DNA of 49,354 nucleotides from Thermoleophilia bacterium. GTDB taxonomy: Bacteria > Actinomycetota > Thermoleophilia > BMS3ABIN01. The stretch lies in assembly GCA_014859345.1 (NCBI GenBank), contig JACUUL010000009.1, positions 1 to 49,354 of the forward strand, given 5' to 3'. The position numbers were made by a program, and so were the translations under genes. The notes under the pieces were generated by a model, which ran no database searches, was not told the origin of the DNA, and saw nothing but the letters and a program-made list of their open reading frames with translations. Below are positions 1-49,354 of the stretch, in pieces. How positions within the stretch are numbered: position 1 is the first letter of the stretch; the number at the start of each line of letters is the position of its first letter.

Positions 1-534
1 CCGGCCACCATGAAGGTCGAGTACGGCACCGCCTCGGGCGTCTACACGGATGTCGCCAACGACACCGTGCTCAACGCCGACAAGACCGTGTCGCTCACCG
101 GCCTCACGCCGGGAACCACCTACTACGTCAAGGTGACCTCATACGACGGCTGGGCCAACGGCGCCGAGAGCGCCGAGTTCAGCTTCACCACCGACTCCAG
201 CTGTCCGCCTCCGGCCAAGCCTGACCTGAGCCTGAGCGTCGCGGACGTCTACTGGGCCAGCTACGCCGACTACACGGCGCGCGAGCTGTCGGTTGACCTC
301 AGCGTGGGCAACACCGGCGCTGACACGGCCTACAACGTGGCCATCACCGGCGCCACCGCCACCAACGGCGTATCGCTGATAAGCGCCACTCCGGTCAGCG
401 CGGGCGACATCGCCGGCGGCTCCAGCGCCACGGCCACGGTCAAGTATGACGTGCCGGCCGGCGTGGGCGGGTTCCAGACCAGCGTCAGCGGCTCCGCCGA
501 GGACTGCAGCGGAAACGGCTACACGTATCCCTAG
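1..534 (+). CDS. Secreted fibronectin-III-type protein, 3' end only
   Basis: The reading frame is open to the left edge, so this is the C-terminal ~177 residues of a longer protein; the ATG at 10 is probably internal. The first ~60 residues look like a fibronectin type III module (a VEYGT strand, then LTGLTPGTTYYVKVTS and a closing SFTT strand), usual in extracellular proteins. After a CPPP linker comes a ~105-residue C-terminal domain starting KPDLSLSV, with a YW..YADYTARELSV signature and ending SGNGYTYP. The same domain closes the LVIVD-repeat protein at 33057-34970 (YWPTYADYTDRNLSV ... FSYPGPYDG). Its function is unknown; inference is a surface or sorting domain of this organism. The next gene, a 43-codon peptide gene, follows after 53 bp on the same strand and may be cotranscribed. 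Partial at the 5' end. Confidence 0.8.
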   Translation, partial: PATMKVEYGTASGVYTDVANDTVLNADKTVSLTGLTPGTTYYVKVTSYDGWANGAESAEFSFTTDSSCPPPAKPDLSLSVADVYWASYADYTARELSVDLSVGNTGADTAYNVAITGATATNGVSLISATPVSAGDIAGGSSATATVKYDVPAGVGGFQTSVSGSAEDCSGNGYTYP

Positions 535-587
535 GCAGGAATAAAGGGATAGCCAGTATCATGATCGACGAACATAGGAGAGACCGC

Positions 588-719
588 ATGAAGACCAAGA
601 AAACGCGGGAACCCTATGCCAAGCCGGTTCTCGTCAGGCATGAGAACCTGAGGGACGTCACGTTCGAGTGTCCCGACTGGCAGTGTAGCGTAGTGGTTCC
701 GGGCCCGCCTGAGGGATAA
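588..719 (+). CDS. 43-aa RiPP-precursor-like peptide with lasso-type leader motif
   Basis: A short gene of 43 codons with a good AGGAG site at 576-580, seven bases before the ATG, and a strong terminator 28 bp after its stop. The peptide begins MKTKKTREPYAKPVLVRHEN and continues to a Cys-Pro-Asp-Trp-Gln-Cys segment and a VVVPGPPEG tail. Residues Y10, P13, L15 and T25 fit the spacing YxxPxLxxx(G)xxxxxT known from lasso-peptide leaders, which is read by a PqqD-like recognition domain; the usual Gly is Glu19 here. If cleavage follows the residue after T25, as in lasso precursors, the core is Glu27-Gly43. That core lacks the N-terminal Gly and the Asp/Glu at core position 7-9 needed for a lasso ring, so another modification of C28 and C33 or the tail is as likely. 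An HprK-like kinase gene lies ~0.8 kb downstream. No cyclase, protease or radical SAM maturase is visible; they may lie left of the window. Confidence 0.65.
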   Translation: MKTKKTREPYAKPVLVRHENLRDVTFECPDWQCSVVVPGPPEG

Positions 720-747
720 GGCGCGGCCAGACATAAGCGAAGCACCG

Positions 748-778
748 GGAGGGAGGCCCCAGGGCCTCCCTCCTTTTT
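748..778 (+). terminator. Rho-independent terminator after the small peptide gene
   Basis: A perfect 12-bp GC-rich inverted repeat (GGAGGGAGGCCC / GGGCCTCCCTCC) is followed directly by five T. It closes the transcript carrying the small peptide gene and separates it from the lipoprotein and HprK-like genes downstream. Confidence 0.9.
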
Positions 779-870
779 AAGACATCTTAAGTTTTAGAGC
801 ATGATTGCCGGAAATGGAGTAAAATTAATTCACTCTGTTTTGCAAGCGACAGGCGAGGAGTGTACGGAAT

Positions 871-1443
871 ATGAAAGCTGTTGACCTCAGTGGCGGGCCG
901 TGGGGACGGCGGAAATGGCTGGTGGTCGCGACAGCGGCGGCGGCTGTGCTGGTTCTGGCAGGAATCATTTTGATAGGTGGGTGTGGCGGAAACGAAGAAC
1001 AGGGCACCGCCGGTTCCCAGCTGGACGATGAAGCTTCGGACAGCGTGACAGTTTCGACGGTCTCAGGTGCGGGAGATAACGTGCTTCCCGGCTACACCGA
1101 GGAACAATGCATTGACGAGATGACGGCCCGGTATGGCGACGAGGAGACGGCCAGGCAGGTCTGTGACGCCATCCGCTCCGATTATGGCGATTCTTCTTTG
1201 GACTTCGAGACGATTCTGCAGGATACGGAAGCAAGGCTGGGCGTAGCTCCTCTGCCGGGCGCTCCGGCTCCAGCAGGTCCGGCCGGCCAGCCGGGCGGCA
1301 ACCAGCCCGGAGGCAGCCAGCCGGACGGCAGCCGGCCGGGCGGCAGCCAGCTTCCAGGTCCACCGCCGCAGGACCCGCCCCCGGGTGATGGCGGCGGCTG
1401 GGATTCGGGAGGCATCGAGATCATCGTGCCGCCGGCGCCTTAA
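871..1443 (+). CDS. Pro/Gly-rich predicted lipoprotein, unknown function
   Basis: A 190-aa protein that I do not recognise. The start is supported by a GGCGAGGAG site at 852-860. A basic N-terminus (RRK at residues 13-15) precedes a hydrophobic stretch of about 20 residues ending in LIGGC, a plausible lipobox, so the mature protein would be lipid-anchored at Cys38. Residues ~65-125 form an acidic, probably folded region with two Cys (EEQC ... RQVC), which could form a disulfide. From ~128 to the end it is low complexity: PGGNQPGGSQPDGSRPGGSQ-type imperfect repeats, then PPPQDPPPGDGGG, resembling a wall-spanning or extended linker. It lies between the RiPP-like gene (across a terminator) and the HprK-like gene 90 bp downstream, with which it may form a transcript. 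Confidence 0.7.
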   Translation: MKAVDLSGGPWGRRKWLVVATAAAAVLVLAGIILIGGCGGNEEQGTAGSQLDDEASDSVTVSTVSGAGDNVLPGYTEEQCIDEMTARYGDEETARQVCDAIRSDYGDSSLDFETILQDTEARLGVAPLPGAPAPAGPAGQPGGNQPGGSQPDGSRPGGSQLPGPPPQDPPPGDGGGWDSGGIEIIVPPAP

Positions 1444-1533
1444 GCCGCGGACGGACGGTTCACTGTTAATAAAGAGCAAGACGAACGCAAGGCAAAGGGA
1501 CGGTCATTTTAAGGAGCGAAGGCAGGAGGGAAG

Positions 1534-2559
1534 GTGCCGGGCAGTCTCGGCGAAAGCATCGAAAAACGCATAAGAGGGGGCAGGCTGAACGCGGCCACAT
1601 ATTTCGTGCACGGGCTGGTTACCAGGGTCAACACGGATGATCATCTGCTGGCCCTGGCTGTCCAGGATTTCCTCAGGCCTTTTCGCGGCCAGCCGTATGC
1701 CGAACCGGATATAGAGTTCTACCTGCTCACCAGGGAACCCGGCTTCGAATACGAGCCGGGCGACAGGTCGGGAAACAGCGAGCTCCTTTACGACTGGCAT
1801 GTCCTTAAATATGTGAAGGAAGGCCGCCTGCGCTACCAGGAAGTACCCGGCGCCGGCTGGGTGGTGGCCGATCCTGACGAGGGGCTGGCAGTCGCTTTTG
1901 TCGAGCCTGATATTGCCGCGTGTGCCTGGTCAGTGGCGCATGTGATCTTCTTCCCGATGTGGGCGCAGTTGCTCAAAACGCGGGGAGTATTCCCGATTCA
2001 CGCGGCCGGCCTGGAGCGGCGCGGCAAGGGAGTCCTGTTTCCGGGGAAGAGCGGCTGCGGCAAGTCCACACTTTCTCTCCATCTGCTGCGTCAGGGCTTC
2101 AGGCTGCTGGGAGACGACACCGTCTTTGTCAGGCGCGCCCGCGGGGGAGCGGAGATGCTTTTCTTCCCCGAGGAAGTGGATGTATGCTCCGAAACGGTGG
2201 ACCTGTACCCGCAGCTGGCCCTGGCCCGGAACCTGACCGAGGACCGCTGGCAGCCCAGAGCCAGGGTCAACCTGAATGACGTCGGCTCAGATGCTGTTAT
2301 CGAATCGTGCCGGACAGATCTGCTTGTCTTCCCGGTCATTTCCGCCGACGGGCTGACCCGCTGGGAACGTGTCGGTCAGACCGAGGCGCTCGCGGAGCTG
2401 ATCCTGTACGCATTTCTTTTCATGGACCCCCAAACCAGCGAGGAGAATTTCGCGCTCCTGGCCTCTCTGGTGCAGACGGCCGGATGTTACCGCCTGCACA
2501 TGGGTCTGGACGGCGCCAAGCTCGCCGGCGCCGTCGATGAGATAATCGCCGCCGCGTAG
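1534..2559 (+). CDS. HPr kinase-like (HprK-type) P-loop protein
   Basis: A 341-aa protein starting at GTG with AGGAGG at 1524-1529. The C-terminal half has the HprK-type fold signature: IHAAGLE at 155-161, a P-loop GKSGCGKST at 171-179 and GDD at 193-195, which correspond to the conserved His, Walker A and paired Asp of the HPr kinase family. The N-terminal ~145 residues are not recognisable. True HprK acts on Ser46 of HPr, but no ptsH or PTS gene is nearby. HprK-like proteins are also common in RiPP clusters, and in some lasso systems a kinase of this fold phosphorylates the precursor. Proximity to the lasso-type-leader peptide gene at 588-719 suggests such a role, which is inference. A strong hairpin lies just after the stop. 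Confidence 0.75.
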   Translation: MPGSLGESIEKRIRGGRLNAATYFVHGLVTRVNTDDHLLALAVQDFLRPFRGQPYAEPDIEFYLLTREPGFEYEPGDRSGNSELLYDWHVLKYVKEGRLRYQEVPGAGWVVADPDEGLAVAFVEPDIAACAWSVAHVIFFPMWAQLLKTRGVFPIHAAGLERRGKGVLFPGKSGCGKSTLSLHLLRQGFRLLGDDTVFVRRARGGAEMLFFPEEVDVCSETVDLYPQLALARNLTEDRWQPRARVNLNDVGSDAVIESCRTDLLVFPVISADGLTRWERVGQTEALAELILYAFLFMDPQTSEENFALLASLVQTAGCYRLHMGLDGAKLAGAVDEIIAAA

Positions 2560-2585
2560 CCGCAGCGGATATCAGGACACAAAAG

Positions 2586-2620
2586 CGGGGGGGACGGGCC
2601 GCCTGCGGCCCGCCCCCCCC
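2586..2620 (+). terminator. Strong GC hairpin after the HprK-like gene
   Basis: A long inverted repeat, GGGGGG-A-CGGGCCGC against GCGGCCCG-CCCCCC with one bulged A, lies ~26 bp after the stop of the HprK-like gene. There is no T-tract, so it may be a factor-dependent or pause-type terminator or an mRNA 3' stabiliser. Confidence 0.5.
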
Positions 2621-2842
2621 GACTTGCGCGACATCCGGGTTTTACTTCCCGCGGGTCAATCTGTAAGCTTGTCATCAAGTGATGCTCAGTTCACTGTTTG
2701 AATTCCTGACCGGCACCATTCCGGATAGCCTCTGTATAACCGGCTGTACGGGAGTGTCCCCGGCCATGGCCATCATGGTTGCCAGCTCCTTGCAGCCGTC
2801 ACGGACGGCCATGTTGATTCCCGGCAGTCCGGGAACAACGGC

Positions 2843-3637
2843 GTGAGCGCTTTCGAGGCGCTCATCCTGGGGCTGCTGCAGGGCCTGACTGAATTTTTGC
2901 CGATCAGCAGCTCGGGCCACCTGGTGGTGGTGCCGGACCTCCTGGGATGGGAGATACCATCCACGTCGTTCGACATCGTCCTGCACCTTGGCACCCTGGC
3001 AGCCGTTCTGACATATTTCTGGCGAGATGTCACGCAGGTCGTGACATCGTTTTTCCGCCGTGGGAACTCCGCGCGCGCCGGCAGGCGGCTGGGAGTATAT
3101 ATTGCCCTGGGAACGGTCCCCGGGATCATGGCCGGCGGCCTGTTGGCGGACAGGTTCGAGGCGCTCTTCGAGGCACCCCTTTATGTGGCAATCTTCCTGA
3201 TCGTCACCGGTCTGCTGCTGGTCGCAAGCGAAGCCGCTGCCCGCCGGACCAGGAACCTGGAGAAGATGAGGATCTGGGACTCTCTTCTCATGGGAGCCGC
3301 CCAGGCGTTGGCAATCACCCCGGGGATATCGCGCTCGGGGGCGACCATATCAGCCGGACTTTTCCTGGGGCTGACCAGGGAAGCGGCGGCGCGCTTTTCT
3401 TTTTTGCTGAGCATCCCTATAATCGCCGGAGCGGCGGTGTTCAAACTTGGAAACGGCATGGCCGACTCGCCGGAAGGCCCGGCCGCGATGGCGCTGGGTT
3501 TCCTGGCGGCGGCTGTTGCCGGATTTGCGGCCATCAAATTCCTGATGAAGTTCATCCGCCGCCATGATCTGAGGATCTTCGCCTACTACGTGTGGGCCTT
3601 GGCCGCTTTCCTCCTGGTATATCGTTTCGCATTTTAA
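2843..3637 (+). CDS. uppP: Undecaprenyl-diphosphatase
   Basis: Integral membrane phosphatase of the BacA/UppP family that converts undecaprenyl diphosphate to the monophosphate, recycling the lipid carrier for peptidoglycan and other wall polymers. The 264-aa length is normal. The first family motif, QGLTEFLPISSSGH, is at residues 13-26 with Glu17; the second, PGISRSG, is at 160-166 with Arg164. Several hydrophobic helices surround them. The start is a GTG with only a weak upstream GGGA, so the exact start is less sure than the gene. It is followed 18 bp later by rsmA and is probably first in a uppP-rsmA-ispE operon. The 283 bp before it hold no convincing gene. Confidence 0.95.
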   Translation: MSAFEALILGLLQGLTEFLPISSSGHLVVVPDLLGWEIPSTSFDIVLHLGTLAAVLTYFWRDVTQVVTSFFRRGNSARAGRRLGVYIALGTVPGIMAGGLLADRFEALFEAPLYVAIFLIVTGLLLVASEAAARRTRNLEKMRIWDSLLMGAAQALAITPGISRSGATISAGLFLGLTREAAARFSFLLSIPIIAGAAVFKLGNGMADSPEGPAAMALGFLAAAVAGFAAIKFLMKFIRRHDLRIFAYYVWALAAFLLVYRFAF

Positions 3638-3655
3638 AGTACAGGGAATGACGGC

Positions 3656-4582
3656 TTGCCGACTCCAGTTGAACGCCTCCAGAGGAGCGGAATAACGCCC
3701 GACCGGGCGCTGGGCCAGAATTTCCTGATCGATCCGAACATCCTGGATGTCATCGAACGGTCAGCCTCGCTGGGCAGGAATGATGTCGTGCTCGAGGTGG
3801 GACCGGGGCTGGGAGTACTGACCGAACGGTTGCTGGACCGGTGCCGCCTGGTCCATTGCGTCGAACTGGACCGGCGGCTGGCCGCGCTGCTTCAGGAGGA
3901 GTTCGGCAGTCGTCCCGGTTTCCGGATACACAGGGCCGATGCGATGAGGCTCGACTTCGCCGCCCTTGATCCGCCGCCAGGCAAGTTCGTGGCCAACCTT
4001 CCTTACAACGTGGCCGCGCCGCTGGTTATGAAAAGCATTCAGGAGCTGCCAACGGTGAAGCTCTGGTGCCTTATGGTTCAGAAGGAGATCGCCGACCGCC
4101 TGTTCGCGGCCCCCGGAACGGCGGCTTATGGCGCCATTTCGGTGATGATCCAGCTCATGACCTTGAAAGTCTCCTCCCGCAACATCTCCGGCTCCGTCTT
4201 CTTCCCACGGCCCCGGGTGCGTTCCAGCCTCCTGGTTTTCCGGCGCCGGCCCGGGACCCGGTTCACAGCCAGGAATTTCACCGCGGTGAAGGAAATCGTA
4301 TACGCGGCTTTTGGCCAAAGGCGCAAAAAGCTGGCCAACAGCCTCGCGGGCGCGGATATTGTCCCGGAGCCGCTCAGGCCGGTGGAGGCGCACAGGCGCC
4401 GGCAGGCGGTGGAGGAGCTGCTGGGGCGGCTGGATGTTCCCCTGAGCGCCAGGCCGCAGGATCTGACGCCGCAGCAGTTCGAGGATCTGGCCCGGCTGCT
4501 GATCGAGCAGGCAAAAGCGGCGGACCGGCCAGCGGACAGCGGGCGGAGCGGCGGGGGGAAAGGGGCGGGCGGCAATGCCTGA
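3656..4582 (+). CDS. rsmA: 16S rRNA (adenine-N6,N6) dimethyltransferase
   Basis: KsgA/RsmA methylates two adjacent adenines in helix 45 of 16S rRNA during 30S subunit maturation, using S-adenosylmethionine. The 308-aa product has the family GQNFL motif at 20-24, SAM motif I LEVGPGLGVLT at 46-56 and the catalytic NLPYN motif at 114-118. The C-terminal helical domain is complete, followed by a Gly/Arg-rich tail of ~20 residues. The start is TTG with AGGGA at 3643-3647; a nearby ATG at 3648 is out of frame. The 3' end overlaps ispE by 8 bp, implying translational coupling. The rsmA-ispE pair is typical of actinobacteria. Confidence 0.95.
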   Translation: MPTPVERLQRSGITPDRALGQNFLIDPNILDVIERSASLGRNDVVLEVGPGLGVLTERLLDRCRLVHCVELDRRLAALLQEEFGSRPGFRIHRADAMRLDFAALDPPPGKFVANLPYNVAAPLVMKSIQELPTVKLWCLMVQKEIADRLFAAPGTAAYGAISVMIQLMTLKVSSRNISGSVFFPRPRVRSSLLVFRRRPGTRFTARNFTAVKEIVYAAFGQRRKKLANSLAGADIVPEPLRPVEAHRRRQAVEELLGRLDVPLSARPQDLTPQQFEDLARLLIEQAKAADRPADSGRSGGGKGAGGNA

Positions 4583-5435
4583 GGCGCTGGCTCCTGCCAA
4601 GATCAACCTTTTTCTTCACGTCGGTCCGTTGCGGCCGGACGGCTACCATCCGATATGCTCCCTGATGGAGAAGGTCACGCTGTATGACCGGATCTTCCTC
4701 AAGGTTTCCGGGCGTCCGGGGGTGCGGATCGAGGGCAGCGGCATTCCTCCGGGAGAAAACACAGTGGCAAAAGCAGCGCGCCTGCTGGGGGCGGCAACCG
4801 GGAAAAAAATCGGGGCGGACTTCAGGCTCGACAAGCAGATACCGGTCGCAGCCGGACTGGCAGGCGGGAGCTCCGATGCGGCCGCGGCCCTGAAGATGCT
4901 GGCATCGGAGTTGGCAGCCGGCATGAGCCCGGCGCGGCTTGCGGAAGTCGCCCGGCGGGTGGGAGCCGACGTGCCCTTCTTCCTCGAACCGGGGCCGCAG
5001 CTGGCCGAGGGCGCCGGAGAACGGCTTGCCCCTGCAGGTATCACGGCCGATTACGCCGCAGTCATCGTCGCCCCACCGGCTGAGCTCTCCACGGCGGATG
5101 TCTACCGCCTGTATGACCGCATGTGCCGGCCCGGGATCCGCGCCTTTGCGGAGAGCTGCCGCCGGGACCGGGCCGCCCTGCGCGCCGCCGCCGATCTCGG
5201 TTCTCTGGCGCGGCTTCTTCATAATGACCTGGAGCCGCCCGCCATGCACCTCTATCCCGGGATCGCCGCCATAAAGCGAGAACTGGTCGGCCTGGGCGCC
5301 GCCGGCGCCCTCATGAGCGGCAGCGGTCCTTCGGTATTTGGCCTTTTCGCAAGTAAAAAACAGGCTGCGGAAGCCGCCGCCAGCCTGTTGAGGGACCACC
5401 CTCGCGTCTGGACGGTTCAACCGCTCCCGCGATAA
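4575..5435 (+). CDS. ispE: 4-diphosphocytidyl-2-C-methyl-D-erythritol kinase
   Basis: GHMP-family kinase of the methylerythritol phosphate (non-mevalonate) isoprenoid pathway; it phosphorylates CDP-methylerythritol at the 2-hydroxyl. The 286-aa protein opens with APAKINLFL (Lys9, Asn11). It carries the GHMP ATP-binding motif PVAAGLAGGSSDAA at 90-103 with the catalytic Asp at 101, GADVPFF at 130-136 and the closing SGSGPSVFGLF motif near residue 250. Its ATG overlaps the end of rsmA by 8 bp. Together with uppP upstream, the operon links polyprenyl-carrier supply and recycling. Confidence 0.95.
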   Translation: MPEALAPAKINLFLHVGPLRPDGYHPICSLMEKVTLYDRIFLKVSGRPGVRIEGSGIPPGENTVAKAARLLGAATGKKIGADFRLDKQIPVAAGLAGGSSDAAAALKMLASELAAGMSPARLAEVARRVGADVPFFLEPGPQLAEGAGERLAPAGITADYAAVIVAPPAELSTADVYRLYDRMCRPGIRAFAESCRRDRAALRAAADLGSLARLLHNDLEPPAMHLYPGIAAIKRELVGLGAAGALMSGSGPSVFGLFASKKQAAEAAASLLRDHPRVWTVQPLPR

Positions 5436-5599
5436 ACAAGGCCGCCGGGATTTTCGCATGTTGTCCGGAACCGGCCACCAGCCGGGCGAAACAGCTGGAA
5501 GGCGCTTCCTGAACAGCACCATGCTGATTATCTATAGGGGGATTCCTGCCGGTCTTTGGGCGTTTTCCCTGATGGTATTTTCCGCAGGAATGGATAAAA

Positions 5600-5850
5600 T
5601 ATCCAACATAAGTCAGGCCCTGGATAACAGCCGTAGCGGCGGGCCGAGTTATCGGTTAAGCACGGGGAACATCGCCAAGGTTTTTGAAGTTGGGTACCCC
5701 CACCCTGGCGGGCAGGGCCGGATCGAGCCATGTGCTCACCTGGCTTTGCCCGCCGCCCGTTTATGCTCAGGGTTATGAGCGCTAAAGTCCGGACTAATAC
5801 TGCCGGGGACACTGTAATTCGTGTTCCCGGACATAGAACAGGTTTTTCAA
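5600..5850 (+). ncRNA. Candidate structured RNA (four strong stem-loops), unclassified
   Basis: The 470 bp between ispE and the PRC-barrel gene hold no convincing ORF but contain consecutive stable stem-loops: 5623-5653 (GATAAC/GTTATC with an inner GCCG/CGGC), 5707-5754 (GGCGGGCA/TGCCCGCC continuing through G-U pairs to an inner GAGC/GCTC), 5765-5780 (GCTCA/TGAGC) and 5803-5830 (10 bp, CCGGGGACAC/GTGTTCCCGG). A palindrome AGTCCGGACT lies at 5786-5795. The long hairpin with compensating G-U pairs suggests selection on RNA structure. It could be a 6S-like regulatory RNA or a leader of the downstream gene. I could not match it to tmRNA, RNase P RNA, SRP RNA or a common riboswitch by eye. Strand is assumed from the neighbours. 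Confidence 0.35.
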
Positions 5851-5905
5851 AATGGCGGCCCGCGGCCGGCCGCCGCAAGTCTCAAGTTTGCGGAAAGGGG
5901 GTATG

Positions 5906-6214
5906 ATGACAGCCAAGGAGGTTAGCGCCCACTGCCTCAGAAGGCTCAAGGAGGCTGGCGTGACCAGCCTGAATGGATTCGAGGTCGAAGCGCAGGACGG
6001 CAACGCCGGCGTAATCGACCAGGTTCTCTACTGGAGCGATGCCCTGACCCCTGATTTTTTGATCGTGGGCACGCGCCGGTGGATCTTCGGGCACAAGGCC
6101 ATTATTCCGGTCGACGTTATCGAAGACGTGGATGTACCGAACCGGCGTCTCCGGATACGCATGAACAGGGAGCAGGTACGCCAGGCTCCCGAATCGCTGC
6201 CAGTAGCACTGTAA
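5906..6214 (+). CDS. PRC-barrel domain protein
   Basis: A small soluble protein of 102 aa, nearly all one PRC-barrel (photosynthetic reaction-centre H-subunit-like beta barrel) domain. Residues ~20-95 run from GFEVEAQDG through GVIDQVLYWSDALTPDFLIVG and IIPVDVIEDVDV to LRIRMNREQVRQAP, the typical strand pattern. The start at 5906 (or 5903) follows AAAGGGGG; a longer frame from 5852 would run through the hairpin-rich region and lacks a ribosome site. PRC-barrel proteins have varied roles, and nothing here fixes the function. It stands alone between the structured region and tRNA-Gln. Confidence 0.8.
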   Translation: MTAKEVSAHCLRRLKEAGVTSLNGFEVEAQDGNAGVIDQVLYWSDALTPDFLIVGTRRWIFGHKAIIPVDVIEDVDVPNRRLRIRMNREQVRQAPESLPVAL

Positions 6215-6293
6215 TCGCATAACGGCACCAAAAAACAGCTTGTTAAGCCGGCCGGCCCCGTGAGGGTCGGCCGCACGATTTCATACCCCTTTC

Positions 6294-6322
6294 TTGACCT
6301 CCCCTTTCTGCTGCACTATAAT
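6294..6322 (+). promoter_or_regulatory. Sigma-70-type promoter of tRNA-Gln
   Basis: A near-consensus -35 TTGACC (6294-6299) and perfect -10 TATAAT (6317-6322) are separated by 17 bp, 24 bp before the mature tRNA 5' end. Confidence 0.9.
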
Positions 6323-6346
6323 TTTTCGGCCTTCTTTGGCTGCCCA

Positions 6347-6420
6347 TGGGGCGTAGCCAAGTGGTAAGGCAACGGGTTTTGGTCCCGTGACCGGAGGTTC
6401 GAATCCTCCCGCCCCAGCCA
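6347..6420 (+). tRNA. tRNA-Gln (anticodon UUG), CCA encoded
   Basis: A complete cloverleaf. The acceptor stem is TGGGGCG (6347-6353) with CGCCCCA (6410-6416). The anticodon stem ACGGG/CCCGT holds the loop TTTTGGT, giving anticodon TTG for glutamine. The T-arm GGAGG-TTCGAAT-CCTCC is standard. Discriminator G at 6417 is followed by an encoded CCA. It has its own promoter upstream and terminator downstream, so it is a monocistronic unit. Confidence 0.97.
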
Positions 6421-6436
6421 TACGTCCGGTACTTCA

Positions 6437-6461
6437 GAGCGAGGCATCGCTCCATTTTTTT
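6437..6461 (+). terminator. Rho-independent terminator of tRNA-Gln
   Basis: Perfect 6-bp stem GAGCGA/TCGCTC with a GGCA tetraloop, followed two bases later by seven T, 17 bp after the tRNA 3' end. Confidence 0.88.
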
Positions 6462-6528
6462 GTCCAGCGGCGAGGGGAAGAGGCGGAATCCCGTCTGATT
6501 TTCCGGTGAGATAACCGATTCCAGATTC

Positions 6529-7959
6529 ATGCATTCAGTCCCCGCTAAAAAATCCAGACGCGCACTGGCCGTGATCGTCCTGGCGGCTGGCCTGGGCACC
6601 CGCATGAAATCGAAGATACCCAAGGTCTTGCACACCATATGCGGCAGACCGATGATCGAGTGGATAAACAGGACGGCGGCGGCCGTCTCTCCGGACAGGC
6701 TGCTTGTGGTCCTGGGTCCCGGCCTCGACGATGCTCACCAGTTCCTGCCTCAGAATGCCCAGGTGATCATCCAGGAAGAGCAGCTGGGTACGGGCGACGC
6801 CGTGCGCTCATGCCAGGACGCGCTCGCCGGTTTTGACGGCGATATAGTCATCATGTACGGCGACACGCCGCTGGTGACCGGAGAAGAGCTGGGGGAGCTG
6901 CTGGCAGTCCACACGCGTTCGAATCCAGCCTGTACGGTCATGACTGTGGAGATGGAGGATCCCGGCCATTACGGCCGCGTCTGCCGCGATGCCGACGGCC
7001 GCGTGACCAGGATCGTCGAACACCGGGACGCCACCGAAGAGGAAATGCGCATCTGCGAAGTTAACGCCGGCGTCTACGCCTTCGAGTCTGCTTCGCTGTG
7101 GGAAGCCCTGGCGGAGGTGGGCAGCGACAACGTCCAGGGAGAGGTATATCTCACGGACGTTATCGGGATTCTCTCGAACCGGAGCCTGGTGGTGCTCGTC
7201 CACAGGGTCGAAGACGCGAATGTCACTCTGGGGGTGAATTCCCGCCTCGACCTGGCGCGGGTTGAGGCGATCATGCGCCGGCGCATAATCGACCGCCATA
7301 TGATCGAAGGGGTGACGGTGCGAGACCCGGACAGCACGTACGTGGACGCAGATGTGAAGATTGGGAGCGACACGGTCCTGGAGCCCTTGACGAGGCTTGT
7401 GGGCAAGACTGTCGTGGGAGAGGATTGCCTCATCGGCCCGTCGACGACCCTGATCGACTCCGCGGTCGACGATGGGGCTACTGTTGTTTTTTCACACGCC
7501 GCGGGCGCTGAGATTGGCGCCGGCTGCAGCGTGGGGCCCTTCGCCAGCCTGAGGCCGGGGGCGCGGCTTGCGCCGGGCGCCAAGGCCGGAACCTTCGTGG
7601 AGATCAAGAACAGCCTCATCGGCGCCAAGGCCAAGGTGCCCCACTTAAGCTATGTGGGCGACGCCGAAGTTGGCGAAGGAACCAATATCGGCGCCGGCAA
7701 CATCACCGCTAATTACGACGGCGTCAGAAAGCACCGGACCGTCATCGGCAGGCGCGTTAACACGGGCGCGGCCACGACTTTTGTGGCCCCGGTAACTGTG
7801 GGGAATGATTCCATGACCGGGGCGGGTTCAGTGATCAACAACGATGTTCCGGAGGGGGCGCTGGGTATTGCCCGCAGCCGCCAGAGGAACATTGCTGATT
7901 ATGCCCGGAAAAAATTCAGACCCCGCCAGGACAGGGAGACAGGGAGGAGCGAGGAATGA
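6529..7959 (+). CDS. glmU: Bifunctional UDP-GlcNAc pyrophosphorylase / GlcN-1-P acetyltransferase
   Basis: Makes UDP-N-acetylglucosamine for peptidoglycan and other envelope polymers: the C-terminal domain acetylates glucosamine-1-phosphate and the N-terminal domain adds UMP. In the 476-aa product the nucleotidyltransferase signature LAAGLGTRMKSKIPKVLH is at 18-35, with YGDTPL further on. From ~265 the sequence becomes a left-handed beta-helix of hexapeptide repeats, ending with the acetyltransferase motifs HLSYVGDAEVG and ANYDG. Length is normal. No strong ribosome site precedes the ATG. The stop overlaps the prs start by 4 bp (ATGA), and the glmU-prs-rplY-pth order is an actinobacterial hallmark. 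Confidence 0.96.
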   Translation: MHSVPAKKSRRALAVIVLAAGLGTRMKSKIPKVLHTICGRPMIEWINRTAAAVSPDRLLVVLGPGLDDAHQFLPQNAQVIIQEEQLGTGDAVRSCQDALAGFDGDIVIMYGDTPLVTGEELGELLAVHTRSNPACTVMTVEMEDPGHYGRVCRDADGRVTRIVEHRDATEEEMRICEVNAGVYAFESASLWEALAEVGSDNVQGEVYLTDVIGILSNRSLVVLVHRVEDANVTLGVNSRLDLARVEAIMRRRIIDRHMIEGVTVRDPDSTYVDADVKIGSDTVLEPLTRLVGKTVVGEDCLIGPSTTLIDSAVDDGATVVFSHAAGAEIGAGCSVGPFASLRPGARLAPGAKAGTFVEIKNSLIGAKAKVPHLSYVGDAEVGEGTNIGAGNITANYDGVRKHRTVIGRRVNTGAATTFVAPVTVGNDSMTGAGSVINNDVPEGALGIARSRQRNIADYARKKFRPRQDRETGRSEE

Positions 7960-8951
7960 CGCCGAGCAGCATCCTGACCCAGTACAGCAAAAGGTTGATG
8001 GTCTTTTGCGGCCGCAGCATCCCCAGCCTGGGCAGCAGGATCGCCGAGCATCTGGAGATCAAGCTCGGGGACATCGAGGCGACCACGTTCAGCAACGGCG
8101 AGATCTATGTCAGGTACCGGGAGAACATACGCGGCAGCGACGTGTTCCTCATCCAGTCAACCAGCCCTCCAGTGAACGACAATCTCATGGAGCTGCTGGT
8201 CATGATCCAGGCCGCCAACCTTGCTTCCGCAAGGCGTATCACCGCGGTCATGCCGTGGCTGGGTTATTGCCGTCAGGACAAGAAGTCCGCCGGCCGGGAG
8301 CCCATCTCAGCCAAGCTGGTGGCCGACCTCCTGCAGGTGGCTGGCGCGGACCGGGTGCTGACCATGGACTTGCACTCCGGCCAGGTGCAGGGATTTTTCA
8401 ACATCCCCGTCGATCATATGACGGCGCTTTCCATCCTGGTGGGCCATTTCCGCCTCATGAGTCTGCCCCAGGAGGAGGTCGTAGTGGTGTCGCCGGATGT
8501 GGGAGGCGTGAAGCGGGCTAAAAAGTTTGCCGACAAGATGGGAGATCATGTCGATCTGGCCATTCTCACCAAGACCCGGCCCATACACAATGTCGCTGAG
8601 ATCATGCAGGTAATCGGCGATGTGCAAGACAAGACCTGCATCATGGTGGATGACATGATCGATACCGGCGGCACCATCGCCGCGGGCGCGGAAGCGCTCA
8701 TGGAAATGGGCGCCCGCGAGGTCTATGCCACCTGCACACACCCCGTGCTGTCAGGACCCGCGTATGAGCGGCTCCAGCAATCTCCGGTCAAGGAAGTCGT
8801 TGTCACAGACACGCTGCCCTTGAATCCCGATAAAAAGATAAGCAAAATAAAGGTTCTGTCGGTTGCCTCGACACTGGCGGATACGATTCAGAGTGTTTTC
8901 AGGGATGAGTCGGTGAGCAAGCTCTTCGAGGGCAACGACCAGCTTTTTTGA
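7956..8951 (+). CDS. prs: Ribose-phosphate pyrophosphokinase
   Basis: Forms PRPP from ribose-5-phosphate and ATP, feeding purine, pyrimidine, histidine, tryptophan and NAD synthesis. The 331-aa protein has the N-terminal SNGEIYVRY region, the DLHSGQVQGFF segment near 134-145 and the PRPP-binding loop MVDDMIDTGGTI near 228-239. Length is slightly above the usual 315 because of short terminal extensions. The start overlaps glmU by 4 bp and has AGGGAGGAGCGAGGA upstream. rplY follows after 12 bp. Confidence 0.96.
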   Translation: MTPSSILTQYSKRLMVFCGRSIPSLGSRIAEHLEIKLGDIEATTFSNGEIYVRYRENIRGSDVFLIQSTSPPVNDNLMELLVMIQAANLASARRITAVMPWLGYCRQDKKSAGREPISAKLVADLLQVAGADRVLTMDLHSGQVQGFFNIPVDHMTALSILVGHFRLMSLPQEEVVVVSPDVGGVKRAKKFADKMGDHVDLAILTKTRPIHNVAEIMQVIGDVQDKTCIMVDDMIDTGGTIAAGAEALMEMGAREVYATCTHPVLSGPAYERLQQSPVKEVVVTDTLPLNPDKKISKIKVLSVASTLADTIQSVFRDESVSKLFEGNDQLF

Positions 8952-8963
8952 TAAGGAGACTAA

Positions 8964-9635
8964 ATGAAGCAAGCCAATCTTACAGTCAGGGAGCGAAACA
9001 GTTTCGGCAGCCCTGAAGCCAGGCGAATGCGCCGGCAAGGCCAGATACCCGGCGTACTCTACGGCGGTGGCAACAGCGGCATCTCCCTGTCGGTCGATGA
9101 GAAGGCTCTCAGGCAGGCGCTGGGCCGCGGCCGGAGGACACAGATTCTCAATCTGAAGTTCGAAGGCCAGAAGGATAAATCCCAGCTTGCCATGCTCAAG
9201 GAATATCAGAGCGATCCCATTACCGGAGACCTGCTGCATCTGGATTTCATCGAAGTAAGGATGGACCGGCCGATCGATTCTTCGGTCTATGTGGAGCTGG
9301 TTGGACAGGCGGCCGGGACGCGTGACGGCGGCATCATGGACCACGCTCTCCGGGAAGTTCACATCCGCAGCCTGCCCAGGGATATACCGGAAGTCATCCA
9401 ATGCGGCGTGGAAGAGCTGAACATCGGCGATTCCGTCCGTGTCTCGGACCTGAAGGCTCCGCCGGGCGTGGAGATACTGGATGATCCAGAGACGCTGGTG
9501 GCGGCCGTCATGGCTCCGAAGCTCGCGATTGAAGAGGAAATCGTGGAAGAGGAAGTCGAGGCCGCCGCCGAAGAGGGCGAGGCCCCTGAGGCTGAGGAGA
9601 AGCCCGCCGAACCCGAGGGCGGCGAATCCGAATAG
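8964..9635 (+). CDS. rplY: 50S ribosomal protein L25 (Ctc form)
   Basis: Binds 5S rRNA in the large subunit. The 223-aa product is the long TL5/CTC type: an N-terminal 5S-binding L25 domain (to ~95, with RRQGQIPGVLYGGG at 24-37) followed by the beta-rich C-terminal domain to ~190, then a very acidic tail rich in Glu and Ala. The start has AAGGAG seven bases upstream. It is in the glmU-prs-rplY-pth cluster, followed by ~105 bp without a gene before pth. Confidence 0.95.
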   Translation: MKQANLTVRERNSFGSPEARRMRRQGQIPGVLYGGGNSGISLSVDEKALRQALGRGRRTQILNLKFEGQKDKSQLAMLKEYQSDPITGDLLHLDFIEVRMDRPIDSSVYVELVGQAAGTRDGGIMDHALREVHIRSLPRDIPEVIQCGVEELNIGDSVRVSDLKAPPGVEILDDPETLVAAVMAPKLAIEEEIVEEEVEAAAEEGEAPEAEEKPAEPEGGESE

Positions 9636-9740
9636 CCCAGAAATTTGAGGACGTGATATTAGTTCCGGCTTGCCTTGCCTGTTATCCCGGGGACAAGAGG
9701 CGGACGAGGTCCCGTCCCGGGGATCCATGAGGTAGCCCCG

Positions 9741-10418
9741 ATGTCTCTGTTCCGCAACCGCGAAGCTCGAGAAGACCTGACTCTCCTGGCAGGCCTGGGC
9801 AATCCCGGGGAAGAATACGCCCTTTCGCGCCACAATGCCGGCTTCATGGTAGCCAGTTTCTTCATGAGGCGCCACCGGATGGGCCGGACCCGCCGCCGCT
9901 ACGGAGGCCGCTGGTGTGAGGGAGTCCTGGAGGGACATCCGGTAGCGGTGTTGCTGCCCCAGACCTACATGAACCTGTCCGGTGAAGCGGTGGCTGAAGC
10001 TGCCCGCAAGAAGCATGTTCCCCCGGAGCGCATCATTGTCGTTCACGATGATCTGGATTTTCCCTTTGGCACGGTGCGCTGCCGCCTCGGAGGAGGCGCC
10101 GGGGGCCATAAGGGGCTGGAAAGCGTCACCGGGCGGCTGGGCACGCCCGCCTATAACCGGGTGCGGCTGGGCATCGGCAGGCCGGATGATCCCGCGGTGG
10201 ATCCTCGCGACTGGGTGCTATCGCCCTTCGAGGAGCCAAACGAAGCCGTCGAGTCGGTGCTGGCCCTTGCTTCCGACTGCGTGGAGACCATTATCACCGA
10301 TGGCATCGAAACTGCGATGAGCAGGTTCAACCGCCGCCAGGCCCCGGAGCCGCCTCGAAGCGGCCGGCAACCGGCCCAGGAACCTGCCTCCGGTTCCGAT
10401 GCCATTAACGAACTTTAA
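9741..10418 (+). CDS. pth: Peptidyl-tRNA hydrolase
   Basis: Releases tRNA from prematurely dropped peptidyl-tRNA. With the ATG at 9741 the product is 225 aa and opens MSLFRNREAREDLTLLAGLG. The family motifs GLGNPGEEYALSRHNAGF (catalytic His), NLSGEAV, HDDLDFPFG and GGGAGGHKG follow in order. A longer frame back to a TTG at 9675 adds 22 residues unlike the family and lacks a ribosome site. The C-terminus has a Pro/Arg-rich extension of ~35 residues. It lies between rplY and mfd as in other actinobacteria. Confidence 0.94.
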   Translation: MSLFRNREAREDLTLLAGLGNPGEEYALSRHNAGFMVASFFMRRHRMGRTRRRYGGRWCEGVLEGHPVAVLLPQTYMNLSGEAVAEAARKKHVPPERIIVVHDDLDFPFGTVRCRLGGGAGGHKGLESVTGRLGTPAYNRVRLGIGRPDDPAVDPRDWVLSPFEEPNEAVESVLALASDCVETIITDGIETAMSRFNRRQAPEPPRSGRQPAQEPASGSDAINEL

Positions 10419-10506
10419 ATTTCCGCCCGTAAACTTCCGGTTTGGCGATCAAAAAACCTACACTCTTATAGGGGAGATGTAAGCAACCCGGGGCCGGAAC
10501 CTCACT

Positions 10507-13500
10507 TTGTATTCCTCATTCATAAAGAGCAGCGAACCGTTTAAAAAACTTCTGGATGCGCTGGCCCTGGGGCCCGCGCGCGTTTATGCCCCTACTTTTT
10601 TCCAGGGATATCTGCTGGCCGCCCTGCGCGAGGAGGCCTGGCCGGGAAAGCCGCTCGTCGTAGCCGCGCCCGGCGCCGCCGACGCGGACAGGCTGGCGGC
10701 TGATATCAATGCTTTTTCCGGCGGTCCGGCAGGCGCTCCGCCTGTCAGGCTGCTGCCCGCGCGCGGAGCCCTTATCGGTAGCGCCGCCATTCCCTCAGCA
10801 ACCGTGGCAGGGCTCAGGCACGCCGCCCTGTCACTGCTCAAATCGGAAAGTCCGGGGGTGGTGGTGGCGGACGTGGCGGCCCTCCTCGAGCGGGCGCTGC
10901 TGCCGGATCTCTGGCCGGACCCGCTGGCGCTCGATACTGGCGGGCGTGGGGGGAAGCAGGGATTTGACGCCGTTATCGCGATGATCGCCGCGCTGGGCTA
11001 CGAGCGGGTGCCCCAGGTTGAAGACCCCGGACAGTTCGCTGTCAGGGGAGGGATCATCGATGTGTTTCCTTCCACGGACAGGTCGCCGGTCCGGCTGGAA
11101 TACTGGGGCGACGAGCTCGAGTCGATCCGCAGGTTCTCGCCCTTTACCCAGCGCTCCCATGCCTCGGAGCAGCAGGTGTTGATTTTCACGGCCGGTGAGC
11201 CGGACGAAGCCGCCCTGGGGGCGTTATCGGCCGGGGCATCGGGGCGGCAGGCAGCCGCGGCAGGAAAAGCGGCGACCGCGGGCGCGGCACCCACCGGCCG
11301 GCCGCGGGCCGTGGTGTCCGGGCGCCCCGTCTGCCTCGTTGACCCGCTGCAGGCCGGCGAGGTAGTCGCCTCGTTGTGGGAGGACGCCGTCGAGGCGAAC
11401 GGTGAAGCGGATGCCGGCCGCTACTACTTCAAGCCGGAAGACCTAACGGCGCGGCTAGAATCAGGCACCGCCGCCATCCTGGAAAGCCTGCCCGGCGGGC
11501 AACCCCATGTTTTCACCGCATCGGGTTTCAAATCAGCCTCCCGCAAGCCTGTCGACGCGGGCTCCAGGCTCAGGCGCATGGCCGGGGAGGGCCTGCGGGT
11601 GTTTGTACATTTTTCTTCGGAGGGAGCCGCCCGCCGCGCCGAGCACAGCATGGAAGGAAAGGCTGAATACCTGGCGCCCGGCCAGACCCCGCCTGAAAAG
11701 CCCGGAGCCTGGCTGGTGGCGGCTCCGCCGCCGGAGGGCTTCATCAGCAAGGAACTGCGCCTCGCTGTTTTTCCGGACCGTTCCCTTCTGAGACCCGGCA
11801 GGTCGTCCCGCAGCCAGAGCCTCGCGTTTGCCGGCCGCGCCATCATGAGTTTCCGGGACTTGACTCCTGGAGATTATGTGGTACATGAGGATCACGGCAT
11901 AGGAATCTTTGAGTCGGTTCAGACCAAGACAGTGGCCGGCGTCAACCGTGATTATCTGCACCTGAGATTCAGGGGCGAGGACCGGCTCTTCGTCCCGCAT
12001 GACCAGATTGACAAGGTCTCCCGTTATGTAGGCGCCTTTGCGGGGGCGCCGCCGCTCAACAAACTGGGCGGCCGCGCCTGGGCCCAGGCCCGCGCCCGCG
12101 CCCGCGGCGCCGCCCGGGAGATGGCCGGCGAACTGCTGCAGCTATACGCGGTGCGGCAGAGCCTCCCCGGTCACGCTTTCGGCCCGGATGATCAGTGGCA
12201 GATGGAGCTGGAGGCCGCTTTCCCCTACATCGAGACTCCCGACCAGGTGGCGGCCATCGAGGACGTCAAGGACGACATGGAGTCTCCACATCCCATGGAC
12301 CGCCTCATCTGCGGCGATGTGGGCTACGGCAAAACCGAGGTGGCGCTCAGATCTGCCTTCAAGGCAGTCGCGCAGGGCAAGCAGGTGCTGATGCTCGTGC
12401 CAACCACAATCCTGGCCATGCAGCATTACCAGACCTTCAGCACCCGGTACGAGAAGTATCCGGTCGTGGTGGAGATGATATCCCGGTTCCGCACCCCGGC
12501 CGAAAGCCGCCGCCTGGCGGCCGGCTTCAGGGATGGAAAGATCGACATGCTGATCGGCACGCACCGGCTGCTTTCCGCCGACATAATTCCCGGGGACCTT
12601 GGCCTGGTCATCCTTGATGAGGAGCAGCGTTTCGGGGTGGCCCAGAAGGAGGCCCTGCGGCAGCTTAAGCTGAAGGTTGACGTGCTGAGCCTCTCGGCCA
12701 CTCCCATCCCCCGCACGCTGCAGATGTCGCTCTCCGGCATCAGGGACATCTCGGTCATGGAGACTCCCCCGGCGGGCCGCTATCCCATCCGCACCTTCGT
12801 GGGAGAATATGATGACGAGGCGGTAAGGCAGGCGGTGATGCGGGAGAGGGAACGAGGCGGCCAGGTGTTCTTCCTCCACAACCGCGTCGAGACCATTGAA
12901 GAGAAGGCGGACGAGCTCAGGCGTTTGCTGCCGGATGCCAGATTCGTGGTGGCTCACGGCCAGATGCCCGAGCGCCGGCTGGAATCGGTCATGGCCGAGT
13001 TCCTTCGGGAGGAAGCCGACGTCCTGGTTTGCACCTCCATCATCGAGAGCGGCCTGGACATTCCCACCGCAAATACGCTGATCGTGGACCGGGCCGATGC
13101 CCTGGGCCTGGCCCAGCTGTATCAGATCCGGGGGCGCATCGGACGCTCCGACGTGGTGGCCCATGCCTACCTGTTCTATCCGCCATACGCTGAGCTGACG
13201 CATGAGGCGCGGGCGCGGCTTTCGACCCTGAGCGACTACTCGGAACTGGGTTCGGGTTTCAGGATTGCCATGCGGGACCTGGAGATACGCGGCGCCGGCA
13301 ACCTTCTGGGTGATGAGCAATCCGGCCATGTGGCGGCGGTAGGCTTCGACATGTACTGCGACCTGCTGCGGCAGGCGGTGGCCGAGCTCAAGAACCAGCC
13401 GGTGGATGAGTTCAGGCTGGCCCGACTTGATGTCGACACCAACGCTTACATCCCGGCCGGTTACATCCCGCTGGAGAAAGCCCGAATCGATGTGCATCAC

Positions 13501-13863
13501 CGCATCGCCGCCGCCCGCGACGAGTCGTCCCTGGGCGAGATCCGCGCCGAGCTGGCCGACCGCTCCGGTCCGATGCCTGAGGTTGTCGGCAATCTGCTCG
13601 ACATGCAGGAGATCAGGCTGCGCGCCGGGGTTATCGGCGCCGCCGGCATCTCATTCAGGAACGGGCGTTTGGCGCTCTCAGGCATAATACTCGGACCTGA
13701 ACAGAGAGAAGCATTGGAGGCGAGCGGAGCGCGCTTCGCCTATTATCCGCAGAGGCGCCTGCTGGCTCTTTGGCCGGAGGATCCGGAAGCCGGCCTTATT
13801 GTTGTCAAGAGTGTGCTGGATGTTATAATTGGTAGTCTTTTGACACCGGCAGCTAACCTTTAG
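10507..13863 (+). CDS. mfd: Transcription-repair coupling factor
   Basis: DNA translocase that removes RNA polymerase stalled at lesions and recruits UvrA. The 1118-aa product has the full architecture: a UvrB-like N-terminal module (to ~350), the CarD-like RNA polymerase interaction domain near 450-545 (PGDYVVHEDHGIGIFE), then a RecG-like helicase with Walker A GDVGYGKTE at ~603-611, DEEQ at ~704 and QIRGRIGRS in motif VI, and the C-terminal TRCF domain. An Ala/Gly-rich insert lies around 240-265. The only in-frame start after the upstream stop at 10480 is TTG at 10507, with no strong ribosome site. The end of the gene carries an internal promoter for the foldase genes. Confidence 0.95.
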   Translation: MYSSFIKSSEPFKKLLDALALGPARVYAPTFFQGYLLAALREEAWPGKPLVVAAPGAADADRLAADINAFSGGPAGAPPVRLLPARGALIGSAAIPSATVAGLRHAALSLLKSESPGVVVADVAALLERALLPDLWPDPLALDTGGRGGKQGFDAVIAMIAALGYERVPQVEDPGQFAVRGGIIDVFPSTDRSPVRLEYWGDELESIRRFSPFTQRSHASEQQVLIFTAGEPDEAALGALSAGASGRQAAAAGKAATAGAAPTGRPRAVVSGRPVCLVDPLQAGEVVASLWEDAVEANGEADAGRYYFKPEDLTARLESGTAAILESLPGGQPHVFTASGFKSASRKPVDAGSRLRRMAGEGLRVFVHFSSEGAARRAEHSMEGKAEYLAPGQTPPEKPGAWLVAAPPPEGFISKELRLAVFPDRSLLRPGRSSRSQSLAFAGRAIMSFRDLTPGDYVVHEDHGIGIFESVQTKTVAGVNRDYLHLRFRGEDRLFVPHDQIDKVSRYVGAFAGAPPLNKLGGRAWAQARARARGAAREMAGELLQLYAVRQSLPGHAFGPDDQWQMELEAAFPYIETPDQVAAIEDVKDDMESPHPMDRLICGDVGYGKTEVALRSAFKAVAQGKQVLMLVPTTILAMQHYQTFSTRYEKYPVVVEMISRFRTPAESRRLAAGFRDGKIDMLIGTHRLLSADIIPGDLGLVILDEEQRFGVAQKEALRQLKLKVDVLSLSATPIPRTLQMSLSGIRDISVMETPPAGRYPIRTFVGEYDDEAVRQAVMRERERGGQVFFLHNRVETIEEKADELRRLLPDARFVVAHGQMPERRLESVMAEFLREEADVLVCTSIIESGLDIPTANTLIVDRADALGLAQLYQIRGRIGRSDVVAHAYLFYPPYAELTHEARARLSTLSDYSELGSGFRIAMRDLEIRGAGNLLGDEQSGHVAAVGFDMYCDLLRQAVAELKNQPVDEFRLARLDVDTNAYIPAGYIPLEKARIDVHHRIAAARDESSLGEIRAELADRSGPMPEVVGNLLDMQEIRLRAGVIGAAGISFRNGRLALSGIILGPEQREALEASGARFAYYPQRRLLALWPEDPEAGLIVVKSVLDVIIGSLLTPAANL
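13802..13829 (+). promoter_or_regulatory. Promoter inside the 3' end of mfd, driving the foldase genes
   Basis: -35 TTGTCA (13802-13807) and a perfect -10 TATAAT (13824-13829) with a 16-bp spacer lie within the last 62 bp of mfd, ~57 bp before the first foldase start. It would uncouple the two lipoprotein foldases from mfd transcription. Confidence 0.65.
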
Positions 13864-13885
13864 CCAAATCCATAGGAGTTCATGA

Positions 13886-14938
13886 ATGATAGGAAAATTA
13901 CTAATTTTGTTATTGGCGGCGGGCGTCGCCGCCGGCCTGCTGGCCGGCTGTGGCGGGCTCCCGCGCAGCGCTGTGGCCGAAGTGAACGGCAAGGTCATTA
14001 CCCGCAACGACCTGGACCGCGCCATGGAGGAGCTGGAACTCCAGTTCGGAGGCCAGGGCCTGCCCGAGAAGGGCACGGACGAGTACCGGGAAGTGGAGAA
14101 GATGCAGGTGGAACAGCTGATCAACATGCAGATCATCTCCTTTGAAGCCGAAGAAATGGGCATTATGGTTTCGGAAGCAGAGATAAATCAACAGCTTGAT
14201 CTGATCAAGGACCAGTTCGGCGGCGAGGAAGCATTCCGGAGCGCGCTGGAAAGCCAGAACTTCACTGAAGACCGGTTGAAGGATCAGATACGGACCGGAC
14301 TTTTGCAACAGCGGGTGTTTGAAAACATCACCGCGGAAATCGAGGTCACAGATGAGGAGGTTCTGGAATATTACGACCAGAACCAGGCGCTCTTCACCAA
14401 GCCCGAGACCCGCAAGGTCAGGCATATCCTGGTCGGGGACGAGGCGGCGGCCAACCAGGTCATAGCCCGCCTGAACGCCGGTGAAGACTTCGCGGCGGTG
14501 GCGGCGGAGGTCTCCACGGATCCCGGCAGCAAGGACCAGGGCGGCGACCTGGGCGAGGTGGCCACCCAGAACAGCGGCCTTGTGCCGGAGTTCGAAGAGG
14601 CCATGGGCCAGCTGGCGGCCGGGCAGACCTCGGGGCCGGTGCAGAGCTCGTTCGGATTTCATGTCATCCAGGTGACCGAGATCATCCCCGCCGGCATACC
14701 GCAGTTTGAAGAAGCCCGGGAGGATGTCGAGACATTCCTGCGGCAGACCCGCCAGTCAGAAGTGGCTGAAGAATGGCTCGAGGAAGCCCGCAGCCGCTAC
14801 GATATAGTGTACGCGGAGGGTTACGGTCCCGAGGAACCCGCCTCAACAGAGACGGCGCCTCCTGACGACCTGATCGTGCCTCCCGAGAACCAGGGGGCTG
14901 AGCCCCTACCGGAGCCTGCTGCGCCGCAGCAGCCATAA
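13886..14938 (+). CDS. Lipoprotein SurA/PrsA-type peptidyl-prolyl isomerase (copy 1)
   Basis: A 350-aa extracytoplasmic foldase. The signal sequence ends in LLAGC, a lipobox with the lipid-modified Cys at residue 22. Residues ~30-165 form the SurA-N-like helical chaperone region, opening VAEVNGKVITRNDLDRAM. Residues ~170-270 are a PpiC parvulin domain (KVRHILVGDE ... GGDLGEV ... FGFHVIQV). The C-terminus is a Pro/Glu-rich tail. The start has AGGAG at 13873-13877. It is followed 36 bp later by a paralogue whose parvulin-coding DNA is nearly identical. Likely clients are secreted proteins such as the cytochromes and propellers further on, though that is inference. Confidence 0.9.
   Translation: MIGKLLILLLAAGVAAGLLAGCGGLPRSAVAEVNGKVITRNDLDRAMEELELQFGGQGLPEKGTDEYREVEKMQVEQLINMQIISFEAEEMGIMVSEAEINQQLDLIKDQFGGEEAFRSALESQNFTEDRLKDQIRTGLLQQRVFENITAEIEVTDEEVLEYYDQNQALFTKPETRKVRHILVGDEAAANQVIARLNAGEDFAAVAAEVSTDPGSKDQGGDLGEVATQNSGLVPEFEEAMGQLAAGQTSGPVQSSFGFHVIQVTEIIPAGIPQFEEAREDVETFLRQTRQSEVAEEWLEEARSRYDIVYAEGYGPEEPASTETAPPDDLIVPPENQGAEPLPEPAAPQQP
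14376..14695 (+). repeat. 320-bp near-identical repeat, copy 1 (parvulin-coding)
   Basis: By eye only about three mismatches separate these 320 bp from 15468-15787, at a constant offset of 1092 bp. The rest of the two genes is clearly diverged, which points to recent gene conversion of the parvulin domain. Confidence 0.9.
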
Positions 14939-14974
14939 ACCTCAGCAGATTCAAACTATAAGGATGGTCATGAA

Positions 14975-16012
14975 ATGAAAGCATGGTTCGCTGCTGCTAT
15001 TCCGATCGCGCTCTTGGTGCTGATCGTGGCGCTTGTTGCCGGATGTGGCGCCAGCATGGTCGCGGAAGTAAACGGCAAGGAGATCACGACAGCGGACCTG
15101 GAATCCGCGATGAAAGAGGCCCAGTCCTCCTTCCAAAATCTTGGGGAGTTGCCGGAGAAGGGCACGGACGAGTACCGGGAGATCGAGAAAAATGTCCTGG
15201 AGCGCCTGGTGATCGAGGAGATACTCTGGTTCGAGGCGGAGAAGCTGGGCATTACTGTCTCCACCGAGGAAGTCACCGAACAGGTCGAGCGGATAAACGA
15301 GCAGGTGGGAGGCCGGGATCAGCTGGATTCGTTGCTGGCTGAACAGAATATGAGCCTGAGAGAATTCCAGGAACAGCAGCGTAAAAGCCTGCTCTTTCAG
15401 AGGCTGTTCCCGGAGGTGACCAGGGATGCCGAACCGGTCACCGACGAACAGGCACTCGAGTATTACAACCAGAACCAGGCGCTCTTCACCAAGCCCGAGA
15501 CCCGCAAGGTCAGGCATATCGTGGTCGGGGACGAGGCGGCGGCCAACCAGGTAATAGCCCGCCTGAACGCCGGTGAAGACTTCGCGGCGGTGGCGGCGGA
15601 GGTCTCCACGGATCCCGGCAGCAAGGACCAGGGCGGCGACCTGGGCGAGGTGGCCACCCAGAACAGCGGCCTTGTGCCGGAGTTCGAAGAGGCCATGGGC
15701 CAGCTGGCGGCCGGGCAGACCTCGGGGCCGGTGCAGAGCTCGTTCGGATTTCATGTCATCCAGGTGACGGAGATCATCCCCGCCGGCCTGCAGAGCTTTG
15801 AACAAGTCAGGGAGGAGCTCGTACAGGGGCTCTTCATGGAGAACCAGCGGGAATCTTTTGACGCCTGGCTTGCGGAGGTCAAGGGCGCCTACACGATCAA
15901 TTACGCGCCCGGATACGAGCCGGACACCCCGCAGGCGGGAGCAGGCGAGCAGCCGGAAGAAGCCGGAGCGCCCGGCAACGGACAGCCCCAAGCGCAGCCG
16001 GCGGCTCCGTAA
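14975..16012 (+). CDS. Lipoprotein SurA/PrsA-type peptidyl-prolyl isomerase (copy 2)
   Basis: A 345-aa paralogue of the preceding gene with the same plan: hydrophobic signal ending LVAGC (lipid Cys at ~24), helical SurA-N-like region (VAEVNGKEITTADLESAM), PpiC parvulin domain and an Ala/Pro/Gln-rich tail. The parvulin half is almost the same protein as in copy 1 (KVRHIVVGDE in place of KVRHILVGDE), while the N-terminal chaperone region and tail differ widely. So the two probably share catalytic chemistry but may bind different clients. A strong terminator follows 28 bp after the stop, closing the two-gene unit. Confidence 0.9.
   Translation: MKAWFAAAIPIALLVLIVALVAGCGASMVAEVNGKEITTADLESAMKEAQSSFQNLGELPEKGTDEYREIEKNVLERLVIEEILWFEAEKLGITVSTEEVTEQVERINEQVGGRDQLDSLLAEQNMSLREFQEQQRKSLLFQRLFPEVTRDAEPVTDEQALEYYNQNQALFTKPETRKVRHIVVGDEAAANQVIARLNAGEDFAAVAAEVSTDPGSKDQGGDLGEVATQNSGLVPEFEEAMGQLAAGQTSGPVQSSFGFHVIQVTEIIPAGLQSFEQVREELVQGLFMENQRESFDAWLAEVKGAYTINYAPGYEPDTPQAGAGEQPEEAGAPGNGQPQAQPAAP
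15468..15787 (+). repeat. 320-bp near-identical repeat, copy 2 (parvulin-coding)
   Basis: Second copy of the segment at 14376-14695; see that entry. Differences seen include C/G at the codon giving Leu versus Val after KVRHI and two silent-type changes. Confidence 0.9.
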
Positions 16013-16040
16013 AACCTAAACGGCGTCGACAGGCGAGTCA

Positions 16041-16078
16041 CAGGGGCGCAGGCGGTGAACTGCGCCCCTGAATTTTTT
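16041..16078 (+). terminator. Rho-independent terminator after the foldase pair
   Basis: A perfect 11-bp stem CAGGGGCGCAG/CTGCGCCCCTG with an 8-nt loop, followed by AA and six T. It also argues against any mazG start upstream of 16080. Confidence 0.95.
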
Positions 16079-16174
16079 GTTTCCGGTTTCCGTTTCAGAT
16101 CCCGGGCGGGTTCATCCCGGCTTATTCTGTGGCAAACTGATCCGGAACCGTGGATGATCCCAATGGGAGAAAGC

Positions 16175-17014
16175 ATGAGCCCGAGAAAACATGACCTCGG
16201 CGACGACGCCGGCCGTCAAGCCCTTGCCGGTGTGCTTCTGGAACTGGACGACCTGGTCACTACTCTCAGGAGAGAGTGTCCGTGGGACCGGGAGCAGGAC
16301 ATGGAGGACATCGTCACACACACCCTGGAGGAGACTTACGAGCTCATCGATGCCGTTCACACCGGACGGCCTGAGGACGTGACCGGCGAACTGGGCGACC
16401 TGCTTTTCCATATATTTTTCCTTTCGCATCTCTCCCGGGAGAAGGGCTGGGATTCCCTGGAGGGCATTACCAGGCGCATCATCGACAAGCTGGTGCTGCG
16501 GCATCCCCACGTTTTCGGCGAGACGGCGGCGGGCAGCGCCGCCGAGGTCGTTGAGCGGTGGGAGAGGATCAAGCGCGAGAAGGAGGGCAGGGAAGGCATC
16601 TTTCACGATGTCCCGTCAGAACTGCCTTCGCCTCTGTACGCGCAGAGGATGCAGGCCAGGGCCGCCGCCGCCGGTTTCGACTGGGAGACAGAGGCTCCCA
16701 TTTTCGACAAGCTGGACGAGGAGGTCCGGGAGCTCAGGGAAGCTCTGGCGGCCGAGCCTCGTGAGGACGACGGCGCCGGCAACAGGCGCGGACCCGATAC
16801 CGCCGCCTACCATGAGATGGGAGACATGCTTTTTGCGGTTGTCAACCTGGCGCGCAAGCTGAGGGTGAATCCGGAGCTGGCCCTGAGGAGCGCGACGCGG
16901 CGGTTCAGGCACCGCGTGGAAAGAGCCGCGGAGCTGGCAGCTGCTGCCGGCGAGGATTTCAGCCGGTTGCCTCTGGACAGGAAGGAAGAATATTATCAGC
17001 AGGCAAAGCAGTAG
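16175..17014 (+). CDS. mazG: Nucleoside triphosphate pyrophosphohydrolase MazG
   Basis: Two-domain all-alpha NTP pyrophosphatase that hydrolyses NTPs to NMP and diphosphate, thought to cleanse nucleotide pools. With the ATG at 16175 (GGGAGA at 16165-16170) the product is 279 aa. The first MazG repeat has CPWDREQDMEDIVTHTLEE followed by ELGDLLFHI; the second runs from ~165 with EAPIFDKLDEEVRELREAL and EMGDMLFAVVNLARK, giving paired ExxE and ExxD metal-binding motifs. Acidic residues and a Gly/Arg insert interrupt the second repeat. Longer upstream starts fall in the terminator. mazG-eno adjacency is actinobacterial. Confidence 0.93.
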   Translation: MSPRKHDLGDDAGRQALAGVLLELDDLVTTLRRECPWDREQDMEDIVTHTLEETYELIDAVHTGRPEDVTGELGDLLFHIFFLSHLSREKGWDSLEGITRRIIDKLVLRHPHVFGETAAGSAAEVVERWERIKREKEGREGIFHDVPSELPSPLYAQRMQARAAAAGFDWETEAPIFDKLDEEVRELREALAAEPREDDGAGNRRGPDTAAYHEMGDMLFAVVNLARKLRVNPELALRSATRRFRHRVERAAELAAAAGEDFSRLPLDRKEEYYQQAKQ

Positions 17015-17037
17015 ATTTCAGAGACCTTTTCGGGACC

Positions 17038-18465
<1,428 letters not shown>

Positions 18466-18532
18466 CGGCAGGCAGGATAATGGGCGGCGGGATGTCCGGA
18501 TCGATCGGTCATTCTGTTAAAATATTCAGGAA

Positions 18533-19042
18533 ATGTATTGCAAGAACCACCCCTCCGCTGAAACCCGTGTAACCTGCAGCAACTGCGGCGATCCTATCTG
18601 CCCGGACTGCATGATCTTCGCCCCGGTGGGGGCGAAGTGCCCGGACTGCGCGCGCATGCCAAAATCCGCGCTGGTCCGCGTCAAGCCTGAAAGGCTCCTG
18701 CTCACAGCCGTCGCAGGCCTTGGCGCCGCGACGCTTGGTGGCCTCCTCTTCGGCCAGCTGCTGTCGTTCGTCAGCTTTTTCACGATAATCATAGCCTTCG
18801 GACTGGGACTCGGCATCGGTGAGGCAGTCTCGTGGGCCAGTGGCCGCTTCCACGGCTCGCGCCTGGCGGCCTGGGCCGCGGCCTGCGCCGCATTGAGCAT
18901 CCTGTTCACCCCCCTGCTCAGAGGCCTTATGGTTTACGGCCCCACGATAGAAGCCATGGCTTACGTGCTGGCCTTTGGTGGCGTCTGGAAGTTCCTTTGG
19001 ATAGCCGCGGCCGCCTTCGGCGCCTGGCGGCGCAACGCCTAG
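18533..19042 (+). CDS. B-box-type zinc-finger membrane protein
   Basis: A 169-aa protein. The first ~45 residues carry paired metal ligands in the order CxxH ... CxxC ... CxxC ... CxxC (CKNHP, CSNCGDPICPDCM, CPDC), a B-box-like zinc-binding module. After a basic linker, residues ~55-165 hold about four hydrophobic helices ending AAFGAWRRNA. This combination, a cytoplasmic zinc finger on a small membrane protein, is found in many bacterial hypothetical proteins. No function is assigned. It follows eno by 67 bp on the same strand and has no partner downstream. Confidence 0.7.
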   Translation: MYCKNHPSAETRVTCSNCGDPICPDCMIFAPVGAKCPDCARMPKSALVRVKPERLLLTAVAGLGAATLGGLLFGQLLSFVSFFTIIIAFGLGLGIGEAVSWASGRFHGSRLAAWAAACAALSILFTPLLRGLMVYGPTIEAMAYVLAFGGVWKFLWIAAAAFGAWRRNA

Positions 19043-19790
19043 GTCAACCGGCTTTTTAATACCAAATTATCGCCTTCAGTGCTTCCTGCCGGATTGAGTG
19101 TCATGTCAGCAAGGAAAGAGAATGCTGGCGAGCTATGCAATAAAAATGTTTGTACCCGGCACACCGATTTTGGAGACGAGTTTCCAGAATAGCCATTACA
19201 ATGATCAATCCTCAGTAACGTATCTATAAGCTTCCCTTTCCATTTTTTTCGACCTCTGCCCATAAAAGGTCGTCGTAATCTTTTTTATGAAGTTGTCGCT
19301 TAAGCGCCCTATGAAACAGCTGATATTGATTTCTTGAGAAGCCTTAATAGAAATCAAAAGAACACCACAGCTACTCCATCACCTTCGTCGCCTCAGCCAG
19401 ATCAAGCCTGAAGATTCGCCGAATAGGCGGTATCTGCGACGCCAGCAAAACGCCGATGATGCTGAGGATGATCCAGACGTAGCTCGTGGGGTAGATGACT
19501 GCCTTGAAAGAGACAATCTCGGTGGAGAGCGAATCGAAGAGGCGTTTGGCCAGCCAGAGCCCGGCCACGATGCCTATGGGAATCCCCACTCTGTCGGCCC
19601 GCTTATTTCGGTCCGAGCCGAAGGGGGATTACCTTTCTTCTCTGCCATCCCGTCCCTCCGGCCTTACAGCCCTATCCAGAATCTCGCGGTCGATCTGTTT
19701 ATGGCCGTTCCCGTTTCCGCCGGCGGCGGGTTTCCTTTCTGTATGTGCTATAGTAACTTTTCTTTGACGGGTTCCTCCGGGCTGCAAAGG
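19043..19790. other. Degenerate intergenic stretch with a permease relic
   Basis: No intact gene seen in 748 bp. The first ~330 bp are lower in GC than the flanks and carry many stops in all frames. A minus-strand permease C-terminal relic lies at 19371-19589. The remaining ~200 bp lead to the secreted TIM-barrel gene; TATAGT at 19749-19754 is a possible -10 but has no matching -35. Confidence 0.6.
19371..19589 (-). pseudogene. FtsX/MacB-type ABC permease C-terminal relic
   Basis: About 72 residues resembling the end of a FtsX-like permease: a GIPIGIVAGLWLAKRL helix, a short extracytoplasmic part, then YVWIILSIIGVLLASQIPP and a polar RRIFRLDLAEATKVME tail. This matches the last two helices and cytoplasmic end of lipoprotein-export-type ABC permeases, with everything upstream missing. 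No ATPase or periplasmic domain is near. It is most simply the remnant of a deleted transporter. Confidence 0.6.
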
Positions 19791-22700
19791 ATGGGGCGTT
19801 TGGTCTCATTCAGCTGTTTGCGATTAATAAGCCGTTATGCCACCGCCCTTCTTTCCACTCTGGGCGTTTCTTTGTTATTCATTTTCAGCACCGGTTCGGC
19901 CCTGGGCGAGATTGCTCCCCGCTACAGGGACGCTGGTTTTTTCGGCATCAACGCCGAGCGGCCTCATGTTGATGTCTTCCATGGCGACTTCGCCCTGACC
20001 GGCGGCGATTCCTGGACGGACTATTCAATCGAGGCCACGGTCAGTATTTACGAAACTTCCGCGGCGGGGGCGCATGCCGGCCTCATCGTCAGGTCGGATG
20101 ACGCGGGCGAAAGCTTTTATTATTTTGGCATCTACCCGAATGACAACAAATGGAGGCATTATTCATCCGGCGACTGGCAGCCGGTCGAGGGATCATACAG
20201 CCTGGAGCTCGCGCCGCAATCGTATGACCTGAAAATCACGGCCATCCAGGGATCGCTTTACCTCTTTATCAACGGCGTTGAAGTCGGTTCCATAAATGAT
20301 GTCTCGCGTTTATCCGGGGGAGCCGGGCTTCATATGGAGTACGCGGATGCAAGCTTCACCAACGTCAGAATCAACGGCATCCCGCAGGATCCCGCAGAAT
20401 GGCGGATGGGTCATGAGGTTGTCTGGTCGGGATCCCCGGACGGGAACCTGCGCGGAAACGTGCTCCTGGACCCGGTGCTGCTTGCCAGCCCCGACCTGTC
20501 ACCGGAGCTGGACACCCGTTTCCGGATGGTGGCGGAAATGGGCGCGAGGCATGTCCGGTTCCATCTCTCCTGGGCGGAGATCCAGCCCCAGGGTCCGGAT
20601 CAGCCCTACGCGTGGCGGTACGCGGATGCCCTCGCGATAGCCGCCAGCAGATATGGCCTGGAGATCGTCCCCGTGGTCATCTACGCGCCCCGGTGGGCGG
20701 TGACGCCGGAATTCCGGGCAAGCAAATATTATTACGCCTATCCTCCCGTGGACGCGTACGGCAGTCTCGATACCGGCCGTTTCTCGGAATTTGTGGCCGC
20801 GGCGGCCGGGCGCTACATGAAAGATGGAGACCTTGCCGCGGCAATGAACTGGAATACGCCTGATAATTACGCGGGCCAGGCCCGTTATTTCGAGATAGGC
20901 CCTGAATATAACCTGGGCACGCTGTACGAATGGAGGAACGGTGTTTGGGGACCGGTGGGCGCGGGCTGGCTGGGCAGCCTGCCCCAGTTTGTGGATCTGC
21001 TTATGGCCGGACGCGACGCCGTCAAAAGCCGGTGTCACCTATGCCAGGTTCTGAACGGCGGGGCTGCCGACGATTCGATCACGAACTATTACATCGGAGA
21101 CGACCCTGACCGTTACGACGGTTATGTGCCTTACCTTGATTCGAGCCGCATCTTCAATCCCGACGGCACCCCCGCCTGGCGCCAGACGGTGTGGCAGGGA
21201 GTCAACGATCTCTACAATGAGATAGAAAGGAGGCCTCCCCCCGACAACGTGCCCGCCAGGTACTTCGACATCCTCAATATCCACACTTTCATGTGGAAGG
21301 GATACACGGCAGAGATGCCCGCTACCGTTGACAGGTATGTGAATTGCTCCTTTTATGCGAACGATTGCCGGGAACAGTGGTATGAAAAGAGGCTGGAGGA
21401 GGTGATCCGGGTCATGGAGAACCATAACGACTCCAGGGACATCTGGCTGACCGAGACCGGATTTGCCAGCGCCCGGCCTCCCAATGACACCCTCGGCTTT
21501 CTCGGCTACCTGTCGGAAATCGGCCAGGCCCAGGCGCTGGAAACCGCGTACGCGGTGTCTGCGAGATATCCCCAGGTAAAAAAGGTCTTTTGGTGGCAGG
21601 CTTATGACAGCAGCTACACGGGTTACCTGGGACTGATCAACCAAGACCTGTCGGGCAAGCTTTCCTATTCAAGATTCGGATGGATGACAGGCAAGCCGTT
21701 TACGCTGAGAGGCAGCGATTACTTTACCTGGTATGACGATATGCATGCCGACAACTGGGTGTTGATGTCCAATCCGGCTTCCTCTTCAGGCGATGCCTGG
21801 TTCGAGCTCTCGATCGCGGGTAAAGCAATGAAACTTCCGGCGATATCCGGTTTCAACCCGGGCCAGATCCCGCCGGGAAAAACAGTTCATGTTCGTTACA
21901 AAGGCCTGATGGGCGGTCCGGTAAATGCCGGTTACAGCGCCACCAGCCAGGCATTGACCAGCCAGCGGACTCTCTGGGCGGGCAGCTCTCTGGAGGAGGT
22001 CACGGGCTCGGCCGTCCGGCAATCGGACCATTTTTACTGGGCTTGGTACGACCAGCTTTCCTCCGGATATAAAAACTGGGTGCTTGTCTCCAACCCAGGC
22101 AATGTGCCGGCTTTCTACCAGGTGAAAATAGCCGGCGCCGTGAAGGCTAAAGGCCGCGTCAATCCGGGCCGGACCATCCCTCATCAGTTCGCCGGAATCA
22201 TGGGCGGCCCGGTGGAAGTTCTCTCCTGCGCGGATGACTTCACGGGCCCCGGCGGCGGCTGCCTGAACCCGGCCCTTGTGACAGCCTCCCAAAGGGTGCT
22301 CATGAGTGAAGACACCGACTTCAATGAGATGCCCGGCATTCCCGCCGCCGGGCTCAGCTCCAGCTACCACTGGACCTGGTATGACATGAAAAGCCCGGGG
22401 AGCAGGAACTGGGTGCTGATCGCCAATCCCCCTGAAGCGGCAGATCCAATCTATTACGAGATCAAGGTCGCCGGCAAGGCTTTGGCGGCCGGCGGCCCCG
22501 TCGCCCCGGGGACCAGCGCCACCCCGGCTTTCCCGGGCGTTATGGGAGGGCCGGTCGAGGTCAGGACATATTCGGATCCCGCCCTGACGGTGCCCGCCGC
22601 CTCCATAGCCTCCCAGCGGGTGCTGTGGGGAAAATCTTTCGAGGAAGTACCGGGTTACCGGAGTGAGCTGCTCAGCTCCAGCTACCACTGGACCTGGTAT

Positions 22701-22988
22701 GACATGAAAAGCCCGGGGAGCAGGAACTGGGTGCTGATCGCCAATCCCCCTGAAGCGGCAGATCCAATCTATTACGAGATCAAGGTCGCCGGCAAGGCTT
22801 TGGCGGCCGGCGGCCCCGTCGCCCCGGGGACCAGCGCCACCCCGGCTTTCCCGGGCGTTATGGGAGGGCCGGTCGAGGTCAGGACATATTCGGATCCCGC
22901 CCTGACGGTGCCCGCCGCCTCCATAGCCTCCCAGCGGGTGCTGTGGGGTGGATACATCCACGAACTGGCGGGAACACGCCTGGACTAG
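19791..22988 (+). CDS. Secreted clan-A glycosidase-like protein with four C-terminal repeats
   Basis: With ATG at 19791 the product is ~1065 aa with a signal peptide (RYATALLSTLGVSLLFIFST...ALG). Residues ~40-195 look like a LamG/DUF1080-type jelly roll (AGLIVRSDDAGESFYYFGIY ... LYLFINGVEVG). Residues ~220-640 resemble a clan GH-A TIM barrel: HVRFHLSWAEIQPQGP, then EIGPEYN with Glu372 where GH-A enzymes have a general acid, and IWLTETGFAS with Glu555 where the nucleophile lies. The Asn that normally precedes the acid is replaced by Pro, so activity is uncertain. From ~643 four ~105-residue repeats follow, each with W-Y-D, NWVL.(S/A)NP, MGGPV and SQR.LW. The last two are identical at DNA level. 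Substrate is unknown; surface polysaccharide binding or trimming is inference. The start is uncertain. Confidence 0.75.
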   Translation: MGRLVSFSCLRLISRYATALLSTLGVSLLFIFSTGSALGEIAPRYRDAGFFGINAERPHVDVFHGDFALTGGDSWTDYSIEATVSIYETSAAGAHAGLIVRSDDAGESFYYFGIYPNDNKWRHYSSGDWQPVEGSYSLELAPQSYDLKITAIQGSLYLFINGVEVGSINDVSRLSGGAGLHMEYADASFTNVRINGIPQDPAEWRMGHEVVWSGSPDGNLRGNVLLDPVLLASPDLSPELDTRFRMVAEMGARHVRFHLSWAEIQPQGPDQPYAWRYADALAIAASRYGLEIVPVVIYAPRWAVTPEFRASKYYYAYPPVDAYGSLDTGRFSEFVAAAAGRYMKDGDLAAAMNWNTPDNYAGQARYFEIGPEYNLGTLYEWRNGVWGPVGAGWLGSLPQFVDLLMAGRDAVKSRCHLCQVLNGGAADDSITNYYIGDDPDRYDGYVPYLDSSRIFNPDGTPAWRQTVWQGVNDLYNEIERRPPPDNVPARYFDILNIHTFMWKGYTAEMPATVDRYVNCSFYANDCREQWYEKRLEEVIRVMENHNDSRDIWLTETGFASARPPNDTLGFLGYLSEIGQAQALETAYAVSARYPQVKKVFWWQAYDSSYTGYLGLINQDLSGKLSYSRFGWMTGKPFTLRGSDYFTWYDDMHADNWVLMSNPASSSGDAWFELSIAGKAMKLPAISGFNPGQIPPGKTVHVRYKGLMGGPVNAGYSATSQALTSQRTLWAGSSLEEVTGSAVRQSDHFYWAWYDQLSSGYKNWVLVSNPGNVPAFYQVKIAGAVKAKGRVNPGRTIPHQFAGIMGGPVEVLSCADDFTGPGGGCLNPALVTASQRVLMSEDTDFNEMPGIPAAGLSSSYHWTWYDMKSPGSRNWVLIANPPEAADPIYYEIKVAGKALAAGGPVAPGTSATPAFPGVMGGPVEVRTYSDPALTVPAASIASQRVLWGKSFEEVPGYRSELLSSSYHWTWYDMKSPGSRNWVLIANPPEAADPIYYEIKVAGKALAAGGPVAPGTSATPAFPGVMGGPVEVRTYSDPALTVPAASIASQRVLWGGYIHELAGTRLD
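22352..22630 (+). repeat. 279-bp tandem repeat, copy A (C-terminal module)
   Basis: Appears identical base for base to 22670-22948, offset 318 bp, within the secreted TIM-barrel gene. It encodes the third of the four C-terminal modules. Confidence 0.93.
22670..22948 (+). repeat. 279-bp tandem repeat, copy B (C-terminal module)
   Basis: Second identical copy, encoding the fourth module. The 39-bp linker between copies corresponds to KSFEEVPGYRSEL. Confidence 0.93.
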
Positions 22989-23117
22989 GATTCAGCCGGA
23001 AGGGGCTGCTGTTAATGGTCAAGTCTCGCTTCAAGCCTGCCAGGGGCGGCCGAAACCGCTTGTGATTTAAACGGGGTTCGAGGACGGCAGCTCCTCAGAG
23101 CCGCTCGTAAACGAAAG

Positions 23118-24131
23118 TCATGGGGTCGAGGCCTGCTTCATCCTGACGGCGGCTGCCTCGTCCTCGGCCTCCCATTTGCCGCAGCGGCCACCCCAGCGGG
23201 CCAGCGTTTTGCCCTCCACCTTGATGCGCACGATCTCGCAAGTGTTGGAGCAGCCGTTACAGCCGAAGGTGGAGGTCTCGTAAATCAGGTCGCTCATGTC
23301 AAAGCCCTTGAAGGAGGATTCTCCGGGCATGAGCTCCAGCTCCATCGCCAGGATGGCGCTGCCGATCGCGCCCATGACATTGTGATGGATCGGAACCACC
23401 ACCTCCAGGTCCAGGGCGTCCTCGAAGGCTCGCTTCATGCCGGCGTTGGCGGCGACGCCGCCCTGGAACACCACCGGCTCCACCAGGTCCTTGGCCTTCC
23501 CCAGGTTATTGATGTAGTTGCGTACCAGGGCATGGCAGAGGCCGTAGACGATGTCCTCGATCGCCACGCCCACCTGCTGCTTGTGAATCATGTCAGATTC
23601 GGCAAATACCGAGCAGCGGCCGGCAATGTGGGCCGGACTCTCCGACTTAAGAGCGTAGCTCCCGAACTCCTCGATGGGAATGCCGAGACGTGCCGACTGG
23701 TGATCCAGGAACGAGCCCGTGCCGGCGGCACAAACCGAGTTCATGGCGAAATCGGTGACAATGCCGTCCCTGAGGACGATCAACTTGGAGTCCTGGCCGC
23801 CGATCTCCAGGACCGTGTTGACATCAGGGATTACCTGTGAAGCGGCGACGGCGTGAGCGGTGATCTCGTTCTTGACCACGTCGGCCCCCAAAATGACGCC
23901 GGTTAGGTGCCGGGCGCTGCCCGTTGCCCCTACCGCCCGCACCTCGATGTTCCGGTCCTCCAGCAGTTCCAGAAGCTCTTTCATCCCCTCCTGCACTGCC
24001 CTGATAGGCTGACCCTGCGTCCGCCGGTAGATGGCCGCCATCACCGCGGCGTGCTCATCCAGGATGACGAGGTTTGTGCTCACCGAGCCCACGTCGATGC
24101 CGAGATATCCTGTTATTGCGCTGGTTTCCAT
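23118..24131 (-). CDS. HgdC-type acyl-CoA dehydratase activase (BadF/BcrA ATPase family)
   Basis: ASKHA-fold ATPase of the family that drives one-electron reduction of 2-hydroxyacyl-CoA dehydratases or benzoyl-CoA reductases. With the ATG at 24131 (AGGAG seven bases upstream) it is 337 aa. Visible motifs: GYLGIDVGSVSTN (phosphate loop), VLEIGGQDSK, SVCAAGTGSF and GRCSVFAESDMIH, the last two carrying the Cys that ligate the dimer-bridging [4Fe-4S] cluster in HgdC. A C-terminal extension adds CNGCSNTCE, a further Cys cluster not in classical HgdC. It is the last gene of a minus-strand trio with two dehydratase-like proteins, 88 bp after the middle gene. Substrate is unknown. Longer upstream starts run into the intergenic region. 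Confidence 0.88.
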   Translation of the reverse strand: METSAITGYLGIDVGSVSTNLVILDEHAAVMAAIYRRTQGQPIRAVQEGMKELLELLEDRNIEVRAVGATGSARHLTGVILGADVVKNEITAHAVAASQVIPDVNTVLEIGGQDSKLIVLRDGIVTDFAMNSVCAAGTGSFLDHQSARLGIPIEEFGSYALKSESPAHIAGRCSVFAESDMIHKQQVGVAIEDIVYGLCHALVRNYINNLGKAKDLVEPVVFQGGVAANAGMKRAFEDALDLEVVVPIHHNVMGAIGSAILAMELELMPGESSFKGFDMSDLIYETSTFGCNGCSNTCEIVRIKVEGKTLARWGGRCGKWEAEDEAAAVRMKQASTP

Positions 24132-24219
24132 TGAAACTCCTGACTCTATTAGGACCGGCTGACCACCATCCCGATGCGGACAAACATAACCTTTAAAAAA
24201 TCCGGGACGGCCATGGCTT

Positions 24220-25356
24220 TCACATTCTTTCGGACATCGCCGCAGCCGCCGGTTCCAGGGGAGCGGCGACACCAGCGTTCCTCTTCATCCTCCGCGCGGA
24301 CAGCAGGTCAAGGAACGCTTCCACCCTCGTAATCACGCCCGCCCTCCCGCTCTGCTCGTCGAAAGCCAGAGTCAGAACCGGGATGTCGTGATACTGCTGG
24401 ACCTTGGGCAGGATGCTGGTGGCAATATTCTCCGGCATGCAGCCAAATGGCAGAAGCTGGATCACGCCGTCGAAACCCCGCTCGGCAAACAGCACCACGC
24501 TCCCTACTGTCTCCTGTCCTTCGCCGCCCACGTTGTGATTCAGATAAGGGGCCGCCTTCTGCTTGACCAGCTTTTTGGGATAGCCGTAAATGATATTGTT
24601 GCGGTTCGGGGCGATCCAGTCCGTCACCCACACAGAGCGCTCCAGGTAAACCCCCATGTGGCCCAGGAACTCCTCCAGCCCGAAATTGCTGAACGGCTCC
24701 AGCAGCAGGTAGAATTCGCCGACGATGCCCACCTTGAGCACCTGCCGGTCCGGGTCGCGCTCCACCGCTTCCAGAATGGCCATGGACTCAGCCGCGGCTT
24801 CTTCAATCTCGTTCGGGGAGTATGCGGCGGTCAGTACTGCTTCCGCTTTTTTGAGGGCCCGGGAGGTGTCGCCGCGGTTTATCTCGCAGGCCCTGATCTG
24901 CAGCGCGCGCTTGTACAGGCGGTCAAAGGCCCGTCCCTTGGAGAAGGACACCTTGAGGATCTTCCACAGGCTCCGGATGCTCAGCCCCGGCGAAAGCGAT
25001 TCGAAGAGCTTGTAAAATTTCCAGGCGCCGTCATTGAAAGGCTCAAGCATATAAAAGTCGAATTCATATCCCAGGTCCCTGAGAATGCGGTCCTCGACGA
25101 TGCCGTAATATCCGAAACGGCAGGGACCGTGTCCGCCGGCCATCACCAGAGAATCAGCGCCGGCCTCCAGCGCCTCGATGAAGTTGCCCAAGTTTATCTT
25201 TAGTGGCAGACAGGCGAACTCGGGACTCACCTTGGCGCCAATCTGCAGGGTTTTGGTCGTGGTCGGGGGCGGCTTGACGTACTCCACGCCCATGCGCTGG
25301 AAAAGGTCGGCGAGCATCAGGTGCAGATGTCCCATATGCGGGGCGCTGATTTTCAT
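24220..25356 (-). CDS. Acyl-CoA dehydratase/activase-related protein (HgdB-like), copy 2
   Basis: A 378-aa protein starting MKISAPHMGHLHLMLADLFQ; the start overlaps the previous gene by 4 bp (ATGA) and is preceded by GAGGCAG. It shares features with the gene upstream: an N-terminal EFACLPLKINLGNF segment with a conserved Cys, GGHGPCRFGYYG in the middle, and a C-terminal LTLAFDEQSGRAGVITRVEAFLDLL segment, matching LTIDEHSGEAGLVTRIEAFTDML in its partner. This is the DUF2229/HgdB-like family found with HgdC-type activases. The three Cys regions (FACLP, GPCRFG, FGCMPEN) could hold an Fe-S cluster. No catalytic substrate can be named. Confidence 0.82.
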   Translation of the reverse strand: MKISAPHMGHLHLMLADLFQRMGVEYVKPPPTTTKTLQIGAKVSPEFACLPLKINLGNFIEALEAGADSLVMAGGHGPCRFGYYGIVEDRILRDLGYEFDFYMLEPFNDGAWKFYKLFESLSPGLSIRSLWKILKVSFSKGRAFDRLYKRALQIRACEINRGDTSRALKKAEAVLTAAYSPNEIEEAAAESMAILEAVERDPDRQVLKVGIVGEFYLLLEPFSNFGLEEFLGHMGVYLERSVWVTDWIAPNRNNIIYGYPKKLVKQKAAPYLNHNVGGEGQETVGSVVLFAERGFDGVIQLLPFGCMPENIATSILPKVQQYHDIPVLTLAFDEQSGRAGVITRVEAFLDLLSARRMKRNAGVAAPLEPAAAAMSERM

Positions 25357-26354
25357 GCGACTGCCTCGACGTTCCCGTGCTCGCGCCTCTTGCGCATGAG
25401 CATGTCCGTGAAAGCTTCGATGCGGGTCACCAGGCCGGCCTCCCCGCTGTGTTCGTCGATGGTAAGGGACATCAGCGGCACGTTGTAGGTGCGGGCGCGG
25501 TGCTCGATGAGGACCTGTATCAGGGAATCGGGACCGCAGGCAAAAGCCAGCACGTAGATTACCCCGTCCACCTGCCTCTTTTCGGTCCACAGGTTGATCG
25601 CTCCCATGATCTCCTTCTCGTACGTCCAGTAGAGCTGCTTGGGAACATCGGTGGCCGCATTCATGAGGGCGTGATGATCTGTCATTTCCGGGACCACCAG
25701 CTCGGCGCCGATCTCCTCCAGCCGGGCGATCAGGTTCTGGGTGATGTAGCCGTCATAGATGTTGTAAGGATGCCCCAGGAGGCCGATTCGTTTGGACGGA
25801 CCTGCTGCTTTGCGGCGGCGCGGCCGGTTCAGGCGGCTTTGCGGCAGCAAGTCAAGGGGCGTCCGGCCGCCGGCAAGGCCGTCCTGGAACTGGCGCTGGG
25901 CCAGCTTGGCCGATTCCAGGGCCGCCACGGCGTCCAGCCTGTCGATGCCGAACTCGTCGCGGGCGAAGTTGATCAGCTGCCACTTGAATTCGCTGGGCTT
26001 CTCCCGCTGGTTCAGATGTGGAGTAAGCAGGGGCGGCAGGCCGAGCCGCTCAGCCACCGCTGCGATCATATCCGGCAGCCCCAGGAATTTGGGACATGTA
26101 TAGGCGCGCTCTTCCATGCTCACAACACGGGGCACGAACAAAGCGTCCACCCTGTCCCTGAGCGCCAGGCAATGGCCATAGAAAGCCTTGACCGGCACGC
26201 AGAGCTCGTTTTCGGCCACCTTGACCCCGTCCGCAAGAATTTTGCGATTGGTCATCGGCGAGGTTTCTACCTCGAGACCCACGCTGGCGAGAAAGGTCTT
26301 CCAGAATGGCAGGTATTTATAATAGAGAAGTGACCTCGGAATGCCTACGCGCAT
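25353..26354 (-). CDS. Acyl-CoA dehydratase/activase-related protein (DUF2229-like), copy 1
   Basis: First gene of the minus-strand operon, 333 aa, start MRVGIPRSLLYYKYLPFWKT with GAGG six bases upstream. The family opening, Cys segments ENELCVPVKAFYGH and AYTCPKFLG, the FACGPDSL segment and the C-terminal DEHSGEAGLVTRIEAF are visible. In many anaerobes homologous parts are fused with the HgdC-type activase into one very large protein; here activase and two dehydratase-like subunits are separate genes. The paired arrangement resembles the HgdA/HgdB heterodimer. Probably a cytoplasmic Fe-S complex fed by the activase and a reductant; the reaction is unknown. Confidence 0.82.
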   Translation of the reverse strand: MRVGIPRSLLYYKYLPFWKTFLASVGLEVETSPMTNRKILADGVKVAENELCVPVKAFYGHCLALRDRVDALFVPRVVSMEERAYTCPKFLGLPDMIAAVAERLGLPPLLTPHLNQREKPSEFKWQLINFARDEFGIDRLDAVAALESAKLAQRQFQDGLAGGRTPLDLLPQSRLNRPRRRKAAGPSKRIGLLGHPYNIYDGYITQNLIARLEEIGAELVVPEMTDHHALMNAATDVPKQLYWTYEKEIMGAINLWTEKRQVDGVIYVLAFACGPDSLIQVLIEHRARTYNVPLMSLTIDEHSGEAGLVTRIEAFTDMLMRKRREHGNVEAVA

Positions 26355-26376
26355 GGCTGCCTCAGAGGATATCCGT

Positions 26377-26424
26377 TGAAATTACTGCACATCAAGCAAA
26401 TGAAATTACTGCACATCTAGCAAA
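26377..26424. repeat. Two tandem copies of a 24-bp sequence
   Basis: 26377-26400 and 26401-26424 are identical except for one A/T change; both contain GAAATTACTGCACATC and end AGCAAA. They lie 23 bp before the first gene of the minus-strand operon, where paired operator sites could act, but a simple duplication is equally possible. Confidence 0.8.
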
Positions 26425-26640
26425 ACCCCCGCCCATAGAAAAGGCGCAAGGGCGCACTCTTCCTTGAGGAAGATTAACCATTTCCCTGCATTACTAAACG
26501 CGATGATATTAAGGGATTTGCGCCGTCAAGGCAATTCAGGGCCGGGGATGAGCCTTCCCGGGCAGGGGGATGCTGCCGGGCTGCCTGCGCCAGCTCCCGT
26601 ACTCGGCGCCGGCAACCGGAAGCCGGGATGAGCACTTGTT

Positions 26641-26649
26641 TGCTATACT
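26641..26649 (+). promoter_or_regulatory. Possible extended -10 promoter for fmdB-surE
   Basis: TGCTATACT fits an extended -10 (TGnTATAAT) with no clear -35, about 48 bp before the FmdB-like start. Confidence 0.35.
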
Positions 26650-26696
26650 ATTAATTTGGTTTTCGCACTTTCGTTTTGAAAGGAGGACGAAGGAGT

Positions 26697-26993
26697 TTGC
26701 CTGTTTACGAGTACCGGTGTCTCAAATGCGGACACCAGTTTGAGAAGCTTCAGAACATCACCGACAAGCCCGAGAGCGGTTGCGAGCAGTGCGGCGAACG
26801 GGTAACCAGGATTTTCCACCCGGTGGCCATCCACTTCAAGGGCAGCGGGTTCTATTCCACTGACTACGGCAAAGGCAGGAAGGAAGCTGCCGGCAAGTCC
26901 GACGGCAAGGCTGGCGGCCAGCCAGCGGGCGAAAAGTCCGGCGGCAGGGAAAAACAGCAAGAAAAAAAGACCTCCGCCTCCACGTCAGACTAG
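26697..26993 (+). CDS. FmdB-family zinc-ribbon regulatory-type protein
   Basis: A 98-aa protein starting at TTG 26697, giving PVYEYRCLKCGHQFEKLQ, the invariant opening of the FmdB family; AGGAGG at 26681-26686 supports it. Four Cys in two CxxC pairs (CLKC at 7-10, CEQC at ~30-33) form the zinc ribbon, and FHPVAIHFKGSGFYSTDY is the family C-terminal motif. A Lys/Gly-rich tail follows. FmdB-type proteins were named from a formamidase regulator, but most have unknown roles. surE follows after 12 bp, so the two are probably cotranscribed. Confidence 0.88.
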   Translation: MPVYEYRCLKCGHQFEKLQNITDKPESGCEQCGERVTRIFHPVAIHFKGSGFYSTDYGKGRKEAAGKSDGKAGGQPAGEKSGGREKQQEKKTSASTSD

Positions 26994-27005
26994 GCTGGAG
27001 AAGTC

Positions 27006-27812
27006 GTGAAAGTACTGGTAACAAATGATGACGGCATCACTTCTCCGGGGATTTTCTCGTTAAAAAAGGCGCTGGAGACCGTGGCCGAGGTGGCTGTAAT
27101 TGCCCCGGACCGCAACTGCAGCGCCATCGGCCGGGGCATCACTGTCGGCGAGTCCATGGACGTGGAGGAAATCGCCTTCCCCGATGGCGGGACCGGTTTC
27201 GCGGTCTGCGGCACACCGGTAGACTGTGTGCGCCTCGCTTCTCTTGGCTTCCTCGACTGGCGGCCGGATATGGTGGTTTCAGGCATAAACCTCGGTGTAA
27301 ATCTGGGCGACGACATCACATATTCCGGCACGGTGGCGGCCGCTTTCGAGGGCATAATGCTGGGCATTCCCGCGATCGCGGCTTCCATAGAGCGCAGCCG
27401 TGAACAGGATTACAATTTTGAAACAGTGGCGGATTTCACGGCCAGGCTGGCCGAGAGGATAGTCCAGAACCACCTGCCGGAGAACATCCTGCTGAACATC
27501 AACTCGCCGAACCGGCCCGCGGCCGGTATCCGCGGCGCCGAAGTGACGCATCTGGGCAAACGCATCTACCGCGACCAGCTGGTGGAAGAGGTAGCCGGCG
27601 ACGGCCCGGGGGGACGCAGGCGTTATCACATCTATGGTGACGATCCCTCCTACCACAAGGAGGAGGGCACCGACTTTCACGCGATCAACCTTGACAAGAT
27701 ATCGGTGACGCCGATTCATTTTGCCCTCACGAACGTGGCCGGTCTTAAGGTCATCCGTGACTGGGACCTCGATACCCTCATTGGTCGAAACGCCGGACGG
27801 GTTAATCCATGA
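27006..27812 (+). CDS. surE: 5'/3'-nucleotidase SurE
   Basis: Metal-dependent survival-protein phosphatase that removes phosphate from nucleoside 5'- and 3'-monophosphates. The 268-aa product starts at GTG with MKVLVTNDDG; N7, D8 and D9 supply the metal-binding start. SGINLGVNLGDDITYSGTVAAAFEG follows at ~95-120, the other metal and phosphate-binding loop. Length is normal. It follows the FmdB-like gene by 12 bp, with the HAD phosphatase gene 123 bp downstream. Confidence 0.95.
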   Translation: MKVLVTNDDGITSPGIFSLKKALETVAEVAVIAPDRNCSAIGRGITVGESMDVEEIAFPDGGTGFAVCGTPVDCVRLASLGFLDWRPDMVVSGINLGVNLGDDITYSGTVAAAFEGIMLGIPAIAASIERSREQDYNFETVADFTARLAERIVQNHLPENILLNINSPNRPAAGIRGAEVTHLGKRIYRDQLVEEVAGDGPGGRRRYHIYGDDPSYHKEEGTDFHAINLDKISVTPIHFALTNVAGLKVIRDWDLDTLIGRNAGRVNP

Positions 27813-27935
27813 CCGAGCGGACGCATCATGGCCTTGATCCGGGTCGATGATCAGCCCTAATTTCTGTGGAGCAACAGTCCTGTCATCCTGAAAAGCGAGC
27901 GATTTGCTGATAACCCGCACTGACCTGGTGTCCGC

Positions 27936-28589
27936 GTGAAGCATAATCTGAAAAAAAAGTTCACCGGCTTTTTGTTCGATCTGGACGGCACCCTGATCGA
28001 CACTTCTGAGCTGATCCGGGAATCGTTCCGGCACGCGACGGCCACGGTGCTGGGTGAGCGGCTGGTGGACGAGGTGCTCACCGCCAACGTGGGCCAGCCT
28101 TTGATGACCCAGATGGAGCTGCTCGGAGGATCCGCCAAGGCTCAGGAGCTATACGATACCTACCGCGAGTTCAATCACGCACGTCACGAGGAATTTATCA
28201 GGGAGTATCCGGGCATCGAGGATGTACTTTCCCGGCTCAAGGCCCGGGCAGCCAGGCTGGGCATCGTCACTTCGAAAAGCCGGGAGACGGTGAACATGGC
28301 CTTTGAGAGCATCCCCATCGAACATTACTTCGATACTGTGATAGCCACCGACGACACAGACAACCACAAACCGCATCCCCAACCCCTGCAGCTGGCCCTG
28401 AGGCGGCTGGACCTGGCGCCGGACGAGGCTGTTTATATAGGAGACAGCCCCTTTGATATCAAAGCGGGCCAGGCGGCGGGCATGGCCACGGCCGCCGTGG
28501 GCTGGGGCATGTTCTCTCCGGTGAGGCTGAAGGAGCTGGAGCCTGATTTCTTTCTTGAGAAGCCGGAGGATATACTGAAGCTCGCTTGA
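27936..28589 (+). CDS. HAD-family phosphatase (phosphoglycolate/PpaX-like)
   Basis: A 217-aa HAD-superfamily hydrolase with a GTG start. Motif I is FLFDLDGTLIDT (nucleophile Asp at ~11-13), motif II is the Thr/Ser of GIVTSKSRETV, motif III a Lys in NHKPHPQPL, and motif IV GDSPFDIKAGQAAGM. The helical cap between motifs I and II has the size of phosphoglycolate phosphatases and of the pyrophosphatase PpaX. The true substrate cannot be read from sequence. Gene position after surE may indicate a phosphate-salvage pair; a tetrapyrrole cluster begins 122 bp later. Confidence 0.88.
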   Translation: MKHNLKKKFTGFLFDLDGTLIDTSELIRESFRHATATVLGERLVDEVLTANVGQPLMTQMELLGGSAKAQELYDTYREFNHARHEEFIREYPGIEDVLSRLKARAARLGIVTSKSRETVNMAFESIPIEHYFDTVIATDDTDNHKPHPQPLQLALRRLDLAPDEAVYIGDSPFDIKAGQAAGMATAAVGWGMFSPVRLKELEPDFFLEKPEDILKLA

Positions 28590-28711
28590 CCATCATCATC
28601 CGGTTCAAATAATGTCATCACGCGCAAATCGGGGGCTCTGCCACCAGAATTGTGAACACATCTGGCGGTCTCGGTTTTTGCTGGAACGCAGCACTGACAC
28701 AGAGGTAGCAA

Positions 28712-30259
28712 GTGAATAAAAAATCAGGCAAGGTCTACCTTGTGGGCGCCGGGCCCGGCGATCCCGGGCTCTTTACTCTCAAGGGCGTTGAATGCATGCG
28801 CCGCGCCGACGTCGTCGTCTACGACTACCTGGCGGGAAAGCCGCTGCTAAAGTACGCCTCGCCGGCGGCGGAGCTGATCTACGTGGGCAAAAAGGGCGGC
28901 GACCATACCATGCGGCAGGAGGATATCAACAAACTGCTGGTTGACAAGGGCCTGGCCGGACATACCGTCACCCGTCTGAAGGGCGGCGATTCGTTCATCT
29001 TCGGCCGCGGCGGCGAAGAAGCGATGGCCCTGCGCCAGGCAGGCGTGCCGTTCGAGATAGTGCCCGGCATCTCCTCGGCCTACTCGGTGCCGGCCTACGC
29101 CGGTATTCCGGTGACGCACCGGGGCCTGACAACGGACGTGGCCTTCATCACCGGCCATGAGGACCCCACCAAGGCCGAGTCCACCATCAACTGGGAAAAG
29201 CTTGCCACCGGTGTGGGAACGCTGGTCTTTCTCATGGCGGTCAGGAACCTGCCTTACATCGTGGCGCGGCTGACGGCCAATGGCCGCGATCCCCAGACCC
29301 CGGTGGCGCTGATCCGGTGGGGTACCACGCCCCGGCAGGAGACGCTGACGGGCAGGCTGTCAGATATCGTCGAGCTGGTAAAAGAACGCGGCTTCAGGGC
29401 GCCGGCCATCACCATCGTAGGCGAGGTGGTGCGCCTGAGGGAGAAACTGCACTGGTTCGAGGACAGGCCTCTTTTCGGCAGGCGGGTGGTCGTGACCCGG
29501 TCCCGGGCTCAGGCCAGCGACCTGGTCGAGGCTCTGGCCGAGGCCGGCGCCGAGCCTGTGGAGTTTCCCACCATCAAGGTGGTTCCTCCCGCGGACGGCT
29601 ACGCCCAGCTGGATGCCGCCATCAGCAGGTTGCGGAAGTCGGCTGAGACTGCTTATGACTGGCTGGTGTTTACCAGTGTCAATGGTGTGGAGCATTTCTT
29701 CAGCAGGCTGGGACGCGCGGGCGACGTGCGTGACCTCAAGGGCTTGAAGCTGGGCGCCATCGGGCCTGCCACCGCCGCGGCCCTTAAGTCCAGGGGCTTA
29801 AAGCTCGACTTCGTCCCTGCCGAGTACCGGGCTGAGGCTGTCGTGGAGGGACTTCTAAAGCAGGGAGTCAAGAACAGCCGGGTTCTCATCCCGCGGGCAA
29901 GGGAAGCCCGCGAGGTTTTGCCGGAGAAGCTGGCTGAGGCTGGCGCTGAAGTGGAACTGGCCACTGCCTATGAGACGGTGCTCGATGACAGCGGCGCGAG
30001 TGATATGAAACACATGCTCTCGAGGGGCGAAATTGATATCATTACTTTTACCAGCTCGTCCACGGTAAAAAATTTTGCGGCTCTCCTCGATGGTGACGAT
30101 TTTTCCGCCATTCCCGCGAGCGTTACAGTCGCCTGCATCGGCCCCGTTACGGCTGAGACAGCCAGGGAGCTGGGCATCCGGGTGGATATGGTGGCGCGGG
30201 ATTACACGATTCCGGGACTGGTAGAGGCGCTTATGGACGGCTCTCCCGGGATGACATAG
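28712..30259 (+). CDS. cobA-hemD: Uroporphyrinogen-III methyltransferase / uroporphyrinogen-III synthase fusion
   Basis: A 515-aa fusion. Residues ~5-245 are SUMT (CobA/CysG-C), which adds two methyl groups to uroporphyrinogen III to give precorrin-2: VYLVGAGPGDPGLFTLKG, RLKGGDSFIFGRGGEE, VPGISSAYSVPAYAGIPVTHRG and TGHEDP are all present. Residues ~255-510 are HemD, which closes and inverts ring D of hydroxymethylbilane: it starts LFGRRVVVTRSRAQASDLVE and has FTSVNGVEHFF and FTSSSTVKNF. The GTG start lies in a weak ribosome-site context. The fusion channels product directly to siroheme. It opens the plus-strand tetrapyrrole locus; ahbC follows after 39 bp. Confidence 0.95.
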   Translation: MNKKSGKVYLVGAGPGDPGLFTLKGVECMRRADVVVYDYLAGKPLLKYASPAAELIYVGKKGGDHTMRQEDINKLLVDKGLAGHTVTRLKGGDSFIFGRGGEEAMALRQAGVPFEIVPGISSAYSVPAYAGIPVTHRGLTTDVAFITGHEDPTKAESTINWEKLATGVGTLVFLMAVRNLPYIVARLTANGRDPQTPVALIRWGTTPRQETLTGRLSDIVELVKERGFRAPAITIVGEVVRLREKLHWFEDRPLFGRRVVVTRSRAQASDLVEALAEAGAEPVEFPTIKVVPPADGYAQLDAAISRLRKSAETAYDWLVFTSVNGVEHFFSRLGRAGDVRDLKGLKLGAIGPATAAALKSRGLKLDFVPAEYRAEAVVEGLLKQGVKNSRVLIPRAREAREVLPEKLAEAGAEVELATAYETVLDDSGASDMKHMLSRGEIDIITFTSSSTVKNFAALLDGDDFSAIPASVTVACIGPVTAETARELGIRVDMVARDYTIPGLVEALMDGSPGMT

Positions 30260-30298
30260 AAAGCGCTTCCCGAACGACAAGGAACAGACAGGACAGTC

Positions 30299-31498
30299 AT
30301 GATAGACATCACCCGACTCTACTGCGACCGGGACACTCCCGCCGACGCTCTCCGCTACGGCCACGGCCGAAAGGGGAAGCAGATGGCCGGGGCGCCCAAT
30401 ATTCCCAGGAGGCCCAGGTCGGCCTCGGAGCGCCGCCCCGTGGTAGTCTGGAATACCAGCCGCACCTGCAACCTGAAGTGCGTCCACTGCTACACCGACT
30501 CGGAAGCGAAAAAATACGAGGGGGAGCTCACTACCGAGGAAGGCAAGACCCTTATCGAGGACCTTGCGAGCTTCCAGATCCCGGCGCTGCTGTTCTCTGG
30601 GGGCGAGCCGCTGATGAGAAAGGATCTTTTTGAGCTGGCCGGCTACGCGGCCTCGCTGGGCATCCGTCCCACTCTCTCCACCAACGGCACCCTGATTACG
30701 CTGGAAACGGCCAGGAAGCTCAAGGATATCGGCTTTACCTACGTTGGCATCAGCCTGGATGGCATCGGCGAGGTCAACGACACCTTCCGGGGTCATGAAG
30801 GCGCTTTTAAGAAGACCATGCAGGGCTTTCGCAACTGCGTCGAGGTTGGGCAGCGGGTCGGCCTCAGGCTCACCCTCACCCGCCATAACTATCGCGATCT
30901 GCACAACATCTTTGATTTCATCGAGGCTGAAAACATCGACCGCGCCTGCTTCTATCATCTGGTATATTCCGGCCGCGGCAAGGACACCGATGACCTGACT
31001 CACGAAGAGAGTCGCGACGCCATGGACATCATTCTGGCTCGTACTAAGGATTTCCATGACCGCGGCCTGGAGAAGGACATCCTCACCGTTGACAACCACG
31101 TGGACGGCATTTACCTGTACATGAAGCTCCGCGAAGAAGCGCCGGAGCGGGCCGAGGCGGTCATGAAACTGCTCAGGTGGAACGGCGGCGGCATGTTCAG
31201 TTCAGGCGTGGGAATCGGAGACATCGACTTTCTGGGGAACGTGCACCCGGACCAGTTCTGGATGCACCATACCTTCGGCAACGTGCGGGAGAGGCCTTTC
31301 AGCGTGATCTGGATGGATACCTCTGACCCGGTCATGAAAGGGCTTAAGGACCGCCGCGGACATATCCACGGCCGCTGCCGGTCCTGCAAGTGGTTCGACG
31401 CCTGCGGCGGCGCCATGCGGGCGCGGGCCGATCTCTATTACGGTGATCCGTGGGGCCCGGACCCGGCCTGCTACCTGACCGACGAGGAGATAAGTTAA
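30299..31498 (+). CDS. ahbC: 12,18-didecarboxysiroheme deacetylase (radical SAM, AhbC)
   Basis: Radical SAM enzyme of the siroheme-dependent heme pathway; it removes the two acetate side chains of didecarboxysiroheme to give iron-coproporphyrin III. The 399-aa product has the AhbC-like opening MIDITRLYC ... ADALRYGHG, then the CxxxCxxC cluster at Cys57, 61 and 64 in CNLKCVHCY, FSGGEPLMR (SAM-binding GGE) and ISLDG. The C-terminus carries a SPASM-like Cys set (CRSCKWFDACGG ... DPACYL) for an auxiliary cluster. It is followed at once by ahbD, the next enzyme. Cytoplasmic. Confidence 0.92.
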   Translation: MIDITRLYCDRDTPADALRYGHGRKGKQMAGAPNIPRRPRSASERRPVVVWNTSRTCNLKCVHCYTDSEAKKYEGELTTEEGKTLIEDLASFQIPALLFSGGEPLMRKDLFELAGYAASLGIRPTLSTNGTLITLETARKLKDIGFTYVGISLDGIGEVNDTFRGHEGAFKKTMQGFRNCVEVGQRVGLRLTLTRHNYRDLHNIFDFIEAENIDRACFYHLVYSGRGKDTDDLTHEESRDAMDIILARTKDFHDRGLEKDILTVDNHVDGIYLYMKLREEAPERAEAVMKLLRWNGGGMFSSGVGIGDIDFLGNVHPDQFWMHHTFGNVRERPFSVIWMDTSDPVMKGLKDRRGHIHGRCRSCKWFDACGGAMRARADLYYGDPWGPDPACYLTDEEIS

Positions 31499-31506
31499 AA
31501 GTTTCA

Positions 31507-32616
31507 ATGAGCCATTCCCGCGCGCAGAATGCAAAGCATCCGGCGGGCTCTTCCGGGAAAGGGGCCGCGCCACCGCGCCTGGTGGCCTGGGAGGTCACGC
31601 GCAAGTGCGGCCTCTCCTGCCGTCACTGCCGCGCCGCCGCCAACAAGGGTCCCTATCCGGGTGAGCTTTCCACCGGGAAATGCTTCCAGGTGATCGACGA
31701 GATCGCCGGGGTGGGCCGGCCCATAGTCATCCTCACCGGCGGCGATCCCATGCTGCGCGAAAACATCTACGAGATTGCCAGGTATGGCACGGAAAAAGGC
31801 CTGAAGATGGTCATGTCTCCCTGCGGCACCCTGCTAAATGAGGAGAACGCCTCCCGCCTGAAAGAGGCTGGCATCGACCGCATCAGCATCAGCATCGACG
31901 GCGCGACCGCCCGGACTCACGACGATTTTCGCCGGGTCCCGGGGGCCTTTGCCGATGCCTTGAAAGGTATCACGGAGGCCGGGAAGGCCGGCATCGAGGT
32001 TCAGATTAACACAACCGTGACCAGGGTCAACCTTCCGGAGCTGAAAGACATCCTCCGGCTGGCCATCGATTTGGGGGCAGTTGCTTTCCATCCGTTCCTG
32101 CTGGTGCCCACCGGCCGGGGCAAGGAGCTGGCCGACCAGGAGCTCTCCCCCGAAGAGTACGAAGAGACCCTCAACTGGGTCTACGATCAGCGTGACACGG
32201 TGCCTCTGCATTTCAAGCCCACCTGCGCGCCCCATTACTATCGCATCCTCAGGCAGCGAGCCCATGAAGAAGGGCTGAAGGTAAACCCCCAGACTTTCGG
32301 GATGGATGCCCGCGCCAAGGGATGCCTGGGCGGACAGGGGTTCTGCTTCATATCATACCGGGGAGAAGTGCAGATCTGTGGCTTTCTGGACGTGAAATGC
32401 GGAGACCTGAAGGAGCAAAGCTTCAGTGAGGTTTGGCGCGACTCGCCTGTATTTAAGCAGATGCGCGACCTGGATAGCTACCACGGCCGCTGTGGTTGCT
32501 GCGAGTACCGCCGTTTCTGCGGCGGTTGCCGCGCCCGCGCCTTCGAAGTCACGGGAGATTACCTCGGCGAGGAACCTTTCTGCGTGTACGAGCCGAAGGC
32601 GAGAAAGAAGTCCTGA
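31507..32616 (+). CDS. ahbD: Heme synthase / iron-coproporphyrin III decarboxylase (radical SAM, AhbD)
   Basis: Radical SAM enzyme that oxidatively decarboxylates two propionates of iron-coproporphyrin III to make heme b, the last step of the Ahb route. With ATG 31507 it has 369 aa. The radical SAM cluster is Cys34, 38 and 41 (CGLSCRHC), followed by LTGGDPMLR and SISIDGA. The C-terminal region has two Cys groups, CLGGQGFCFIS ... ICGFLDVKCG and CGCCEYRRFCGGC, consistent with a SPASM auxiliary cluster. A longer frame would overlap ahbC by ~49 bp and has no better ribosome site. The following 440 bp are non-coding with a terminator-like hairpin. Confidence 0.92.
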   Translation: MSHSRAQNAKHPAGSSGKGAAPPRLVAWEVTRKCGLSCRHCRAAANKGPYPGELSTGKCFQVIDEIAGVGRPIVILTGGDPMLRENIYEIARYGTEKGLKMVMSPCGTLLNEENASRLKEAGIDRISISIDGATARTHDDFRRVPGAFADALKGITEAGKAGIEVQINTTVTRVNLPELKDILRLAIDLGAVAFHPFLLVPTGRGKELADQELSPEEYEETLNWVYDQRDTVPLHFKPTCAPHYYRILRQRAHEEGLKVNPQTFGMDARAKGCLGGQGFCFISYRGEVQICGFLDVKCGDLKEQSFSEVWRDSPVFKQMRDLDSYHGRCGCCEYRRFCGGCRARAFEVTGDYLGEEPFCVYEPKARKKS

Positions 32617-32710
32617 AAAAAACTGCCTCGCGGCAGTGAAGCTGGTTTCGCGACAGTCCCGTTCCCTTCAGCATCTCCAGACTCCCGGATAAAGTTGTTT
32701 TCAGTGGACA

Positions 32711-32744
32711 AATGCCCCTGTCCCGATGGGGGCAGATTATTTTT
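32711..32744 (+). terminator. Terminator-like hairpin after ahbD
   Basis: TGCCCC (32713-32718) pairs with GGGGCA (32729-32734) around a 10-nt loop, followed by GATTATTTTT, a T-rich tail. Confidence 0.6.
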
Positions 32745-32869
32745 CAGGATCGCCCCCATCTTCACACCCTGCACCCAGTAAATCTGATAAGCCCTGCTTA
32801 CAAGCTTAATTTATCTCGTCCAGCTGAAAATAAATTAAATATGAGCAACATCGGAATGTTTGAACAATA

Positions 32870-32885
32870 TAGGGGAATTCCCTTA
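32870..32885. promoter_or_regulatory. Palindrome TAGGGG-N4-CCCTTA, possible operator
   Basis: TAGGGGAATTCCCTTA lies just upstream of a possible promoter (-10 at 32909). A near-copy with perfect arms is at 35106-35121, upstream of the first multiheme cytochrome gene. The shared spacing suggests a common dimeric regulator; no regulator gene is in the window. Confidence 0.4.
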
Positions 32886-33056
32886 TTTTGCCGAGGACAT
32901 TTGGCCTTTATAATGACGCAGCGCGTTGGCGGAATATGCGCATGAGATCGTTTTCCATCAGCAATAACCCACAAGTCTGAGCACGATCAAATGGTGTGTG
33001 CGGGCGCTTTGCGGGCGCTATGAGCAAGTTTAAAACGGACAGACAGGAGGCCTCGA

Positions 33057-34970
33057 TTGAGGCGGAGGAGCAGGGGAAGCATCGCAGCGGGCCATAAAGC
33101 CGGCGCTGCCTTGTTTTTTGCGGTTCTGGTCACGGGCCTGCTGATTGCCGGCGCTGCCGGCGCCGCTGATACGCCTGCAATCGTCGGGCTGACATCTCCA
33201 ACACATCCCGACCCGGACGTATGGTACGCCAATAGCTCTCCCGAATTCAGCTGGTCGTCGTCGGGAGATTCGGCTGTGGTCGGCGCCTACAGCACCCAGG
33301 GGGACGCCCGCGGTGTGACCGTGGCCGGAAACCACGCCATCGTGGCTGCCGGCAATGGAGGCCTCCAGATCATAGATATCTCGAATCCGGCGAATCCTTC
33401 CAAGGTGGGCTCCTATAAAACTCCTTCCTATGCCTACGATGTAGCCGTCTCCGCGCAGTATGCTTATGTTGTTTATGGCGTGGGCATGCAGATCTTCGAT
33501 ATCTCCGAGCCCGCGAGTCCAAGGCTCACCAGTACCTATAACACTCCCGGGACAGCCTACGGCGTCCATGTTTCCGGGTCATACGCGCTGGTGGCGGACC
33601 GGTCAGCCGGTCTGCAGATAGTCGATGTGTCGAATCCCCAAAGTCCGGTCCCCGCCGGGACCTTCGATACTCCCGGTTCGGCGATGGACGTGGCGGTCGC
33701 CGGTCAGTACGCGTTCGTCGCTGACGGGGCCGGCGGCCTTCGGATTCTGGACATCTCCGATCCGGCAGGCCCAGAGGCCTGCGGCCTCTACAGGGTCTCC
33801 GGAAACGCGAATGGAGTTGCCGTCTCCGGAAGCCATGCTTTCGTGGCTTATGGCGCCCTCGGTATGCGAATCCTGGACATTTCCAACCCGGCTGCTCCGT
33901 CGCTCACCGGCGCATATAACACTCCCGGAGACGCGCAGTCGGTGACCGTCTCCGGAATGTTCGCCTATGTCGCCGACGGTTCCGCCGGATTACAGATCAT
34001 CGACATCTCGACTCCGGCCAGCCCGGCTCTGGAAAAGGCGCACGACACTCCGGGCATATCTTATGATGTGGACGTATCGGATGGCCGTGCTTATGTGGCT
34101 GACGGTTCATCCGGTCTGCAGATAATAAGTCCGGGCGGTCAGGCATCTGCCTATTCCTATATCCTTGACCAGCAACCGGAAACCGTGCCCGACGAGGTCG
34201 CGGAAGGATCGGCATCGCACGCCGCCTACGCGGATATCCCGGATGGCGAGTGGTATTTCCATGTGAGAGCGGGTGATGAAAGCGGCGACTGGGGACCGGC
34301 CTCGCACCTCAGATTCAGAATCGACACGACTGCTCCCCAGATAACGGATGTCAAACCGTCCGGAACCATCGGGACGGATTCGGCCGTGGTGAGTGCGTAC
34401 TACGCGGATGCCCTCTCCGGAATCGATACCGGCTCGGTGACTGTCAGCCTTGACGGGACGGAACTGAACGGCTGCGACGTGACCGGAAGCGGTGTCAGCT
34501 GCCCGGTTTCCGGCCTGGGGGCAGGTCAGCATGATATTGAAGTAAACGTGGCGGACAATGCCGGAAATGCCGGCGCCGCCCACGGATCATTCGAGGCAGC
34601 AACCGGGGGAAGCATCTGTGGCGAGGTCGATTCTCCCAGGCCCTCATTGACCCTGTCTTTGGCCAGGGCGTACTGGCCAACCTATGCGGATTACACGGAC
34701 AGAAACCTGTCGGTTGAATTCACTTTAAGGAATAATCTCGGTCCTGACGCCCTGGATGTGAATGTAGTCGGCACATATAACACCAGTAGCGTTTCCCTGG
34801 TCACGGAAATGCCTCGTGGCGTGGGCGAGATCTCCCGGAATTCGGAGTCAGCCATGACCCTTGTCTATAACTTGCCGCCTGCAGCGATGTCATTCAAAAC
34901 CACCGTTTACGCGACGGCAAGCAACGAATGCGGCGACATGTTCAGCTATCCCGGGCCCTATGACGGCTAG
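33057..34970 (+). CDS. Secreted seven-repeat LVIVD beta-propeller protein
   Basis: A 637-aa exported protein. The TTG start is set by AGGAGG at 33045-33050. The signal peptide has RRRSR then a hydrophobic core ending AAGAAGAAD. Residues ~80-360 hold seven ~42-residue LVIVD repeats, each ending like GLQIIDISNPANP with a YNTPG turn; seven repeats fit one closed seven-bladed propeller. Then come a short Ig-like segment (WYFHVRAGDESGDWGPASHLRF), another Ig-like stretch (~415-500) and the C-terminal YWPTYADYTDRNLSV domain shared with the gene at 1-534. The single Cys pairs late in the protein may form disulfides. Set between ahbD and multiheme cytochromes, it may scaffold or dock extracellular redox proteins; that is inference. 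Confidence 0.85.
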   Translation: MRRRSRGSIAAGHKAGAALFFAVLVTGLLIAGAAGAADTPAIVGLTSPTHPDPDVWYANSSPEFSWSSSGDSAVVGAYSTQGDARGVTVAGNHAIVAAGNGGLQIIDISNPANPSKVGSYKTPSYAYDVAVSAQYAYVVYGVGMQIFDISEPASPRLTSTYNTPGTAYGVHVSGSYALVADRSAGLQIVDVSNPQSPVPAGTFDTPGSAMDVAVAGQYAFVADGAGGLRILDISDPAGPEACGLYRVSGNANGVAVSGSHAFVAYGALGMRILDISNPAAPSLTGAYNTPGDAQSVTVSGMFAYVADGSAGLQIIDISTPASPALEKAHDTPGISYDVDVSDGRAYVADGSSGLQIISPGGQASAYSYILDQQPETVPDEVAEGSASHAAYADIPDGEWYFHVRAGDESGDWGPASHLRFRIDTTAPQITDVKPSGTIGTDSAVVSAYYADALSGIDTGSVTVSLDGTELNGCDVTGSGVSCPVSGLGAGQHDIEVNVADNAGNAGAAHGSFEAATGGSICGEVDSPRPSLTLSLARAYWPTYADYTDRNLSVEFTLRNNLGPDALDVNVVGTYNTSSVSLVTEMPRGVGEISRNSESAMTLVYNLPPAAMSFKTTVYATASNECGDMFSYPGPYDG

Positions 34971-35303
34971 GGTGGTTGCCGGGCCCCCAAGGTGCCGGGT
35001 TCGGAAGGAATAACTGGTCAGCGGCCAATTGTCAAGATAAGTGGACGGTGGTATGACGTAACGAAACTGTCTTGAATACGGGAAAGATTGACAGCTTTGA
35101 AGAATTAGGGGTTTTCCCCTATGTAAATCCGGAGAGTTGATTCTCATAATCATGAATCGGTAACCATAGCAGAGATAAAGTTTCCATTCGAACCAGGCGC
35201 TATCCCGAGCAATTTTTGGTGAACAGGTAGTAAAAAGTGTGCCTTACAGCTGTGAATTATTTCACGGCTTTTGGCGAATTCGAGATGAAGGAGGTGAAAC
35301 TAT
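34971..35303. other. Intergenic region before the first multiheme cytochrome gene
   Basis: 333 bp without a gene. It carries the perfect palindrome TAGGGG-TTTT-CCCCTA at 35106-35121. The ribosome site at 35289-35297 is strong. No convincing -35/-10 pair was found. Confidence 0.6.
35106..35121. promoter_or_regulatory. Perfect palindrome TAGGGG-N4-CCCCTA, possible operator
   Basis: Perfect 6-bp arms around TTTT, about 183 bp before the hexaheme cytochrome start. It matches the palindrome at 32870-32885 in both arms and spacing. Confidence 0.45.
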
Positions 35304-36266
35304 ATGAAAAAGACAGTAATAGTGGCTCTGATAGCTGTATCCATCGCGCTGCTGGCCTTCACCGGCGCAGCAATGGCGGGCACCAGCCCTCACGGTGGCT
35401 ACAGCGCCACCACCAACTTCTGTAACGGTTGCCACGACGTCCACGACTCCGCCGGAGACTACGTGCTGACGCGCGAGCCCACCGTCACAGAGGTGTGTTC
35501 CACCTGTCACGGCGTCTTCGGTGTAAGCATGCCTGACGGCGGTGAGCCAGGGTGGACCTCGATACCGCCGGCCCTGGCCGGCACAGCCGCCACCGCCACC
35601 ACTTCGCAGTACGGCGCCTACACGCTCACGGGTGGAAACAGGGTGAGCGGCCACCGCCTGGGCATACAGCCGGGCGACGCGGCCAATGCCAATCCCGGAG
35701 ATGGCATCCCGGGAGGCTCCGACATCCTCAGGGTCGTGGGAGCCGGCAGCGCCCTCTATAATAACGAGTCGGTGATGGCATACCAGGGCACTCTGGGCCT
35801 GAACTGTGCCTCCTGCCACACGCCGCACTCGCTCATCACGGGCCAGGACAATCTGGCGTGTGAAAACGGGGTGCTGGTTCCCGGCCAGGACGGCGTCGAC
35901 GACGCGCCTTCGTCGACATACGGCAACCCGCCGCAGCTCGTGCATCAGGATGGATGCTCAAGTCACGCCAAGCACGTGGCTGCCGACCGGCTGCTCTCCA
36001 GCAAGCCGAACCACGTCGCGCAGGCAGCGACCACCTATAACGAGTACTGCGCCGCCTGTCACGATCTGCGTAACGGCGACATCGTTGACCACACGGGTAA
36101 CGTCGTGATAGAGAACCACCCGCCGGTGTGCGTGTCCTGCCACGAAGCCAAGGGCGCGGGGGGAGTGAAGATCGACTTCCCGCATACCAGCCCGAATTCG
36201 TCCCTGATCATCAAGACAGGCGACAATCTGTGCACCAGGTGTCACGCCGCCGGTACGATCGTGTAA
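35304..36266 (+). CDS. Exported hexaheme c-type cytochrome
   Basis: A 320-aa Sec-exported multiheme cytochrome. The start has AAGGAGGTG at 35289-35297, the best ribosome site in the window, suggesting high expression. Residues 1-25 form a signal peptide ending AMA. Six CxxCH heme-binding motifs follow: CNGCH, CSTCH, CASCH, CAACH, CVSCH and CTRCH. A CSSHAKH segment may be a decayed seventh site. Extra His residues (HDVHD, HTPHS, HTSPN) could be distal ligands. A long Gly/Asn/Asp-rich loop separates the second and third hemes. Likely role: extracytoplasmic electron transfer, matured by ResB/CcsA encoded downstream and using heme from the Ahb enzymes. Partner and donor are unknown. Confidence 0.9.
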   Translation: MKKTVIVALIAVSIALLAFTGAAMAGTSPHGGYSATTNFCNGCHDVHDSAGDYVLTREPTVTEVCSTCHGVFGVSMPDGGEPGWTSIPPALAGTAATATTSQYGAYTLTGGNRVSGHRLGIQPGDAANANPGDGIPGGSDILRVVGAGSALYNNESVMAYQGTLGLNCASCHTPHSLITGQDNLACENGVLVPGQDGVDDAPSSTYGNPPQLVHQDGCSSHAKHVAADRLLSSKPNHVAQAATTYNEYCAACHDLRNGDIVDHTGNVVIENHPPVCVSCHEAKGAGGVKIDFPHTSPNSSLIIKTGDNLCTRCHAAGTIV

Positions 36267-36305
36267 CCGGGCCGGTTGGTAGAAGGTAGAGAGAAGCAGG
36301 AATAT

Positions 36306-36338
36306 AATGGGGAGGCGTCATAATGACGCCTCCCCATT
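36306..36338 (+). terminator. Perfect 15-bp hairpin after the cytochrome gene, no T-tract
   Basis: AATGGGGAGGCGTCA pairs perfectly with TGACGCCTCCCCATT across a 3-base TAA loop, 40 bp after the stop. Without a T-tract it may be a pause, a factor-dependent terminator or an mRNA 3' stabiliser that reduces expression of the lipoprotein gene. Confidence 0.6.
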
Positions 36339-36359
36339 AAAAGGAAAAAACCCAAGCAT

Positions 36360-36911
36360 ATGAAACAAAAAAAGTTTTCAAACGCGGCAGCCGTGACGCT
36401 CTTGATAACGGCCGTTTTGCTATTAGCTTCCTGTGGCGAGGCCACGGAAGGCAATCCATCCGCCCATCAGTTGTCTCCTGAAGAAATGGAAAGGGTAGTC
36501 TCTGAGACAAGAGAGAATCTCGACAGGGTGGCGGCCGCCGGAGCTGACGTGTCAATGCTTACGGAAGCCCTGACCGGGTCGGCCCTTGAAGAGACTGCGA
36601 AAAAGATTGAGGAAGATCTGACCCTGGGGAGGATAAAGAAGCGCGAGTACGGAAACATCGAAATCTTTTTCAACCAGTTTAATTCCCCGATCGCCCAGGT
36701 CTCTGTAGAATACGACGATCTGGGCTATTATGTGGACGCGAACACGGGCGCTTCGTTAACTCAGCCGACGGGCGAGCACGTCAGGCTGGCTCTGGCTGCT
36801 ATCGAAGAGGATGGCCGCTGGAAGATCAGTTTGATACTGGCGGCCAGCACCCCCGAAACCCCGCGCGAGCTGCCCGAGGACATCATCATGCCGAACAATC
36901 CGCCAGAATAA
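36360..36911 (+). CDS. Predicted lipoprotein, unknown function
   Basis: A 183-aa protein not recognised. A basic start (MKQKK) and hydrophobic stretch end in LLLASC, a standard lipobox with lipid Cys at residue 25. Residues ~40-95 are charged and helical (EEMERVVSETRENLDRV ... EETAKKIEEDL); the rest is a beta-rich domain (FFNQFNSPIAQVSVEYDDLGYYVD ... GRWKISLILA) that ends with a Pro-rich tail. The WKI strand and overall order recall small NTF2-like or DUF4878-type lipoproteins. It sits between the two multiheme cytochrome genes, so an accessory role at the membrane surface is possible. The ribosome site is weak. Confidence 0.7.
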   Translation: MKQKKFSNAAAVTLLITAVLLLASCGEATEGNPSAHQLSPEEMERVVSETRENLDRVAAAGADVSMLTEALTGSALEETAKKIEEDLTLGRIKKREYGNIEIFFNQFNSPIAQVSVEYDDLGYYVDANTGASLTQPTGEHVRLALAAIEEDGRWKISLILAASTPETPRELPEDIIMPNNPPE

Positions 36912-36982
36912 CTGAATGCCACGTTCAATTGTGAACCGGGTTTTGATGCACAATGTAAATAAAGTTCGAATCAAGGTTAATC

Positions 36983-37075
36983 ATGCGGCTTCTGAAACGC
37001 TTTTTAACGGGAGCAGGGATGGCCGAAGCCGCTGCAGGCGTTCCGGCGGGGCCCGGTATTCCAGCAGGCGTGTAG
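36983..37075 (+). CDS. Possible 30-aa small peptide gene
   Basis: An ATG with AAGG seven bases upstream opens a 30-codon frame, beginning MRLLKRFLTGAGMAEAAAG and ending in a Pro/Gly-rich tail, ending TAG 15 bp before the second cytochrome gene. Base use resembles coding DNA and the N-terminus is amphipathic, but no homologue is recognised and it may be chance. It could act as a translated leader for the cytochrome gene. Confidence 0.25.
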   Translation: MRLLKRFLTGAGMAEAAAGVPAGPGIPAGV

Positions 37076-37090
37076 CAAGAGAATCAATAA

Positions 37091-37903
37091 ATGTCAACAG
37101 GATCAATCAGTCTCAGCAAACAGAGTCGGAGAACTTTCCTCAAGGGATTCACGGCTTTGCTGGCCGCCATTCTTTCCGTTCTGGCATTTTCACAAATATT
37201 TTGGGGCGCCGATTCAGCGGCCCAGGCGGTTCCCGGGCCGCACGGAAATTTTTCCGAGTCAACCACCTATTGTCTACTCTGCCACGCCATGCATGAGGCT
37301 CCGGGAGACAAGCTGGGCAGGCTCTCGCCAGAATCGGAGATCTGTTTTACCTGCCATAACGGCACCGGCTCGCTTTACAACGTCCAGGCGCAGATGAATC
37401 TGGATCCGGCGGAGAATGCAATGCACCCTATTGACGTTAATCTGGCACAAAACCCCGGAATATATATTTATACCGCGGTCACCACTGCGGGAATCGCTCC
37501 GCCGGGGCCGTACCGGTGCAGCGAATGCCATGAGCCCTATGGCGAATCGGCCTTTCACAGGATGCTGAAGGCAGAATACGACGCGAACGAGCATGCGGAT
37601 TACACATCCTCGCCAGATCCGTATGCCTTGTGCTGGAGCTGTCATGATTCCCTGACAATCACGAACGACGCCGAGCTCTTCAGGGAACATCAAAGGCACA
37701 TAGTGGAGTTTGCGTCTCCGTGCAGCGCTTGCCATTACAGCCCCCATGGCGCAGCCAGTACCGAGCTGGTGAAGTTTAACGATGCTTTCGTCACCGCTTC
37801 CATCTCCGCCGGTTCAGGCCCCGTCTTTGTCGATCTTGGCGATAATCAAGGCAGCTGCACGCTCACCTGCCATGGAGCGGACCACAACGGAGTTCAATAT
37901 TGA
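37091..37903 (+). CDS. Multiheme c-type cytochrome with Tat-like signal and a CxxxCH site
   Basis: A 270-aa exported cytochrome. The N-terminus has S12-R13-R14-T15-F16-L17-K18, an exact twin-arginine (S/T-R-R-x-F-L-K) motif, followed by a hydrophobic stretch ending AAQA. Five canonical heme motifs follow: CLLCH, CFTCH, CSECH, CWSCH and CSACH, plus a C-terminal CTLTCH with three residues between the Cys. A Tat motif is unexpected, because heme is attached outside the membrane to unfolded apocytochrome. His residues near each motif (HAMH, HEPYG, HYSPHG) may ligate hemes. It follows the lipoprotein gene by 179 bp and is followed 51 bp later by the TPR gene, probably in one operon. Confidence 0.88.
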   Translation: MSTGSISLSKQSRRTFLKGFTALLAAILSVLAFSQIFWGADSAAQAVPGPHGNFSESTTYCLLCHAMHEAPGDKLGRLSPESEICFTCHNGTGSLYNVQAQMNLDPAENAMHPIDVNLAQNPGIYIYTAVTTAGIAPPGPYRCSECHEPYGESAFHRMLKAEYDANEHADYTSSPDPYALCWSCHDSLTITNDAELFREHQRHIVEFASPCSACHYSPHGAASTELVKFNDAFVTASISAGSGPVFVDLGDNQGSCTLTCHGADHNGVQY

Positions 37904-37954
37904 CGCGGGTTTAAGGGAAATATCACGGAATATATTGCGAATGGAGTCTGTTTA

Positions 37955-38569
37955 TTGACAAAAATCATCAACATTAGCATAGGAGCGGTATTGGTAGCGC
38001 TGCTGGCAGCCGCCGGCATCTTGGTTTACTTTTATCTCCAGCCGACATCTCAGGCCAGCCAAAAGCTGGAGCGCGACCTGAAAATGTGGCAGGATCATTT
38101 AAAATCCGAACCGGATGACGCCTTGGCCCGGGCAAATCTGGGCGTGATCTACCGGGAGATGGGAGACATCGAATCGGCCACAAGGGAGCTGGCGCTGGCC
38201 GTGGAACTCGAGCCCGAGGGATATACCTATATCACCGAGCTGGCCCTGACCTACAGGCAGATGGGTGATACGGAGTCCGCGTTGGAACATTTAAAAAGGG
38301 CTATCGATTTGTATCCCAATGGCGAAAAATTCAGGGCGCAGTATCTTGTGGCTGAGATTTATTTCGAGTCGGGAGACCTGGAGTCGGCAAAAGAGTTCCT
38401 GCAACAGTCGCTGGAAGACAATAACACCAAATGGAATTCCCACTACTTGATGGGCCAATTGTACGAAAGGGAAGGAAATCTGGAAAAAGCCAGAGAGGAA
38501 TACGGGGTAGCGGCGGTATTCAATGAGGATGATGAAGAACTGCAGGAGGCGCTGAGACGCGTTTCCTGA
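37955..38569 (+). CDS. Membrane-anchored TPR protein
   Basis: A 204-aa protein starting at TTG with GGAG at 37943-37946. One N-terminal transmembrane helix (IINISIGAVLVALLAAAGILVYFYL, given by position 4-28) anchors an outside domain of four TPR units from ~48 to 200, each with the A..LG..Y...GD...A pattern. Anchored TPR proteins next to cytochrome maturation genes recall CcmI/NrfG, which hold apocytochromes for heme attachment. Here System II genes lie 2.3 kb downstream, and two cytochrome genes lie just upstream, so an apocytochrome chaperone role is inferred. It could equally be a scaffold for the propeller proteins. Confidence 0.75.
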   Translation: MTKIINISIGAVLVALLAAAGILVYFYLQPTSQASQKLERDLKMWQDHLKSEPDDALARANLGVIYREMGDIESATRELALAVELEPEGYTYITELALTYRQMGDTESALEHLKRAIDLYPNGEKFRAQYLVAEIYFESGDLESAKEFLQQSLEDNNTKWNSHYLMGQLYEREGNLEKAREEYGVAAVFNEDDEELQEALRRVS

Positions 38570-38642
38570 CCGCGGCGGGCTCTCCACATCTTGCCGGTTT
38601 GAATCAAGTCCAAAAATCCAAAAGACGGGTGATTGATCAATC

Positions 38643-39707
38643 ATGTCAGCAATTGTTGAAAGACTGAGAGAAGATGAAAAATTAAGAGGCCGCCTCATTG
38701 TGCTCGCCGTAATGGTTCTGATCCTGGCGGTTGTGCTGTTCCTCCTCATCAGGAAGATGGACGAGCGGAGCGAGATTGTCGGTGGCTCGTTTTCCTTCCT
38801 GGCCTCCATTCACGGCCTTAACACTCCGTTGGGAGTGGGCACCGACGCGGACGCGCGCATCTACGTCAGCAATACGGCCAGCGGCGAGGTTATCGTTTAC
38901 GATCAGGACGGGATAGAGGTGCGAAAACTGAACGATGCCCGGGACCAGAATGGCGAGATTCTCAGGTTTTATTCTCCCAAGGGCATCGCCGTCGATAACG
39001 AAACCGAAAAGTTATACGTGTGTGATTATAACTGGCGGGGCGTTCGCGTTTTCACAAAAGCCGGCGATTTTCTCTATAATTTGCCAAGGGACCCCAACGA
39101 CATACCGCTGGACCCCGAATACGGCTTTGCTCCTTATGACGTTGCCGTTGGCAAAGACCGTGTTTATGTGGTCAGCAAGGACGGCATATACGTTTTCGAT
39201 TCTCAAGGCGCGTACCTGGACCATTGGGGCACCCGGGGCAACCAGGTAGGCCAGTATGATTTCCCGAACGGCATCGCCGTGGACAGAGAATCTGGCAACA
39301 TCTTCGTGGCGGATTCGAACAATCGCCGGGTGGTTTCATTGACTGGCGATGGAAGTGTGCGCTGGATCCTCGGGACCGAAACCCTGGAGTCGGCGGTAAG
39401 CGTGTTTGAGCTGCCGCGGTCGGTGGCTGTTGGTCCGGACGGACTGGTTTACGTCGCCGACGTGTTGACTCACCGGATATTCGTGATAGATCAGGATGGA
39501 AATCTGGTATCCGCTTTCGGAGAAAGAGGAACAGCGGACGGCCAGTTCAACTTTCCGGAGAGCCTGGCCGTCGCTGCCAACGGCCGCATGTATGTTGCCG
39601 ACCGGGCCAACAACCGCGTGCAAATCTGGCAACTTGATAACAAGTCGATGCCGGAACCGACGCGGGCCGAGGCCGCCAGGTTCAAGGATTATCTGCACAG
39701 ATTTTAG
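38643..39707 (+). CDS. Membrane-anchored NHL-repeat beta-propeller protein
   Basis: A 354-aa protein with one N-terminal membrane helix (~18-36, RLIVLAVMVLILAVVLFLL) and an outside propeller of NHL repeats from ~50 to 335. Typical blades read FYSPKGIAVDNETEKLYVCD, FPNGIAVDRESGNIFVADSNNRRV, LPRSVAVGPDGLVYVADVLTHRI and FPESLAVAANGRMYVADRANNRV; about six blades are visible. No Cys, so no covalent heme. Such propellers are usually interaction platforms. Set between an anchored TPR gene and the siroheme decarboxylases, it probably belongs to the cytochrome maturation or electron-transfer module. It is followed 25 bp later by ahbA. Confidence 0.85.
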   Translation: MSAIVERLREDEKLRGRLIVLAVMVLILAVVLFLLIRKMDERSEIVGGSFSFLASIHGLNTPLGVGTDADARIYVSNTASGEVIVYDQDGIEVRKLNDARDQNGEILRFYSPKGIAVDNETEKLYVCDYNWRGVRVFTKAGDFLYNLPRDPNDIPLDPEYGFAPYDVAVGKDRVYVVSKDGIYVFDSQGAYLDHWGTRGNQVGQYDFPNGIAVDRESGNIFVADSNNRRVVSLTGDGSVRWILGTETLESAVSVFELPRSVAVGPDGLVYVADVLTHRIFVIDQDGNLVSAFGERGTADGQFNFPESLAVAANGRMYVADRANNRVQIWQLDNKSMPEPTRAEAARFKDYLHRF

Positions 39708-39732
39708 CGGCCCGCCGGTTGGGTTTATCAAC

Positions 39733-40203
39733 TTGGATGCAACTGACAAAAAACTGGTTACCATGATTCAGTCTCGCTTCCCCGTGACGGAGCGGCCCTA
39801 TGCCGCCCTGGGGGAGCAGTTGGGCATCAGCGAGGACGAGGTGATCGAGCGCCTCGAGGCAATCAAGGAATCGGGCGAGATCCGGCGCATGGGAGCCTCT
39901 TTCGACTCGCGCAAGCTGGGCTACTCCAGCACCCTTTGCGCCGTGCACGTGCCTGAAGACATGCTCGACCGGGCAATCGAGGCTATAAACGCCTTCCACA
40001 ACATCACCCATAACTACGAGCGCGACCATTACTACAACGTGTGGTTTACCGTCATCGCGCCCGGTCCCAAGCGCATTGACGAGATTCTGCGGGAGATCGA
40101 GGATCAGGCCGGGATAGGCCCTATTATCAATCTGCCCGCCCTTCGCCTCTTCAAGATCCAGGTGGACCTGCCGGTTCTGGATGAGCAGGTGGTTGATGGA
40201 TAA
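39733..40203 (+). CDS. ahbA: Siroheme decarboxylase, AhbA-type subunit
   Basis: A 156-aa Lrp/AsnC-fold protein that with AhbB decarboxylates the ring A and B acetates of siroheme to give 12,18-didecarboxysiroheme. It starts at TTG 39733 with DATDKKLVTMIQSRFPVTERPY. A winged-helix half (to ~60, EVIERLEAIKESGEIRRMGASFDSRKLGY) is followed by the ferredoxin-like half with HNYERDHYYNVWFTV, in which His and Tyr residues are candidates for the catalytic site. It overlaps ahbB by 8 bp. Assignment as AhbA rather than AhbB rests on gene order and the YNVWFT segment, so it is tentative. Not a transcription regulator, despite its fold. Confidence 0.87.
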   Translation: MDATDKKLVTMIQSRFPVTERPYAALGEQLGISEDEVIERLEAIKESGEIRRMGASFDSRKLGYSSTLCAVHVPEDMLDRAIEAINAFHNITHNYERDHYYNVWFTVIAPGPKRIDEILREIEDQAGIGPIINLPALRLFKIQVDLPVLDEQVVDG

Positions 40204-40675
40204 AGCCCTGAGTGACAGCGAAAAGGCTCTGGTCCGGCATTTACAGGACGACATTCCCCTCTCGGCCAGGCCGTTTGCCGAGATCGGTGAGGCCGTGGGC
40301 ATGTCCGAGGACGAGGTAGTCGAGAAAATAAGGGAATGGCAGGAAAACGGCACCATCCGCCGCTTTGGCGCCATGGTCCGCCATCAGCGCCTGGGGTACC
40401 GGGCAAACGCCATGAGCGCCTGGGACATTCCGGACGAACGGGCCGAGGAAGTGGGTCGGATCCTGGCCGCCGCCGACGAAGTGAGCCACTGCTATCAAAG
40501 GCCGAGGGCAAACGGCTGGAGCTATAACCTGTTCGCAATGATTCATGGCGCCAGCGAAGAGGAATGTGATCAGGTGGCCGCGGGGCTGGCCGGCCAGGTT
40601 GGAGTAAAAAGCTATGCCCTGCTCTTCAGCAGCAGGGAGTTCAAAAAGGTCAGCATGAGGTATTTCATCGAATAA
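40196..40675 (+). CDS. ahbB: Siroheme decarboxylase, AhbB-type subunit
   Basis: A 159-aa partner of the preceding protein, same fold, starting ATG 40196 inside the ahbA end. Its winged-helix half contains EDEVVEKIREWQENGTIRRFGAM, and its second half has HCYQRPRANGWSYNLFAMIHG, which matches the YNLF.MIHG signature of AhbB/NirD-type proteins. The pair acts as a heterodimer in characterised systems. Downstream 218 bp of non-coding DNA separate it from resB. Confidence 0.87.
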   Translation: MDKALSDSEKALVRHLQDDIPLSARPFAEIGEAVGMSEDEVVEKIREWQENGTIRRFGAMVRHQRLGYRANAMSAWDIPDERAEEVGRILAAADEVSHCYQRPRANGWSYNLFAMIHGASEEECDQVAAGLAGQVGVKSYALLFSSREFKKVSMRYFIE

Positions 40676-40893
40676 AGAAATCCTAGCCCGAAGACCAAAG
40701 ACCAATGATCAGCGGTAAGCAAAATTGCGTAAAAAATAACAAGATTTAACCTTGTCCGAGGACCGGCCAGGATAGTAAAGAGGTCCGAAAAAGACTAAAA
40801 TTATAAAAGCGCAACGACTGTGGTAACGGCGGCGGGGCGGATGGGAGCTGAAGGTCGTGGGTAAATATTGCAATCGCGACCACGGGAGTCATT

Positions 40894-42024
40894 TTGAACA
40901 CGGAAAAAGCGGCTGTGGCCGCAAGCGCCACGACTACAAGCATGCCTATCGGCAAGAGGATCGTCCATTTTCTGGTTTCCATGAAGCTGGCTTTGACACT
41001 GCTTTTTGTCATCGCCATCTTGTGCATCATCGGCACCATCCTGCCCCAGGGCGATAATGTCTATCTAACCGATTGGCCCAATAACCCGCTTTTTGATTTT
41101 TACCAGACCCTGGGTCTGTTCAACATGTACTATTCCTGGTGGTTCCTGAGCATTCTGAGCCTGCTCATGGCCAACATGCTCGTCTGTATCACCAAGCGGC
41201 TTCCCACCACGATCAGGCACGTTGTTCGGCCGAGGGTGGACGTGAAAGATGTATTCATTTCCAATCAGCCGGTCAGCGCCGTCATAGACGGGGAAGGCCA
41301 GCGGGTGATGAAACGGGCCGTGAAGGCTTTATCCGGTCGCCGTTACCGCATCCGCACCGGCGCTTCCGGGACGGTCCTGGGGGAAAGAGGGCGCTTTTCA
41401 GGAGTGGCTTCGATCTCGTTTCATCTAAGCTTCATCATGCTCGCGGTGGGCGCCCTGCTGGGAGCTTTTCTGGGTTTCGACGAAACGGTCGAGATTCCCG
41501 ACGGCAGGACGGCGCCAATCCCTCATACGGATCTGCAGGTCAAGAACAATGGTTTTAACCTGGAAACCGTGGAGATCGTGGATAAGGGCCGGGTGATCGG
41601 GTACCGTCCCCTGGTCTACTCCAGCGATCTGGAGATTTACCGGAACGGCGAGCTGGTTGACAGCAAGGTCATCGAAGTCAACTCCCCGCTGAGGCTCAGG
41701 ACTTATTTTTACGACTTGCTCAACCTTGAGGGAATAAATTTTCACCAGAACAGCTATTACCGCACCAGCCGGGGTTATGTTACCGTTTTGGGAGTAAACC
41801 AGTTGCCAGGCAAGAACATCATCTATCTGGGTTTCATAATGATGATGGGCGGCATCACGTTTGGTCTTTATTTTCCCCACCGGCGCATCTGGATAAAGGT
41901 CGGTAAAGAAGGCAAACTGTTGATCGGCGGGCGCTCCCACAGGTCCAAGGTTTCATTTCAGCGGGATTTTGACCAAATGATCACCGAACTACGGCAGTCA
42001 CCTCAAGAGGAGGACAAGAGCTAA
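40894..42024 (+). CDS. resB: Cytochrome c biogenesis protein ResB (System II)
   Basis: One of the two core System II proteins that deliver heme across the membrane and attach it to CxxCH motifs. The 376-aa protein starts at TTG (GGGAG at 40884-40888). Hydrophobic segments at ~33-55 (LVSMKLALTLLFVIAILCIIG), ~83-100, ~170-190 and ~312-332 (IIYLGFIMMMGGITFGLYF) match the ResB topology, with a large outside loop between the third and fourth. The family opening SMKLALTLL and FHLSF are present. The stop overlaps the ccsA start (TAATG), so the two are translationally coupled. Confidence 0.92.
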   Translation: MNTEKAAVAASATTTSMPIGKRIVHFLVSMKLALTLLFVIAILCIIGTILPQGDNVYLTDWPNNPLFDFYQTLGLFNMYYSWWFLSILSLLMANMLVCITKRLPTTIRHVVRPRVDVKDVFISNQPVSAVIDGEGQRVMKRAVKALSGRRYRIRTGASGTVLGERGRFSGVASISFHLSFIMLAVGALLGAFLGFDETVEIPDGRTAPIPHTDLQVKNNGFNLETVEIVDKGRVIGYRPLVYSSDLEIYRNGELVDSKVIEVNSPLRLRTYFYDLLNLEGINFHQNSYYRTSRGYVTVLGVNQLPGKNIIYLGFIMMMGGITFGLYFPHRRIWIKVGKEGKLLIGGRSHRSKVSFQRDFDQMITELRQSPQEEDKS

Positions 42025-43082
42025 TGGATTTGATCAAGCTCGAAGAGATATTATTCATCGCCGCGATCTTTTCATATCTGGTATGCAGCGGCATCTATAT
42101 CTGGTATTTGGTTTCCCGCAACCGGAAAGCGGCCAGCCTGGGCACCGCCCTGCTCGCCCTGGGCCTCACGGCCCATACCGTGGCCCTGATTTTACGGTGG
42201 ATCACTTCAGGCCACGCGCCCATGGCCAACCACTACGAGTCGCTCTCGGTGTTCGGCTGGGCCATAATGCTCTTTTACCTGACGGCGGAGAAATTTTACC
42301 CGATCCGGGCCGCTGGAGCCCTGGTGGTTCCCTCCGGGTTCATAATAAGCAGCGTGGCCCTGGTTTTCTATTCGGGTCCGGAACCGCTGGCGCCGGCGCT
42401 TCAGAGTATCTGGCTCTGGATTCACGTATCCATTGCCATGCTCTCCTACGGGCTGTTCGCATTGTCTTTCGGGGTCGGTTTTATCTATGTGGTTCAGGAG
42501 TATCTGCTCAAGAAGAATTACGATCACGTCATGGGCGCTTTTCTGATCCTGTTCGCGCTGCTGGGCCTGGTGTTCGGCATGTGGGCGGGTTCCTACTGGG
42601 CCGAACCCGCCAGGGTGATCGCCGATGAGAGTACCGGCGCGGTGAAAAGCGTCTGGTCGGGCAGCGATTACGCGAAAATGTTCGGCGGCGCCGGCGTCGG
42701 CCTTGTCCTGGCGTTATTTTTGGGATACGCGGCAGGCAAAGGGGCGTCCAGGCAGGCATTTGCCAAGCGCCTGCCTTCTCTTGATGTTCTGGACGAAGTA
42801 AGTTATCGCGGCATAGCCTTTGGCTTCCCGCTGCTTACGATCGGCATAGTTACCGGCGCTATCTGGGCCGATCAGGCCTGGGGACGCTGGTGGGGATGGG
42901 ACCCCAAAGAAACCTGGTCGCTCATCACCTGGCTTTTCTACGGCGCGTACCTGCATACCCGGCTCACCATGGGCTGGCGGGGCCGCCACTCGGCGGTGCT
43001 GGCCATCGCAGGCATCGTGGTGGTGATGTTTACATATCTGGGAGTCAATCTGTTCCTCTCCGGACTCCACAGCTACGCATAG
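42024..43082 (+). CDS. ccsA: Cytochrome c biogenesis protein CcsA (System II heme handling)
   Basis: Multi-pass membrane partner of ResB that binds heme through flanking His ligands and the tryptophan-rich WWD domain and presents it for attachment. In the 352-aa protein the WWD domain is AWGRWWGWDPKETWSL, near 285-300. Conserved His are seen in ALGLTAHTVALI, MANHYESL, IWLWIHVSIAMLSY and AYLHTRLTMGW. About eight membrane segments are expected. It is directly followed by the siroheme synthase-type gene 12 bp later; hemA-linked CcsA/HemX-type proteins are common in other phyla. Confidence 0.93.
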   Translation: MDLIKLEEILFIAAIFSYLVCSGIYIWYLVSRNRKAASLGTALLALGLTAHTVALILRWITSGHAPMANHYESLSVFGWAIMLFYLTAEKFYPIRAAGALVVPSGFIISSVALVFYSGPEPLAPALQSIWLWIHVSIAMLSYGLFALSFGVGFIYVVQEYLLKKNYDHVMGAFLILFALLGLVFGMWAGSYWAEPARVIADESTGAVKSVWSGSDYAKMFGGAGVGLVLALFLGYAAGKGASRQAFAKRLPSLDVLDEVSYRGIAFGFPLLTIGIVTGAIWADQAWGRWWGWDPKETWSLITWLFYGAYLHTRLTMGWRGRHSAVLAIAGIVVVMFTYLGVNLFLSGLHSYA

Positions 43083-43094
43083 GACGCGGCCGGT

Positions 43095-43727
43095 GTGGCT
43101 TTGTATCCCGTCAATTTAAAGGTCGGGGGCCATTTATGCGTGATTATCGGGGGCGGCCGGGTAGCCGCCCGCAAAACGGCCTCACTGCTGGAGTGCGACG
43201 CGGCGGTCAGAGTGGTTTCGCCGGAGCTGGATCCCGGGTTCGAAAGGTTCCAGGGCCGGTTCGAGCATATCGTCCGGCCGTACAAACGGGGTGATCTGGA
43301 AGGGGCATTTCTGGTGATTGCCGCCACGGATGACGATGTCACGAACAGGGCTGTCGAGGAGGAAGCGCGCGAACGGCGCCTGTTGCTTAATGTGGTTGAC
43401 AAGCCGCGGCAGTGCAACTTTTACGTTCCGTCCGTGGTGCGGCGGGGCGAATTGCTTTTGACTGTGTCGACCGGGGGTGAACTGCCGGCGCTCGCCAAGA
43501 GGCTTCGCCGGCAGCTGGAGGAAGAGTTTCCGGAAGAATGGGCTGAAGCTCTCGTTCTCTTGGGCGAGGCCCGCCGGAAAGTCATCTCCCGGGAAAGCGA
43601 CGAGAACAAAAAAACGCAATGCCTTGGAGAACTGGCGGCGCTGGATCTGGTGCCGCTGCTGAAAAGCGGTGGTTTTGAAGCCGCCAGGGCGGAGATCGAT
43701 AAATGCATCTCGCGGTACTTGGCATAA
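43095..43727 (+). CDS. Precorrin-2 dehydrogenase / sirohydrochlorin ferrochelatase (CysG-N/Met8 type)
   Basis: A 210-aa protein that oxidises precorrin-2 with NAD and may also insert iron, giving siroheme. The GTG start gives MALYPVNLKVGGHLCVIIGG; the Rossmann motif GGGRVAARK is at ~20-28, and the family FYVPSVVRRGELLLTVSTGG with conserved Ser and Asp neighbours follows. The C-terminal helical domain is present but short. The methyltransferase half of CysG is absent here and supplied by the SUMT-HemD fusion at 28712. The end overlaps hemA by 25 bp. Confidence 0.92.
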   Translation: MALYPVNLKVGGHLCVIIGGGRVAARKTASLLECDAAVRVVSPELDPGFERFQGRFEHIVRPYKRGDLEGAFLVIAATDDDVTNRAVEEEARERRLLLNVVDKPRQCNFYVPSVVRRGELLLTVSTGGELPALAKRLRRQLEEEFPEEWAEALVLLGEARRKVISRESDENKKTQCLGELAALDLVPLLKSGGFEAARAEIDKCISRYLA

Positions 43728-45052
43728 ATCATAAAACAGCTCCTGTGGAGCTTCGGGAGAAAGTCTCCTTGAACGGGGATGCATGCGCCTCGCTGTCCCG
43801 TGGCCTTATCGGCGAATCGGGCATCATGGAGGTTGTTCCCCTCTCCACGTGCAACCGCACCGAGATCTACGCAGTGGCTTCCCGGCCGGACGCCGGCAAA
43901 AGGGAGATAATGGCGTCTCTGGGCGCTACCGCAGGAGTGGATCTGCGCGAGCTCGAATCCTGCTCTTATTTTCACGAGGGCGAGATCGCGGTGACCCATC
44001 TTTATACCGTGGCCGGCAGTCTCGACTCCCTGGTCGTGGGCGAGGCCCAGATCCTGGGCCAGATCAAGGAGGCCTATCATGCCGCTCACGAGAACCAGAC
44101 CACCAGCGTGCTGTTAAACCGGCTGTTCAGGCACGCGCTGGAGGTAGGCAAAAGGGTGAGGACCGATACGCGCATCGGCGAGAACCCGGTGTCGGTTTCC
44201 TCGGTGGCCGTGGAGATGGTCAGAAAGGTATTCGATGACCTCGAGGGCCGCAGCGTGCTGTTGCTGGGCACAGGTGAGATGACCGAGCTGACGGCCACCC
44301 ATCTTGTCTCAAACGGCGTCACGAAGTTCATCGTCTCCAACCGCACCTATAGCCGGGCCGAGGAGATGGCCGCTAAACTGGAGGGCACCCCGGTCGCCTT
44401 TGAGGATATCGCCGACTACCTGCCCCTGGCCGACATAGTCATCAGCTCCACCGGCGCCCCTCACTATGTCCTCCATAAGGGCACCGTGAAAAAAGCCATG
44501 GAGAAAAGGCATAACCGGCCCATTTTCTTCATCGATATCGCGGTTCCCAGGGATATAGATCCCGGCGTCAACGATGTGTACAACGCTTTCCTTTATGACA
44601 TCGATGACCTCAACGAAGTGGCGCAGGACAACGCGGCCGCCCGGGAGAAGGAAGCGCGAAAGGCAGAGCATATCATCGCCGAAGAGGTCGATGATTTCAT
44701 GCGCTGGCACTCCAGCCTGGATGTGGTTCCCACTATCCTGGCAATGAGGGAAAAGGCGGAAGAGATCAGGGAAAGCGAGCTGGCCAAGGCTCTGGCGAAA
44801 TTTGATAGCGATCTGTCGGAAAACGATAGAAGCAGCATCGAGGCCATGGCCGCGGCCATAGTCAAGAAGATCCTGCACTCGCCCACGGTGGAACTGAAAA
44901 AGGCGGCCAATGAGCGGGGCGGATATCTCTATGTCGAGTCCATGAGGCGGATGTTCAGGCTCAACGGCAGCGCCGGCCGCGCCGGCGATACCGGAGGGAA
45001 CAAGGAAAAACCGGTGCAGGACAGGGGAAAAGATGAGAAACCCGAGCGTTAA
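43703..45052 (+). CDS. hemA: Glutamyl-tRNA reductase
   Basis: First committed enzyme of C5-pathway tetrapyrrole synthesis; it reduces glutamyl-tRNA to glutamate-1-semialdehyde with NADPH. The 449-aa protein opens MHLAVLGINHKTAPVELREK. The catalytic Cys50 is in STCNRTEIYAV, followed by GEAQILGQIKEAY and the NADP-binding LLLGTGEMTELTATHL. The C-terminal dimerisation helices and a Gly/Lys-rich tail are complete. It overlaps the siroheme-synthase gene by 25 bp and hemC by 20 bp, indicating tight coupling. Confidence 0.96.
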   Translation: MHLAVLGINHKTAPVELREKVSLNGDACASLSRGLIGESGIMEVVPLSTCNRTEIYAVASRPDAGKREIMASLGATAGVDLRELESCSYFHEGEIAVTHLYTVAGSLDSLVVGEAQILGQIKEAYHAAHENQTTSVLLNRLFRHALEVGKRVRTDTRIGENPVSVSSVAVEMVRKVFDDLEGRSVLLLGTGEMTELTATHLVSNGVTKFIVSNRTYSRAEEMAAKLEGTPVAFEDIADYLPLADIVISSTGAPHYVLHKGTVKKAMEKRHNRPIFFIDIAVPRDIDPGVNDVYNAFLYDIDDLNEVAQDNAAAREKEARKAEHIIAEEVDDFMRWHSSLDVVPTILAMREKAEEIRESELAKALAKFDSDLSENDRSSIEAMAAAIVKKILHSPTVELKKAANERGGYLYVESMRRMFRLNGSAGRAGDTGGNKEKPVQDRGKDEKPER

Positions 45053-46004
45053 GTCAATCACGCTCGGGACCAGGGGAAGCGAGCTGGCGCTCTTTCAGGC
45101 CAATCAGGTGGCCCGGTCGATACAATCAAAATTTGTCGGCCTCTCTGTAAATATCAAGAAAATTACCACATCGGGGGACCGGATTCTCGACTCGCCGCTG
45201 GCCAGGATCGGGGACAAGGGCCTCTTTGTCAAGGAGATCGAGAACGAGCTGCTGGACGGCGCCATCGACATAGCCGTGCACAGTGGCAAGGATATGCCCA
45301 CTGAGTTGCCCGATGGCCTTGAGTTGGCCGCTTACGGGCCGCGGGAAGATCCCCGGGACGCTTTCATCGGCAAAGCCCGCGGGCTTGACGAAATTCCGGC
45401 GGGCGGCAAGGTTGGCACCAGCAGCCTCAGGCGCCGGTCCCAGCTATTGTCGCTGAGGCCGGATCTTGAAATCGTTGATATACGGGGAAATGTCGACACA
45501 AGGATCCGGAAAATCGAGGAAATGGGCCTGAGCGGAACCATCCTGGCGGCTGCCGGAATCAGGCGGCTCGGGCGGGAAAGCGAGGCCGGCTTTTATTTTT
45601 CAGATTCAGACATGATCCCGGCCGTGGGGCAGGGCGTGATAGTTATCGAGGCCCGCACCGGCGATCGCGCCATCCTGGATTTGCTCGAGCGTGAAAATCA
45701 TCCCGAATCCGCTGCCGCGGTAATGGCAGAGCGTGCGCTGATGAAAGAGCTGGAAGGGGGCTGCCAGGTTCCGATAGGCGGGCACGCCCTGATCACCGGG
45801 GGCAGGCTGACAATGCACGCCTACCTGGGATCTCTGGACGGCAGCCGGTTTGTGCGCGACAGCATCGACGGCTCCTGGGAGAAGGCGGCGGAACTGGGCC
45901 AGGCTCTGGCAAGAAGGATGTACGCCACGGGAGGCAGCGAGATTCTCGCTCAAGTGAGGGGTGAGGAAGAACAGGGCCGGGTAGATCCGGTAAACCACCC
46001 CTGA
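45033..46004 (+). CDS. hemC: Porphobilinogen deaminase, 3' end overwritten by IS sequence
   Basis: Polymerises four porphobilinogens to hydroxymethylbilane. The 323-aa protein opens with SITLGTRGSELALFQANQV, contains AVHSGKDMPT with the catalytic Asp and the dipyrromethane-cofactor Cys at 244 in EGGCQVPIG, so the enzyme is probably functional. The last codons (V-N-H-P-stop) lie in the first 21-bp repeat of an insertion-sequence-derived tandem, so the native stop has been replaced. The gene is slightly longer than the usual ~310 aa. hemB and the aminomutase gene expected nearby are not in the window. It overlaps hemA by 20 bp. Confidence 0.94.
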   Translation: MRNPSVKSITLGTRGSELALFQANQVARSIQSKFVGLSVNIKKITTSGDRILDSPLARIGDKGLFVKEIENELLDGAIDIAVHSGKDMPTELPDGLELAAYGPREDPRDAFIGKARGLDEIPAGGKVGTSSLRRRSQLLSLRPDLEIVDIRGNVDTRIRKIEEMGLSGTILAAAGIRRLGRESEAGFYFSDSDMIPAVGQGVIVIEARTGDRAILDLLERENHPESAAAVMAERALMKELEGGCQVPIGGHALITGGRLTMHAYLGSLDGSRFVRDSIDGSWEKAAELGQALARRMYATGGSEILAQVRGEEEQGRVDPVNHP

Positions 46005-46030
46005 GAATTGGTAAACCACCCCTGAGAATT
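45989..46030. repeat. Two tandem copies of a 21-bp IS-end-like sequence
   Basis: 45989-46009 and 46010-46030 are identical copies of a 21-bp sequence beginning GGTAAACCACCCC and ending GAGAATT. TAAACCACCCC differs at two positions from TGAACCGCCCC, the end of the adjacent IS3 element. They are probably ends left by related insertions. The first copy provides the hemC stop codon. Confidence 0.8.
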
Positions 46031-46094
46031 CTAAAAATAAAAGGTGAACCGCCCCGACTTTTCTGGAGGCTCCATATTTTGAGAGGATGGAGCC

Positions 46095-48554
<2,460 letters not shown>

Positions 48555-48697
48555 TTACGCCTTCGTTATAAGGTTGTTGAAATGGCCATGTTGGCAAAAG
48601 CGACGGCAAAAAACACAAAGGCTCGGAAGTAACCATGGGCCGGCGTTCAGCGCCAGGATTGCGCAGACGGTGAATAAGACAGCAGGTGACCATCAGA

Positions 48698-49126
48698 ATG
48701 GGACACAACATGGTTAGGTGGCTATCGATTTTGGTAACAGGGATGGCCGTGTGCCTAACGGCTATAGCCATTGTTGGCTGTGGGAACCGCGATACCCCGT
48801 CGCAGGTAGTTGAAAAAATGTATCAACTAATAAAAGAAAATAACTGTCAAGAAATAGCCAATTTGGTAAATGATACTTATCCCGAGCTAGCTGATAGATA
48901 TGTCAAAGACTGTCCTCAGATAGCGGATCGACTCGTAAGCTATTCGATAAAAAGGGAAACGATCACAAATAACTTTTATGGGGCAACGATTGACGGCCTT
49001 GTTGCCTGGGTCGAGGTAGAGGTGACAATAAAGGAAAACGGCGAGGAAGAAACAAACTCCGTGAAACTGTTTCTCGTCAAGCGTGGTGATGATTGGAAGC
49101 TATCCGAGGCGGAGAGCCGATCGTAA
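48698..49126 (+). CDS. Small predicted lipoprotein (DUF4878/NTF2-like)
   Basis: A protein of about 142 aa. The signal stretch VRWLSILVTGMAVCLTAIAIVGC ends in a lipobox (IVGC). The mature part starts NRDTPSQVVEKMYQLIKENNCQEIANLV and has a C-terminal strand FLVKRGDDWKLSEAES, which together match small NTF2-like/DUF4878 lipoproteins. The start may be 48686 (GTG), 48698 or 48710; AGG at 48684-48686 is a possible ribosome site. The GC content, about 44%, is far below the backbone, so it is likely acquired. Two Cys (NNCQE, KDCPQ) may form a disulfide. Function unknown. Confidence 0.7.
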   Translation: MGHNMVRWLSILVTGMAVCLTAIAIVGCGNRDTPSQVVEKMYQLIKENNCQEIANLVNDTYPELADRYVKDCPQIADRLVSYSIKRETITNNFYGATIDGLVAWVEVEVTIKENGEEETNSVKLFLVKRGDDWKLSEAESRS

Positions 49127-49354
49127 AAGTCACCAAACTGGCAAACGTTATATAGTTTCTGGTTGAGCAGAAACGCTCGATGTGAGGAATACAAGAACCA
49201 TCGGTACAAGTGATATTTTCCTCGAAAAAAGTTGAACCCCACGTAGATGCCGGTTTCCTGCTCACAGGGAAATGTTCTTCCCAGATTCCGAAAGCTGATC
49301 TAGGGAAGCTCTGAACTACGGTAAATAAAAACAGGGTTGTTCTTCCACTTGGCA
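49127..49354. other. Non-coding end of the window
   Basis: No gene, repeat or RNA structure seen in the last 228 bp; lower GC than the backbone, like the lipoprotein gene before it. Confidence 0.6.

Follow-up and report, generated by a model that had tools for sequence, protein, structure and literature searches.

The left end of a contig from a Thermoleophilia bacterium carries a 43-codon gene, and the question is what kind of peptide this gene encodes and which enzymes could mature it. The original prediction held that it is a RiPP-like precursor with a lasso-type leader, lying near an HprK-like kinase. The window analysed here (49,354 nucleotides) is the whole of contig C56, starting at its first base, from a 2.08 Mb genome in 122 contigs. 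As the window is an entire contig, the DNA to the left of base 1 is not readable. The observation was confirmed and its interpretation was partly supported. We put the probability at roughly 0.7 that the gene encodes a precursor related to those of the phosphorylated lasso peptides, but encoded at dispersed loci, processed in trans, and matured without a cyclase, including the mechanism proposed below.

The precursor gene and its neighbors

The gene (588-719, stop codon included) lies on the forward strand, as do all features in this section. It begins with ATG at 588 and is preceded by a ribosome-binding site, AGGAG, read from the sequence at 576-580. An alternative in-frame start is located at 561. 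The peptide contains Y10, P13, L15, E19, and T25 together with the C28-x4-C33 segment, all as claimed. Y10, P13, L15, and T25 correspond exactly to Y(-17), P(-14), L(-12), and T(-2) of the published lasso-leader frame (PMC10368454). The cleavage site predicted from T(-2) yields a leader of residues 1-26, with the YxxPxL motif, and a predicted core of 17 residues from residue 27 onward, ECPDWQCSVVVPGPPEG (666-716). A hairpin followed by a T run (747-774) was found to be an intrinsic terminator belonging to the gene, as had been proposed (-27.7 kcal/mol, z -4.45, with 0 of 200 shuffles folding as well); it was absent from the output of a simple terminator scan.

Three further genes flank the precursor. 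Upstream lies the C-terminal fragment of an exported protein (1-534), whose 5' end is cut by the contig start and which consists of an FN3-like region followed by a domain, termed YWA, at 220-531. A near-identical paralogue of this fragment was found on contig C93. Downstream, a predicted lipoprotein of 190 residues (871-1443), rich in Pro and Gly and ending in WDSGGIEIIVPPAP, is kept between precursor and kinase in relatives. In these relatives its C-terminal end, W-x-x-G-G-I-x-I-x-V-P-x-x-P, resembles the precursor core in the C-terminal half of the latter, W-Q-C-S-V-x-V-P-P-x-P.

The third gene encodes HprK-like kinase 1 (HprK1; 1534-2559, 341 residues), the P-loop protein noticed originally. 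It matches HPr kinase models, with PF07475 at 35.3 bits (cut-off 33.3) and TIGR04352 at E 1.3e-17, the latter under the curated cut-off (64 of 200 bits). HprK1 orthologues were detected in 14 relatives at 67-79% identity, with a fragment in one more. In 15 of the 16 genomes carrying HprK1, the same strand holds a precursor upstream of the kinase gene, mostly less than about 1.3 kb away and in three cases within 2.4 kb. The original reading of the gene, as a RiPP-like precursor that has a lasso-type leader and goes with HprK-fold kinases, was supported.

A multi-copy family of precursors

A profile built from seven paralogues recovered 8 precursor copies here. The 18 other genomes of the family that were searched yielded between 4 and 12 each, and the 41 genomes from other families of the class yielded no match. 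In total, 104 precursor matches were gathered from the fetched loci. Scanning further contigs added five loci, of which at least four belong to a genome that had already been included.

Among 43 diverse members, P13, T25, C33, and S34 were invariant (C33 and S34 are encoded at 684-689 in the window) and Y10, N20, and W31 were close to invariant. The distance between P13 and T25 did not vary across the family. The NCBIfam model lasso_leader_L3 matched 12 of the 43, with a best E value of 4.8e-5; the copy in the window was not one of them. Two types of core could be distinguished. The main type (82 distinct sequences) reads E-C-[PSA]-x-W-Q-C-S-V-x-V, usually with a Pro-rich tail at the end, while the second type retains W-x-C-S ahead of a His-, Asp-, Gly-, or Ser-rich tail. 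Three variant precursors (L115, L124, and L137) have a core that begins directly at [DE]WQCS and carries a long His/Gly-rich tail.

Changes per codon were concentrated at the third position (0.475, against 0.218 at the first and 0.196 at the second), and the median pN/pS was 0.35. This more than twofold third-position excess, together with the pN/pS value, fits the expectation for genes under purifying selection. Judged on sequence, the predicted precursor is far from a chance reading frame, given its multiple copies in the family, its absence from the sister families, and its codon pattern.

Outside the family, the only matches from a phylum-wide search of 397 genomes were in a single other family, where the leader alone matched and the cores differed. 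These loci (L173, also L172 and L174; genomes G166, G381, and G104) contain tandem small genes with a similar YxKPE...EIT leader and unrelated short cores, and they possibly represent another multi-copy family of lasso-leader peptides.

A probable maturation cassette encoded in trans

The original prediction suggested that the maturation enzymes could be located to the left of the window. This was not supported as stated, as the only PqqD and B2 genes of the genome are on contig C81. There, a cassette encodes a second HprK-type kinase (HprK2), a PqqD/B1 domain, a lasso B2-type protease, a DUF2079 membrane protein, and a methyltransferase. B1 (PF05402, E 3e-18) is the sole PqqD match in the genome and scores 62.9 bits on the lasso-specific model, below its curated cut-off of 80. 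B2 (NF033537, 50.4 bits with a cut-off of 33; PF13471, E 5e-18) is the sole Transglut_core3 match, and its Cys and a GHSW motif are conserved across relatives. HprK1 and HprK2 are 36-41% identical and form separate groups; in both, the characteristic residues of HPr-type kinases (His, P-loop Lys, and Asp-Asp) are conserved.

The cassette recurs in relatives. Across 11 loci, HprK2 was found in 11, B1 in 10, B2 and DUF2079 in 9 each, and a nucleotidyltransferase and a methyltransferase in 3 each. PF13471 exceeded its cut-off in 16 of 19 family genomes, compared with 3 of 41 others; B2 was undetected in G016 and G018 and only weakly matched in the incomplete genome G008. B1, B2, and HprK are retained by the family, and most sister genomes do not have them. 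DUF2079 was dropped as a family-specific component because it occurs beyond the family. An NTP_transf_5 gene (PF14907), present in 10 of 18 relatives, lies on C81 about 28 kb from the cassette, and is close to the cassette in four genomes (G001, G003, G012, and G016). No export transporter (MsbA-like in the LPP systems described below) was noticed among the genes of the cassette loci. Since the precursors are unlinked from B1 and B2, the connection between precursor and enzymes rests on the leader motif, the uniqueness of the enzymes, and their shared distribution, with no single operon.

Two other routes of maturation were considered and set aside. A pair of radical SAM/SPASM genes in the window (30299-32616) is unlinked to the precursors and of heme-biosynthesis type, one scoring as heme b synthase over its cut-off and the other being NirJ1/AhbC-like. 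A Trp-Cys quinone-type cofactor formed from the conserved W-x-C was an early idea with no supporting enzyme.

We then considered whether the product could be a lasso peptide. Positions 7-9 of the window core are C, S, and V, in agreement with the prediction that this core could not form a lasso ring, and 97 of 100 precursors have no Asp or Glu at these positions. The remaining 3 are the variants L115, L124, and L137. Core residue 1 is Glu in 82 of the 100. The cassette contains no PF00733 gene (asparagine-synthetase-like cyclase), and generic AsnB-type genes occur elsewhere in the genome. Because the cassette has no cyclase and 97 of 100 cores have no ring acid, the predicted product cannot be an ordinary lasso peptide.

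A true lasso precursor with an unusual ring, closed by a cyclase acting in trans, would account for the presence of a lasso leader, B1, and B2 together, and contig C92 of this genome (G000) encodes two AsnB-type proteins. One of them (L088:5571-7451, starting MSGIAG) carries Ser instead of Cys2, the catalytic residue of the glutaminase domain, and lies a few kb downstream of the paralogue that keeps Cys2. However, the Ser2 protein scores as an asparagine synthase or exopolysaccharide amidotransferase, reaches only 253 bits on the lasso cyclase model (cut-off 525), and has similar proteins class-wide, whereas the lasso-like clusters of two genomes of the same class (G053 and G033) have a far more divergent PF00733 gene beside B1. 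The C92 pair was rejected as a lasso cyclase. With the ring acid also missing and Glu mostly at residue 1, we regard this explanation as extremely improbable.

The cyclase-free relative that we favor shares much with the phosphorylated lasso peptides (paeninodin, pseudomycoidin, and Bsf). They have in common YxxPxL at -17 to -12, T(-2), B1, B2, an HprK-type kinase with the HKDD residues, and, in some, a nucleotidyltransferase. They differ in that here the cassette has no cyclase, the cores have no ring acid, there is no compact cluster, and one enzyme set faces many substrates. The HPr-rel-A system (TIGR04352 kinase and TIGR04353 PqqD) likewise joins an HprK-related kinase with a PqqD-type domain, but the scores here are far under the curated cut-offs for both (64 of 200 and 17 of 35 bits).

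Within the open-access literature, the system most resembles the linear polyphosphorylated peptides (LPP) of Bacillota (Popov et al. 2026, PMC13381572). The original assignment to a RiPP of an unassigned class stands as to its RiPP-like nature, but the peptide is close to this newly published class. Both have a discrete RRE, an HprK-type kinase, a YxxP leader whose cleavage site is marked by a conserved Thr, an NTP transferase in part of the genomes, and no cyclase. It is nevertheless unlikely that the family belongs to the LPP class proper, with the same chemistry and merely a swapped leader peptidase, even though B1 and two kinases are encoded in this genome and an NTP_transf_5 gene lies on the cassette contig. 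The LPP leader protease is of signal-peptidase type, Ser3 of a variable core is phosphorylated, and the precursors lie within the cluster (PMC13381572). In this family, a B2 cysteine-protease type replaces the signal-peptidase type, for which the genome has only two weak sub-cut-off matches (on C93 and C118, away from the RRE, and none on C81). The core is short and conserved with an invariant Ser at position 8, nine residues after the Thr rather than three. The roughly eight precursors are scattered, occur outside Bacillota, and are paired with exported proteins.

Several relatives carry a second system, in which a signal-peptidase-I-like gene is near a second PqqD and/or a third HprK-type kinase (L106:1-2985 on contig C19 of G002, and G001:C50, G004:C18, G006:C3, G009:C6, G010:C13, and G011:C122). 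It resembles the LPP system reported from Bacillota, and in G002 it adjoins a gene with a YWA domain. This second system was not found in the present genome.

Pairing with exported YWA-domain proteins

A view beyond the single window shows some eight copies of the peptide gene dispersed through the genome, most of them next to genes for exported proteins that share a C-terminal domain. This domain of about 104 residues, named YWA after the motif YWASYADY, was found in all 19 family genomes (11 to 39 copies each, outnumbering the precursors) and in 0 of 41 sister genomes. Of the 8 precursors in this genome, 7 are beside a YWA gene (chance about 1e-19). Across genomes, 69 of 104 precursors have a YWA gene as direct neighbor, the YWA reading frame being immediately upstream in 61 cases (mostly 24-113 bp away) and downstream in 8, counts that are not independent because many of the loci are orthologous. 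About a third of the precursors have no YWA neighbor; several of these are beside a hemC-like gene, as judged by reading. Of the 11 B1/B2 cassette loci, 6 also have a YWA protein nearby.

The domain ends no more than 25 residues from the C terminus in 74 of 80 reading frames, and a simple rule identified a Sec-like hydrophobic N terminus in 67 of the 69 long ones. The remainder of the proteins varied and included beta-propellers, FN3, rhodanese, and ethylbenzene-dehydrogenase-type domains. AlphaFold predicts an Ig-like sandwich for the YWA fold (pLDDT 94). Comparison with solved structures returned no match at E <= 0.001 (the gamma-adaptin ear gave a TM score of 0.69), and because these matches are weak we built no inference on them. 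The window contains a second YWA protein, with an LVIVD beta-propeller (33057-34970), located between the heme-biosynthesis radical SAM genes and a multiheme cytochrome (35304-36266); no precursor was found beside it.

The tight pairing also bears on a different explanation, in which the peptide stays unprocessed and serves as a small subunit or chaperone of the exported neighbor, with the likeness of its leader being coincidental. The precursor indeed has no signal peptide of its own. Yet the P13-T25 spacing is fixed, T25 is invariant, curated lasso-leader models match, and B1, B2, and HprK are kept by the family and missing from most sister genomes. We consider this explanation very unlikely.

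Under the favored reading of a trans-processed, cyclase-free precursor, the product is probably linear and phosphorylated, a kind of peptide new to this bacterial group. B1 would bind the YxxPxL leader of every paralogue and present each to HprK1 or HprK2 and to B2. The two kinases would phosphorylate the core, most likely at Ser34, since it is the only invariant core hydroxyl and since a core Ser is the target of the HprK-type kinases that act on paeninodin, Bsf, and LPP. Cleavage by B2 after T-x would free a linear peptide with the general sequence ECPxWQCSVxVPPPP. The nucleotidyltransferase may, in some species, decorate the phosphate, as reported for pseudomycoidin. From the gene pairing, we infer that the peptide may act outside the cell with the neighboring exported protein, for example as a ligand, cap, or anchor of its C-terminal domain.

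What is new here is the arrangement, in which the precursors are scattered and two thirds of them have as immediate neighbor a gene whose Sec-exported product has YWA as its last domain. A more far-reaching proposal, which we offer tentatively and consider rather doubtful, is that short phosphorylated RiPPs are dedicated partners of the YWA domain (anchor, cap, or cofactor), with one cassette serving protein-peptide pairs genome-wide. If true, RiPP machinery would serve cell-surface biogenesis instead of the production of a secreted natural product. For the role of phosphorylated lasso peptides and LPPs, the pairs of precursor and exported protein provide a concrete hypothesis in which peptide and surface protein act together, with dozens of natural precursor-YWA pairs as test material. 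The findings also indicate that lasso-type processing enzymes need neither a cyclase nor clustering in order to work, and cluster-based genome mining could easily miss such an arrangement.
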